In this document: piece after piece, positions 1-51,769 of the stretch
Numbering within the stretch: the first letter of the stretch is position 1
Layout: every line of letters starts with the position of its first letter
Origin: Chroococcidiopsidaceae cyanobacterium CP_BM_ER_R8_30
GTDB taxonomy: Bacteria; Cyanobacteriota; Cyanobacteriia; Cyanobacteriales; Chroococcidiopsidaceae
DNA length: 51,769 nucleotides
NCBI GenBank assembly: GCA_019244235.1
Contig: JAFASY010000171.1
Coordinates: 1-51,769, forward strand
Direction: 5' to 3'
The notes under the pieces: generated by a model
What the model saw: only the letters and a program-made list of their open reading frames with translations
The model's database searches: none
What the model was told of the DNA's origin: nothing
Position numbers and translations under genes: made by a program

Positions 1-954
1 TCTGCTTTGGCAGCATTTGCCCTGTTGGAGGATAAGTCTTACTACTTCAGCCCATCAGGTCAGAGTGTTGTCGCTTACGTGCCAAAGGGTCGAGGTGCGA
101 TCGCCCTAGGTGACCCGATTGGACCACCTGAAGACCGGCGCGAGGCAGTTGTGGGATTCCAACATTTCTGTGAGCGCAATGACTGGTATCCAGCTTTTTA
201 CCAAACACTACCAGATCACTTAGCGCTCTATCGCTCTTTAGGCTTTCACTCAGTACAAATTGGGGTAGAAGCGATTGTCGATCTCCATAACTTCACACTT
301 AAAGGTAAAGCTAACCAGAACTTAAGAACTGCTATCAATCGCCTCACCAAGGCTGGGTACAAAATTAAATTTTACGAGCCACCGCTGTCAGATGAGCTAG
401 TCAGGCAACTCAAGGCAGTGAGTGATGAATGGCTAAGGCAAGTCAGTGGGGCGGAAAAGCGATTCTCAGTAGGCTGGTTTTATGATGACTACGTACGTGA
501 AACACGAGTAGCAGTTGTTCAAACAGCAGAAGGGCAAATCAGTGCTTTTGCCAATTTGGTACCGGGCTATCAGGCCAATAGAGTTGCTGTTGATCTGATG
601 CGACGACGCAATAAGGTAGAAAACGGCACAATTGAATTCCTGTTTGCCTCAATGTTGCAGCACTTCCAAGAACTAGGGTACGATGGCTTTAATCTTGGTC
701 TGTCAGCCCTTTCAGGCGTGGGTGAAACGCAGAAATCTCCCCGCTTAGAGCGAGTATTGCACTATCTTTATCAACACTTAAATCAGTTTTACAATTTCAA
801 AGGGTTGCACAGCTTTAAAGAAAAGTTTAATCCCCATTGGGAACCTCGCTATTTGGTATATCCAGGTTTAGCAAAACTACCAGACGTAGTGGTGGGATTG
901 GTGCGGGCTGATTCAGGCGATCGCTTATGGGATTATTTCAAGCCGGAGTCCTAG
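1..954 (+). CDS. MprF-like phosphatidylglycerol lysyltransferase, C-terminal part (partial at 5' edge)
   Basis: The frame is open from base 1, so the true start and any N-terminal membrane flippase domain lie outside the window. The visible 317 residues match the DUF2156 (LPG_synthase_C) GNAT-like fold of aminoacyl-phosphatidylglycerol synthases. This domain transfers an aminoacyl group from charged tRNA to membrane lipid on the cytoplasmic face. Supporting stretches are the AIALGDPIGP strand-turn near residues 32-41, the lipid/acceptor-side helix around LRTAINRL, the VDLMRRR strand and the closing HSFKEKFNPHWEPRYLVY motif typical of this family. A long gap to the next gene follows. The amino acid transferred cannot be told from sequence. 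Confidence 0.85.
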   Translation, partial: SALAAFALLEDKSYYFSPSGQSVVAYVPKGRGAIALGDPIGPPEDRREAVVGFQHFCERNDWYPAFYQTLPDHLALYRSLGFHSVQIGVEAIVDLHNFTLKGKANQNLRTAINRLTKAGYKIKFYEPPLSDELVRQLKAVSDEWLRQVSGAEKRFSVGWFYDDYVRETRVAVVQTAEGQISAFANLVPGYQANRVAVDLMRRRNKVENGTIEFLFASMLQHFQELGYDGFNLGLSALSGVGETQKSPRLERVLHYLYQHLNQFYNFKGLHSFKEKFNPHWEPRYLVYPGLAKLPDVVVGLVRADSGDRLWDYFKPES

Positions 955-1102
955 TTGAGGATGGGATGACAGCCTAGGGGCAAATTTGTTATCGCTCCTT
1001 GGCACTGACCCATGTGACAATACAAAAAGTGTCACCTAAAGCAATTAATACCTTACAAGAAGCCCTAAACTCAACGCAGGTGTGAGGAATAGTTTGAACG
1101 GA

Positions 1103-1145
1103 AGAGCTCTTGGGGTCGAAACACGGAAAGACTCCCAAGAGCTTT
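1103..1145 (+). terminator. Inverted repeat, possible terminator of the MprF-like gene
   Basis: AGCTCTTGGG (1105-1114) pairs with CCCAAGAGCT (1134-1143) around a 19-base loop. One wobble and one A:T pair extend the stem outward. The following run is only TTAACTTT, so termination is plausible but weak, and the distance of about 150 bases from the stop codon is long. Confidence 0.35.
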
Positions 1146-1636
1146 AACTTTAGAATTTAGGCAAAGGCCAACTAGAGTGATGATTCTTTAGAATCACATT
1201 TTTTAGTCAAGCAGTTTTCTAGAAGTTCAATTCTATAGAGATACCAAAAGCGATGAGGATTGAGAATCGCTTTTCTCTTAAGACTGAATAGAGGCTGTTT
1301 CAGAAATGACCAGAGAGGAAACTTAACTTTACTGTATTTTGAAGCCATTGGAAAAAGTTTTAGGTTGCACAAGAAGAAACGTGGAAATACTGGCACTGGA
1401 ATCAGATATGCCAGTCATTAGTCTGTTAATTAAAATCTGCCACAATTCACAGCAGATTTTCCTGGTGAGGATTACCGAAAAATTGGCAAGCTTTAGAGCG
1501 ACGTCTGTAGTTTTGCTGTTGCATTTGGTCAAAGGGGTCAGGGAAAGACAGTGGTTTATAAATAATTGTCTTCCCCAGCAATCCTGACTCCTTCTTTGTC
1601 AAAACCAGCCGTGACAGCTCTTGTATTCATTTAAAT

Positions 1637-1650
1637 GTATTTTCTGATAC
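1637..1650 (+). promoter_or_regulatory. NtcA binding box upstream of amt
   Basis: The sequence GTA-TTTTCTGA-TAC is a perfect GTAN8TAC NtcA site. A -10-like hexamer TGCAAT begins 22 bases after it (1673-1678), the spacing expected of class II NtcA-activated promoters, though the hexamer is a poor TAN3T match. Ammonium transporter genes are established NtcA targets in cyanobacteria under nitrogen limitation, so context supports the call. Confidence 0.8.
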
Positions 1651-1722
1651 AGAATCATGGTTTTCTAATTGATGCAATGAAAGTTCGTGATTGAACTGCT
1701 TGACATCAAAGGCTAGAAACAA

Positions 1723-3171
1723 GTGTTGCAGAATGTCTTAACGACTGTGGTGATCGCAATAGGACTACTTACTGGTCCTCTAATGGACAAGGTGCTGGCT
1801 GAGCCATCATTGGCTCCTGATGTGATCGCTCATGCTCAAACCTCTGCAGATACAGGCTATGTGTTGCTGTGTGCAGCACTCGTACTGCTAATGACTCCAG
1901 GGTTTGCTTTTTTCTATGGCGGATTTGTGCGTGAGCGCAATGTCCTGAATACGATGATGATGAGCTTTATTCTCATGGCCTTGGTGGGGGTCACTTGGGT
2001 ACTGTGGGGCTATAGTCTCTCTTTTTCACCTGGTCTCCCGTTCATTGGTGGACTGCAATGGCTAGGGCTGAATGGTGTAAGCCATGTAGATAGTACAGGC
2101 TATCTACCTCACATGGTCTACGAGAATGCACTTCATACCGCAAATCCAAACTACAGTGACATCACCTCCTACTCACCAACTATTCCCCATCAGGCATTTA
2201 CGCTTTATCAAGCTATGTATGCCATCATCACTCCAGCACTCATTTCTGGGGCGATTGTTGAACGTGTTAGCTTCCGTGCTTACTTCTTGTTTGTACTGTT
2301 ATGGTCAACGCTGATCTATTGCCCCATCGCTCATATGGTGTGGGCAAAAGGTGGGTTTATCGGCAAGTACGGTGGGTTCGGTGCGCTTGACTTTGCTGGT
2401 GGGACGGTTGTGCATGTTAGTGCCGGAGTTTCTGCATTAGTGGCAGCATGGGTAACAGGTCCGCGGCAGACCTATCCCACTAAGCCTGCAGCACCTCACA
2501 ATGTCCCGTTTATCTTACTGGGCACTGGTTTGCTGTGGTTCGGTTGGCTTGGCTTTAATTCGGGTAATGCCTTAGCCTCTGGCTCTTTAGCAACAGTAGC
2601 GTTTATGTCTACAAACACTGCTGCCGCTGGGGCAGCCTTGACTTGGACGCTGCTAGAAACCTGGAGTGGGGGTGGTAAACCAACCGCTATAGGACTTGCC
2701 TCTGGCGCAATTGCTGGACTAGTCGGCGTTACCCCATCAGCAGGATTAGTCACGCCGCTAGGGGCCTTACTCATCGGTGTCATGGTTGCCCTCTGCTGCT
2801 TTTTTGCTGTCAGTTTGAGGGCAAGGCTGGAGTTTGATGATTCCTTAGATACCTTCCCTGTGCATGGAGTAGGCGGTACTGTAGGAGCAATCCTGACAGG
2901 TATATTTGCTACTACAGCTGTCAATCCAGCAGGTGTTGATGGTTTGCTCTTTGGCAATCCGTCTCAAGTCTTAAAACAGCTAGCAGCGGTTGGTATTACC
3001 TACGTTCTGGCAGGGGTTGGTACTCTAGTGATATTAAAAATTTTGGATGTGACAGTTGGTCTACGCGTCAAGCCAGACAAAGAAATTCAAGGTATGGACA
3101 TCAATGAACATGGGGAACAAGGTTATGGAGACGATTTTGCCTCTGGACTCAATTTCACCGAGCGATATTAG
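1723..3171 (+). CDS. amt: Ammonium transporter (Amt/MEP/Rh family)
   Basis: This 482-residue polytopic inner-membrane channel takes up ammonium. An N-terminal hydrophobic segment ending near LAEP looks like the cleavable signal common in cyanobacterial Amt1. Family signatures include the region TPGFAFFYGGFVRERNVLN, the HMVWAKGG segment, DFAGGTVVHVSAGVSALVAAW with a pore-lining His, and the second pore-lining His in FPVHGVGG. About eleven membrane segments are visible. I used the GTG at 1723, which has AAAGG about ten bases upstream; a slightly later start inside the signal region is possible. The perfect NtcA box at 1637-1650 predicts induction on nitrogen starvation. The C-terminal tail may contact PII (GlnB), as in other Amt proteins; no glnB lies nearby. 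Confidence 0.95.
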   Translation: MLQNVLTTVVIAIGLLTGPLMDKVLAEPSLAPDVIAHAQTSADTGYVLLCAALVLLMTPGFAFFYGGFVRERNVLNTMMMSFILMALVGVTWVLWGYSLSFSPGLPFIGGLQWLGLNGVSHVDSTGYLPHMVYENALHTANPNYSDITSYSPTIPHQAFTLYQAMYAIITPALISGAIVERVSFRAYFLFVLLWSTLIYCPIAHMVWAKGGFIGKYGGFGALDFAGGTVVHVSAGVSALVAAWVTGPRQTYPTKPAAPHNVPFILLGTGLLWFGWLGFNSGNALASGSLATVAFMSTNTAAAGAALTWTLLETWSGGGKPTAIGLASGAIAGLVGVTPSAGLVTPLGALLIGVMVALCCFFAVSLRARLEFDDSLDTFPVHGVGGTVGAILTGIFATTAVNPAGVDGLLFGNPSQVLKQLAAVGITYVLAGVGTLVILKILDVTVGLRVKPDKEIQGMDINEHGEQGYGDDFASGLNFTERY

Positions 3172-3249
3172 CTGAGGCATCAATAGCAACTTATTCGTCC
3201 TCAAGGTTAAAATCTGAGGCGAACTTATGCTGAAGCTAATCCATTACTC

Positions 3250-4065
3250 ATGTCCCCGAAACCCTTTGAGGCTTGGGCTCTCATATCCCTAGCTATAAAT
3301 ATAGTACTTGTATTATTGTTTGTTTTACTACTTAAACGTAGTAGTCTAGCTGTGCTCTCCTACGCCACGACAAAACCGCTAAATCTTGTAAAACAAACAC
3401 TTGCAGTAATACCTGGCTCAGGACTGCGCCCTCTACCGCCAAATTATCAGCAGAGGCTAAGCGTACTTAGGCGTGAAGCAGATAATGCAGCTAAGACCCG
3501 ACCCAAGCATCTCACTATCTTACTTGGTAACTCCATTACTGATTTTTTTCCTCCAGAAATGTTGCCACCTGGACGCAGCTGGCTGAATCAGGGGATTGCT
3601 GGGGATACAACAGCAGGAGTGTTAGAGCGGTTGCAGCTATTTGACTGCACTCAACCTGAAACCATCTTTGTGTTAATTGGAACTAACGATCTTACCCAAG
3701 GGGTAGATGATGCAACAATTTTGGCAAATCAGCAAAAGATTGTTGACTACTTAAAACAAGCTCACCCAAACTCACAAATTGTTATCCAATCGATTCTGCC
3801 GCGTAAAGATGAGCCAAAGTTACCAGGGAGTGACCACAAATACGGTCGGATTCAGAAGCTAAATCAGCAGCTTTTAGCAACCGCTAAGGCTAGCAGGGTC
3901 CACTATCTCAACTTATACCCCCTCTTCGCCAATACCCAAGGGAGTATCCTGCCAGAATTGACAACAGACGGGCTGCACTTAAGTTCTCAAGGCTATCTCG
4001 TCTGGCGCTCTGCCTTACAGCTATATAGTCAACTGGAACTGGAGCCAACCGCTAACAGCAGATGA
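3250..4065 (+). CDS. SGNH/GDSL-type hydrolase, membrane-anchored
   Basis: The 271-residue protein starts with a hydrophobic helix (about residues 10-28), so it is probably anchored with its catalytic domain outside the membrane, or secreted. The SGNH blocks are clear. Block I is LLGNSITDFF, with Ser in a GNS rather than GDS setting; block II is the Gly in NQGIAGDTT; block III is IGTND; block V is DGLHLSSQGY with catalytic Asp and His. These enzymes are esterases or lipases acting on ester or acetyl groups of lipids or polysaccharides; the substrate is not predictable. It lies just downstream of amt on the same strand with about 80 bases between them, and no functional link is evident. Confidence 0.85.
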   Translation: MSPKPFEAWALISLAINIVLVLLFVLLLKRSSLAVLSYATTKPLNLVKQTLAVIPGSGLRPLPPNYQQRLSVLRREADNAAKTRPKHLTILLGNSITDFFPPEMLPPGRSWLNQGIAGDTTAGVLERLQLFDCTQPETIFVLIGTNDLTQGVDDATILANQQKIVDYLKQAHPNSQIVIQSILPRKDEPKLPGSDHKYGRIQKLNQQLLATAKASRVHYLNLYPLFANTQGSILPELTTDGLHLSSQGYLVWRSALQLYSQLELEPTANSR

Positions 4066-4106
4066 AGGGAAGATAATTTCTTATCGAAAAACTTGGTTTA
4101 AAACCT

Positions 4107-4148
4107 CGCCGTTCTACGGCGACTTTATAGAGTTGGCGGCTCTATAAA
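4107..4148 (+). repeat. Left-end hairpins of the first tnpB element
   Basis: Two adjacent inverted repeats lie 20-60 bases before tnpB: a 5-base GC stem (4107-4111/4117-4121) and a 9-base perfect stem (4124-4132/4140-4148, 7-base loop). They fit the subterminal hairpins recognised by IS605-type transposases. Confidence 0.6.
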
Positions 4149-4168
4149 AAAGATTGTAATATAGACTC

Positions 4169-5371
4169 ATGAAAACGCTAGAGTTCAAATTAAAGGGTAA
4201 GACAGAGCAGTTCCAGATTGTCGATCAGGCAATCAGGACAGCTCAGTTTGTTCGTAACAAAGCACTGCGGTATTGGGAGGATAATAGCGGAGTCAAACCC
4301 TATGATTTGAACATCTACTGCTCTAGACTAGCTAAAGAGTTCTCTTGGGCGAACAAGCTCAACTCTCAGGCTAGACAAGCAGCAGCAGAACGTGCGGCTT
4401 TTGCAATTGTTCGTTTCTATGAGAATTGCAAAGCGAACAAATCTGGCAAAAAAGGATATCCTAAATACAAAAAGAACAGCCGCTCCGTAGAATACAAAAA
4501 TACTGGGTGGAAACTTGCGTCAGATAGAAAGCATATTACTTTTACAGACAAGCAGGGTTTAGGAACTTTTAAACTTGTAGGCACTTGGGATTTACATTTT
4601 TACTCCTATGAGCAGCTCAGAAGAGTCAGAATACTAAGATGAGCCGATGGTTACTACTGTCAGTTTTGTGTTGCTGTATCTGAAGTTGAGAAAGCTGAAC
4701 CTACTCAAAAGACAATTGGGTTAGATGTAGGGCTCAACTTCTTCTATACTGATTCTGCTGGACATCAAGAAGAAAACCCGCGCTATTACCGCAAAGCCGA
4801 ACTCCAGTTAAAGCGGTTACAGAGAAGGGTTTCTAAAAAGTTTAAGAAACCTAAGAAGCAAGAAGACAAACAATCTAACCGATATAAAAAAGCTAAAAAC
4901 AAACTAGCAAGAAAGCACCTGAAAGTAAGTAGACAGCGTATAGAACATGCTAAGAGACTAGCACGTTGCGTAGTGAAGTCCAACGACCTCATTGTCTACG
5001 AGGATTTAAAGGTGAAAAACATGGTACGAAACCAGAAGCTTTCTAAGTCAATCAATAACGCTGGTTGGTATCAATTCAGAGTTTGGATTGAGCATTTTGG
5101 AAAAAAGTTTGGGAGAGTCACTGTTGCTGTTCCTCCAGATTACACAAGCCAAAATTGTTCAGGATGCGGTGTTGTTGTGCAGAAAGCTCTTAGTACTAGA
5201 ACACATGCCTGTCAGTGTGGCTGTGTTTTGGATAGGGATGAAAACGCAGCACTAAATATCCTAAATAAGGGATTAAGTACGACAGGGCATGTCGGAACTT
5301 ACGCTCAGGGAGATGGAACCTCTACTGTATTAGGTGAGAATCTAGTACAGCAAGTTCTGTCGTTGAACTGA
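4169..5371 (+). pseudogene. tnpB: TnpB (OrfB), RNA-guided nuclease family, interrupted by one in-frame TGA
   Basis: The coding frame runs without frameshift from ATG 4169 to the stop at 5371, except for a single TGA at 4640-4642 (codon 158). Related proteins would be expected to have Arg there, so a CGA-to-TGA change explains it. The rest is intact: the N-terminal OrfB helix-turn-helix region, the RuvC Asp in GLDVGLNFF, the RuvC Glu in VYEDLKVKNM, a four-cysteine zinc finger (CSGC...CQCGC) and the last RuvC Asp in DRDENAALN. A shorter product could start at GTG 4973 but would lack the first catalytic Asp. TnpB proteins are guided by an RNA made from the element's right end. The gene is either a recent pseudogene or read through. 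Confidence 0.85.
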
Positions 5372-5375
5372 GAAT

Positions 5376-5396
5376 CCCCGGCGTCGAACGCCGGGG
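5376..5396 (+). repeat. Right-end hairpin of the first tnpB element / possible guide-RNA 3' region
   Basis: CCCCGGCG pairs perfectly with CGCCGGGG around a 5-base loop (TCGAA), four bases after the tnpB stop. In IS605-type elements the right end folds this way, and the TnpB guide (omega) RNA ends at the element boundary. It could also terminate transcripts converging with the TetR gene. Confidence 0.65.
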
Positions 5397-5408
5397 AGTG
5401 TCAATCAC

Positions 5409-6074
5409 TCATACATTAGCTGCAACTGTAGAAGTCGCTATGCTGTGCAGACGTTGCCGGATTGCTGCTCTGGCTTTGGTAAATGCCTGCTGATCGTCGT
5501 GGAGCTGCAAAGCCCAGTTAGCACCCATTAATAGCGCGTTAATCTCAAAAGCTAGTTGTGCTGTCTCAACATTAGAGAAAAGAGAGAAAAGTTCCCCTAA
5601 TTCGCTTGCCTCACGTACTAGATTCTCTAGGGTGCTGAGCCACTCTTTCATAATTGTCGCGATCGCGTCTCGGATGGGACCTGGACGACCATCAAACTCA
5701 GCCGCAGCGGCAGCAAAAAAGCATCCACCCCGAAACACCTTTCTTTCTGCATAAGAGCAATAGGCATCGCAAAGCCTCCACAGCTTGACGATGCCCTTAA
5801 AGCTGCCCAAATCGGGAGGCACAACTTCAGCAACGAAGATGGCACGAGCCGCATCTACTGTCGCCAGCTGTAACTCTTCCTTAGAGCCGAAGTGAACAAA
5901 TAGTCCGCTCTTACTCATTCCTATTTCAGCAGCTAGACGACCAATGGTAAGCCCTTCTAAGCCTTCGACTGAAGCAACATCTACTGCAACTCGCAAAATA
6001 GATTGGCGCGTTCGTTCACCCTGTGAAGTGCGACGCTTTTTCGGAGTCTGTTGATTAACACGATCTGCTTCCAT
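5409..6074 (-). CDS. TetR/AcrR family transcriptional regulator
   Basis: The 221-residue protein has a basic N-terminal tail, then a TetR DNA-binding domain: the helix QSILRVAVDVASVEGLEGLTIGRLAAEIGMSKSGLFVHFGSKEELQLA carries the helix-turn-helix at about residues 43-62. The C-terminal ligand domain, with the GGCFFAAAAAEFDGRPGPIR segment, resembles the YsiA/TetR_C subfamily often found near lipid or xenobiotic enzymes. It lies 42 bases downstream of the P450 gene on the same strand, so the two probably form an operon and the regulator may control the P450. A tnpB element is inserted just beyond its 3' end. The inducer is unknown. Confidence 0.85.
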   Translation of the reverse strand: MEADRVNQQTPKKRRTSQGERTRQSILRVAVDVASVEGLEGLTIGRLAAEIGMSKSGLFVHFGSKEELQLATVDAARAIFVAEVVPPDLGSFKGIVKLWRLCDAYCSYAERKVFRGGCFFAAAAAEFDGRPGPIRDAIATIMKEWLSTLENLVREASELGELFSLFSNVETAQLAFEINALLMGANWALQLHDDQQAFTKARAAIRQRLHSIATSTVAANV

Positions 6075-6116
6075 CTGTTATTGGGAATTGAGTAGGGAGT
6101 AGGCGCAAAGAAGTAC

Positions 6117-7499
6117 TTAGACAGGAATTAAGGCATTCTGCGATCGATGCACTCCCGTCACAACCATTTGCATACCTCTAGGAGGCGCTGTAAGAACGGC
6201 TCGGCGTACAGGCTTTACAGGACGATTGTCGACTAGCTTCAGGTGAAAGTGCGACAAGATTGTAGCAAGTACTAGTTTCATTTCTAGCTGGGCAAAAGCC
6301 ATTCCGATGCAACGGCGATTGCCTCCACCGAATGGCAAATATTCATAGGGAGAGAATTGCCGCTCTAGAAAGCGCTCTGGCTTAAAACGCTTTGGCTCTG
6401 GATATAGATCTTCACGCTGATGGGTTAGATAAATGCAGGGAGCTAGAACAGTACCAGGTTCAAACTGGTAGCTCGCGATCTCAATTGGTGTTCTCACAAT
6501 CCGAGTAAAGGCAAACAAAGCAACTGGATAAATGCGTAGCGTTTCTTGACACACTGCATTGAGATAGGGAAGTCGGGCAATTGCAGTTGGGTCTTTTTCA
6601 CAACCAAGAGTGTTCAACTCCTGTATCAGCTTTTCACCAACTTCCGGTAACCGATGAGTCCAGTGCAAAGCCCAAGTCACTGCAGCAGCTGTAGTTTCGT
6701 GACCTGCTACTAAAAGGGTCATTAATTCATCACGTAATTCTACATCTGTCATTGGCTCACCTGCTTCATCTCTCGCAGCTAGCAGCAAGGTGAGAATGTC
6801 TTCGCGAGAATGGACAGACGCTACATTCAACATCTCTGCACGGCGTTGCCGGATCTCAGCGTAGATAAGTTCGTCAATTTGGTGACGCAGCCGTAGAAAG
6901 CGACCCCATGGACTCCAAGGACCTAAATCCCGTTGAAGTGACCGAATGAAAACTAAGCTCGAACGCAAGGGAGAGCCAGTCAAATCGAGCAGCGACCTGA
7001 GAAATTGCCTGAGTTGTTGAAAACGCTCTCCTTCGTTGATACCAAATACAGCTTGCAAGATCACTCGCAGCGAAATATCTAGCATAGATGGGAGAACGAA
7101 GAAGGGTTCACCAACTGTCCACTGATTCATCGCTGTCTCAGTTGTCTCACAAATGAGATTGCTATAAGCTCGCATCCGTTCTCCGTGAAACGGAGGCATG
7201 AGTAGTCGTCGCTGGCGTAAGTGGCGATCGCCATCCAGCAAAATCAGGGAATTGTCCCCTAATGTTGGTTGGAAAACACCCATTCCCTTACCAGAGTCAA
7301 ACTGATTGGGGTCTGCGGTAAAAATTTCCTGAATTGCTTGAGGATGGCTAAAAATGACAAGGGGAGGAAAGCCTGTTGTTCGCGATGTAAAGGTGTCACC
7401 ATAGCGCTTGGCACAGGCTTCTAGACGTTCTAGAGGATACGCGATTGCCTGAAGCAACTGAAGGAATGAAGGCGCTTTAGGACCATCAGGAAGTTTCAT
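6117..7499 (-). CDS. Cytochrome P450, CYP110-like
   Basis: The 460-residue protein has all P450 hallmarks: the C-helix WxxxR-like segment RHLRQRRLLMPPFHGERM, the I-helix oxygen-activation motif AGHETT, the K-helix ETLR (ExxR), and the heme-thiolate loop FGGGNRRCIGMAFA with the axial Cys at residue 397. There is no membrane anchor, so it is probably soluble or peripheral and fed by ferredoxin. The start PDGPKAPSFLQ and overall pattern resemble cyanobacterial CYP110, a family linked to fatty-acid and terpenoid or alkane oxidation; the substrate is an inference. It heads a probable two-gene unit with the TetR gene and diverges from ispH, with 208 bases between the two start codons. Confidence 0.92.
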   Translation of the reverse strand: MKLPDGPKAPSFLQLLQAIAYPLERLEACAKRYGDTFTSRTTGFPPLVIFSHPQAIQEIFTADPNQFDSGKGMGVFQPTLGDNSLILLDGDRHLRQRRLLMPPFHGERMRAYSNLICETTETAMNQWTVGEPFFVLPSMLDISLRVILQAVFGINEGERFQQLRQFLRSLLDLTGSPLRSSLVFIRSLQRDLGPWSPWGRFLRLRHQIDELIYAEIRQRRAEMLNVASVHSREDILTLLLAARDEAGEPMTDVELRDELMTLLVAGHETTAAAVTWALHWTHRLPEVGEKLIQELNTLGCEKDPTAIARLPYLNAVCQETLRIYPVALFAFTRIVRTPIEIASYQFEPGTVLAPCIYLTHQREDLYPEPKRFKPERFLERQFSPYEYLPFGGGNRRCIGMAFAQLEMKLVLATILSHFHLKLVDNRPVKPVRRAVLTAPPRGMQMVVTGVHRSQNALIPV

Positions 7500-7537
7500 A
7501 GCAACTATTTCTTAGAGCTGTACCCCGAAAATAGCAC

Positions 7538-7545
7538 GAACGTTC
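7538..7545. promoter_or_regulatory. Small palindrome in the P450-ispH divergent region
   Basis: GAACGTTC, a perfect 8-base palindrome inside CACGAACGTTCTTA, lies about 40 bases upstream of the P450 start. It could be part of an operator for the neighbouring TetR protein, but short palindromes also occur by chance. Confidence 0.2.
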
Positions 7546-7707
7546 TTACTAAGTAAAGAGCTAATATTGCTCTGAGCAAGTAGGGCGCTTTATGATGGCA
7601 AGCCGTAACAGCTCATCTAATGCTCTTTCAAGCCATTGAGTGATTCTGCTTCCCTTAGCACTTTAGAATTGGGTAGGAACGCTACTGAATCCAGGAGAAA
7701 CGGTTGC

Positions 7708-8916
7708 ATGGACACGAAAGCCTTTAAACGGTCACTCCAGCATTCTGAGAACTATCACCGTAAAGGATTTGGACATGAGGCAGAAGTCGCCAGTACTTTG
7801 CAGTTAGAGTATCAAAGCAATCTGGTGCAGCAAATTCGAGACCACAACTACAGGCTACAACGGGGTAATGTTTCCATCCGGCTAGCCGAAGCGTTTGGCT
7901 TTTGCTGGGGTGTGGAACGAGCTGTTGCCATGGCTTATGAAACCCGCCAGCATTTTCCCACTCAGCGGGTCTGGATTACCAACGAAATTATTCATAACCC
8001 ATCGGTCAATCAGCATTTGCGAAACATGCAGGTGGAGTTTATTGAGGTTAAAGCAGGTCAGAAGGACTTTTCTGGTGTTGCACCTGGAGATGTGGTCATC
8101 TTACCTGCCTTTGGTGCTAGCGTTCAGGAAATGCAGCTACTCAACGATAAAGGTTGCACCATTGTGGATACCACCTGCCCCTGGGTTTCTAAGGTTTGGA
8201 ATACGGTAGAGAAGCACAAGAAAGGCGATCGCACCTCAATTATCCACGGCAAGTACAACCATGAAGAAACAATTGCCACCAGTTCGTTTGCAGCTAAGTA
8301 TCTGGTGCTGCTGAACCTCCAAGAAGCTGAATATGTCAGCAATTACATCCTAAATGGAGGTAATAAAGCAGAATTTATGGCAAAGTTTGGTCGCGCTTGC
8401 TCTTCTGGTTTCGATCCTGACCAAGACTTAGAGCAGATTGGCATTGCCAACCAAACAACAATGCTGAAGGGTGAAACTGAGCAAATTGGTAAGTTGTTTG
8501 AGTGCACAATGATGAAGAAATATGGACCAGCTCAGCTAAATCAGCATTTTTTGAGCTTCAACACCATTTGCGATGCGACCCAAGAGCGGCAGGATGCTAT
8601 GTTGCAACTTGTGGACGAAAAGCTGGACTTAATGATAGTAATCGGTGGATTCAATTCTTCCAACACCACCCATCTACAAGAAATTGCTATTGAGCGAGGC
8701 ATCCCATCCTATCACATCGATAGTGTTGCACGCATTAGCTCTCCTAATTGCATTCAGCACAAGCCCCTGCACCGCAACTTAGAGGTGACAGAGAACTGGC
8801 TACCAGATGGCGAGATTGTTGTTGGAATTACTTCAGGTGCCTCGACGCCAGATAAAGCAGTGGCTGATGTTGTGGAGAAGATATTTGAATTAAAGGGAGT
8901 AGAGAATAGGGTGTAG
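7708..8916 (+). CDS. ispH: 4-hydroxy-3-methylbut-2-enyl diphosphate reductase (LytB)
   Basis: This is the last enzyme of the MEP pathway. It reduces HMBPP to IPP and DMAPP with a [4Fe-4S] cluster and, in cyanobacteria, ferredoxin. The three cluster cysteines are in [22 protein letters not shown] and [10 protein letters not shown], and the substrate-site His/Asn stretch [13 protein letters not shown] is present. At 402 residues it is the long cyanobacterial/plant-type form with an N-terminal extension beginning [11 protein letters not shown] chose ATG 7708 because AGGAG sits ten bases upstream (7693-7697) and the family's usual N-terminus begins there; an open TTG start at 7636 would add 24 unsupported residues. 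The fni gene at 43717 interconverts the products of this enzyme. Confidence 0.96.
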
Positions 8917-8961
8917 GGAAGAATTTAACTTTACCCTCCCTGCGCCTATAGGGCGCTTGAC

Positions 8962-9855
8962 CTAGCGCTCAGCTAAGTTGGTGCTGGTAGAGAAGGGAAT
9001 ACGATCGTTAAATTTCTCTTGGTTGTAATAGTAGAGTGTGCGAATCGGGTAAGGAAGGTTAATACCAGCCCGATCGCAAGCCTGCTTTAGGGCAAAAATG
9101 ACGCGAGTTTGGGTTTGGCGCACCTGAACTTTTTGGGGCACTGTCCAGTAACGCACCATTAAATTAATTGAGCTGTCACCAAAACCTACTGCGTCTACTT
9201 CTGGCGCTGGGCTAGATAAAACGCCCTCGACATCATTTAGGGTTTTGAGTAAGATTTGCACTGCCTGGGGTAGGTCTGTGTTGTAGTCTACCCCAAGTGC
9301 CAAATCGGTTCGACGATGAGGCATAGCTGTAAGAACCTGCACTGGACTCGTAAACACAAGTGCATTAGGAATTAAGACTCGCTCACCTTGATAGGTACGG
9401 ATTTGGGTCGAGCGGATTGTAATGTCTTCAATCGTTCCTTCAAAATTTTCAACAATGATCTGATCACCTAAGCGAAATGAATTATTCAATAGCAGCAAAA
9501 TTCCTGCCAAGAAATTCTTAAAGATATCCTGGAAAGCAAAGCCAAAAGCAACTGAACTTAAACCCAATAGACCAATCAGATCTCCTAGTCGCAGACTCGG
9601 AAAAACTAGAACACAGGCAAATAAAATTCCTGCTACCCAGGTTCCCACGTAACTGGTCTGCACGAGCAGCGAACGTAGGGATTGATTGTGAGTCATCCGC
9701 TTCCCGGTAGCAGCAGCCGTTTGCCGTACAGCATTGGCAGCAAAGCGGGTAATGATGAGAAGCACAATTGCTACCAGTAGCCCTGGCAATGCATCAATAC
9801 CTAGACCAAGCAGGTGCAACAAGCTAGATTGAATTTCTTGGAGCAGTGACCTCAT
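8962..9855 (-). CDS. Small-conductance mechanosensitive channel family protein (MscS)
   Basis: The 297-residue protein has three predicted membrane helices in the first 115 residues, followed by the MscS beta domain. The pore helix and following linker are recognisable in LGLSSVAFGFAFQDIFKNFLAGILLLLNNSFRLGD. The beta domain motif is GTIEDITIRSTQIRTYQGERVLIPN. It would sit in the plasma membrane and release solutes during hypo-osmotic shock. It is convergent with ispH and follows the SH3 gene on the same strand after about 60 bases. Confidence 0.93.
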   Translation of the reverse strand: MRSLLQEIQSSLLHLLGLGIDALPGLLVAIVLLIITRFAANAVRQTAAATGKRMTHNQSLRSLLVQTSYVGTWVAGILFACVLVFPSLRLGDLIGLLGLSSVAFGFAFQDIFKNFLAGILLLLNNSFRLGDQIIVENFEGTIEDITIRSTQIRTYQGERVLIPNALVFTSPVQVLTAMPHRRTDLALGVDYNTDLPQAVQILLKTLNDVEGVLSSPAPEVDAVGFGDSSINLMVRYWTVPQKVQVRQTQTRVIFALKQACDRAGINLPYPIRTLYYYNQEKFNDRIPFSTSTNLAER

Positions 9856-9915
9856 AAGCTCAAATTCATATTGAATCAGACTGGCGCGTTATTGTTAAAT
9901 TGTCAACCGCCTGAC

Positions 9916-10392
9916 CTATTGTTTGTCAATTCGCTCCGTATTGCCAGCTCTGACCCAGCCTTCTTGACTGCTATCTTCTAACCGAACTCGCTGCCATCTT
10001 TGGTTATCGCTCTCTGCTAGCACCACAATTTTCTGATTGTAACCAAGACTACCAATGCTTTCAGCATTACTGGTTGGTCCTGACCGTAGACTCAAACCAT
10101 CCGGCCAAGTGACCCGTGCCCTATAGGCACCAGCTTCTGGCGGTTGTGGAGAGGGGGAATCAGCTGGGCTGGCTTTGGCAATGGGCTTTGATTCACTTTT
10201 AGCTTTCTTCTTAGTAGCTAAACGTCGGACGACAAGCGGCGGTTTGTCGTTGGCAAAGATCGGTTTAGGTGGGGGGGTTGAGTTCCTGTTGATCAAGTAC
10301 AAGCCTGCCGCGACGCCTCCACAGGCTATGATAGCGATCGCCAGGAACACCCCCAGCACGAGTTTCGCTAGAGTAGACACAAACGTAGTCAT
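9916..10392 (-). CDS. Membrane-anchored SH3-domain protein
   Basis: The 158-residue protein has one N-terminal hydrophobic helix (about residues 8-32), a Lys/Pro/Ser-rich linker (about 40-85) and a C-terminal bacterial SH3b domain. The domain shows TWPDGLSLRSGPTSNAESIGSL and EGWVRAGNTERI, the usual start and end strands. The layout suggests a protein tethered in the membrane with the SH3 domain in the periplasm or cell wall, where such domains bind peptidoglycan or protein ligands. No catalytic domain is present. It lies between the AAA ATPase and MscS genes on one strand. Confidence 0.8.
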   Translation of the reverse strand: MTTFVSTLAKLVLGVFLAIAIIACGGVAAGLYLINRNSTPPPKPIFANDKPPLVVRRLATKKKAKSESKPIAKASPADSPSPQPPEAGAYRARVTWPDGLSLRSGPTSNAESIGSLGYNQKIVVLAESDNQRWQRVRLEDSSQEGWVRAGNTERIDKQ

Positions 10393-10418
10393 CCTCCCTA
10401 CCTCATTATGATCTGTCT

Positions 10419-11933
10419 CTACTGGAGCTGTCGCTGAATGCGACAGCTTAAGTTGCTGTGTTTCGAGGCTAGACGAGCTTTACCTGCAGCAGCCCAATCC
10501 TGAAGAAACTGAATTTGCTCTTGAGCAGTACGTGCCAGAGGTATCATTTGACTAGCAGCTTCTAAGATATCATCTGTAGTGAAGTCTCGGTTCTGGCTAA
10601 ATCCGATATGCATTGCTTCGACCAGCGTTTGCTCAATTTCTGCTCCAGAAAAATCTGGAGTTTCATAGGCTAGTCGCTCGATGTCATAACTCTTGAGATT
10701 ATGAGAACGAAGTCGGGATAAATGTACAGTAAAAATTGCTTGTCGTTCATCCTGAGTGGGCAAACCCACGAAAAAGATTTCATCAAACCGACCTTTACGC
10801 AGCATTTCTGGTGGCAGGGACTGAATGTCGTTGGCAGTTGCCACAACAAATACTGGGGAAGTTTTTTCAGCTAGCCAGGTGATGAAGGTACCAAAGACGC
10901 GATTCGTGGTGCCAGCGTCTCCTTTACCACCCAGCCCAGAAAATGCCTTGTCGATTTCATCAATCCACAGGATACAGGGAGCTAGAGCCTCTGCCACCTG
11001 GATCATTTGCCGAGTGCGCGATTCAGATTCACCAACTAAGCCACCAAATAATCTCCCCACATCTAGACGCAGCAGGGGGAGGTGCCAATGGTGGGCAATT
11101 GCCTTAGCAGTGAGAGATTTTCCGGTTCCCTGAATCCCTACCAACAGCAACCCTCGTGGATGGGGCAATCCGTACTGTCTTGCCCGTTCCGAAAACGCTC
11201 CACCTCGTCGCAACAGCCAATCTTTCAGGTTATCTAAACCGCCAATATCAGATATTTTCTCAGTAGTGGGACAAAACTCCAAAATTTGCGTTTGGCGAAT
11301 AGTTTGACGCTTTTCCTCTAACACCAGTTCTACATCTTCCGGCTGTAATTCCCCATGTGTTGCGATCGCCCGCGCCAAAATGCGACGAATTCGCTCCATA
11401 GAGAGCCCCTGACAAGAGCTCACAAGTTCATCCAGGACTTTCCCCCCCAAAGAGTGACCAGTAGCAGCTAGGAGACGTTCCACCTCGCTCCTAATTTCAT
11501 CTGCTGCTGGTAGCGGAAATTCCAACACCGTTATGACTTCGCTTAAATCTTCTGGAATGGCAAGCCGAGGCGCAAGCAGCACAACATTCTTAGGCTGGGA
11601 CTTAAGGGATCGCGCTAGGTTGCGGAGTTTACGGCAGATGGAAACATCTTCCAAAAATCGATGAAAATCTCGCAGGATGAAAATACCAGGGGCAGATGCC
11701 GGAATTTTTTCCACCAGTTCCAGTGCTTGCAATGGATTGCGCCGACCGAAACCAGCATCATTTGGATTACCTTGGTAGCCATCAACGAAATCCCAAGTGT
11801 AAATAGCTCGGTTACCATACCGAGCCGCTTCTTCCCGGATTGCTGTTTCTACCCGCTCCTCTTCGTAGGTTGGGATATAGATTAAAGGGTATCGGGCACG
11901 TAGCAGCAGTTCAAATTCATCGCGGAAGCTCAT
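10419..11933 (-). CDS. ycf46: AAA ATPase of the Ycf46 type
   Basis: The 504-residue protein has an N-terminal region (about 1-190) typical of Ycf46, beginning with [25 protein letters not shown], and a single AAA module. The module shows Walker A GIQGTGKS near residue 263, Walker [12 protein letters not shown], the sensor-1 region VVATANDI, and arginine-finger segment [11 protein letters not shown]. The gene is conserved in cyanobacteria and some red-algal plastids; a link to inorganic-carbon or photosynthesis regulation has been proposed for cyanobacterial homologues. It ends the run yidC-jag-yceD-ycf46, with 16 bases separating it from yceD, which suggests co-transcription. Confidence 0.88.
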
Positions 11934-11949
11934 GATAGGGAGTAGGGGC

Positions 11950-12459
11950 TTAGGGTAATTGTTTTTTCAGCGCTTCCAGAGAAGCCCAGCGTTGATCGGT
12001 TGTCTCCTCATCCTCACCTCCTCCTAAGAGGGTAGTTTGAATACCTACACACTGAGTATCACACAACTGCCGTTGAGGAATTTCTAGACAGAATTGCTCG
12101 TACAACCATTCAGCAGGGTAAAAATAACCTTGCGGTGGTAAAGTTTCTACTAAATCTTCTAGTGCTACTTCCCGCTCTAAAGGGCCATCATAAGGTTGAT
12201 CGGCTGCTTCATCCAACCAAATCATTTCAGACGCATCCACTGTCAAGCGATGATTATACTGTTGCAAGCAGCGATGACAGGTTAAAGTCATAATCGCTTC
12301 CGCTTGAGCTGACACTTGGAGATAATTTCCATGATGCTGAACTTTGACGAGACCGCGAACTGGAGTTAAGGTTGCGAGTCCGGGCAAAAATTCCTGCACC
12401 TGAATGACTTCTGTTTGCTCCCTCAGCTTAGTTAGCTGCGGAATGTAAATTGCTTCCAT
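11950..12459 (-). CDS. YceD family protein (DUF177)
   Basis: The 169-residue protein has the DUF177/YceD pattern: a CxxC-like pair in MTLTCHRCLQQYNHRL near residues 58-73, the acidic EMIWLDEAADQ stretch and the LEDLVETLPPQGYFYP motif. A second cysteine pair (CDTQCVG) follows towards the C-terminus, so a structural metal site is possible. YceD proteins have been linked to rRNA and ribosome assembly and in many bacteria lie beside rpmF. Here it lies between the R3H protein and the Ycf46-like ATPase, a common cyanobacterial order. Confidence 0.85.
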   Translation of the reverse strand: MEAIYIPQLTKLREQTEVIQVQEFLPGLATLTPVRGLVKVQHHGNYLQVSAQAEAIMTLTCHRCLQQYNHRLTVDASEMIWLDEAADQPYDGPLEREVALEDLVETLPPQGYFYPAEWLYEQFCLEIPQRQLCDTQCVGIQTTLLGGGEDEETTDQRWASLEALKKQLP

Positions 12460-12531
12460 AGCGGTTGTGAGGTATCCTCACAAAAACTCATCTCTTTAAC
12501 CAGACTCGACTTACTGGTCCTATACCCCAGT

Positions 12532-13050
12532 CTATCCCGATTGCGACTGGCGAACGACAAGGTGGCGATGCGGCTCTTTACCCCTACTAAAAGTCTCCAA
12601 ATCTGTAAAGTCTTTTAAAAAGGTGTGGACCTGACGACGCTCGGCCGACGATAAAGATTTGATCTCAACTTCTTTCCCAGTTGTACGTACCATCTGAGCA
12701 GCGTTCTTTGCCAGTTCTTGAATTTCTGCTTGCCGACGAACGCGGTAACCATCCAATTCCACCGTATAGGATGCTTGCTGCTCTTGGGTTTGGCTTAAAT
12801 TCAAGCTGGCATTGGCTAGGTACTGGATTGCGTCTAGTACCGTACCCTCATGACCAGTCAAAACCTGGATTTGTGTGGGCGTCAGATTGGTTGCATCAAC
12901 TGTCAACCAGAAACTATCTGCTTCTTCGTGGCGCTCACCGCCATCCAAAGGCTCTGTCTCCCTCTCAGCCTTTACAGCAGCAGGTACCCCGGTTAACTGC
13001 AACAGCCTTTCCAGCCACTGCTGCCCTCGCTGCATCTGATGATCGCTCAT
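12532..13050 (-). CDS. jag: Jag/KhpB-type R3H and KH domain RNA-binding protein
   Basis: The 172-residue protein has a KH-like region at about 45-110 (LTGHEGTVLDAIQYLANASLN contains the GxxG-like turn) and an R3H domain near the C-terminus (SSAERRQVHTFLKDFTDLETFSRGKEPHRHLVV). It lacks the N-terminal Jag_N domain of the Firmicute proteins. Proteins of this group bind single-stranded RNA and their genes sit directly behind yidC; the start codon is only two bases past the yidC stop, pointing to translational coupling. Its cellular targets in cyanobacteria are not established. Confidence 0.88.
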   Translation of the reverse strand: MSDHQMQRGQQWLERLLQLTGVPAAVKAERETEPLDGGERHEEADSFWLTVDATNLTPTQIQVLTGHEGTVLDAIQYLANASLNLSQTQEQQASYTVELDGYRVRRQAEIQELAKNAAQMVRTTGKEVEIKSLSSAERRQVHTFLKDFTDLETFSRGKEPHRHLVVRQSQSG

Positions 13051-13052
13051 GG

Positions 13053-14210
13053 TTACCCTGATGTCTTTTTCTTAGAACGTCCTGGCTCAAAGGGGAGTGC
13101 TTCGCGTCCTTTGCCATCTGCTTCTTTTTCTTTCGCCGCCTCTGCTGCCTCCACAATTTTTTGGAGATTCTCTGGTAGTGGTTCGCGGGAGACAATATAT
13201 GTCTGGAGTGTCTGGAAGATGTTAGCGATTAGCATATACATCAACACCCCGGCGGGCAGAGGAAAGAACAAGAACATGCCGGAAAAAATAATTGGGGTAA
13301 TCTGGTTGACTGTCTGCTGCTGCGGATTGCTGCTAGCTGCCCCTTGACCTGAAAGCACCTGGTTCAGGTAGAGGCTAAGACCAAAGCAGATCACCATCGA
13401 CACAATGTCCCAATGGATTGTACCATCAGGGTCCAATGCGCCTACTCGACCTAAAGCATCAATGAAGAGAAACCCTTTATTGGCTGCCAGTCCAGGCACA
13501 GTTCCCTGAATAGTCACATCTCCAGCCTGAAGGGCTTCCAGATTCCCGTCGTCATCCAACTTAACTCGCTCTTGCCCCTTAGTCACCTGCCAGTGAGGGA
13601 TCAACGGCGATTCGGCATGCTCAGCTACCAGCGTTGAGAGCGGTTTACCTGCAACACTCTGAAATTCGAGCTGGGTCTTTTCCCCGACTGCTAAACGGTT
13701 ACCGCTAGGAAGCATAGCGATAATAGGAGCATGAAACCCATCGCTAATGTAAATGTTTTGCGGGGCAGTGGTAAAAGGCTGCGGCTGCACCTGTTCGATT
13801 TGCTCTGGCGGCAAGATCTGCAGATTTACGTTGTAATTTATATCGGAGAACGGGGAGCCCCGCAGGGTAGCGAATAGGGCAAACAGGATCGGCATTTGCA
13901 CGACCAGTGGTAAACACCCAGCCAAAGGGTTGCCAAACTCTTTGTAAACAGCGCTCATTTCTTCCTGCTGCTTAGCTGGGTCATTTTTGTAGCGCTCTTG
14001 AATCTCTTTAACGCGCTTTTGCATTAGGGGTTGCGTTACCCGCGTCCGACGCATATTGCGAATTGAACCAGCGCTCAAGGGGTAGAGCGCGAAGCGAATG
14101 ACTAGGGTCAACGCCACGATCGCAAGTCCATAGCTAGGCACGATCCTATAGAAAAAATCTAGGATCGGCAGCATCACGTTGTTGGTGATAAACCCAATAC
14201 CAAAATCCAT
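13053..14210 (-). CDS. yidC: Membrane protein insertase YidC (Oxa1/Alb3 family)
   Basis: The 385-residue insertase integrates proteins into plasma and thylakoid membranes. The core is clear: [23 protein letters not shown] with the hydrophilic-groove Arg, the cytoplasmic hairpin [26 protein letters not shown], then the membrane segments [21 protein letters not shown] and the C-terminal pair ending [20 protein letters not shown] periplasmic insert of about 130 residues separates the groove helices and resembles a Big2-type beta domain. The tail is lysine-rich (GRSKKKTSG), which favours ribosome contact. It sits in the conserved rpmH-rnpA-yidC-jag order. Confidence 0.95.
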
Positions 14211-14359
14211 TGGTCTGCAGTTAACCTGAGATACTCTCTTGTTTTTCTGAATCTAATCTATCCAAAACCGATCTGCCTGGGGTTCGGTTAACTCCCAACA
14301 CAGAGCAGTCATACTACAGCTCTACTATAAGCTTTGCCACTCTTTATTGGAGCTATCCA

Positions 14360-14752
14360 TCACGATTCTGATGTCCCGCTGACTCTAGGATTCTTGGCCG
14401 CGACTTTCTCGTTAATGTACTCATAGACTTCGCGAAACTTAGGCACAGCCCTCAGTTCCAGGCGGCTGCCATCTCTGAGGGTTAACACCATATCGCCCCA
14501 CAAGCCAATGCCGCGAGGGACTTTAACGATTTTCACTATCTCTGAATAAATGACGTCAGTGCGATCACGTCCCATCCAACCTCCAGTGACGGAGATGCGG
14601 CGATTAGTAATGTAATAGCGCAGCCATAACGCTCGAACGACTGCCCCAACGGTCAACGGCAAGCCCACAATTGTCAAGCCGATTAACACATTTAAAATCA
14701 AATCCCCAATATGAGGACCACCTTGATAATACACTTCCTCACGAATGCCCAT
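14360..14752 (-). CDS. Bacterial PH-domain membrane protein (DUF304-like)
   Basis: The 130-residue protein has a hydrophobic hairpin at about residues 15-48, then a PH-like beta domain with YYITNRRISVTGG, DVIYSEIVKI and RDGSRLELRAVP, the pattern of bacterial PH (YdbS/DUF304) proteins. Its start overlaps the 3' end of rnpA by 14 bases, so translation is probably coupled. The gene is found between rnpA and yidC in many cyanobacteria. The role is unknown; position suggests a link to membrane protein biogenesis. Confidence 0.82.
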   Translation of the reverse strand: MGIREEVYYQGGPHIGDLILNVLIGLTIVGLPLTVGAVVRALWLRYYITNRRISVTGGWMGRDRTDVIYSEIVKIVKVPRGIGLWGDMVLTLRDGSRLELRAVPKFREVYEYINEKVAAKNPRVSGTSES

Positions 14753-15155
14753 TGAGTACCTCTGCCTCTGCCAACAACTGCTCTAATTCTTGCAGAAATT
14801 GATGATAATCGCACTTCTCTTGTGTTGCTGCTGGTTGAACCACTACCACAAGTCGCCACCCAGGTGATATTTGGAACAGTAGCTGACGAAAAGCTGCCTG
14901 AATTTGCCGTTTAATCCGGTTACGAATCACAGCCCGCTTACTGACTTTGAGGCTAATCGAGATACCTATCCGGGTTGGGAGAGGCAGTGTCTCTACCAGT
15001 TCGATGGCTTTGACAGCCTCTTTGTCAGGTATTCGCGGTTTGAAAGGCAAAGCTCTGAGTGTTAAGTGAGGACTAGTGCGACGAATTCCGTCTCGGAAAA
15101 CTTCCCGAAAATCTTGCCGATGCTGGAGTCGATGCACTTTGGGCAAACCCACCAC
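14739..15155 (-). CDS. rnpA: Ribonuclease P protein component
   Basis: The 138-residue basic protein binds the RNase P RNA and helps position pre-tRNA leaders. The start LPKVHRLQHRQDFREVFRDG and the RNR signature in ISLKVSKRAVIRNRIKRQIQAAFRQL are diagnostic. It starts with GTG just 21 bases after the rpmH stop, the usual bacterial arrangement. A 30-residue insert (about 38-65) makes it slightly longer than the E. coli protein, as in other cyanobacteria. Confidence 0.95.
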   Translation of the reverse strand: MVGLPKVHRLQHRQDFREVFRDGIRRTSPHLTLRALPFKPRIPDKEAVKAIELVETLPLPTRIGISISLKVSKRAVIRNRIKRQIQAAFRQLLFQISPGWRLVVVVQPAATQEKCDYHQFLQELEQLLAEAEVLNGHS

Positions 15156-15176
15156 GAAGGAGCAAAAGAAGTGTCG

Positions 15177-15311
15177 CTAAACGCTGAGGCGATATCGTCC
15201 TTTTCTTCTACGAGCTTTGATCACATTTTGACCGTCCGGGGTCTGCATCCGGGCGCGAAAACCAGATGTTCTCTTTCTTTTGCGATTAGTGCCTTCTAAA
15301 GTCCGCTTCAT
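15177..15311 (-). CDS. rpmH: Large ribosomal subunit protein bL34
   Basis: This is a 44-residue frame running from ATG at 15311 to TAG at 15177. The translation begins [20 protein letters not shown] and ends [11 protein letters not shown], an unmistakable bL34: highly basic, with the conserved GFRARM turn. It heads the minus-strand cluster rpmH-rnpA-PH-yidC-jag-yceD-ycf46. In many bacteria this locus is close to dnaA and the origin, but no dnaA or DnaA-box cluster is visible here. Confidence 0.97.
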
Positions 15312-15369
15312 AATCTAATTGATCCGTGCCTAATGGGTCTGCTGAATAAATTCGCAGTCTATTATGATA

Positions 15370-15897
15370 TCATTCATTATCGGTGTCACCAAGGGTTAAA
15401 ATCCAAGTGCCGATGTAGCGGCGCAGGGGCACATCACCAGGCGACAGGATTTCGCAGTTGAAATAGTAGGTGCCACCAAAAGCCGGATTTTTGATGTTAG
15501 AAAACACCAAATCAACTGACTTATCAGCTGGTATTGGTTGCTGAAGGTCGAGTTCAACCACATGATTTTCTTTGTCCCACTTCACCTCTTGCAGTGGCAC
15601 TTTTTTACCGCCAACACGTACCTCAATCTCCTTAGTGTCAAAATCTGCGTGGTAGTACTTCGGATACGTGATGGCAAATTCTGCCACCGCCAGCTTCATC
15701 TTCTTGGCTGGAATTCTGAAGTGGTAACGATCCCATTGATTGGGTGCACCACCAAAATCCAATCGGTATGGCAACTGATTCCCGGATTGAACACCGCTAA
15801 ATATTGTGATCCCAGGGTTCGTCTGTGCCCAACTGACGGCCGGAAACAAACTTAGAAAACAACTTGTAACGGCTAAGGTAGAAATTAAGCGTCGCAT
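15370..15897 (-). CDS. Secreted DUF2808 protein
   Basis: The 175-residue protein starts with a clear Sec signal peptide (basic MRRL, hydrophobic core, cleavage after VSWA near residue 24). The mature part matches the cyanobacterial DUF2808 family: YRLDFGGAPNQWDRYHFRIPAKKM, the strand FAITYPKYYHADFD, and the closing FNCEILSPGDVPLRRYIGTWILTL. These proteins are periplasmic or outer and of unknown function. The gene reads in the same direction as rpmH but is about 60 bases upstream of it and probably has its own promoter. Confidence 0.88.
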   Translation of the reverse strand: MRRLISTLAVTSCFLSLFPAVSWAQTNPGITIFSGVQSGNQLPYRLDFGGAPNQWDRYHFRIPAKKMKLAVAEFAITYPKYYHADFDTKEIEVRVGGKKVPLQEVKWDKENHVVELDLQQPIPADKSVDLVFSNIKNPAFGGTYYFNCEILSPGDVPLRRYIGTWILTLGDTDNE

Positions 15898-16154
15898 AGA
15901 GGCTCCTACTCAACAATTAGAGGTAAATCAACTGTACTACTGATGGAAGCGTTGGGTGCTTGATAGAGGCAAAAGCTGCTATCGAATGCTTCTGGAGCCA
16001 TTAATATCGTCTCTTGTTAACAAGACTCTAATTTGCCTAATCGTATACCAAGCTGTCTAGCAGTACTGCTACTTTGTATCTATAGTTACAGAATAGCTCA
16101 GCACTTTACCATTTTCCTAGATAGACTATTAAGTGGACAACTGTTGCCGGACTA

Positions 16155-16500
16155 TGGTAGTCCTATCTGTTCTATGAACAGTATTTTTATTAACGAACCA
16201 CAGAGGAGCCAGTCGCGCCTTGCGGGGTCCCCCCGCGAGCGAACTGGCGTACACAGAGGAGGACACTTGCGTGCGGAGGTTCCCTCCGTTGAGCAAAGTG
16301 TCCGTCGACACAGAGGAGAGTTTCCAAATTGTTTAGGATTGCTATATAGTAGCCCTAAGTAGTCCTATCTGAGTTGTGAAAACTATAACGAACCGCCGAG
16401 AGCGAAGCCGTTTGCGCTCTTCGTAGCGTTAGCGACTTAGCGTTGCCGTAGGCGTTAGAGCGTCAAGAAAAGAAACAGGATTTTTGGGAATCGTTTAGGA
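16155..16500. repeat. Cyanobacterial intergenic repeats with nested hairpin inserts
   Basis: Two copies begin alike (TAGTCCTATCTG ... AACGAACC). The first carries three CACAGAGGAG units (near 16199, 16252 and 16308), the widespread cyanobacterial CACAGAGGACACAGAGG repeat. It is split by two hairpin inserts, one bounded by GCCAGT/ACTGGC (16208-16248) and one by GGACACTT/AAGTGTCC (16260-16303). The second copy begins AACGAACCGCC, like the common CCGCCAAGACGCC repeat, and is interrupted by a segment with GTAGCGTTAGCG and TTGCCGTAGGCGTTAG. The pattern suggests small palindromic elements inserted into older repeats. Confidence 0.6.
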
Positions 16501-16893
16501 ACACTGTGTATTCACTTCTGTTGGACCATAATAGCTTGAACCTAAGTAAAAGAGGATATGCTAGTGGTTTAGATTTCTCTACTGATGAACTAATAGGCTG
16601 TTTTAACTTTATGTACTTTGTTATTACCATTAGCATTAACTCCCTGACTTCTGATGTCTCGATTGTGTCTTATCTTCTGCAACAGCTAGCAATGAAATCG
16701 ATGTGAAACTAATGTAGCTTTCAGGAAAGAAATTATTATTTACCCCGCTAGAAAGAAGCAATTGTCTCTCCAACTCTCTAATGTGGGCTAAGGAAAAGCG
16801 AAATCCATTCGAACGAATAAGCAGATAAGTTTTATCAAGCCGTTTAACCCTAGCTCAGGAACCTCAGTTTAATATACTTTCTTTAAGAAAACC

Positions 16894-16900
16894 AGGAGAG
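16894..16900 (+). promoter_or_regulatory. Ribosome-binding site deciding a TTG start
   Basis: AGGAGAG lies seven bases before TTG 16908, a better fit than the next in-frame ATG at 16926, which would be 25 bases away. This supports the TTG start of the P-type ATPase gene. Confidence 0.6.
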
Positions 16901-16907
16901 GCTTACT

Positions 16908-19232
16908 TTGACTAAGACTGAAGCGATGGTCACAACAGTTACTGAAGATAGCTCTTTGATTTCAATTGAAGCTCAGGTAGAAAATATACCTTACCAGGTA
17001 GTTCACTGGGTTCCGGGGCGTTTTCGTATCCGTATACTAAAACTAGCAGATGATCTAGAATATGCCACGAAACTTCAGTACTTAGTAGAATCTATTGATT
17101 TTATTACCAGTGTACGCATCAGTGCAGCGGCTAGGTCAATGATTGTGGAATATCACCACGAAGCCAATGTGGAGGCAATTAAGACATTACAGTCGCAAGT
17201 TTTTGGTGCCATCCAACAGGCATCATTAGCTGGTATTCCCATTTTGCCAACATCTAAAGACAAGACACATAGTCACGAAATTGACTATTGGGAGCGTTTA
17301 GGTCTACCCTCACTTGGTCTAGTTTTAGGACTAGCATCGCTAGTCGGAGTGCCGATTCCAAGTATCGTGATTGCGGCAGTAATCTTTGCTGGCGCTGTAC
17401 CTGTATTCCAGCGGGCACTCGATTCGATTCAACAACAGCGCCAGCTCAACATTGATTTCCTTGATGGTCTAGCAATCAGCCTCCAAACCCTCCAGGGAAA
17501 TTACTTCCCTCCAGCTTTTATGCTAGGTCTGATTGAATCAGGAGAGATAGTTCGCGACCTGACTGCCCGTGGCAGTGAACGTGCATCTCTAGACCTACTC
17601 GATTCACTAGGTAAGTATGCCTTTGTGGAACGAGACGGGCAAGAAGTCAGAATACTGGTTAAAGAGATCGTCGAAGGCGATAAAGTCATTGTTTATCCCG
17701 GCGACTTAATTCCTGTAGATGGTACTATCCTATCTGGGACCGGATTGATAGACCAGCACAAACTTACAGGTGAGTCTGTACCTGTAACCCGATCAGAGGG
17801 TGACGAAGTCTTTGCCTCGACTCTGCTAGTTGATGGTCACCTGTGCATCCATGTTGAGCGGACGGGAAATAATACCCGCGCTGGAGTGATTGTATCGCTG
17901 ATGCAGTCGGCACCTGTGCATGACACTCGGGTAGAAAACTATGCCGCTACAGTGGCTAATCAAGCAGTACTGCCAACGCTTCTGATTGGTAGTGCCGTTT
18001 TTGCATTCACTGGGGACTTGAATCGGGCAACCGCACTGATTACCCTTGACCTGGGGACTGGAATTCGAATTTCCGTGCCAACAACGATTCTGTCAGCTTT
18101 GACCTATGCTGCACGTAACGGCGTCTATATTCGCAGTGGTCGCGCTATCGAAATTCTCTCGCGGGTTGATACCATCGTTTTTGACAAAACAGGTACTCTA
18201 ACTCAGGGTCATGCAGGCATTGTTGACATCAAAACAACTGATGTCGGGGTACCAGCGTTAGAAGTTCTCAGTTTAGCAGCATCAGCTGAACAAGGTCTAA
18301 CTCATCCAGTGGCTGAGGCTATTGTTCGTCAGGCTAAGGAAATTGGTGTTGGGACACTAGAGTGTGAAGCTTGGGAATACCGGGTAGGACTCGGTGTTGT
18401 TGCCACTATCAATGGGCAACAGATTGTGGTTGGCAGTCATCGTCTAATGGGTCTTGAAGGCATTGATTTAACGGCTTTTAACCAACAATATCCTGACATT
18501 AAATCAGGCAGTCATTCGTTAGTCTATGTGGCCGGAAGTGGGCAGTTGTTGGGGGTAATTTTGTACAGTGACCCACCTAGAAAAGAAAGCGCTGGTGTGA
18601 TATCTCAGTTGGGTGCCATGGGCATCACTTCCTACATGCTGAGTGGTGATATTAAGCGAGTTGCAACTGGTGTGGCACACGAACTGGGCATGAATCCTAA
18701 CAATGTTTATGCAGAAGCTTTTCCAGAGCGCAAGGTTGAGGTAGTGAAAGAGCTACATGACAGTGGTAAGACAGTTGCCTTTTGTGGGGACGGGATTAAC
18801 GATTCAGCAGCGCTTGCCTATGCAGATGTATCGATTTCGTTTGCTGGGGCAACGGATGTTGCTCGGGAAACCGCTGATGTGGTGCTAATGGAGAATGACT
18901 TGCGGAGTCTGATTCACGCAATTCATATTGCTAAACAAGCAGTGGAAATAATTTGGCAAAATACAGCTATTGTGGCTGTCCCCAATATAGCTGCTTTAAT
19001 ATCAGGGATTGTCTTTGCTTTAGACCCCGTTGTGGCAGTCGTCATTAACAATGGCACAGCTATCTTGGCAGAGCTAAATGGTTTGCGTCCACTCTTAGGT
19101 ACTGGTAATCAAACCCCATTAGCACTAAGTTCGGCAAGAGACACTTCAACCAGACTCGCCGCGTCAAATGATTCGCACACGCGAGACTATGACAACCCTC
19201 TGGGCTTCTCAGAAGCTGAGCAAGCGGCATAA
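16908..19232 (+). CDS. P-type ATPase with N-terminal HMA2 domain and no CPx motif
   Basis: The 774-residue P1B-like ATPase begins with an HMA2-type domain (about 30-115; VVHWVPGRFRIRI) that lacks the usual CxxC metal site. A membrane hairpin follows (about 135-180), then the actuator domain with TGES (287-290), the phosphorylation motif DKTGTLT with Asp426, and the hinge GDGIND (627-632). The membrane segment before the P domain reads LDLGTGIRISVPTT, so LGT replaces the CPC/SPC metal-binding triplet of heavy-metal pumps. The transported ion, if any, is therefore unlikely to be predicted by P1B rules. It is followed on the same strand by a GTPase gene and a degenerate paralogue. Confidence 0.88.
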   Translation: MTKTEAMVTTVTEDSSLISIEAQVENIPYQVVHWVPGRFRIRILKLADDLEYATKLQYLVESIDFITSVRISAAARSMIVEYHHEANVEAIKTLQSQVFGAIQQASLAGIPILPTSKDKTHSHEIDYWERLGLPSLGLVLGLASLVGVPIPSIVIAAVIFAGAVPVFQRALDSIQQQRQLNIDFLDGLAISLQTLQGNYFPPAFMLGLIESGEIVRDLTARGSERASLDLLDSLGKYAFVERDGQEVRILVKEIVEGDKVIVYPGDLIPVDGTILSGTGLIDQHKLTGESVPVTRSEGDEVFASTLLVDGHLCIHVERTGNNTRAGVIVSLMQSAPVHDTRVENYAATVANQAVLPTLLIGSAVFAFTGDLNRATALITLDLGTGIRISVPTTILSALTYAARNGVYIRSGRAIEILSRVDTIVFDKTGTLTQGHAGIVDIKTTDVGVPALEVLSLAASAEQGLTHPVAEAIVRQAKEIGVGTLECEAWEYRVGLGVVATINGQQIVVGSHRLMGLEGIDLTAFNQQYPDIKSGSHSLVYVAGSGQLLGVILYSDPPRKESAGVISQLGAMGITSYMLSGDIKRVATGVAHELGMNPNNVYAEAFPERKVEVVKELHDSGKTVAFCGDGINDSAALAYADVSISFAGATDVARETADVVLMENDLRSLIHAIHIAKQAVEIIWQNTAIVAVPNIAALISGIVFALDPVVAVVINNGTAILAELNGLRPLLGTGNQTPLALSSARDTSTRLAASNDSHTRDYDNPLGFSEAEQAA

Positions 19233-19553
19233 TAGTACAATTCGCAATTATGTAGCAGGTATGCGATCCCTTGCGTGAATTGCGCCTACGGCAGCTACAA
19301 GTGCGTTGCCGTAGGCGTAATTTACCTTTCGGAAGACATAGATTATACCGGAGCAGCTTCGGTCTTGGCAGCCAAGCTAAGAGTGCAAGAAATATAGGTT
19401 GTGTTGCAATTAATTTTTGCAATACAACCTATATGTTTTGCTCTTTACCTGTACTCTTGACATCATCCTCAATAACATAGTACCGTCGCAGTGTAAATCG
19501 CTAGCAAGCTGTTAGTTACCTCACCGCTATATATTCTGTTATCCCTTTTTTAT
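19233..19553. repeat. 321-base spacer with two long inverted repeats
   Basis: Between the ATPase and GTPase genes there are two strong dyads. The first has 16-base arms (19278-19293/19307-19322, cores GCCTACGGCA and TGCCGTAGGC, one wobble). The second has 18-base arms (19392-19409/19417-19434, one wobble, 7-base loop). The second could act as a terminator or attenuator, followed by GTTTTGCTCTTT. The first shares TTGCCGTAGGCGT with the repeat near 16450, so it looks like a mobile intergenic repeat. Confidence 0.65.
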
Positions 19554-20825
19554 ATGACTAAAACTACAGGGCAAAATCTAACTAACTACTCAGCCTTAGT
19601 TAGGATGCTTTTGGAGCAACTCTCCCATCTTCCACCCTTACTAAGAGAACAGGTAGAGCAAGAATTAAATGAGCTACTCCATTTGCTTGAAGATGTTCGT
19701 CCGCCTCGATTTATGGTTATTGGTAGACGAGGGGCTGGCAAGTCAACTCTTATTAATGCCCTATTCAATGCTCCAGTTGCTAAAGTTGGCGCAGTTGAAG
19801 CACAAACGGGTGAAGCTCACTGGTATGAATATGAACACAATGGTAAAAAAATTGAGATTTTAGACACGCGAGGCATTCAAGAAGGAGGAAAGCCTGTAGA
19901 AGCAGATTCGGCTAAAGACTCTCAGGCAAGTATTCTGCGAGCAGTGCGTCAGAGTTGCCCAGATGTTGTCCTTTTTTTATGCAAAGCCAAAGAAGTAGAC
20001 TCAGCAATTAATGAGTCTCTTGATATTTTTGAGAGAATATTACAGGAAATTGAAAGTATTCATAACTATAATCCACCGATTGTTGGTATCCTCACACAAT
20101 GTGATGAACTTGACCCACCAGATATTCGTAAGCTACCAACTGATGATGAGGAAAAAAATCAAAATATCAGCACCGCGGTGAGGGTGTTGGCAGAACATCT
20201 AAATTCTAGAAAAACTCTGAATGATAAGTTGATAGAGGTTGTGCCTACTGTAGCGTTCGTTCGTTACGATGCAGACGGCAGATTTGATACAAAGCGGGAC
20301 TTCCGTTGGAATATCGATCGTCTTACTGAACTTCTAGTTGAAGAATTACCTAAGGGACCTAATCTTGCCTTTGCTCGTATTGCCAGCGTTCGTAAATTCC
20401 AACACAAAGTAGCAAACAATATTATCAATGTCTGTAGTATTGCCTGTGGTGCCGTTGGTGCTTCACCAATTCCTTGCGATGACTTACCAGTTATAACGGC
20501 TATTCAGGCAGCGATGATTATTGCAATTGCTTACATTGGGGGGCGGGAGCTGTCATTTCAAACTGTTCCAGAATTTTTGACAGCACTTGGTGTTAACGTG
20601 GGAGCCGCATTTGCACTGCGGGAGGTTGCTAGAGGTTTAGTGAAGCTCATCCCTGGTTTCGGAATTGTTATTTCGGCTGGGGTTGCCAGTACGGGGACTC
20701 AAGCAATCGGTCAAGCGGCAATAGCTTATTTTATTGATGGGACTCCTGTGAAATCAATATTAGAAACAGAGGAATACACAACTTTAAAACCAATGCTCTC
20801 CCCATTGTCTAGCTACTCTCAATGA
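19554..20825 (+). CDS. Dynamin/Era-like GTPase with C-terminal DUF697 domain
   Basis: The 423-residue protein has a GTPase domain. P-loop GRRGAGKSTLINALF is at about 58-72, the switch-II region ILDTRGIQEGG gives the G3 motif, and LTQCDE gives a G4-like motif. The C-terminal half has a DUF697-like hydrophobic region (about 290-400) with GASPIPCDDLPVITAIQAAMIIAIAYIGG and glycine-rich helices, suggesting membrane association. YcjF/DUF697 GTPases are generally of unknown role. It lies between the active-looking ATPase (320 bases upstream) and its dead paralogue (24 bases downstream), so it is likely to act with them. Confidence 0.85.
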   Translation: MTKTTGQNLTNYSALVRMLLEQLSHLPPLLREQVEQELNELLHLLEDVRPPRFMVIGRRGAGKSTLINALFNAPVAKVGAVEAQTGEAHWYEYEHNGKKIEILDTRGIQEGGKPVEADSAKDSQASILRAVRQSCPDVVLFLCKAKEVDSAINESLDIFERILQEIESIHNYNPPIVGILTQCDELDPPDIRKLPTDDEEKNQNISTAVRVLAEHLNSRKTLNDKLIEVVPTVAFVRYDADGRFDTKRDFRWNIDRLTELLVEELPKGPNLAFARIASVRKFQHKVANNIINVCSIACGAVGASPIPCDDLPVITAIQAAMIIAIAYIGGRELSFQTVPEFLTALGVNVGAAFALREVARGLVKLIPGFGIVISAGVASTGTQAIGQAAIAYFIDGTPVKSILETEEYTTLKPMLSPLSSYSQ

Positions 20826-20849
20826 TAGTTCGCGCGTTAAGATTAAGGA

Positions 20850-22358
20850 ATGAGCTACCAAGTTATTCACTCCAGTTTAGGACGTTACCGAATTCGTGTC
20901 CCCCAAGTGGCAATTGATTCAGAATACGCTACTAAAATTTATTGGTTAGTTAAGTCTCTTGATTTTGTTACTGGTGTTCGTATTAATCCCGTAGCTAGTT
21001 CGGTTATTGTTAACTACGACGCGGATGTTGTTTCAACTGCCGTAGCACAGGAAAATGTTATTAATTGTATCCAGCAGGCAAATAGCGCGGAAATTCCCGT
21101 AGCGCTGGCAACTATAGAACAGGAAGTCCCACAAGTTGATGCTTGGGAACGTTTAAGTCTACCTATTCTGAGTCTGGGCGCGGCTCTACTTGCTGGTCCA
21201 TTTGAGCTGTCAATTCCGTTTCTACTGATAGGCGGACTTATTGCTAGTGCAGCTGTGCCCGTTTTTAACCGGGCGATCGCTGGTCTTGTTGACGAGCGCA
21301 AATTCAAGGTTGATGTCCTTGACTCACTGTGGATTACCCTCCAGACTCTACAGGGGCAATATCTGGCGGCGGCACTCATGATTAACTTGGCACAAACGGG
21401 TGCGACCGTGCGTGATATGTCGGCAATTGCTGACCAACGGCAGTTGATAGAACTGCTGGATTCGCCAAACCGCCAGGTTGAACAAGATGAGACACAAAGG
21501 TCATGCCAGTCTGAAGATAAACCAGGACCTGCTACCAACACTCAAATAGGAGACTACATAGAAGAGGTTTCAGACAAACTTGTCGTGCCAACTCTATTAG
21601 TCTCTGGTGGCATTTTCGCTCTAACTGGAAACCTCTCGCCAGCTCTAGCACCACTTCAGCTTGATTTTGGAACTGGTATTGGCATAGCTGTACCGACTAC
21701 TATTCATGCTGCCTTGACCTATGCTGCTCGTAGCAATGTATATATCCGTAGTGGTCGGGCTCTGGAAGTCCTATCCTGTACTGATACTGTTATTTTTGGC
21801 TTGAACAGTTCTTTAACCCAAGAGATTGCCAACAGCGCCAGCCGCACTCTGACTTCTCAGGGGATAAGCTCTTATATGCTGACTAATGACAACCAGCAAG
21901 CGGTGAATGAGGTAGTTCGTGGGCTACACAAAGATGGTAGGGTTGTGGCATACGTCAGCTCTGGATCTAGTGACACTTCGATTGCCAATGAGGTAGATGT
22001 CTCTGTTTGCTTGGCTAAGGAAACTGAGGATATTAAAGGGTTTTCAGCCGATATTGTACTTATCGGTGATGACTTGAGTCAGCTAGTGTATGCAATCGAC
22101 ATTGCCAAACACGCAATGAAAATTGTTTATCAAAATGTCGCCATCGTTGCTATTCCTAATATCAGTGTGGCGATCGCAGGGGTTTTCTTTGGTTTACATC
22201 CAGTTTGGGCAGTACTGATCAATAACTGTGCAGCATTTATTGCTGAATTGAATGGCTGGTCCCCGCTTTTAGGTTCTGATAATCCACCGTGGGCAATCCC
22301 AGATTTTGGGAAACCTGCTGACGAAGAGGGTCCAGCTATACTCCTTGCCCCCTCATAA
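20850..22358 (+). CDS. Degenerate P-type ATPase paralogue with HMA2 domain (pseudoenzyme)
   Basis: The 502-residue protein is collinear with the 774-residue ATPase upstream but shortened. The HMA2 domain (1-80; VIHSSLGRYRIRV), the first membrane region (about 98-145, VDVLDSLWITLQTLQG), the DFGTGIGIAVPTT membrane helix and the C-terminal membrane pair (VAIVAIPNISVAIAGVFF, WAVLINNCAAFIAELNGW) all align. The actuator domain with TGES is absent. DKTGTLT is replaced by FGLNSSLT (Gly317 at the Asp position), most of the nucleotide-binding domain is gone, and GDGIND is replaced by SGSSDT. The reading frame is long and clean, so it looks maintained rather than decaying. It may be a regulatory or structural partner of the active ATPase. 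Confidence 0.85.
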   Translation: MSYQVIHSSLGRYRIRVPQVAIDSEYATKIYWLVKSLDFVTGVRINPVASSVIVNYDADVVSTAVAQENVINCIQQANSAEIPVALATIEQEVPQVDAWERLSLPILSLGAALLAGPFELSIPFLLIGGLIASAAVPVFNRAIAGLVDERKFKVDVLDSLWITLQTLQGQYLAAALMINLAQTGATVRDMSAIADQRQLIELLDSPNRQVEQDETQRSCQSEDKPGPATNTQIGDYIEEVSDKLVVPTLLVSGGIFALTGNLSPALAPLQLDFGTGIGIAVPTTIHAALTYAARSNVYIRSGRALEVLSCTDTVIFGLNSSLTQEIANSASRTLTSQGISSYMLTNDNQQAVNEVVRGLHKDGRVVAYVSSGSSDTSIANEVDVSVCLAKETEDIKGFSADIVLIGDDLSQLVYAIDIAKHAMKIVYQNVAIVAIPNISVAIAGVFFGLHPVWAVLINNCAAFIAELNGWSPLLGSDNPPWAIPDFGKPADEEGPAILLAPS

Positions 22359-22481
22359 AAATTGATTTAGCAGAGCCGAAAAATCTAGGAGACTGTCGAA
22401 GCACACTTGCCAGATTTACGACGAGAGTACGCCTTGCATCACAGCCGATGCTTGAACCAAGCGTCCGGAGAGCGCGAGGTG

Positions 22482-23099
22482 TCAGGTATCTCTTCGATGT
22501 GAGCAAAGATAGTGACGCAATAAAACAATCCGGTCGTTTCCCCAGAACAACTCGCCCGATGAGGTGATAAATGTTGGAACGCCGAACACCCCGGAGCGAT
22601 AGGCACGGTCGATTGTTGTGTCAAGCTGGCTTAACGTTTCCGGTGCTGCCAGAGCCGTGCGAAACTCAGTTGGCTCAATGCCACAAGCCTCAGCCCGAAC
22701 AGTACATTCCCTTTCATCAATCTCGGTTAATAAATCCTGAAACATCGCACTGAAGAGCAGATGGCTATATTCCACCACCTTACCAAGACGCTTCGCTGCT
22801 GTACACGCACGTGCTATTAATTCCGAATCAAATCGGACTCGTCCGCGAGGCTCAACATAGGACACTCCATAGAGTTCAGCCCACCTCTTGGCGTCAAGCT
22901 CTCGATAGGACCACTCATATTGCCCAGAAACAGGTTCGCCTTTGAAAGGACTAACTCCACGTTGGTTAATAAGTCTCACGCTGTTTACAGGGTGCCAAGC
23001 AACGCGGCAACTGGTTTCCTTCTCTAACGCAGCGATCTGCGTAGATGCGAGGTAGGAATAGCGACTGCCAATCGAGTAGTAGAAGTCAACCATCATCAT
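22482..23099 (-). CDS. DsbA-family thioredoxin-fold protein, HCCA-isomerase-like
   Basis: The 205-residue protein has the thioredoxin-fold start VDFYYSIGSRYSYLASTQIAAL and the closing GVFGVPTFITSSGELFWGNDRI, with cis-Pro in GVPTF. This is the pattern of the 2-hydroxychromene-2-carboxylate isomerase/DsbA-like group. The CxxC site is replaced by SIGSRYS, so a thiol-disulfide role is unlikely; a glutathione-dependent isomerase or transferase is more likely. Three consecutive ATG codons (23099, 23096, 23093) can start it. It reads opposite to the ATPase genes and has no evident link to them. Confidence 0.8.
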   Translation of the reverse strand: MMMVDFYYSIGSRYSYLASTQIAALEKETSCRVAWHPVNSVRLINQRGVSPFKGEPVSGQYEWSYRELDAKRWAELYGVSYVEPRGRVRFDSELIARACTAAKRLGKVVEYSHLLFSAMFQDLLTEIDERECTVRAEACGIEPTEFRTALAAPETLSQLDTTIDRAYRSGVFGVPTFITSSGELFWGNDRIVLLRHYLCSHRRDT

Positions 23100-23291
23100 G
23101 CATCACACTATCCTATCTACAAGTTAGTAGAACGCAATCTGAGCCGAGCAACATCTTGAAGCTCAAAAAGCTGCCATCTTAGTGTATGACTAACAATTGG
23201 GATATAAGTATTCCTTGGAGGAAGTTCTCACCCTTATTGAGGAAACAGCGCGCATTAACTGCGACTAGCGGATAGACACTTGCGGCAAGTA

Positions 23292-23849
23292 TCAGACCAG
23301 TATCTCAAAGCCATCTGGCATCAAAACCTTCTCAAAGACAAAAGCATCAACCCATAGATCCGAGTTGTAAATGAGTTCTCCTACCTGCTGATATCCTTGA
23401 CTGGCGTAGAAAGACAAGAGCCTAGGATGTGTCTTTACTGCATCCAACCGCACAGTATTACAGTCCCTTTGTCCTGCAAGTCTTTCGATGGTTCGCAAAC
23501 ACCATGTTCCCAGTCCTTGACCTTGCCAAGCCGGGAGTACAGCCAGCTTATGCACATATACTGCTGAGGCATCTTTAACTTGCCACCGAATGCTCCCGTA
23601 TTTGATGTAGCTCAACGGCACAGATGATGTTGTCTCCAGCATAAAGGTGCCGACTTGAGCTTCACCGATAGTGAGTGCGTAGACTTCTAGTGACATAGCA
23701 TCCTTGAGCATGCTTTCCAGCGAGTAGACTCCTGGCATCCAGTGACTAAGGTCAAAGCGCTCTTTCAAGTCCAGACCGCAGGCGATTAGGATTTGGTGAA
23801 GGGAGGGAATATCATTAGCACTAACAATGCGCTGGATGGTAGGTTCCAT
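23292..23849 (-). CDS. GNAT family N-acetyltransferase
   Basis: The 185-residue form starts at the ATG giving MEPTIQRIV and has an AGGAG-like site upstream. A longer form from 23903 is open but lacks a ribosome-binding site. The GNAT core is visible: YVHKLAVLPAWQGQGLGTWCLRTIE is the beta4-alpha3 acetyl-CoA pyrophosphate loop (QGQGLG), then VRLDAVKTHPRLLSFYASQGYQQVGE. The substrate is unknown. The gene follows the frameshifted methyltransferase on the same strand with only a few bases between them if the longer start is used. Confidence 0.85.
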   Translation of the reverse strand: MEPTIQRIVSANDIPSLHQILIACGLDLKERFDLSHWMPGVYSLESMLKDAMSLEVYALTIGEAQVGTFMLETTSSVPLSYIKYGSIRWQVKDASAVYVHKLAVLPAWQGQGLGTWCLRTIERLAGQRDCNTVRLDAVKTHPRLLSFYASQGYQQVGELIYNSDLWVDAFVFEKVLMPDGFEILV

Positions 23850-23908
23850 TACTTTAGTTAGGCTCCTGATCCTGTTGGCGATTTTCCAAGTTGCTAGAAA
23901 CATTGGAG

Positions 23909-24579
23909 TTAGGAATTTCGTTGATACTCTACACGAAAACGCCGGACTGAAGCAGATGAGCTATCAATCAAATCTTCAAACTGCACTTCTTCAAGCCCTG
24001 TTTGGAGAAAACGCAGAAGTTCTTGTTGAGAAAGCGGCCATGGCATAGAGCCAACTGGCTGATCGTGATTTCTCCCGCGTGTAACAATTAGGAGCGTACC
24101 GCCTGGTGCCACACATCGAGCCGTACTGCCAATGGCTGCGTATCTCATTGACAACGGCATTGATTGAATTGTGTAAGCCTCGAAGACGAATTCAAAGGAG
24201 TCGTGAAAACTTGGATGTAATTCTAAGAGGTTCGCTACTTGGTATGAAACCTTTTTATCTGGAAAACGCTGTTTGCACCACGAGATTGCCGACTCAGAAA
24301 TATCAAACGCAGTACGGCGGCACCGAGCCCAGCCAAGTATTCAGCATCATCACCTAAACCACAACCAATTTTCAGACAGCGCCATCCCTGCCATGCTCTA
24401 GGCTTATGCTCTACCCAAGAGACCAGAAATGGGTTCGGCTCCAATCTAGCCCAGGGGATTAGGTGAGGGTTTCTCTGGCTTTCCTGGTAAAGGGCATCAA
24501 AGTACGAGAGCGGACTACCTGACTCAGCGTACTTAGCGAAGAGTTGCCGCGCACGCTCTAGATTTTTTGGCTCTGTCAT
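23909..24579 (-). pseudogene. Class I SAM-dependent methyltransferase, single-base frameshift
   Basis: Reading from ATG 24579, the frame is normal through MTEPKNLERARQLFAKYAES and the SAM-binding motif LKIGCGLGDDAEYLAGLGAAV. It then goes out of frame near 24311-24315. Adding one base after GTA restores TAFDISESAISW...FEFVFEAYTIQSMPLSMR...GGTLLIVTRGR to the stop at 23909. The restored protein of about 223 residues has motifs I, II and post-I of a thiopurine-methyltransferase-like or UbiE-like enzyme. The lesion is one missing base, so it is either a young pseudogene or a sequencing error. Its 3' end lies just upstream of the GNAT gene. Confidence 0.8.
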
Positions 24580-24698
24580 AGATGTTGAATTTGAATGAAC
24601 TAGCTAGGGCTTTAGGTAGCGGTGAGTGCGTAAATACTAGTCCAACTGCTAAGACAACGCTGTTTCTTGTCCGATTGCTAAATAGATGCCAAATAGAT

Positions 24699-24730
24699 AA
24701 AGACTGATAACTCTAAAATTATCAGTCTTT
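24699..24730 (-). terminator. Terminator after the DUF5132 gene
   Basis: A 12-base perfect stem (24699-24710/24719-24730; core GACTGATAA/TTATCAGTC) with an 8-base loop lies 29 bases past the DUF5132 stop codon. It is flanked by A/T-rich runs on both sides, so it could work in both directions. Confidence 0.75.
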
Positions 24731-24758
24731 TCTCTAATGCTATACAAAGAGTATCAAC

Positions 24759-25085
24759 TTACTCGATCGTTACCCCTTGGGGAGGTGTGTGAGGAGTTTT
24801 AGTCTTGGCAGTTGCACGGTCAGCTCTAGCCTCAGCAACCAGATCCTGGAAGGACTCCCCTGCTTCAGCAACAACGCCTTGCGTCTTGTCTAAAATATCC
24901 ATCCCCCAGATTATGCCAGCCTTTGCCAGGTTTCTACTCGATTCCGATAAAGATTCGCCCACTGCTGTGTCTTTTCCCGCCAAAGTACCTGCCGCACCGA
25001 GAATAGGTGCGACCACTACTGCGCCAGCAACAACTGCTAACGCAGTCAACGGCTGTTCAAAGAATAAAAGCTCAAGAATTTCCAT
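24759..25085 (-). CDS. DUF5132-like small membrane protein
   Basis: The 108-residue protein has one hydrophobic segment (about 10-36; LTALAVVAGAVVVAPILGAAG), then an amphipathic helical region with GESLSESSRNLAKAGIIWGMDILDKTQGVVAEAGESFQDLVAEAR. The layout matches the DUF5132 family, small proteins often encoded beside HMA2-domain ATPases. The function is unknown. It is followed by a clear terminator. Its position between the ATPase cluster and the further HMA2 gene suggests membership of the same module; the family match is from memory of the pattern. Confidence 0.7.
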   Translation of the reverse strand: MEILELLFFEQPLTALAVVAGAVVVAPILGAAGTLAGKDTAVGESLSESSRNLAKAGIIWGMDILDKTQGVVAEAGESFQDLVAEARADRATAKTKTPHTPPQGVTIE

Positions 25086-25303
25086 GTAGACTCAACCTCC
25101 AAAAACTACAACAGCTCACTACTTGCATAAACACTATATAATGCAACCGACTATTGACAATCTCATATAGGGATTATGCGAAAAGCGAGGAACAGAAGTA
25201 GGATAGGTAATTTAACTTCTTAAAATCTCATTACCTCTTTTACCTACACAAGCGCTATTTTCCCAATCCTAATACCAGTAAAAACCGTGCGATGCCTTTT
25301 TTA

Positions 25304-25462
25304 CTAAGCAGACTCGAATAAGGCTTTGAAGCAGAAAAAAGCTCCGATCAGAAAGGGTGTGCCAGGAAGTATGGGCAGGATAACACCTGCAACACCAATG
25401 ACCAGGCATACCGTTCCTGCAACAAAAAGTACTGCTTTCTTAAGAACATTCAACAAGTCCAT
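25304..25462 (-). CDS. 52-residue DUF454/YbaN-like membrane protein
   Basis: This short frame runs from ATG 25462 to TAG 25304. The translation starts MDLLNVLKKAVLFVAGTVCL and contains VGVAGVILPILPGTPFLIGAF-like core residues (G-V-I-L-P-x-L-P-G-T-P-F-L), which is the DUF454 signature G-x-x-x-P-x-L-P-T/G-T-P-F. It is a single hydrophobic hairpin with a short cationic N-terminus. It lies 218 bases upstream of the DUF5132 gene on the same strand and 297 bases from the divergent HMA2 gene, so it may belong to the same module. Confidence 0.7.
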   Translation of the reverse strand: MDLLNVLKKAVLFVAGTVCLVIGVAGVILPILPGTPFLIGAFFCFKALFESA

Positions 25463-25626
25463 ATGTTGAAGACACCCATTAACTCATTGTTAATCGTTGA
25501 TTATAGATGGCAGAAGCCTACCCTGTAAAGACCAGGCTATACCGGGGAGGAACAGAGGTATTGGCTGTTACCGTGCGCTTGTCCTGTCTCAGTTAAGCGT
25601 TTTCAATCATTAATAAGCAATTTTTT

Positions 25627-25644
25627 GTATCTAAAGTTAGATAC
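25627..25644. promoter_or_regulatory. Perfect palindrome upstream of the HMA2 gene
   Basis: GTATCTAA-AG-TTAGATAC forms two perfect 8-base arms in the 297-base divergent region between the DUF454-like and HMA2 genes. Its placement about 115 bases before the HMA2 start suits an operator. No regulator gene lies directly beside it. Confidence 0.4.
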
Positions 25645-25759
25645 AGCGACTACTATCTTTATTTATATTTTAATCAGTGCAAAAGCCGCAAAAAATTGCA
25701 TAAAAATTTGTTGGAATCCTTTCGGGTTAACTCTTTCACTGTAAATTTCCAAGTTTCAT

Positions 25760-26296
25760 ATGTCTACACTGCAACATAGCCAGGTCGTGAGTCACACTCC
25801 AGGTCGGACGCGCTTTAAGCTTCCTCCTCATCGTCGTAACTATCAGGAGATGGAACGAATTGCCAGTGGCTTACAATCACATCCTGATGTTCAGGATGTT
25901 CAGTTTAATACTCAGACTGGCAGTATTCTTGTCCATCACGATGCTCAACATAGCGATCTTCAGGAAATGAAGGGAGTTATGCGGGATTTAGGAGTTGTTT
26001 TTGCCGATCTTACGGGAAGTGCTGATCTACTCTCCGTCGGTTCCTCTGGCGGGGAGGGTTCATTTGATTTCAACAGTGCTATCTCTGACCTGAATCAGCA
26101 AGTCTTAGCGTTAACAAATGGCATTATCGATCTGCGGTACGTCTTACCCATTGGACTCGGTGCGCTTGCCGTTTTCCAGTTGATGACCTTTGGATGGCAG
26201 TTCGATGTCGTTCCATGGTTTGTCTTGGCATACTTTGCGATTGACAGCTTTATGGATCTGAACTCGAACCAAGAGCCAGCAGCACAAAATAGCTAG
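25760..26296 (+). CDS. HMA2-domain membrane protein
   Basis: The 178-residue protein has an N-terminal HMA2 domain (about 1-85; QVVSHTPGRTRFKLPP, IASGLQSHPDVQDVQFNTQTGSILVHHD). This is the same fold and G-R-x-R-x-K/R-x-P signature as the N-termini of the two ATPase-like proteins at 16908 and 20850, again without CxxC. A C-terminal pair of membrane helices (about 120-165) follows. This suggests a stand-alone version of the HMA2 module tethered in the membrane, possibly a partner of the ATPases. The upstream region contains a perfect palindrome (25627-25644). Confidence 0.8.
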   Translation: MSTLQHSQVVSHTPGRTRFKLPPHRRNYQEMERIASGLQSHPDVQDVQFNTQTGSILVHHDAQHSDLQEMKGVMRDLGVVFADLTGSADLLSVGSSGGEGSFDFNSAISDLNQQVLALTNGIIDLRYVLPIGLGALAVFQLMTFGWQFDVVPWFVLAYFAIDSFMDLNSNQEPAAQNS

Positions 26297-26623
26297 TCTT
26301 GAGATTGCGTCCCTACAGTCGGAAGGGGACAAGGAGACAAGGAGACAAGGGGAATTTTATAGGAGGCTTTCTGTACTTTGTGATCGCCTCTCTTCTTAAC
26401 TCCCCTTGTCTCCTTATCCTTTTCTTACTCTCCTTATCCTCATTCAAAGGCAATCCATAAGAGAAGTTGAAGACTAACATTCAGGAGTGGTCAAGCAGTA
26501 TAGGATCGGCAGAATCTTAATGCTTCTTACCCGCCTCTTGCATGGTTGAGAAAGCAATTCCTAAATAAAAGTCTATCTGCGGTTGGGCTTGCAATAGGTG
26601 TTCCCTTAACTTTAAGGAGATTC
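26297..26623. repeat. 327-base spacer with a long inverted repeat
   Basis: A 15-base perfect inverted repeat (26339-26353/26401-26415, core GGAGACAAGGGG) is the end of a tandem GGAGACAA array starting at 26325. The copies resemble a widespread cyanobacterial GGGGACAAGGAGACAAGG intergenic repeat. It may terminate transcripts of the HMA2 gene. No gene is visible in the remainder. Confidence 0.6.
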
Positions 26624-27778
26624 ATGAAAATAGCGGTTGCAAAAGAAGTCGAAGTGGGTGAGCGTCGTGTCGCCTTGGTGCCTGAAACCGTCGCTCGTTT
26701 AGTTAAACAAGGTCTAGAGGTATTGGTAGAGGCAGGGGCTGGCGAGCAGTCGTTCTTCTACGATGCTGCTTATGAAGCGGCAGGTGCCAGAATCGTCACC
26801 GATCCCGATAGCTTATGGCGGGAAGCAGATATCTTGCTGAAGGTGGAAGTACCGCAGGAGCGAGTTGATCTACTGCGAGAAGGAGCCGTGATTGTCGGGT
26901 TCCTCAATCCCCTAGGACAACCCGACTTGGCGCAACGCCTAGCAGAGCGTCGAGTAACGGCTTTCAGTATTGAAATGATCCCGCGTACTAGTAGGGCACA
27001 GAGTATGGATGCTTTGTCTTCCCAAGCATCAGTGGCAGGCTATAAAGCTGTACTCATCGCAGCAGCAACACTGCCTAAGTACTTCCCCATGTTGACAACG
27101 GCAGCAGGCACAATTGCGCCAGCTAAGGTATTCGTCATGGGTGCTGGAGTGGCAGGGCTACAAGCGATCGCTACAGCCAGACGATTGGGTGCTGTAGTGG
27201 AAGCATTTGATATCCGTCCTGCTGTGAAGGAAGAAGTACAGAGTCTAGGAGCCAAATTTGTCGAAGTCCAGTTACAGGAAGAAACTGTAGCAGCTGGGGG
27301 CTACGCTAAGGAGGTGTCTGAGGCTGCTAAACAGCGTACTCAAGAGGTTGTCGCCGAACATGTTAAGCAGGCAGATGTGGTTATTACGACTGCCCAGGTT
27401 CCTGGTAAAAGAGCACCGCTTCTAGTCACTGAAGAGATGGTGGCTCAGATGAAACCAGGCTCAGTAATTGTCGATCTTGCGGCTGAGCAGGGGGGCAACT
27501 GCGCCTGCACTGAGGCTGGTAAGGATGTCCAGTGGAACGGTGTCACTATCATCGGTCCAATTAATCTCCCCTCATCTATGCCAGTACATGCCAGCCAATT
27601 GTATGCCAAGAACCTGACAACATTTGTGCAGTACCTGGTAAAAGACAACGCCGTACAGCTCAACTTTGAGGACGACATTATCAGTGCTGCTTGTATTACC
27701 CATGCAGGTGAGATCCGTAACCAAAGAGTGCGGGATGCTTTAGCAACACTCAACACTCAGCAGTCAGCAGTTAGCTAA
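26624..27778 (+). CDS. pntAA: NAD(P) transhydrogenase, alpha subunit domain I
   Basis: This 384-residue subunit carries the NAD(H)-binding domain I of the proton-translocating transhydrogenase. The start IAVAKEVEVGERRVALVPETVARLVKQG and the RQD-like loop region SMDALSSQASVAGYKAVL are characteristic, as is the Rossmann motif VFVMGAGVAGLQAIATARRLGA. I placed the start at ATG 26624 because AAGGAGA (26614-26620) sits directly upstream; an in-frame start 78 bases earlier adds a non-conserved extension. The gene is followed by pntAB (14 bases) and pntB (4-base overlap). The enzyme uses the proton gradient across the membrane to reduce NADP from NADH. Confidence 0.95.
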   Translation: MKIAVAKEVEVGERRVALVPETVARLVKQGLEVLVEAGAGEQSFFYDAAYEAAGARIVTDPDSLWREADILLKVEVPQERVDLLREGAVIVGFLNPLGQPDLAQRLAERRVTAFSIEMIPRTSRAQSMDALSSQASVAGYKAVLIAAATLPKYFPMLTTAAGTIAPAKVFVMGAGVAGLQAIATARRLGAVVEAFDIRPAVKEEVQSLGAKFVEVQLQEETVAAGGYAKEVSEAAKQRTQEVVAEHVKQADVVITTAQVPGKRAPLLVTEEMVAQMKPGSVIVDLAAEQGGNCACTEAGKDVQWNGVTIIGPINLPSSMPVHASQLYAKNLTTFVQYLVKDNAVQLNFEDDIISAACITHAGEIRNQRVRDALATLNTQQSAVS

Positions 27779-27792
27779 AAGGATTTGGTTTC

Positions 27793-28086
27793 ATGACAGA
27801 AGCATTGATTGCGGCTTTGTTCGTATTTGTCTTGGCATCTTTTACTGGGTTTGAAGTGATCAACAAAGTGCCACCAACACTTCACACTCCCTTAATGTCA
27901 GGAGCCAACGCGATTTCAGGTATCGCTGTGATTGGGGCGCTGGTTGTCTCTGGCGAGCGCGATTGGAATGTATCAGTGATTCTGGGATTGATTGCTGTTG
28001 TGCTAGCCACTATCAATGTTGTCGGTGGTTTCCTAGTAACAGATCGAATGTTGCAAATGTTTAAGAAGAAAGAGGTGAAAGCGTGA
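27793..28086 (+). CDS. pntAB: NAD(P) transhydrogenase, alpha subunit membrane part
   Basis: The 97-residue protein forms part of the membrane domain II, with three to four hydrophobic helices and the conserved GFEVINKVPPTLHTPLMSGANAISGI stretch. In E. coli this is fused to the NAD-binding part; in cyanobacteria, as here, it is separate. It overlaps the next gene by four bases (GTGA), which couples translation. Confidence 0.95.
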   Translation: MTEALIAALFVFVLASFTGFEVINKVPPTLHTPLMSGANAISGIAVIGALVVSGERDWNVSVILGLIAVVLATINVVGGFLVTDRMLQMFKKKEVKA

Positions 28087-29486
28087 GCGACTTTCTACCA
28101 ACTGGGATTCAACTGACTTACTTAGTTGCTGCATCGTTATTCATTCTGGGACTGAAGAAGTTGGGATCGCCTGCTACAGCACGGCAGGGGAATTTGTGGG
28201 CATCAGTGGGGATGCTGCTAGCTGTTGTAGCAACACTGTTGGATCGGCAGGTGTTGAACTACGAAATGATTTTGATCGGTTTGGCAATTGGTTCAATAAT
28301 CGGCGCGATCGCTGCCCAAAGAGTACAAATGACTGAGATGCCCCAAATGGTGGGCTTGCTGAACGGATTGGGTGGAGCAGCCTCCGCCCTCGTTGCCGTA
28401 GCAGAATTTTGGCGGCTACGTGGAACGGTGCAGACAATCCCCCTCGACGCTAACGTCTCAATGCTTTTAGATGTTTTCATTGGTGGCGTTACCTTTACGG
28501 GAAGTTTGGTTGCCTTTGCCAAACTGCAAGGCATCATTAGTGGTTCGCCCATCACATTTCCCTTGCAGCAGCCAATCAATGCCTTACTCTTGGTTGGCTA
28601 TGTGGTAGGTAGTGCTTATCTTTTGGTCACACCAGAAAACCTCCCCGTATTCCTGGGAGTCGTTGCCGTTTCCTTGCTATTGGGCGTGCTGTTTGTCATC
28701 CCCATTGGCGGAGGCGATATGCCAGTCGTGATTTCGCTGTTGAACTCCTTATCGGGGATCGCTGCGAGTGCCGCTGGTTTTGTCGTGATGAACAACATGC
28801 TGATCATTGCTGGTGCCTTGGTAGGAGCATCTGGATTAATCCTGACTCAGATCATGTGTAAGGCAATGAACCGATCCCTCGTCAGCGTGCTGTTCGGTGC
28901 CTTTGGCAAAGCTGGGGCAGCTGGCGGTAGTGCAGCAGCTGCTCAAGGTGACCAAGCTGTCCGCAGTATTGATGCAGAGGAAGGGGCAATGATGCTAGGC
29001 TATGCTCGCTCTGTTGTGATTGTTCCGGGTTACGGGATGGCAGTTGCTCAGGCACAACACAGTGTCCGCGAGTTAGCCGATCAGTTGGAACGGCTGGGTG
29101 TGGATGTCAAGTATGCTATTCATCCTGTAGCAGGACGGATGCCAGGACATATGAACGTGTTGCTGGCAGAGGCAAACGTGCCTTACGAACAGCTATCAGA
29201 TATGGATGACATTAATCCGCAGTTCGAGCAGACAGATGTTGCCTTGGTAATTGGAGCTAACGATGTGGTTAACCCATCTGCTCGTCACAATTCCAGCAGC
29301 CCTATCTATGGGATGCCGATCCTGGAAGTAGATAAGGCAAAGCATACCATAGTGATTAAGCGAGGTATGAGTGCTGGTTTTGCTGGTGTAGACAATGAGT
29401 TATTCTACAAAGATAAAACCATGATGCTGTTTGGTAGCGCCAAAGATATGGTGGCAAAGCTGGTTTCTGAAGTTAAGCAGCTATAG
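28083..29486 (+). CDS. pntB: NAD(P) transhydrogenase, beta subunit
   Basis: The 467-residue protein has a membrane domain of about eight or nine helices (1-260), then the NADP-binding domain III. Domain III is identified by IVPGYGMAVAQAQHSVRELADQL, AGRMPGHMNVLLAEANVPY, and DVALVIGANDVVNPSAR, all strongly conserved. The GTG start overlaps the pntAB stop. A rho-independent terminator follows at 29510-29542, closing the three-gene operon. Confidence 0.96.
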   Translation: MSDFLPTGIQLTYLVAASLFILGLKKLGSPATARQGNLWASVGMLLAVVATLLDRQVLNYEMILIGLAIGSIIGAIAAQRVQMTEMPQMVGLLNGLGGAASALVAVAEFWRLRGTVQTIPLDANVSMLLDVFIGGVTFTGSLVAFAKLQGIISGSPITFPLQQPINALLLVGYVVGSAYLLVTPENLPVFLGVVAVSLLLGVLFVIPIGGGDMPVVISLLNSLSGIAASAAGFVVMNNMLIIAGALVGASGLILTQIMCKAMNRSLVSVLFGAFGKAGAAGGSAAAAQGDQAVRSIDAEEGAMMLGYARSVVIVPGYGMAVAQAQHSVRELADQLERLGVDVKYAIHPVAGRMPGHMNVLLAEANVPYEQLSDMDDINPQFEQTDVALVIGANDVVNPSARHNSSSPIYGMPILEVDKAKHTIVIKRGMSAGFAGVDNELFYKDKTMMLFGSAKDMVAKLVSEVKQL

Positions 29487-29509
29487 CAACATACTGCTGA
29501 CGGTTTTTT

Positions 29510-29542
29510 GCTCCCAACTCTTAGGAGATGGGAGCGCTTTTT
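29510..29542 (+). terminator. Rho-independent terminator of the pnt operon
   Basis: GCTCCCA (29510-29516) pairs with TGGGAGC (29529-29535) around a 12-base loop, followed by GCTTTTT. It lies 24 bases past the pntB stop codon. Confidence 0.85.
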
Positions 29543-29591
29543 CTTCCACAATCGTGCTATTCTTTAATTAACCAGTCAACCAAATATTGTT

Positions 29592-30227
29592 ATGCGCTCA
29601 CGCGACGAGCAAGACTTTGAGGAGCGGCGACAGCAGATCATTGACGGTGCGTTGCAGGTTTTTTCCAAAAAAGGCTTTGAGAAGGCAACTAATAAAGATA
29701 TTGCAGCCGCATCTGGGATTGGTTCCCCGGGCTTGATCTACCACTATTTTAAAGATAAGGGCGACTTGTTTCAGCAGGTCGTTGAGCAGCGCATGCCCTT
29801 GTTACAATTGCTGACCCATAGCGAAGAGGAGATGATGGGTAAGCCAGTACGGGAAGTATTGACTGTCTTTGCTAAATCTTTCCTCAGAGTGATGGAGAAT
29901 CCAACTTCAATTGCACTGATGAGGCTGATTGGCAGTGAAGCGATTCGGCAACCGCATGTGGCTGGAGTCCTTAACAGGATCGGACCTAGCCGTTCAATCG
30001 GCTTCTTAACTCGCTACCTAGAAAAGCAAATATCAGCAGGGGTGCTAAAACCAGTGGACCCCAGAGCTGCTGCTCGCTGTTTCATAGGTTCCTTGCTTGC
30101 GTACCTAGTGACGCGAGAAGTCTTTTTACAGCCTGATGCCCAACAACTTGAGCCCGACGCCATGGTAGAAACTACTGTGGAAATTTTTCTGCAAGGTGTG
30201 CAGTTTTATGCAACTGACGCTATCTAA
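29592..30227 (+). CDS. TetR/AcrR family transcriptional regulator
   Basis: The 211-residue protein has an N-terminal TetR DNA-binding domain (RRQQIIDGALQVFSKKGFEKATNKDIAAASGIGSPGLIYHYFKDKGDLFQQVV, about 11-64) and an all-helical C-terminal domain. The C-terminal part (LLQLLTHSEEEMMGKPVREVL...) resembles the TetR_C subfamily of efflux and stress regulators. It begins about 50 bases after the pnt terminator and is transcribed separately. The target and ligand are unknown; it may regulate itself, since no other candidate gene is divergent from it. Confidence 0.88.
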   Translation: MRSRDEQDFEERRQQIIDGALQVFSKKGFEKATNKDIAAASGIGSPGLIYHYFKDKGDLFQQVVEQRMPLLQLLTHSEEEMMGKPVREVLTVFAKSFLRVMENPTSIALMRLIGSEAIRQPHVAGVLNRIGPSRSIGFLTRYLEKQISAGVLKPVDPRAAARCFIGSLLAYLVTREVFLQPDAQQLEPDAMVETTVEIFLQGVQFYATDAI

Positions 30228-30285
30228 CGGGTTCTCAACCATTAGCAAAGACTGAAGGCTTGACGAACTCGAAAAACTGAATCAG

Positions 30286-30310
30286 CATGAAGTTAGCAGT
30301 TAATTTCATG
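30286..30310. promoter_or_regulatory. Imperfect dyad upstream of the toxin-antitoxin pair
   Basis: CATGAA (30286-30291) and TTCATG (30305-30310) form an inverted pair 26 bases before the antitoxin start. Phd/YefM antitoxins generally bind such sites to repress their own operon. The spacing of 13 bases and short arms keep confidence low. Confidence 0.35.
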
Positions 30311-30335
30311 TTTCACTCAGTTGGGGTAACTTCAC

Positions 30336-30623
30336 ATGATCAACCTCAAAGATATCCGCTCGCTGACCGACTTTCAGCGCAATGCTAAGCAATATCTCCA
30401 GCACATCCGAGAAAACCGCAATCCGATGGTGCTGACGGTGAATGGCAAAGCTGAAGTCGTCGTTCAAGATGCAGAAGCTTACCAGGAGCTACTCGATCGC
30501 TTGGAGCGGGCGGAGTCAATTGCTGCCATCCGTCAGGGCATTGCTGAATTTGAACGAGGCGAAGGGCGACCTGCACGGCAGGCGTTAGAAGCATTACGGG
30601 CAAAGCATGGCGTTTCAAGTTGA
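30336..30623 (+). CDS. Type II antitoxin, Phd/YefM family
   Basis: The 95-residue protein has the Phd/YefM DNA-binding fold: INLKDIRSLTDFQRNAKQYLQHIRENRNPMVLTVNGKAEVVVQDAEAYQEL. It would dimerise on its promoter, and its C-terminal helix would wrap the toxin. The toxin gene starts 17 bases before this gene ends, a coupled arrangement typical of such pairs. Confidence 0.9.
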   Translation: MINLKDIRSLTDFQRNAKQYLQHIRENRNPMVLTVNGKAEVVVQDAEAYQELLDRLERAESIAAIRQGIAEFERGEGRPARQALEALRAKHGVSS

Positions 30624-30933
30624 TATCTCCCCTTCGGCACTGAACGATGCAGAAGCGGCTTTTTTGTGGATTAGGAAAGAGTCACCTTCTTACGCAGAGG
30701 AATGGTTCAATGGGCTTCTAGAGGCAATTAACTCTTTAGAAAACTTCCCTAATCGTTGCCCTTTGGCTCCCGAAAGCGAAGAACTTGGAATAGAAATTCG
30801 ACAACTGCTTTACCGAAAGAATCGAATTCTATTTTCAATTGCGCCCAGCCGTGAAACGGTAGATGGTACTGTGCAAATCCTTCGCATTCGTCATCAGGCG
30901 CAAGAAAGGCTAAAGCTTCAGGATCTTTTATGA
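30607..30933 (+). CDS. Type II toxin, RelE/ParE family
   Basis: The 108-residue protein shows the RelE/ParE pattern: VDISPSALNDAEAAFLWIRKESPSYAEEWFNGLLEAINSLENFPNRCPLAPESEELGIEIRQLLYRKNRILFSI, ending in the strand VQILRIRHQAQERL. The conserved basic and aromatic residues (RQLLYRKNRILFSI, ILRIRHQ) fit either a ribosome-dependent mRNA cleaving RelE or a gyrase-targeting ParE; these cannot be separated by reading. It overlaps the antitoxin gene by 17 bases. Confidence 0.9.
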   Translation: MAFQVDISPSALNDAEAAFLWIRKESPSYAEEWFNGLLEAINSLENFPNRCPLAPESEELGIEIRQLLYRKNRILFSIAPSRETVDGTVQILRIRHQAQERLKLQDLL

Positions 30934-31009
30934 AAAAAATCATGATGCCTATCTACTGAAACTAGAAACTGCCAACCAGCCAACACTGCCTATCAAGAAC
31001 GGTTTGAGT

Positions 31010-31327
31010 TCAGTTGGGAACGGATGCAAGTACTGATTGTAGACGCTCTCTAAACTCTCCTTTAGGATGACCCCCTTTTACCTCACCCAATATCTGAAAT
31101 TCTCCTTCAGGGGAATCGCAGATGAGGTAGGTAGGCCATCCCATTTCAGCTTTATCGGGATACTGGGTGAGAAGAATTTTGCGATACTTCCGGTAGGTAG
31201 CTGTATCTTGCATCTTGACATCAATAAACTGCAAACCTAATTCCTCACTGACTTTCTGGTCGTAAAAAGACATCTTGTGGCAAATACCGCAGTCTTCGGA
31301 GGAAAATTTAATGACAGCTCGACTCAT
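31010..31327 (-). CDS. Thioredoxin-family protein
   Basis: The 105-residue protein has a thioredoxin fold with active site CGIC (residues 13-16, after FSSED), the helix KMSFYDQKVSEELGLQFIDVKMQD, and cis-Pro in GWPTYLICDSPEGEFQILGEVKGG. It lacks a signal peptide, so it is cytoplasmic. A CGIC rather than CGPC centre suggests a different redox potential from classical thioredoxin. It is convergent with the toxin gene and just upstream of the second tnpB element. Confidence 0.85.
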   Translation of the reverse strand: MSRAVIKFSSEDCGICHKMSFYDQKVSEELGLQFIDVKMQDTATYRKYRKILLTQYPDKAEMGWPTYLICDSPEGEFQILGEVKGGHPKGEFRERLQSVLASVPN

Positions 31328-31428
31328 TAACTGAAGCCTTTTTAAGTTCTATAACTAATTTAACTTCAACCACCAGAAGTCCCGCTCCGACCGCCGAAGG
31401 TTTGGATCTGGGGATGCCAGTCTCCTAC

Positions 31429-31443
31429 GGCGGGAGACCCGCC
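31429..31443. repeat. Hairpin at the left end of the second tnpB element
   Basis: GGCGGG pairs with CCCGCC around AGA. The alternative pairing GTCTCC (31420-31425) with GGAGAC (31433-31438) overlaps it, so two mutually exclusive folds are possible. Confidence 0.5.
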
Positions 31444-31526
31444 TTCAAAGCTGGCTTATGAATGGTGGACAAGGGACTCAATGACAACAGTCTACCATAA
31501 GAGTAAAGCCGTGGTAGAAAAGCTGT

Positions 31527-32825
31527 ATGCTAACTCTAAACTACACTTATCGCCTATATCCAGACGCTTCTCAAGTCGCTCAATTAAATGAGTGGTTGGA
31601 GACTTGTCGGCAATCCTACAATTACGCCCTTCGGGAGCTAAAAGACTGGATAGCCTCAAGAAAGAGTCCCACAGATCGGTGTAGTTTGGAATCCGAATAC
31701 ATCATGAGTGCTGATTATCCTTTTCCTGGATACCATCAGCAGCAAAATAACCTCCCCAAAGCTAAGAAACTCTTCCCAAGACTTGCAGCAGTGCCTTCTT
31801 AGGTCTTACAAACTAACATCAGAAGGCTGCACGATGCTTGGGACTTCTATTTGCAGCGGGGTTGTGGGTTTCCGAGGTTCAAGAAGTATGGACAGATGAA
31901 GTCAATACTTTTTCCTCAGTTCAAAACTCATCCAATTACCGGATGGCAGATAAGCATACCTAAATTAGGAAAGGTGCAAATTAACTTGCATCGACCTATA
32001 CCAGATGGCTTTACTGTCAAACAGGTGCGGGTTATCAAAAAAGCTATGGGATGGTTTGCAACAATATCTATTTCATCAGATGTAGAAGTACCGCAACCAA
32101 TGCCTTATGGTCATGTTATCGGTGTGGACGTAGGATTGCTTAACTACTTAGCAACCAGCGATAGTTTTGTGGAACCGGGACGTAAATTCTTCAAGGGTAT
32201 GCATCGTCGGCTGAAAGTGCTACAACGCAGACTGTCGAAGAAAATTAAACGTTCAAAGAACCATGAAAAAGCAAGGGTTAGAGTTGAGAAACAGCACAAT
32301 CATATCCACTTCAAACGCAAAGACTACCAGTTCAAACTTGCCCATAAACTCTGTGCCATGGCTGATTCTATATTTGTTGAAGATATAGATTTCCGCGTGA
32401 TGGCAAAGGGCTTTTTGGGCAAGCATACTATTGATGGGGCGTTTGGACAGTTCAGAAGCATCCTCAAATATGTTGGTCGGAGGCAAGGTAAATTTGTGGC
32501 TGAAGTTAACCACAAGGGTTCAAGCCAAACTTGTCCAAATTGTCGCATCGAAGTACGTAAAGGGTTGGGAGATAGGACACATTCTTGCCCTGAATGTCTC
32601 TATGAAACTGATAGAGACATTGCCTCAGCTCAAGAACTGTGTAATCGAGGTATAGAAACGTATCCAGGGACTCTGGAGGAGCAAGAAATTGGCTCTCAAG
32701 AGGTTGTTGGGGCGAGTCGCACTCGCCCCTTTATCAACCGTGTCGTACTGTCGGGGGTGATGAGCCTAGATAAGTGGCGCAGGGGAGCAATGCCTAGTAG
32801 TGATACTAGGAAGCCTACGCCATAG
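31527..32825 (+). pseudogene. tnpB: TnpB (OrfB), interrupted by one in-frame TAG
   Basis: The frame is continuous from ATG 31527 to 32825 except for TAG at 31800-31802 (codon 92), read most simply as a CAG (Gln) to TAG change in the stretch VPS-x-VLQTNIRRLHDAWDFYL. The RuvC Asp (GVDVGLLNY), Glu (FVEDIDFRVM), the zinc finger (CPNC...CPEC) and final Asp (TDRDIASAQE) are all kept. The C-terminal tail is long and reads through the right-end hairpins. As in the first copy, one C-to-T type change silences an otherwise intact gene; a product beginning at 31851 could still contain every catalytic residue. Confidence 0.85.
32709..32729 (+). repeat. Right-end hairpin inside the tnpB 3' end, possible guide-RNA region
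   Basis: GGGGCGAGT pairs perfectly with ACTCGCCCC around CGC. A second stem CCTAGTA/TACTAGG with loop GTGA lies at 32793-32810. Both fall inside the coding tail, as expected where the TnpB guide RNA is cut from the 3' part of the tnpB transcript. Confidence 0.55.
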
Positions 32826-32857
32826 CGCAAGCTTGGGGCTGGGAGGATGTCACAAAC

Positions 32858-33979
32858 CTAGCTTATCATCTCAATAACTGGATGGAAGTAGAATGCTAAG
32901 CCTAGAACGGCATACGCGGCTAATAGCATTGTGCCTTCTAACCAGTTTGACTGACCATCGGAACAGATGGAATTAGCAATTAATACTGCCACCGCTACTG
33001 CTACTAATTCAAACGGGTTAAAGTCTAGATCCATTGGTTGACCAATTGCCCAGCCAGCTAGGACTAGAACGGGAGCGACAAACAGGGCAATCTGCAGGCT
33101 TGACCCTACAGCCACAGCAACCGAAAGATCCATTTTGTTTTTCATTGCCACGCTGACGGCGGTAGCATGTTCAGCTGCATTACCAATGATGGGAACGAGG
33201 ATGACTCCTGTAAATAGCGCGGTTAAGCCTAGCTGAGATGTAGCTGTTTTTAGCGAGTCAACTAAGAGCTCTGATTCAACCGCTACCAGCAAAGTCGCTC
33301 CTAGCAACACCCCAACCCACAACCACAAATTAACCCTCTGTTCACCATCGTCGTCGCCGAGATTGGCATCTGCTAGCTCGACTTGCTGCTCGATTTCGGC
33401 TAAACCCAAATCGTAAAGATAGGAATGGGTCTTCATGGAAAATAGCAGAGTCAGGCAATAAACCAGAATTAATACGATGGCTACGCCACCAGAAAGCCGC
33501 TGCATGGTAATTTCGTCAATTCCTTTAGAGGTGAAATCCACCGCCGTTGGTAGCAAAATGGCAATCACAGCGAGGTTCATCAAAGAAGCATTCACCCGCG
33601 CCGCAATCGGTGGAAATTTTTGCTCCTTGTGGCGCAGCCCTCCCAGCAGCATGGAAAAGCCCATGACGAGGAGTAAGTTGCTGATGATCGAGCCCGTGAC
33701 GCTAGCTTTGACGATATCCACCAGCCCAGCATTCAGAGCGACTAGGGCAATGATCAATTCAGTCGCATTGCCAAAAGTGGCGTTTAATAAACCACCTAGG
33801 GCAGGACCAAGCACTACGGCAATTTCTTCAGTCGCACTACCCATCCAAGCTGCTAGAGGGACGATTGCCAGCGCTGCGGTGACGAAAACAGATAGCGAAC
33901 TCCAGTTTAAGAAGTGAGCTGCTAGGGAGACCGGAATAAATAACAGTAGGAGCAGAAAAATAATATTTTTGGCTGGCAT
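32858..33979 (-). CDS. cax: Calcium/proton antiporter, CAX family
   Basis: The 373-residue protein has about eleven membrane helices and the two inverted CaCA repeats. The first is ALGGLLNATFGNATELIIALVALNAG and the second is VPIIGNAAEHATAVSVAMKNKMDLSVAVAVGSSLQIALFVAP; the GNATE and GNAAEH motifs hold the ion-binding Glu and His. Length and motifs fit a Ca2+/H+ exchanger in the plasma membrane, which in cyanobacteria aids calcium export and salt tolerance at alkaline pH. An acidic loop (EIEQQVELADANLGDDDGE) lies between the halves. Confidence 0.93.
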   Translation of the reverse strand: MPAKNIIFLLLLLFIPVSLAAHFLNWSSLSVFVTAALAIVPLAAWMGSATEEIAVVLGPALGGLLNATFGNATELIIALVALNAGLVDIVKASVTGSIISNLLLVMGFSMLLGGLRHKEQKFPPIAARVNASLMNLAVIAILLPTAVDFTSKGIDEITMQRLSGGVAIVLILVYCLTLLFSMKTHSYLYDLGLAEIEQQVELADANLGDDDGEQRVNLWLWVGVLLGATLLVAVESELLVDSLKTATSQLGLTALFTGVILVPIIGNAAEHATAVSVAMKNKMDLSVAVAVGSSLQIALFVAPVLVLAGWAIGQPMDLDFNPFELVAVAVAVLIANSICSDGQSNWLEGTMLLAAYAVLGLAFYFHPVIEMIS

Positions 33980-34316
33980 TGATTGTGTATGATGCTATGT
34001 AACAAAATATTAACGCTTATCAGCCAAGTTGGTGCTTGCAAAGCTTCAACGCAAATTTCTTCAAGCTCCTTGATAATTCCGCCAGCATTGCGGTTAAACT
34101 ATGTTAAGTTGCTATCGAACCATTGGCACTGCAAATTAGATGGCTAGCTAGCGGGCCGCGTTGGGGATCGGTCAAGTGAGCAACAAAAAACGCTAGCTCT
34201 TAACTTTGTACAACCTTTAGCGCTCATTCGCGCTTTACGGTTCTTGGGTACGCTTCCATAAAGGGGTTCTGTGGAAGCCGTCTATGGAATGAAAGTAGTC
34301 ACTTGGGATATATTGC
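33980..34316. other. 337-base divergent spacer before the GH57 gene
   Basis: This is the shared upstream region of cax and the GH57 gene. A dyad GCTTCCA/TGGAAGC (34252-34258/34272-34278, 13-base loop) lies about 40 bases before the GH57 start. No further gene or recognisable regulator site is visible. Confidence 0.4.
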
Positions 34317-37300
34317 ATGACTTCTGCTGCTTCTCAACCAGCTAAGGCTGGGTCAAACTTCACGCCGTCCTGGGATGATAGAGATATAGCTACACCTCCT
34401 GAGATGTTGCCAACCGCTAAGGGTGTATATGTGACTGTCCACGGTCATTTTTACCAACCGCCGCGCGAAAACCCTTACCTGGATGCGATCGAGCGTCAGC
34501 CCAGTGCAGCACCATTTCATGATTGGAATGAGCGAATTCACCACGAATGCTACCGTCCTAATGCTTTTGCCAGAGTCCTAAATGAGCAGGGCGAAGTAGT
34601 GGGGATCGTCAATAACTATGAATACTTAAGCTTTAATATTGGTCCAACGCTGATGTCGTGGCTAGAACGCTATGACGTGGAAGTTTACCAGCGGATTCTG
34701 GAAGCAGATAGGAAGAGTTGTGATCGCCTGAATGGTCATGGCAATGCGATCGCCCAGGTTTACAACCATATTATTATGCCCCTGGCTAATGAGCGGGATA
34801 AATATACTCAAATCCGCTGGGGCAAAGCCGATTTTCGCTCCCGGTTTGGGCGCGATCCCGAAGGGATGTGGTTAGCTGAAACCGCTGTAGATTATGCCAC
34901 GCTAGCAGCTCTGATTGCAGAAGGCATTCGATTTATTGTTCTGGCTCCTTCTCAAGCCCAACGTTGCCGCCCCTTACCAACAGATGAGCAGCCCCCCGTC
35001 ACTCAAGGGAACGCCTGTGGCGGCTCCGGCACGGCGGATAAAGGCGAAGCGTTTTCCATTGCTCCCGAAGGGAACCTCCGGGCGGACGATAAAGCCTGCG
35101 GGAAACCCGCAGGCAACGTCCTTGAGAATGGCGGGGTCGATGCGATCGACCCCAACCACCTCGACTCAAGAGCGCAAGCTCAGTGGCATGAAGTGGGAGG
35201 TAGCCAAATTGATCCCACCCGTCCCTATCGCTGTTTTCTGAAGTCCGAACTCGGCGCTGCTCCTCTGCCAGATACTCCTTACATTGATATCTTTTTCTAC
35301 GATGGTCCCATATCGCGGGATATGGGCTTTAGAGATGTCCTCTACAGTTCTCATCACTTGGCTGGCAGAATTGCTCAAGCCGTGCGTGGGGATCATCGAA
35401 TGGCACAACTCATTTCTGTGGCAACAGATGGAGAAACTTTTGGTCATCACAAGGGCGGTACCGAGAAAACCTTGGCTTATGCCTTCCTTGAAGAATTTCC
35501 CCGTCAGGAATGGACAGTCACAAACTTTGCTCATTATCTCAGTTTGAGTCCCCCTACTTGGGAGGTAGAGCTGAAGCCAGTGACGGCTTGGAGTTGCGCC
35601 CACGGTGTAGATCGATGGCAAGAGGACTGTGGTTGTGGTGGTGAGGGTGGTGTCTGGCATCAGAAATGGCGTCGCCCCTTGCGGAATGCGCTTGATTGGC
35701 TGCGAGATCAGTTGATCAGAGTTTACGAGGAAACTGGCAGACAATTATTCCGCGATCCCTGGGGAGCGCGAGATGCCTATATCGAAGTAGTGCGTGATCG
35801 CTCTCCAATTAATGTCAGTCACTTCCTGTCCCGCCACCAAAACCACAAATTATCAGCAATTGAACAGGTAGATGCGTTGCGATTATTGGAAATGCAGCGC
35901 CATGCTCTGCTTATGTATACCAGCTGTGGCTGGTTTTTTGAAGAACTCTCAAGACCTGAGGGGACACAGATCCTGCGCTATGCTGCCAGAGCACTAGAAC
36001 TGGCTGGAGATGTCGCTGGAGTGCAGCTAGAAAAGGGTTTTCTTAAACGTTTGGCGCAAACTCCCAGTAACGTTGAACACTTTAGACACGGCGCAGAGGT
36101 CTATCGTCGATTGGTAGTAACAGCCCAAATTAGTTTTAGACAAGTAGCGGCACAGCGTGTCATCACTTCACTATTTGGGGATCGCAATCTAGAAACTAGA
36201 AGTCATAATGATAGTTTTATACAGCTTTCATGTCAGGTGCGGCATCCTTCGGAGCGGCGCGTCTATTGCTACACAGTTCAACAACTAGACTACCAACTGC
36301 AGCGTCTAGGACCACTCACCTTAAGCGTCGGGCAGCTGCGGCTAGTTTCTGAGATTACCTGGGAGAGTGAGCATCTCGTTTTCGCCGTGCTACATTTGGG
36401 GGGGTCTGACTTCCACTGCTGTATTCAACCCTTCAGCGGACGTCGTGCCTATAGCCAGCTTAAAGAGAAGCTGTTTGAAGCGCTGCAACAATCTGGTGCC
36501 GCCCACACCATAGTCATGATGACTCAGTTGTTCGGGGATCAGTCTTTCAGTTTGCAGAATTTGTTTGCTGAGGAACGGCACCGCATTATGCGGCTCTTAA
36601 GTGAGGATACTCTGACTCGGTTGGACCAGCTTTACACCCAAGTCTATCGAGATAACTACAGTGTGCTGATGGCATTCCACCGAGATGAGCTACCAGTACC
36701 ACAGGAGTTACAAGTAGCAGCCGAAATTGCTTTAGGGCATCGCTGCCTGAGTTTAGTGCGAGCTATGGAGCAAGAAATTGGTGAATCTCAACTGAGCTTA
36801 AATTACTTGGCAGAACTGGAAGCGATGGCAATAGAAGCAAAGAATTTACACTGTCGTCTAGATCTTCCAGAAGCTAAGCACACGATGGAGCAGTTAATTT
36901 TGCGATCGCTTTGGCAGTTATTCCACGATCCCAACGCGGCTACATTGGAGGCAGAGATCCGGAGGCTGGAGCGGCTCATTGAGGTGGGAGATCGGTTAAA
37001 TCTCAACTTGAGCTTGGACCGGGCGCAGGAACTATACTCTAGTTGTCTCCCTCAAATCCTGCCGCCATCTCAACCGGAGATGTTAAGCTCGCTCAGGGAA
37101 GTAGCCGGAGATACTAGGAGCGAAATGTTGAGTTTGCTCAAGGAAGCTGCCGGAGACAGCTCCGGCAGAACGTTGAGTCAGGTGGATAATGCAAGGAATG
37201 GTAAAGTTAACTCTACTCAGACGGCTTTAAAATCTGACTTGCTTTTAGCCCAGAGTCATCAGTTGTTGCAGTTAGGGCAAAAGTTAGCTGTTGGTGTTAG

Positions 37301-37325
37301 TACTGTGTTGAATCAGCAGGTATAG
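34317..37325 (+). CDS. Glycoside hydrolase family 57 protein with DUF3536 domain
   Basis: The 1002-residue protein has an N-terminal GH57 domain: VTVHGHFYQPPRENPYLD (His motif), NNYEYLSFNIGPTLMSWL and GMWLAETAVD, with the Glu of the third motif as the likely nucleophile. A C-terminal DUF3536 region follows. GH57 enzymes act on alpha-glucans (amylase, 4-alpha-glucanotransferase or branching types), so a glycogen-related role is likely but the reaction is not known. Two features are odd: residues 228-288 are an insertion encoded by GC-rich hairpin DNA between conserved QRCRPLP and QWHEVGGSQIDPTRPYR, and a 15-residue tandem repeat (about 921-950) lies near the end. Confidence 0.88.
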   Translation: MTSAASQPAKAGSNFTPSWDDRDIATPPEMLPTAKGVYVTVHGHFYQPPRENPYLDAIERQPSAAPFHDWNERIHHECYRPNAFARVLNEQGEVVGIVNNYEYLSFNIGPTLMSWLERYDVEVYQRILEADRKSCDRLNGHGNAIAQVYNHIIMPLANERDKYTQIRWGKADFRSRFGRDPEGMWLAETAVDYATLAALIAEGIRFIVLAPSQAQRCRPLPTDEQPPVTQGNACGGSGTADKGEAFSIAPEGNLRADDKACGKPAGNVLENGGVDAIDPNHLDSRAQAQWHEVGGSQIDPTRPYRCFLKSELGAAPLPDTPYIDIFFYDGPISRDMGFRDVLYSSHHLAGRIAQAVRGDHRMAQLISVATDGETFGHHKGGTEKTLAYAFLEEFPRQEWTVTNFAHYLSLSPPTWEVELKPVTAWSCAHGVDRWQEDCGCGGEGGVWHQKWRRPLRNALDWLRDQLIRVYEETGRQLFRDPWGARDAYIEVVRDRSPINVSHFLSRHQNHKLSAIEQVDALRLLEMQRHALLMYTSCGWFFEELSRPEGTQILRYAARALELAGDVAGVQLEKGFLKRLAQTPSNVEHFRHGAEVYRRLVVTAQISFRQVAAQRVITSLFGDRNLETRSHNDSFIQLSCQVRHPSERRVYCYTVQQLDYQLQRLGPLTLSVGQLRLVSEITWESEHLVFAVLHLGGSDFHCCIQPFSGRRAYSQLKEKLFEALQQSGAAHTIVMMTQLFGDQSFSLQNLFAEERHRIMRLLSEDTLTRLDQLYTQVYRDNYSVLMAFHRDELPVPQELQVAAEIALGHRCLSLVRAMEQEIGESQLSLNYLAELEAMAIEAKNLHCRLDLPEAKHTMEQLILRSLWQLFHDPNAATLEAEIRRLERLIEVGDRLNLNLSLDRAQELYSSCLPQILPPSQPEMLSSLREVAGDTRSEMLSLLKEAAGDSSGRTLSQVDNARNGKVNSTQTALKSDLLLAQSHQLLQLGQKLAVGVSTVLNQQV
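34998..35180 (+). repeat. In-frame hairpin-rich insertion within the GH57 gene
   Basis: The conserved coding sequence is split by about 61 codons. Two perfect hairpins lie inside: GCCTGCGGG-AAA-CCCGCAGGC (35094-35114) and GGGGTCGAT-GCG-ATCGACCCC (35133-35153). Related GC-rich palindromic segments occur in intergenic repeats elsewhere in this window. The encoded peptide is rich in Gly, Ala, Asp and Lys and looks unstructured. Confidence 0.65.
37077..37168 (+). repeat. 45-base tandem repeat and hairpin in the GH57 3' region
   Basis: Two units of 45 bases start at 37077 and 37122, coding EMLSSLREVAGDTRS and EMLSLLKEAAGDSSG. The second unit contains a 9-base hairpin CTGCCGGAG/CTCCGGCAG (37147-37168). 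Confidence 0.7.
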
Positions 37326-37386
37326 GCTCTAAGGGCAAACGTTTGAGATTCAATGCCTATTATCTTCAGCAAAAGAGTCGTCATTA

Positions 37387-39156
37387 ATGAATCGCCTCGA
37401 TCTCTATATAGAGGACGAATACCGGAGCGATCGCCCATTCCAAACATTGCTATACCTATACCGGGAAGATCGTGGCAACATTGCGCTGTCGATGCTGTTT
37501 TACATCATCAAACACAGTCCTGAGTGGCTCATGCCATTAGTGGTTGCCAATGTCATTGATATTCTTTCTTACCCTAATACCCACTCTAGTTCAGGTTTAT
37601 GGCTTAATGGTACTGTCTTAGCTGCCGCTATCGTGCAGAATATTCCCACGCATTATCTGCACATTCGTTTTATGAGCATTGCCACCCGCAAAATGTCAAC
37701 CAATTTGCGCTCGGCAATTGCCAGACGATTACAACAGCTCTCGATTGGGTTTTACTACCATAATAGGTCTGGCACACTACAGGCTAAAATCCTGCGCGAT
37801 GTAGAGGCAATAGAACAGCTAACCAACGATATTTTTCAGTATCTACCCTCAATCGTACTGACAATTCTAGTAGCACTGGTAACAACAGCAATCCGAGCTC
37901 CCTGGTTTGTGGGCTTCTTCTTACTAACGGTGCCAACCGCCATAGTTTTGATCCGCCTTCTGCAAAAACCCATACAGGTTCGCAATCATGTCTTCAGGCA
38001 GCAAATTGAAGGATTATCTGCTCACCTGATTGAGATGATTAAGTTACTCCCAATCACGCGAGCGCATGGCATAGAAGAGGCAGAAGTCAGACGTCTGGAA
38101 GGCAAATTAATATCTGTTAAACAGGCAGGAATGAGGATTGACTCGATCAATGCGATCGCGAATGCCTCATCTTGGGTAATCTTCCGATTACTCACTTGTA
38201 TCTGTTTGATGACCTCAGCTTGGCTTGCTTACACCATGCAACTAGGGATTACAGTCGGAGATGTTGTTTTACTTACTGGCTATTTTGACACCCTCAGCGG
38301 CTCTGTGATGCAAATTACGTTTGTACTACCACAAATTAGTAAAGGTTTTGAATCGATTCGCTCGGTAGGAGAGATTTTAGAGTGCCCCGATCTAGAACAT
38401 AATCAGAGAAAAACAACCGTCAGCTCGGTGCAAGGCTTCTTCACATTTGAGTCTGTTAGCTTTACTTATCAACATACAGATCGATCAGCACTAATAAATC
38501 TCTCGCTACAAGTTGAACCAGACGAAACTATTGCAATTGTTGGACCATCTGGAGCAGGTAAATCTACGCTGCTAAATCTCATCATTGGATTTCTCCGTCC
38601 GACTGCTGGACGTATCCTGCTTGATGGCTGTGATATGAACACTCTTGATCTGAGGACATATAGACGTTTTCTCTCCGTAGTCTCTCAGGAAACTATTCTA
38701 TTTGAAGGTACAGTTAGGGAAAATATTCTTTACGGCACAGAACAAGTAAAGCCAGAGCAGCTCATGCAGGCAATTCAAGACGCTAATGCCTTTGAGTATA
38801 TTTGCAAACTCCCACAAGGACTGGAGACGAAAATCGGCGAGAATGGAGTCAAACTCTCTGGCGGACAGCGGCAGCGGCTTGCGATTGCTCGGGCTTTGAT
38901 CCGCAAACCACGAGTGTTACTCCTTGATGAAGCCACTTCGTCACTCGACACAGCCTCCGAAGCATCTATTCAGGAAGCACTTGAGCGTTTAATGCAAAAT
39001 CGCACAACATTTGTAGTTGCCCATCGTCTTTCTACTATCCGTAAAGCTGACCGAATTGTAGTTCTAGAAGAAGGGCATATTGTCGAGATTGGCACTCACG
39101 CACAACTACTAGCAAATCAAGGGATATACGCCAAATTACACGCTCTGCAAACTTAA
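37387..39156 (+). CDS. ABC exporter, fused membrane and ATP-binding domains
   Basis: The 589-residue half-transporter has six membrane helices (about 35-320) and an ATPase domain (about 345-585). The ATPase domain shows Walker A GPSGAGKST, the Q-loop VSQETILFEG, signature LSGGQRQRLAIARAL, Walker B VLLLDEATSSLD and switch His in VAHRL. It would act as a dimer exporting lipid, peptide or drug substrates, like MsbA-type exporters; the substrate is not predictable. It begins about 60 bases after the GH57 gene and ends two bases before the convergent MFS gene. A short N-terminal stretch (LYIEDEYRSDRPFQTL) is atypical. Confidence 0.92.
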   Translation: MNRLDLYIEDEYRSDRPFQTLLYLYREDRGNIALSMLFYIIKHSPEWLMPLVVANVIDILSYPNTHSSSGLWLNGTVLAAAIVQNIPTHYLHIRFMSIATRKMSTNLRSAIARRLQQLSIGFYYHNRSGTLQAKILRDVEAIEQLTNDIFQYLPSIVLTILVALVTTAIRAPWFVGFFLLTVPTAIVLIRLLQKPIQVRNHVFRQQIEGLSAHLIEMIKLLPITRAHGIEEAEVRRLEGKLISVKQAGMRIDSINAIANASSWVIFRLLTCICLMTSAWLAYTMQLGITVGDVVLLTGYFDTLSGSVMQITFVLPQISKGFESIRSVGEILECPDLEHNQRKTTVSSVQGFFTFESVSFTYQHTDRSALINLSLQVEPDETIAIVGPSGAGKSTLLNLIIGFLRPTAGRILLDGCDMNTLDLRTYRRFLSVVSQETILFEGTVRENILYGTEQVKPEQLMQAIQDANAFEYICKLPQGLETKIGENGVKLSGGQRQRLAIARALIRKPRVLLLDEATSSLDTASEASIQEALERLMQNRTTFVVAHRLSTIRKADRIVVLEEGHIVEIGTHAQLLANQGIYAKLHALQT

Positions 39157-39158
39157 CA

Positions 39159-40616
39159 TCATCTGCTAACTACTATCGACTTCCCACGAACGGCTGAAGT
39201 CAAAGCGCCTAAAAGAGCGATCGCAGTTGCCACCCAAAAGCTAGCTTTGATCCCCAGGAACAGGGCTGTTGTATTGCCCTGACTATGAGACATAACGGTT
39301 GCCAAAACTGCACTGGGAAGTGCAACGCCCAGCACCATGCCAATATTGCGTGCAGTTGCCAATGTAGCCGAAGCAATACCTTGACGGTTTGGTGGAGCAG
39401 CACCCATGATCGAATTGTTATTCGGACTCGTAAATAGCCCAATTCCCAAGCCGGTAACGCATAGAGTTAGGGGCACCTCTTTCAACGCCGATTGGGGGCT
39501 CAGTCCTGAAAGCTTCCACAGCCCAACCGCCAGAATCGTCATCCCAAAAGCAGCTAGTAATCTAGAACCAAAGCGATCGGACAACGTGCCGCTAATTGGG
39601 GCAACAATTGCCATTATCAGGGGTTGGGTAATCAACAGCAATCCAGCTTGTTCTGAACCAAGTCCACGACCTGTTATTAGATAAAACGGTAGTGCAAATA
39701 AGATAATGAATAGACAAATGTAGTTGAGTACAGCACTAACGTTTGCTGCTAGAAACAGCCGATTTTTGAATAAACTCAGGTCAAGCATGGGATGGGCAAC
39801 CCGGCATTCAATGATGGTAAACACGCACAGAAGCAGCACGCTGAGCGCAAATGTTAGCAGAGTTATCGGTGCTGTCCATCCCCATGCATGTCCTTGGTCA
39901 AGCACCAGGAGTAACGCCACCAGCCCACTTAAGAAAGTTAATCCGCCTGCCCAGTCAAATGGCTCTGCCTCGACGGGTGTTTCTGGGGGAATGAAGCGCA
40001 GACTCAACCATAAAGCTAGCAAGCCAACTGGCACGTTGATGTAAAAGACAACTTGCCAACCAAAATCTTCAGCTAACCAACCACCAACAGAAGGTCCAAG
40101 TGATAACCCTAAGTAGACGGTCGTTGCTAGCATACCCAATGCTTGACCCCGTTGCTGAGGAAAATTGCGGCTGATAATAGCTGGCGTGTTAGCGAAGATC
40201 ATAGCCGCACCTAACCCTTGTACAGCCCGGAACAAAATCAGAATCATTGGCGTAGTTGCGCAACCACATAGGACTGAGCCGAGAATAAACACGCCCAGTC
40301 CCCACGCATAAACTACTTTGTGTGTGCGAAGATCGCCCAACCGCCCAAAACTTAACAGAAATCCGCTCACAACGAGCAAGTAGATCGTCATGACCCAGAC
40401 GATAGTTGATACGTTACAGTTGAAAACGCGACTAAGGACAGGTAGCAATGTGTTAACAATGCTTTCATCCAGTCCAGCCATGAAGGCACTCAAACTGATT
40501 GGTAATAAAACCCACCATTTGCTGCGGCCATCTAGATTTTTCTGTAAGGGCTCAGCATCCGAGCCAGAACCGTGAGATTTTCTTCTTGCTTTTACCATGC
40601 CCTTTCCTTTATGCAC
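39159..40616 (-). CDS. MFS exporter, DHA2 (EmrB/QacA) type with 14 helices
   Basis: The 485-residue protein has the 14-helix layout of drug/proton antiporters of the DHA2 family. The signature near the start is SLSAFMAGLDESIVNTLLPVL (motif D1), motif A is SFGRLGDLRTHKVV, motif C is GLSLGPSVGGWLAEDFGW followed by FYINVPVG. The N-terminal 30 residues are basic and polar. The start could also be the internal ATG six codons later. The gene follows the GT-C-like membrane protein after 8 bases, so the two are probably co-transcribed. Confidence 0.9.
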   Translation of the reverse strand: MHKGKGMVKARRKSHGSGSDAEPLQKNLDGRSKWWVLLPISLSAFMAGLDESIVNTLLPVLSRVFNCNVSTIVWVMTIYLLVVSGFLLSFGRLGDLRTHKVVYAWGLGVFILGSVLCGCATTPMILILFRAVQGLGAAMIFANTPAIISRNFPQQRGQALGMLATTVYLGLSLGPSVGGWLAEDFGWQVVFYINVPVGLLALWLSLRFIPPETPVEAEPFDWAGGLTFLSGLVALLLVLDQGHAWGWTAPITLLTFALSVLLLCVFTIIECRVAHPMLDLSLFKNRLFLAANVSAVLNYICLFIILFALPFYLITGRGLGSEQAGLLLITQPLIMAIVAPISGTLSDRFGSRLLAAFGMTILAVGLWKLSGLSPQSALKEVPLTLCVTGLGIGLFTSPNNNSIMGAAPPNRQGIASATLATARNIGMVLGVALPSAVLATVMSHSQGNTTALFLGIKASFWVATAIALLGALTSAVRGKSIVVSR

Positions 40617-40624
40617 CCAGATTG

Positions 40625-42034
40625 CTAGCCAGAGCGCTTAGTATCTGCTCTAGTCTCTCGCAGGCCCCCTGTTGCCCCATAGATCAAGATAAACGTTGGC
40701 AAGCCAATCGAAACGATACTCTCGATCCCGTTTAGCCCTTGCAGCAAATACACAGAGCTACTAGATAGACAAAACATGAGGCTGGTTAAGCCAAATAGTT
40801 GGGCTTGTGGAATGAGGGCAGTGATGGGTAATAAGGAGGAAGCGTACCAAGGCATCAGCCAGGGAGTTGCGAACAGAAACAAGCTCAGTGTCACCCAACC
40901 AAGATCTATGATCAAGTTCAGTTGTGAGTTATACCTTTTGGTGTAGCCCTTCCAGGCAACCCATATATAAAAAGCTGCAAACCCAATTAAACTATACTGA
41001 GTCAGCTTAGACAACATATGTCTCTCGTGGGCAAATGTCAACAGCTTTGGGGAGGAGAGGCGAATCAGATTCAGCCACGATTGTACTAGTGCATGTAAAG
41101 ACGCATGGTATTTTCCTGCTACCCCCGGATTTAAAATGCTTAACCATGCCTCTTTCCCAGGCATAACCGTTGCCCAAAGAGCAATCAATAAAACTAGAGA
41201 AAGGATGACAACTCCAAGTAACTGTTTCCAACAGCGCCTTCGAATCAACAAAATTGAGACTAAAGGGACCCAGATGAGTGGTAGAGTTTTAGCTAAGAAA
41301 CCAGCCCAAATAGCAAGAAACCCTAGAATATATCGCTGTTTATTCAAACACCAGATTAGGATAATTAAGCAAGTTGAAACTAAGATATCTACATGGCTAG
41401 AACCAACCTGCTCCATTAACAGAAGCGGATTTAGTAGATATGCCATGACAGTCTTACTCCGCCAGGGAGATAGTAATAATCGCCAGATTAAGTAGCCATT
41501 GAGAATATGCAAACACAAACAAAAACTCTTAAATAAGTAAATAGCAATAATTGGACTAAGCGGTACAACTGTGGCAGACACTGTAAATAAAAGTTGAGAT
41601 AAGCTGCCATAGGTTGAAGTCTGCCCCCAATCAACAAACGGGGAAAGCTGAGAAGTAAAGGAACTTGCCTTGTGAATGAGAGGATTAATCCCACTCAAAT
41701 TCATTAATCCGAAATGTAGGTAAAGATAGATATCATCCCCAAGGGGATAGGCTAGAAGAGCTAGTGCTAAAAAGATTGCTGTGCTACCTAAGATTTGGGT
41801 AAAGCGTGGGAAATCATAAGATGATTTACCTCGTAACCACACTAAATAAAGTATTTGTAAGGTGAGATAGCTAAGACCAATTCCTAACTGACTATTTAAA
41901 TTGGGAAAGGTGGCAAATTTTTGACCACCCGCCATAATAAAATAAAATTTATTTAAACCTAAGAAGACAAGCGCTACACTCAAATACGTAGCGCAAATTA
42001 ATGCCGCCGCTGTTAAGGCTCCAATTTTTGGCAT
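40625..42034 (-). CDS. Polytopic membrane protein, possible GT-C glycosyltransferase
   Basis: The 469-residue protein has about twelve hydrophobic helices. The segment YPLGDDIYLYLHFGLMNLSGINPLIHKASSF near residues 96-127 has a DD pair followed by a helix and a loop, as in polyprenyl-phosphate-dependent mannosyltransferases of the MptA/GT87 type. The later segment LLLMEQVGSSHVDILVSTCLIILIW also fits. The function remains an inference. It lies between the deoxyhypusine-synthase-like gene (41 bases upstream) and the MFS gene (8 bases downstream) on the minus strand, possibly in one transcript. Confidence 0.6.
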   Translation of the reverse strand: MPKIGALTAAALICATYLSVALVFLGLNKFYFIMAGGQKFATFPNLNSQLGIGLSYLTLQILYLVWLRGKSSYDFPRFTQILGSTAIFLALALLAYPLGDDIYLYLHFGLMNLSGINPLIHKASSFTSQLSPFVDWGQTSTYGSLSQLLFTVSATVVPLSPIIAIYLFKSFCLCLHILNGYLIWRLLLSPWRSKTVMAYLLNPLLLMEQVGSSHVDILVSTCLIILIWCLNKQRYILGFLAIWAGFLAKTLPLIWVPLVSILLIRRRCWKQLLGVVILSLVLLIALWATVMPGKEAWLSILNPGVAGKYHASLHALVQSWLNLIRLSSPKLLTFAHERHMLSKLTQYSLIGFAAFYIWVAWKGYTKRYNSQLNLIIDLGWVTLSLFLFATPWLMPWYASSLLPITALIPQAQLFGLTSLMFCLSSSSVYLLQGLNGIESIVSIGLPTFILIYGATGGLRETRADTKRSG

Positions 42035-42075
42035 GAATTGTGACTAATGCTCTACTTACGAAGTACTGCAAACAG

Positions 42076-43269
42076 CTAAGGGTTATGAGGAATCAGCCTA
42101 CCACAAGGATAGGTAGCTACAGGTTGATCGGATGTGCTCTCTGAAACTGCGGCTGGCACCTCCTCAATTGGTTGAGTCTTGGCTGCTTGATAAGCCGTTT
42201 GCAGTTGGGAGAGCATTTCTTCCCGACGGTTATACAATCGCTTTAAGGAACGGGGTTGACATTGGCTCATGACATAGGCAGTTAAGAGTGGTAGCGCGAT
42301 CGTACTATCTGTGTAGCAAACAATGGTATTCGGTAGCTCTTCTGGGTCAATCTTCCCCCAACTCACAGCTTCGCTTGGCGTTGCCCCAGATAAGCCGCCA
42401 GTATCTGGACGAGCATCAGTAAACTGAATGAAGTAATCATGCCCACGCTCTTCTAATCCCAAAACTTCATGAATTTGTGGTTGAGTTTGTAGTAGAAAGT
42501 TTTTGGGGCTCCCACCACCGATAATCACGGCAGCGCTTTTGCCCTCGACACCAGGAATACCAGATTCACGAGCAGAGTAGGCGATCGCTGCTGTCTCGTT
42601 CACGTCGGTTGCTGGATCTAACACGAGCTTTGAACCTGATAATGCCAAAGCTGCTACATTCATCCCAATCGAACTGTCTCCTGGAGAAGAAGTATAAATT
42701 GGCACACCACACTCATAGGCTGTGGCAAGCAGACAAGAATGCTGGACGCCTACTTGCTTTTCCACTTCCCGCACATACTTGCCTAGCAAATAGTGAAATT
42801 CTGCTGTTCCCATCCGCTTCTGAAATGGCTCAGCTTGCAGAATCTTCCTAATGAAAGCATCGGTTTCTAGCAGGACATCATAGCCAAAGACAATGTCGTA
42901 AATCCGAATTGTCCCCTCAGAACGCAGCTTTACATCATCTAGAAACGGATGACCTGTGTAGAGGTCAAACCCCAAACCATAATGTATATCGTGGTAAAGG
43001 TTCGCCCCAGTGCTAATCATCCAGTCAATAAAGCCTTGGCGGATCAGTGGTGCTAGGACTGAAACCCCAAAGCCAGCTGGTGTCATTGCTCCTGATAGAC
43101 TGACTCCCACAGTAACACCATCGCGTAGCACCTCCCGACTCAGCAGCTGACAGATTTCTCGTAAACGAGCAGAGTTATAAGCAGTGAAGTAATTGTCGAT
43201 TAGATCAACCACCCCAATTTCCTGGGGCATGGGAGTGGGAATAATTTTGTGACCAGGCAGTTTTGACAT
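42076..43269 (-). CDS. Deoxyhypusine synthase family protein
   Basis: The 397-residue protein has the family's NAD-binding and active-site pattern: [12 protein letters not shown], the [11 protein letters not shown] segment, [22 protein letters not shown], and the catalytic-lysine motif EAVSWGKI. Eukaryotic deoxyhypusine synthase modifies eIF5A, which cyanobacteria lack, so the role is probably in polyamine metabolism, such as homospermidine formation by aminobutyl transfer. The C-terminal tail (about 350-397) is low-complexity and not conserved in the family. It is the first gene of a minus-strand group with the GT-C-like and MFS genes and is divergent from fni. Confidence 0.88.
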
Positions 43270-43716
43270 CTTTTGACTCCAATGGGAAGCGATTATTGTA
43301 CATGTTCAAATTCCAAGCTGCCAATTACCCTAACGCAGATCTTGTACCGAGGTGAATTTGATAAATGTGATACGATTGGGTACAAATATATTTGAATTAC
43401 AAAATAATTGGGTTCACTATGGAAAATCATGACTTGAGAAAAGAGTTTATATCGTACTTCTAAATGTTCCACGCAAATCCCTAATTCTTTTCTTGGCTCA
43501 AGAGCGTTTTAGCGGTTTGCAAAAAATAGTTTTCTCAAATTATAGAGAACTGCTATAGCTAATTACATTTCATGAAAAGAACTTAGATTCTTACTGCTTA
43601 CTTGAAGAACTTTTAGGCTAGAATATAACCAAATCATGAGGTAAAACTTTTATCTGATCCAAATCAAACCCGAAGCTGAGACAATGAGTAGCAACATTGC
43701 TTTAAGTTAGACCCAC
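43270..43716. other. 447-base AT-rich divergent region
   Basis: This region separates the deoxyhypusine-synthase-like gene from fni. It is clearly richer in A and T than the flanking genes. The longest frame visible is 14 codons, and I find no full NtcA box or strong promoter pair. It probably holds the promoters of both genes. Confidence 0.45.
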
Positions 43717-44772
43717 TTGCTTGTGAACCTTTCTCCGAACTTATCAGCACAAACTCAGATACGGAAGGCAGACCACATAAGGATTTGTCTAGATGCAGAT
43801 GTGCAATTTGGCTCTACGACAAATGGATTGGAACGTTATCGGTTTACGCACTGCTGCTTACCTGAACTAGATCGCAGCGAAATCGACTTAACAACGACGT
43901 TTTTGGGTAAGTGCCTGGGTGCCCCATTGCTAATTTCTTCAATGACGGGTGGTACAGAAGCAGCAAAAGAGATCAACTTTCGCCTAGCGCAGGTAGCGCA
44001 GCACTACAAAATTGCGATGGGGGTAGGCTCTCAACGAGTGCTGGTAGAGAAACCAGAGGTGGCAGAGACATTCGCTGTGCGATCCCTTGCCCCTGACATT
44101 CTGCTATTTGCTAACTTAGGAGCTGTGCAATTGAACTATGATTATGGGTTAGATGAATGTCAACGGGTGGTTGACCTCTTGAAGGCAGATGCCTTAATTT
44201 TACATCTCAACCCTCTCCAAGAGTGCATTCAACCCAAAGGCGATACCAATTTCCGCTCTTTGTTAGATAAAATTGCTCGGCTATGTTCTGAATTGCCCGT
44301 GCCCGTGATTGCAAAGGAAGTGGGAAATGGCATCTCAGCTTCTATGGCACAGAAACTAATAGCGGCTGGGGTGGCAGCAATCGACGTTGCTGGTGCAGGC
44401 GGTACATCTTGGGCAAAAGTGGAAAGTGAAAGGGCAGAAAATCCTCAACAACGGCGGTTAGGAATGACTTTTGCCGATTGGGGTTTGCCAACAGCCGAGT
44501 GTATCACAAGTATTCGCGCAATGACAGCTGATTTTCCACTGATTGCCTCTGGTGGTTTGCGTCACGGGCTGGATGTTGCAAAGGCGATCGCTCTAGGCGC
44601 TGATATGGCTGGAATAGCATGGCCGTTCTTACAAGCGGCGGCTGAATCGGAAGCCGCTGTTTACGCTCTGGCTGAGGTCTTGATTGCCGAGATGACTACT
44701 GTCCTATTTTGCACTGGCAATTCTACTCTGGCGCAGATGAAGGCTGCTAGCGCTCTACAGCGAATAGAATAG
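43717..44772 (+). CDS. fni: Type 2 isopentenyl-diphosphate delta-isomerase
   Basis: The 351-residue FMN enzyme interconverts IPP and DMAPP, balancing the products of IspH. Key motifs are [16 protein letters not shown] at the start, the flavin-binding [69 protein letters not shown], and the FMN phosphate loop [29 protein letters not shown]. The start is not settled: TTG at 43717 gives the longest frame, GTG 43723 is two codons later, and neither has a strong ribosome-binding site. The type 2 isomerase is the form found in most cyanobacteria. Confidence 0.95.
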
Positions 44773-44797
44773 CTATCAGCCATCCCAACACCCCCAA

Positions 44798-46609
44798 ATG
44801 CGTAATTTCATTAAACAAACCTTTGCAAGTGTCATCGGTAGTCTGTTAGGACTGCTGATTTTCTTTGGTATCGGCATTGGCGGACTCCTCTTACTGCTAA
44901 TTGCGCTCACACCTAAAGCGGCACCAATCCAGGACAAGTCAGTACTGGTTTTTGACTTGTCACTCGATATCACAGATGCGAAACCAACATCAGATGCGAG
45001 TTCAGCAATTCAGTCAGCCCTTGCGGGGCAAACAGATAACAGTATCAGTCTCCGTACAGTTCTAGATACTTTGGATCGGGCACGGCAAGATCGGCGAATT
45101 GTGGGGGTTTATTTAGATGGCACGAAAGGTTCCGGCAGCTCAAGCACAGGCTTAGCAACACTTAGGGAAGTGCGGGCAGCTCTAGAACGATTCCGCGCTG
45201 CTGGCAAAACTATCGTCGCCTACAACATGGACTGGAGTCAAAAAGAATATTACCTAGGTTCCGTCGCCAATACCGTTGTACTTAACCCGCTAGGTGAGAT
45301 GGAAGTCAAAGGTTTAAGTAGTCAGATGATGTTCTTCACAGGAGCGTTTCAGAAATATGGTATTGGCATTCAGGTTGTCCGAGTGGGCAAGTTCAAAGGA
45401 GCAGTGGAGCCATTTGTACTGGATAAGTTGAGTCCAGATAATAGACTACAAACTCAGCAGTTGTTGGATGGGATTTGGGGAGAGTGGCGTAGCTCAGTTA
45501 GCAGCAGTCGCAAACTGAACCCTCAACAGTTGCAGACAATCGCAGACAATCAAGGTTTGCTGACAGCAGATGCAGCTAAAGCTAGAGGTTTGGTGGACCG
45601 AGTGGCATATTTTGATCAGGTGCTAGGGCAACTGAAGCAGTTAACAGGTAGTCGTAAGGAAGATAGGACCTTCAAGCAAGTTAGCCTTACTAAATATGCA
45701 GAACAGGAAAATTTAGCCAGTGGAGCTTCGCGTTCCTCTCAAAATAAAATTGCTGTTGTCTATGCTGAAGGTGATATCGTTGACGGAGAAGGTGGAGCTA
45801 GAGATGTCGGAGGCGATCGCTTTGCGAGAGTTCTACGAAAGCTGCGACAGGACGATGGGGTTAAAGCAGTTGTGCTCCGAATCAACAGTCCTGGTGGCAG
45901 TGTTACAGCAGCTGAGGTGATCCAGCGAGAGGTTGATCTGACGCGACAGGTGAAACCCGTGATTGTTTCAATGGGTGATGTCGCTGCCTCTGGTGGCTAC
46001 TGGATTTCTGCTGATGCCAACCGAATCTTTGCTGAACCCAACACGATTACGGGTTCAATCGGTGTCTTTGGGCTGCTGTTTAACTTCCAGAAGTTGGCAA
46101 ACAACAATGGCATTACTTGGGATGTTGTGAAAACAGCTCGTTTTGCCGATAGTCAGACAGTTTCTCGTCCTAAAACTCCCCAAGAGCTGGCAATCTACCA
46201 GCAATCGGTCGATCGGGTTTACAATCTGTTTCTCAATCGCGTTGCTGCTGGACGCAAGCTGCCAAAGCAAAGAGTAGCCCAGATTGCTCAAGGACGAGTT
46301 TGGTCTGGGGAAGAAGCAAAGCAAATCGGTCTAGTTGATGATCTTGGTGGACTTGACGCTGCAATACAGTACGCTGCTAGGCAGGCACATTTGGGTAAAG
46401 ATTGGGAACTCAAAGAGTATCCTGAAACCCATAGTTTGGAGCAACGCCTGCTAGGAAGGATGACTAGTGACGCCTATGAGCCTATAATGCCTGCCAATCC
46501 GCTAGCTGCTGAGTTCCAAAAACTGCAAACAGCACTCGTTATGTTACAGAAGATGAACGATCCTCAAAGCATCTATGCTCGCTTACCGTTCAACTTAAAA
46601 ATTGAGTAA
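44798..46609 (+). CDS. sppA: Signal peptide peptidase SppA (protease IV, S49 family, long form)
   Basis: The 603-residue protein has one N-terminal membrane helix (about 10-42) and two S49 repeats. The catalytic Lys is in the first repeat (VVRVGKFKGAVEPFV) and the catalytic Ser is in the second (MGDVAASGGYWISADAN), as in E. coli SppA 67K. The VLRINSPGGSVTAAEVIQREV segment is also typical. It would cleave remnant signal peptides in the membrane; in cyanobacteria SppA1 has been linked to phycobilisome and thylakoid protein turnover under stress. It follows fni by 25 bases on the same strand. Confidence 0.94.
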   Translation: MRNFIKQTFASVIGSLLGLLIFFGIGIGGLLLLLIALTPKAAPIQDKSVLVFDLSLDITDAKPTSDASSAIQSALAGQTDNSISLRTVLDTLDRARQDRRIVGVYLDGTKGSGSSSTGLATLREVRAALERFRAAGKTIVAYNMDWSQKEYYLGSVANTVVLNPLGEMEVKGLSSQMMFFTGAFQKYGIGIQVVRVGKFKGAVEPFVLDKLSPDNRLQTQQLLDGIWGEWRSSVSSSRKLNPQQLQTIADNQGLLTADAAKARGLVDRVAYFDQVLGQLKQLTGSRKEDRTFKQVSLTKYAEQENLASGASRSSQNKIAVVYAEGDIVDGEGGARDVGGDRFARVLRKLRQDDGVKAVVLRINSPGGSVTAAEVIQREVDLTRQVKPVIVSMGDVAASGGYWISADANRIFAEPNTITGSIGVFGLLFNFQKLANNNGITWDVVKTARFADSQTVSRPKTPQELAIYQQSVDRVYNLFLNRVAAGRKLPKQRVAQIAQGRVWSGEEAKQIGLVDDLGGLDAAIQYAARQAHLGKDWELKEYPETHSLEQRLLGRMTSDAYEPIMPANPLAAEFQKLQTALVMLQKMNDPQSIYARLPFNLKIE

Positions 46610-46730
46610 GGCTGTTTTTAACTCATTTAGCGACAATTTGAAGTTTTTGTAAAAAAATGTAACGACTTAGAGCCAGATGCTAGAGTAAAGGGAACTATAT
46701 ATCCATCGATGAGTTTTTACACATCTATCT

Positions 46731-46970
46731 ATGGACAGAAAAACCAAGCGCCTTTTGCTTCTTGTTGCTTCCTGTAGTGCAGCTGGTGTAATCTTAGGAG
46801 GGACCGCTAGTTGGGCACAATCCAATCACTGTTTGCAAGCCAAAACTGTGACAGATGAGTGCTTAACCCAAGACCCTGTGTTTAAGACTTTACAAGGCAT
46901 GAGTAGTGGGTTGATCGCTGGGGCAGGAGCGGCGATCGGTGCAGCGTGGCAGTTAAAGCGCGAAGACTAG
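46731..46970 (+). CDS. Small secreted or membrane protein of unknown function
   Basis: The 79-residue protein has an N-terminal signal-like segment (RKTKRLLLLVASCSAAGVILGGTASWAQ, likely cleavage after SWA), two cysteines in the mature part (HCLQAK and DECLTQ) and a hydrophobic glycine-rich stretch near the end (GLIAGAGAAIGAAW) that could be a second membrane helix. I do not recognise the family. It stands alone after sppA with its own upstream region. Confidence 0.6.
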   Translation: MDRKTKRLLLLVASCSAAGVILGGTASWAQSNHCLQAKTVTDECLTQDPVFKTLQGMSSGLIAGAGAAIGAAWQLKRED

Positions 46971-47030
46971 GCAAGTTTAGAAGTGATGTTGCCATTAATA
47001 CCATTTCACGCTGTTTCGCTTTAGGACAAC

Positions 47031-47537
47031 TCATTCAATAAAAGGCAAAAGATGAAACTCTTGACGGATCTCCAACAGTGAACGGTCCAGTAAAGGTTCA
47101 AAATCAAGAAATGGAACAAAACGCTCACGCTGACGATTCATAAGCCACATTGAAACTAATTCTGGTAGTAGCTGCGGTAACACAAAAAGGATTGAAGCAT
47201 ATAACCATATCACTCCACGCTCTTTCACCAGGTCATTGTACATTGCTTTAATGGCAGGACTGATAGTTGGATTTTTAAGCGTGCGTAGGTGATCCCGAAA
47301 CTTGTAGTTGCTTGTCCACCACGTCAACGGCAAAATTTTAAGTTCATCATACATGCCCGTATCACAGCCATAAATAACGTGCGATACATCATGTGCCAGT
47401 AAGATTTTGGCAAATTCTAGTGGTAATTTTCTTGGGTCAGAGACGTGTGGATTCGCCGCATAGTACTCCTCTAATCCTTGTCGGAGGGTTTGAGTACTGT
47501 TTGAGTTTGTGTAGTGAAGGTAGAGACGCTTGCTCAT
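47031..47537 (-). CDS. COQ4-like protein with HDxxH-x11-E zinc site
   Basis: The 168-residue protein has the metal-binding signature of COQ4: His49-Asp50-x-x-His53 followed eleven residues later by Glu65 (AKILLAHDVSHVIYGCDTGMYDELKILP). The N-terminal region KLPLEFAKILL and the hydrophobic central part (WLYASILFVLPQLLPELVSMW) also fit this helical lipid-binding fold. COQ4 acts in ubiquinone synthesis, but cyanobacteria make plastoquinone, so the role here is open. It is divergent from a TetR gene, with a palindromic operator between them. Confidence 0.75.
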   Translation of the reverse strand: MSKRLYLHYTNSNSTQTLRQGLEEYYAANPHVSDPRKLPLEFAKILLAHDVSHVIYGCDTGMYDELKILPLTWWTSNYKFRDHLRTLKNPTISPAIKAMYNDLVKERGVIWLYASILFVLPQLLPELVSMWLMNRQRERFVPFLDFEPLLDRSLLEIRQEFHLLPFIE

Positions 47538-47547
47538 AATTCTTTTA

Positions 47548-47571
47548 TTACGAAACTTATATGTATCGTAA
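47548..47571. promoter_or_regulatory. Probable TetR operator between the COQ4-like and TetR genes
   Basis: A 24-base imperfect palindrome, with half-sites TTACGAAACTTA and TATGTATCGTAA that match at ten of twelve positions, lies within the 48 bases between the two divergent start codons. Its length and location suit binding by the adjacent TetR protein to repress both genes. Confidence 0.7.
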
Positions 47572-47585
47572 ATTATAATAGCATC

Positions 47586-48176
47586 ATGAGTGATGTGACT
47601 AAAAAACCATTAGGAAGACCTCGTAGTGCCAAATCTCACCAAGCCATTCTGCAAGCAACCCTAGAACTGCTAGCGGAAGTCGGATTCGAGCGTATGACTA
47701 TTGATGCGATCGCTATTCGTGCTGGAGCTGGCAAAACCACGATTTATCGACGCTACAACTCTAAAGAAGAGCTTGTTGCGGATGCAATTGAAAGCCTTAG
47801 AGAAGAAGTTGTTATCCCAGACACAGGTATGCTATGGGGCGATATAGATGCACTTATCCAGAATGCCGCGCAAATTACGCTCAACCCTTTGGGGCGACAA
47901 ACGGTTGCTATGATTATCAGTAGTGCCTCTAGCAATCCTCAATTTGCTCAAATTTACTGGAAAAAATATCTACAACCTCGACGACAAGCTTTTGCTGTTG
48001 TTATTGAACGGGCAAAAACGAGAAATGAAATTCCTGGGAATCTAGATCCTGCTCTGCTCTTCGATACAATGAGCGGAATTATGCTTTACGCACAGATCTT
48101 TCAGCCTATCTCTGAATCTTGGGAAGCATACGTTCGTCGTGCCTTGCTCCTGATTCTTAGAGAACCACAGAGATAA
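47586..48176 (+). CDS. TetR/AcrR family transcriptional regulator
   Basis: The 196-residue protein starts at ATG 47586 (MSDVTKKPLGRPRSAKSHQAIL); the 72-base longer frame would overlap the divergent gene and contain the operator. The N-terminal domain has HTH residues MTIDAIAIRAGAGKTTIYRRYNSKEELVADAI, preceded by a basic GRPRSAK tail that probably lies in the minor groove. The C-terminal domain resembles the TetR_C_16-like group. The palindrome at 47548-47571 overlaps the divergent promoters, so this protein probably represses itself and the COQ4-like gene. Confidence 0.9.
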   Translation: MSDVTKKPLGRPRSAKSHQAILQATLELLAEVGFERMTIDAIAIRAGAGKTTIYRRYNSKEELVADAIESLREEVVIPDTGMLWGDIDALIQNAAQITLNPLGRQTVAMIISSASSNPQFAQIYWKKYLQPRRQAFAVVIERAKTRNEIPGNLDPALLFDTMSGIMLYAQIFQPISESWEAYVRRALLLILREPQR

Positions 48177-48309
48177 CTCTAACTTAGATTTTTTGTATGT
48201 TCGCTACATCTCAGTTATAAGATAGCGTCCAAATGGATAAAAAGTTTAGACTTCCTTACTCTACTATGTTTGATATTTGCCGTATAACTCACCTTCAAGC
48301 TGTAAAGAT

Positions 48310-49392
48310 ATGCCCCTAAAGCAGGAAATTCCCGACGAGCTGAAAGAAGCTGCTGAAGCAGAGATTCGAGAAAAGCAGAAGAACGTTAACTATACTACAA
48401 AAGAGTATCCGGTAGAAGTACTTGTCCAGAAATATATGGACGGGCAAGATGAGGATAATAACGAGTTGTTTGTGCCAGACTATCAAAGAGAAATGGCTTG
48501 GGACGAAGATAGGCAATCTAAGTTTATTGAGTCTGTAATTCTAGGGTTACCAATTCCTTACATTTTTGTTGCTGACATTCGTGAAGACAACAATGATCTA
48601 GGACGTCTAGAGATCATAGATGGTACACAACGCATCCGTACTTTAGCTAAGTTCATCCATAATGAACTTAAGCTAAGGAACTTGAAAAAATTGACACACC
48701 TGAATGGCTTCATCTTTGCTGATTTACCACTTGCGCGTCAGAGACGTTTTAACCGAGCAACTCTGCGAATGATACAACTGACTGAAGAAGCAGATGAGGA
48801 GGTACGGAGAGATATATTTGAACGAATCAATACAGGCAGCGTTGAACTGAACGAGATGGAAAAGCGCAGAGGTATATTGCGTGGTTCATTCCTTGATTTA
48901 ATTGAGGAATTATCGAAGAACAGTAAGTTTCTTAAGCTATGCTCGTTTTCTGAAGCTGCTATCGCCAGACGTGAGCCTCAGGAATTTGTTTTACGTTTCT
49001 TTGGATTTTTAAATAATTATAAAAAATTTGAAGGAAAAGTCAACGATTTCCTTAGTAAATATTTGCAGAATCTCAACGAAGATGAAACTGCTGATTATAA
49101 GAGAATGCAGAAGGAATTTGACTCAATGCTAGATTTTGTCGATGAATATTTTCCTAATGGGTTTCGACAAGGTAAAAATTTGTCTCGAACAACAACTCGT
49201 ATTAAATTTGAATCTCTTGCTGTAGGTGTTGCTCTTGCCTTAAGAGAAAACAGTGAGCTTGAGCCAAAGTCAGTTCATTGGATGAATTCAAGAGACTTTA
49301 TTGAGTTCACTAAGTCTAATGCAAGCAGTTCTAAAAATAAAGTGATTCGTCGTGTTGAGTATGTGCGAGATCAACTATTGAGCCAATTATGA
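48310..49392 (+). CDS. DUF262 domain protein (GmrSD-N-like, ParB/Srx fold)
   Basis: The 360-residue protein begins at ATG 48310; an in-frame TTG 33 bases earlier is less likely. The DUF262 core follows: FVPDYQREMAWDEDRQSKFIESVILGLPIPYIFV, then DGTQRIRTLAKFI, the usual DGQQR-type nucleotide-binding motif (Gln to Thr at one position), and ERINTGSVELNEMEKRRGI, the closing motif. Such domains power type IV restriction systems (GmrSD, BrxU, SspE) and several toxin-like modules. The C-terminal 150 residues have no recognisable nuclease motif. The stop overlaps the HEPN start by four bases (ATGA). Confidence 0.85.
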   Translation: MPLKQEIPDELKEAAEAEIREKQKNVNYTTKEYPVEVLVQKYMDGQDEDNNELFVPDYQREMAWDEDRQSKFIESVILGLPIPYIFVADIREDNNDLGRLEIIDGTQRIRTLAKFIHNELKLRNLKKLTHLNGFIFADLPLARQRRFNRATLRMIQLTEEADEEVRRDIFERINTGSVELNEMEKRRGILRGSFLDLIEELSKNSKFLKLCSFSEAAIARREPQEFVLRFFGFLNNYKKFEGKVNDFLSKYLQNLNEDETADYKRMQKEFDSMLDFVDEYFPNGFRQGKNLSRTTTRIKFESLAVGVALALRENSELEPKSVHWMNSRDFIEFTKSNASSSKNKVIRRVEYVRDQLLSQL

Positions 49393-50084
49393 CAAGCCAA
49401 TTATTCCAGGATTTTAATGAGCGTTCGAAAGAAGTTAGTAAGTATTTTGTTTTTCTAAAAAGTCTAGAACAGGGCTCAATTAAGTTGAGTATGGAAGGTA
49501 TGATTGGAAAATCTAAAGTCAGGAAGATCAATCCAGATTTAGAAAAAACTCTTAAGGCTAGCGGATTTTTATTACTATACAATTTAGTGGAATCTACAAT
49601 GCGAAATGCGATAGAAGCTATATTTGAGGAGCTTTCTAGTAAAAGGATTTCTTTTGATGAAGTTAGACCTGAAATCAAAAAGATTATACTAAAAAACATT
49701 AAGAATCGTGACTCCGACAAAATTCTATTAAGCATCACAAATATCTCTCTTGATATTATCAATGCGGGATTTGATAAAGAAAAACTCTTCTCAGGAAACA
49801 TTGACGCAAAATTGATTAAAGACACAGCACTTAATTATGGATTCTCATGTAGAACTGAGTGTATAAAAACAGGAAATGGAAGCGATCTATTAACTATTAA
49901 ATCTAACAGAAACGATCTAGCACATGGAGTTAAGTCTTTTGCAGAGGTAGGAAAAGCTCAAACTGCTGATGATTTCTTAAAAATCAAAAATAAAGTAGTT
50001 AAATACTTAAAGCAGATACTAATTAATATTGAAACTTATCTTGCGAATAAAGAATATCTGTGCTGTTCTATTGATACTCTATAA
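49389..50084 (+). CDS. HEPN-domain protein, MAE_28990/MAE_18760-like, putative RNase
   Basis: The 231-residue protein is helical, with the paired helices of MAE_28990-type HEPN proteins (KASGFLLLYNLVESTMRNAIEAIFEEL). The catalytic-type motif R-x4-H is present as SNRNDLAHGVKSF, with Arg174 and His179. HEPN domains with this motif cut RNA in toxin-antitoxin and abortive-infection systems. The start overlaps the DUF262 stop by four bases, so the two are translationally coupled and probably form a complex, with DUF262 as sensor or regulator. The base composition is visibly AT-rich. Confidence 0.82.
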   Translation: MTSQLFQDFNERSKEVSKYFVFLKSLEQGSIKLSMEGMIGKSKVRKINPDLEKTLKASGFLLLYNLVESTMRNAIEAIFEELSSKRISFDEVRPEIKKIILKNIKNRDSDKILLSITNISLDIINAGFDKEKLFSGNIDAKLIKDTALNYGFSCRTECIKTGNGSDLLTIKSNRNDLAHGVKSFAEVGKAQTADDFLKIKNKVVKYLKQILINIETYLANKEYLCCSIDTL

Positions 50085-50133
50085 ACAGCAAAATACTATT
50101 ATTTGCTGCATATCTTGAGGAGCTTGAGAATTC

Positions 50134-51099
50134 ATGATTTTTTGTTTTCAAACCATTATGAAAAAACCTTCTAATCTCCTACTAAAACTTAGTCGGCGTC
50201 TCTTTGATAACCCTTCTGAGCAGCAAGAATTTGTTGAGGCATTAACAGAACCCAAACCTTTCTATCCGTGCATTCTTTGGTGTCAGGAAAAGCCTAGCAC
50301 TTTGCCCTTTACTGTTGAGTCACCTATTCCCTGGCAACCATCTTTTGTTGATCGCTTATCTTTGGGAGAAAAACCTGGTCAAACCTCCCTACATGAAAAC
50401 GGATATTACTACTGCTTAGACTTTTCCTCTGTTTTTGCTGTTTCTACTCTATTAACTCTACAGCTCTCAGCGAACGTAGTTTTTGACATGTGTGCTGCAC
50501 CGGGTGGAAAAAGTATTTTCGCCTGGAGAGCTTTACAGCCTAAATTACTAATATGCAATGAAGTTATTGCTAAACGCACAGGCATGCTATTTTCTAACTT
50601 AAAACGCTGCCATATCATTCCCCATATTGTAACAAGCTTAGATTCAAGTGTTCTTGCTAAATTGATACCTCATACTAGCCAGGTGATGATAGTCGATGCA
50701 CCTTGTACAGGTCAGTCTCTACTAGCAAAAGGAGGAAAATCACCGGGATGCTTCCATCCATCCGCTATCAATAAAAGCGCTAACAGACAGAAAAGAATCA
50801 TAGCTAATTCAGCAAAAGTTGTTGCGCCACAGGGATATCTTGCCTATATGACCTGTACCTATTCCACTGAAGAGAATGAGCAGATATGTGAATGGTTTTT
50901 GTCAAGGTTTCCTCAGTTTCAACCAGTAGCTATTCCCCATTTATCAGCTTATCAGTCACACCTAACTAACATTCCTTGTTATCGCATGTGGCCTCAAGCA
51001 GGGCTAGGAGCTGGGGCTTTCACTATTTTGTTTAAAAATACTATAGAAGGACAAGCAAATCAGCTAGATACAGATATTTTCAAGCAGGAAAAAAAATAA
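50134..51099 (+). CDS. RsmB/NOP family RNA (cytosine-5) methyltransferase
   Basis: The 321-residue protein has the Rossmann methyltransferase motifs of RNA m5C enzymes: FDMCAAPGGKSIFAW (SAM binding), the VDAPCTGQSLLAKGG motif (PC with catalytic or release Cys), and MTCTYSTEENEQI (TC motif with the catalytic Cys). It lacks the N-terminal NusB domain of RsmB and has only a short N-terminal part. I chose ATG 50134 because of AGGAG eleven bases upstream (50118-50122); ATG 50158 is an alternative. The target, tRNA or rRNA, is unknown. It follows the HEPN gene by 49 bases but the families are not known to work together. Confidence 0.88.
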   Translation: MIFCFQTIMKKPSNLLLKLSRRLFDNPSEQQEFVEALTEPKPFYPCILWCQEKPSTLPFTVESPIPWQPSFVDRLSLGEKPGQTSLHENGYYYCLDFSSVFAVSTLLTLQLSANVVFDMCAAPGGKSIFAWRALQPKLLICNEVIAKRTGMLFSNLKRCHIIPHIVTSLDSSVLAKLIPHTSQVMIVDAPCTGQSLLAKGGKSPGCFHPSAINKSANRQKRIIANSAKVVAPQGYLAYMTCTYSTEENEQICEWFLSRFPQFQPVAIPHLSAYQSHLTNIPCYRMWPQAGLGAGAFTILFKNTIEGQANQLDTDIFKQEKK

Positions 51100-51194
51100 T
51101 AGCCTATATAAAACCTTTATATTTCTATTGAAGAATAGACATAACAATTAGATAATTATAATCCTAGTCGAGCTAGGCGGAATACACTTTTAAG

Positions 51195-51599
51195 TTAAAC
51201 AACTTTCTTTGGAAGAATCTCTAACTCTTTATATCCTGTTTGCTCATCAATCGTTCTCACAAAGGTAAATTCCTCACTTGTACCAATGACAATCTCAGCT
51301 GTAGTATAAATTATACAGCCGTCACTTAGGTGACCACCAAGAGTTTGACCAGCTCTATCAGCTATACAAATATGCAGATGAATACCAGTGGTTGCTATGG
51401 TGCCATTAAGAGAAAGAATCTCAAAAGTGTCTTGCAATACTGTACTCACATCTTGATTAGCAAACCTAATTTTTGCCTGCTGTAGACTACCAACCGCCGT
51501 TAGAACAAACCCAGCCTTAATATCTTGCTCAATGGCGAACGTTTTTAAACTTTGTCTTAAATCTTGGTTCGGTTTTAACCTTAAAGCAAAAACTTTCAT
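51195..51599 (-). CDS. PPC (DUF296) domain protein
   Basis: The 134-residue protein matches the PPC fold: FALRLKPNQDLRQSLKTFAIEQDIKAGFVLTAVGSLQQAKIRFANQ, then GTIATTGIHLHICIADRAGQTLGGHLSDGCIIYTTAEIVI. The HLH motif and GGHL segment are the conserved metal- or ligand-binding residues of the family. Stand-alone bacterial PPC proteins lack the AT-hook that the plant proteins have and probably form trimers; function is not established. It is convergent with the RNA methyltransferase gene. Confidence 0.88.
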   Translation of the reverse strand: MKVFALRLKPNQDLRQSLKTFAIEQDIKAGFVLTAVGSLQQAKIRFANQDVSTVLQDTFEILSLNGTIATTGIHLHICIADRAGQTLGGHLSDGCIIYTTAEIVIGTSEEFTFVRTIDEQTGYKELEILPKKVV

Positions 51600-51769
51600 C
51601 AGTCTGCTACGAGTATTTGTAACACTGTTTGTTCGACTACAATTAACCTAACAACTAAATGCAATTAGTTATGTTGTCAACGCAGCTTCTGCCGTGCCAC
51701 GGCAGAAGCTGCGTTGACTTCGTCAGGGATGAGTCCCCCGCCATATTCGGAGTACCGAATTAGCGGGGG
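51600..51769. repeat. Long palindromes at the window edge
   Basis: A perfect inverted repeat (51676-51696/51698-51718, 21-base arms, one-base centre; core GCAGCTTCTGCCGTG) is followed by a second fold (51735-51769) with CCCCCGC/GCGGGGG outside and ATTCGG/CCGAAT inside. The second resembles IS605-type left-end hairpins, so another element may begin just beyond the window. The upstream part is AT-rich and holds the PPC promoter. Confidence 0.6.

Follow-up and report, generated by a model that had tools for sequence, protein, structure and literature searches.

The window (the whole analysed stretch of 51,769 nucleotides) encodes a 502-residue paralogue of P-type ATPases, here termed the pseudo-pump, which has lost its catalytic motifs and belongs to a family more general than the window showed: maintained by selection, cyanobacterial and tied to one pump clade. 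We judge it, at a probability of roughly 0.6, to act as a conserved partner, itself non-catalytic, of an active HMA2-type (type-1) pump, here the adjacent 774-residue protein (Table 1). The most fitting place for the family is a new pseudoenzyme branch within the HMA2-type ATPases. To our knowledge, no bacterial family of P-type ATPases that is conserved though catalytically dead has been described, and literature phrase searches on inactive or degenerate P-type ATPases, DUF5132 and PF19991 found no papers.

Table 1. Features of the window, with the domains of the pseudo-pump.
Feature	Position	Strand	Basis and remarks
Active type-1 HMA2 P1B-like ATPase, 774 aa, presumed partner	16908–19232	+	TIGR01525 475 bits; type-1 clade
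Terminator-like stem-loop	19392–19434	+	Consensus match only; between active ATPase and GTPase/pseudo-pump pair
Era-like GTPase	19554–20825	+	Weak DUF697 similarity; ends 24 nt upstream of pseudo-pump
Pseudo-pump (non-catalytic P-type ATPase paralogue), 502 aa	20850–22358	+	Intact ORF, motif losses, relatives, tree, dN/dS
HMA_2-like N-terminal domain, residues 4–79	20859–21086	+	Pfam 29.7 bits; predicted ferredoxin-like strands and helices
Membrane helices MA, MB, M1, M2, residues 98–203	21141–21458	+	AlphaFold2, pLDDT mostly 84–92
Disordered linker, residues 205–227, at expected place of A domain/TGES	21462–21530	+	pLDDT <50
Membrane helices M3–M4 with invariant Asp272 (codon 21663–21665)	21543–21731	+	AlphaFold2, residue conservation
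P-domain Rossmann core, residues 297–405, with Gly317 and SSGSSD, without N domain	21738–22064	+	Alignment, AlphaFold2
Membrane helices M5–M6 with invariant Asn437, Asn458	22077–22259	+	AlphaFold2, residue conservation
DUF5132 protein	24759–25085	−	Pfam PF17195 25.6 bits, cut-off 25; found repeatedly near these ATPases
HMA_2-only membrane-type protein, 178 aa	25760–26296	+	Pfam HMA_2 52.3 bits

Loss of the catalytic machinery

The frame of the pseudo-pump starts with ATG and runs through its 502 codons with zero stops or shifts, as the preliminary description had it, and the protein aligns to the 774-residue ATPase at 47% identity. The latter holds its TGES, DKTGTLT and GDGIND motifs intact. 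In the pseudo-pump, TGES and the core of the A domain are missing (21% of the A-domain columns filled in the alignment), the N domain is reduced to 7% of its columns, and Gly317 (GGC, 21798–21800) occupies the site of the phosphorylated Asp, in VIFGLNSSLT as against IVFDKTGTLT of the ATPase. These losses had all been noted beforehand and the alignment confirms them. The loss of GDGIND likewise stands, but its replacement, given earlier as SGSSDT, had been read one residue off and is SSGSSD (residues 370–375, 21957–21974).

HMA_2 (PF19991) was the sole Pfam family seen in the protein (E 7e-7; 29.7 bits where the cut-off is 30, a threshold that relatives mostly pass); Pfam E1-E2_ATPase and Hydrolase gave no match to it, and its score to TIGR01525 in NCBIfam (75.6 bits) lies far below the family cut-off of 346. 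An AlphaFold2 model (input alignment of 19 sequences, mean pLDDT 77.8, pTM 0.67) has an HMA-like fold (residues 4–76) and eight helices, congruent with the earlier claim that the HMA2 domain and all membrane helices are kept. The P domain, by contrast, is not shortened as had been thought: its core is complete in the model, and it is the N and A domains that are gone. The best match among solved structures is CopA (7r0g; Z 29.7, 3.4 Å over 368 residues, VIA-align), and a distant 471-residue relative is predicted to adopt a similar layout.

Compared with P1B-type ATPases (TIGR01525; CopA 7r0g, ZntA 4umw, HMA4 8q74), the pseudo-pump shares the eight-helix membrane domain and the P-core, with MA/MB, the six-helix core and the P-domain fold all present in the model, whereas their phosphorylated Asp, DKTGT(L)T, TGE(S), GDGxND and N domain are all missing. 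Their CPC is replaced by FG[ST], as it is in many active HMA2 relatives. Alignment, profile and model results thus point to a protein that has lost its engine but kept the membrane part and P-core. Judged by sequence and model, it should neither bind ATP normally nor form an aspartyl-phosphate, and would hence be unable to pump. Homologous to an enzyme, deprived of the catalytic residues and maintained by selection, it is a pseudoenzyme.

Dead copies in the same genome and in other cyanobacteria

Two more paralogues with Gly at the catalytic position are encoded in the genome of the window. The 628-residue copy, on contig C154, reads VFGITSTLT, retains TGES and has lost the N domain; it follows 121 nt behind an active 916-residue ATPase. 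The 750-residue copy, on contig C139, is full length with all domains present and carries VIFGKTGTLT, TGEI and HGLSD. Genes for a DUF1345 protein, an Nramp transporter and a beta-carbonic anhydrase lie directly downstream of the 628-residue dead pump (L009 12783–15847), and fragments of one or more additional HMA2-type ATPases stand at the ends of contigs C91 and C321 (L011 3574–4221; L047).

A first contig scan with a single protein query gave no match. Searches of 40 genomes of relatives and of 293 genomes order-wide then found dead copies in other families, and a class-wide search of 390 genomes added more; carriers named by contig search include Phormidium sp. LEGE 05292, Hydrococcus, Aphanocapsa, Thermosynechococcus MAGs and a Gloeomargaritales genome. 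These non-catalytic relatives, 411 to 838 residues long, are spread over many families of cyanobacteria. The position of the catalytic Asp is taken by Gly, Thr, His, Ala or Glu in various members, and where Asp is retained its context is broken (DRTGT, DQTGLLD, DSSSLLI, DHAELID). Least degraded of all are the DRTGT members of genus g2, for which some residual activity is conceivable; the smallest copy, of 411 residues, has hardly more left than the HMA domain and the membrane helices. Homologues sharing the G-L-N-S substitution, which the preliminary description had proposed to look for, were not among them: this change is private to the window gene, and the motif is replaced differently in other members.

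Dead pumps of 811–838 residues (L082 3635–6148, L083 10978–13410, −) lie near active pumps and DUF5132 genes; they have Glu at the Asp position and unrecognisable TGES and GDGxND, and their placement is uncertain because of long branches. In genus g2, a conserved 137-residue ORF, for which no Pfam match was found, sits between the type-1 and the dead ATPase (L040 6704–7117, also L038 and L039). A match on a plasmid of Gloeothece PCC 7822 was rejected as a dead relative, being an active ATPase with DKTGTLT, and frames of 582 residues in G012 and 566 residues in G268, which keep DKTGT and/or TGES and look truncated, were left uncounted.

Phylogeny, order of losses and selection

A tree of 505 columns common to dead and active copies, with the catalytic motifs left out, resolves three groups. 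Type 1 (about 770–990 residues, motifs intact) includes the 774-residue ATPase of the window, type 2 (about 755–790 residues) mostly combines DKTGT with GEGIND, and type 3, sister to the active pumps, is the dead lineage, a single clade with most of the non-catalytic relatives. Support for a ten-row core of type 3 is 100/100. The 502- and 750-residue proteins of the window's genome are sisters (100/99) and probably join this core as a pair (88/87 on the tree without long branches); the whole set with all very divergent dead copies reaches 99/97, a value to be read with a long-branch warning. On the cleaner tree, the one without long branches, DKTGT is lost once, with 3 changes for the Asp, 3 for the N domain, 2 for the A domain and 5 for TGE. 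Since DKTGT was lost once and the other losses are repeated, inactivation most likely came first, followed by independent stripping of the useless domains.

The relatives of the pseudo-pump are under purifying selection. Scripted NG86 estimates gave dN/dS of 0.13–0.37 for dead relatives versus 0.06–0.16 for active copies. Dead copies of genus g63 reach 0.24–0.37 at dS of about 0.1, the active copies of the same genomes 0.06–0.11, and further type-3 values are 0.13–0.30 in g2 and 0.15 in f48. The window's 502-residue gene compared with the 750-residue paralogue yields about 0.29 at dS 1.4; because neither has close relatives, the case for selection on these two rests on a divergent within-genome pair. 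Were the window gene neutral, about 11–12 stops would be expected on its own branch (probability of none about 1e-5).

His7, Arg12 and Arg14 of the HMA domain, which is without CxxC, as well as Pro247, Asp272, Asn437 and Asn458, are conserved in practically every dead copy that was aligned, distant ones included, while the positions of Asp317 and of the GDGxND Asn vary among them. Asp272 directly precedes the CPC position, where FG[ST] stands in many of these pumps, and may line a cation site.

Dependence on the type-1 pump

Dead pumps are preserved almost only in genomes with a type-1 pump. All 17 searched genomes with an intact dead copy also encode an HMA2-type ATPase 59–73% identical to the 774-residue protein of the window. 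When a close type-1 pump was defined by at least 56% identity to that protein (14 of the 293 genomes of the order), an unbiased search found intact dead copies in 11 of these 14 genomes, versus 0 of the 279 without such a pump. Fisher's test for the co-occurrence gives 1e-17 by genomes and 3e-7 by genera, uncorrected for relatedness, and as the genomes are kin the genome counts are not independent. A targeted look added a 411-residue dead copy in G272, the twelfth of the 14; since it was found only in this manner, the first search missed divergent copies, and its absence calls are those of one query with few candidates scored per genome.

Genus g63 offers a comparison among 12 genomes: an intact dead copy is present in 4 of 4 with a type-1 pump and in 0 of 8 without, and pump and dead copy lie on different contigs. 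Two of the genomes without the pump hold ruined dead copies, differently broken. In one, the frame is broken and also interrupted by an in-frame stop. The second copy is divided at about codon 187 between two contig ends, and these bear inverted GGAAGTCCCT/AGGGACTTCC sequence of the kind expected from an insertion element. In the remaining six no dead copy was found. If the dead copy depends on the pump, genomes devoid of the pump should show such dissimilar damage, and the dependence of the pseudo-pump on the type-1 pump is well supported.

Recurring neighbours and calcyanin

In most loci an active HMA2-type pump lies within about 12 kb of the dead copy, and in G151 the two genes overlap by 37 nt; copies unlinked to any active pump are those on C139 of the window's genome, in G299, in G306 and in one genus. 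DUF5132 proteins are found in 11 of 26 loci. Further recurring companions are HMA2 proteins and Na/Ca-exchanger-type antiporters, genes of the latter adjoining type-1 or dead pumps in six loci, and DUF1345, MntP-like and ArsA-like genes also occur at some. Within the window, the GTPase and the pseudo-pump are probably co-transcribed. The expectation that the gene would recur beside both an ATPase and the GTPase in other cyanobacteria holds for the active ATPase, but no gene similar to the GTPase was found in the 25 other loci, and the GTPase was therefore rejected as a member of a conserved module.

One locus, in G272 (contig C121; L186 10163–12654, −), has a calcyanin-like gene, a DUF5132 gene and the 411-residue dead pump following one another on the same strand at distances of 111 and 86 nt, an apparent operon. 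The first of these encodes an HMA_2 domain followed by glycine-zipper repeats, which we take to be the architecture of calcyanin. Calcyanin-like genes were found in 7 of the 293 genomes of the order, and 7 of 7 have a dead pump; without the targeted find in G272 it is 6 of 7 (Fisher 4e-9 by genomes, 0.004 by genera). G299 and G306, from other orders, also combine both, in g63 a calcyanin-like gene overlaps a Na/Ca-exchanger-type gene, and a PEGL-type Ca-ATPase-like gene lies 1.4 kb from one of the type-1 or dead pumps. The calcyanin search gave no match in the window's genome, nor in several other carriers, and the dead pump is thus not a calcification gene as such. We regard the common calcium theme as a lead, not a result. 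In cyanobacteria, the calcyanin gene ccyA has been linked to amorphous calcium carbonate inside the cells (PMC12836880, PMC11773610), and P-type calcium transporters were reported not to be found systematically in this intracellular calcification (PMC11773610); the link would offer candidate membrane transporters for the process.

Proposed role and alternative explanations

For the pseudo-pump and the type-1 pump we infer a physical association, along with the binding of a cation, the direction of regulation and the ion concerned. The pseudo-pump would be embedded beside the active pump, docking through membrane and P-core surfaces, and its basic HMA domain would attach it to anionic lipid or to a companion protein. 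It may bind or sense the same cation as the pump and could thereby tune or organise it. P-type ATPases associate through HAD-domain surfaces in the MgtA homodimer (PMC10925321), although there the subunits are active and the interface includes the N domain, which the pseudo-pump lacks. A non-catalytic membrane partner is exemplified by PacL1, encoded with the P1B-like ATPase CtpC in Mycobacterium tuberculosis and needed for CtpC abundance (PMC9374683), and the DUF5132 neighbours here recall, as far as arrangement goes, such PacL1/DUF1490 metal efflux platforms. PacL, however, is a small single-helix protein and no pump paralogue, and for the pseudo-pump the link to its pump is one of genomic co-occurrence. 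The basic HMA-like domains of calcyanin, called CoBaHMA, and Pfam HMA_2 share with the pseudo-pump the conserved His/Arg pattern HxxxGRxRxR and the lack of CxxC; in the pseudo-pump, unlike in calcyanin, the domain is fused to a dead pump.

Alternatively, the membrane domain might work without the pump as a cation channel, sensor or buffer, with the co-occurrence reflecting a common ion. Such a free-standing function would agree with the intramembrane residues kept without an engine, with the unlinked copies and with a 411-residue form reduced to little more than HMA domain and membrane helices, yet it is made unlikely by the almost complete dependence on a single pump clade and by the ruined copies in genomes that lack the type-1 pump. 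Somewhat less likely still is a calcium-handling system including intracellular amorphous carbonate, where dead and type-1 pumps would load a compartment with calcium alongside calcyanin, CAX antiporters and DUF5132. The dead pump in every calcyanin-like genome found in the order, the gene row of G272, the six loci with Na/Ca-exchanger genes and the nearby PEGL-type gene speak for it; against these stand the carriers without a calcyanin match, the window's genome among them, and the few and related lineages concerned.

The dead copies evolve faster than the active ones and are broken in two genomes, as could be expected of a duplicate in decay that arose by in-frame deletion and is still free of stops. 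We nonetheless hold this to be very improbable, given frames intact across many families with dN/dS below 1, invariant non-catalytic residues and about 11 stops expected under neutrality; on the grounds of dN/dS, invariant residues and stop expectation, the recent-deletion and pseudogene readings were rejected for the family. The preliminary description had named two outcomes that would speak against its proposal, that no other genome has such a gene or that the copy is a recent deletion. Neither occurred, relatives being present in many families, and its interpretation is supported in part: the view of a maintained pseudoenzyme is upheld by dN/dS well below 1 and the dependence on a specific active pump, while a scaffold or dominant regulator, as it suggested, is a candidate role.

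If the dead copies are indeed pump partners, P-type ATPases would be added to the kinases and proteases as enzymes regulated by dead paralogues, and the idea of heteromeric P1B-like pumps could be put to the test. A wider proposal, which we offer tentatively and consider rather doubtful, has the family as obligatory partners of one pump clade, the pair acting in calcium machinery and being combined with calcyanin for intracellular carbonate in calcifying lineages; the dead pump would then serve in the membrane as a subunit that binds a cation and tunes or localises its active partner.

Variant ATPases and further HMA_2 proteins

In most of the type-2 clade (pumps L103, L104, L107–L110), the GDGIND motif reads GEGIND, with Glu instead of Asp at a catalytic site. 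Matches from Methylococcaceae (L126 5878–7953, L127 5899–7953) were set aside as a different case; these ATPases keep DKTGT and GDGIND but show FGG in the place of TGE(S) and are possibly impaired. Cyanobacterial-looking ATPase contigs in bins named Clostridia and Gracilibacteria (L114, L118) are probably misbinned. At L180 (6581–8705, −), L181 and L182, a 349-residue calcyanin-like gene overlapping a Na/Ca-exchanger-type gene has HMA2 proteins nearby, with a DUF5132 gene in 2 of the 3 loci. The HMA_2 domain is also fused to a diacylglycerol-kinase/YegS-type lipid kinase on contig C186 of the window's genome (L013 3133–4644), and stands at the N-terminus of an EcsC-family protein near an ATPase cluster (L073 2374–3558, −).
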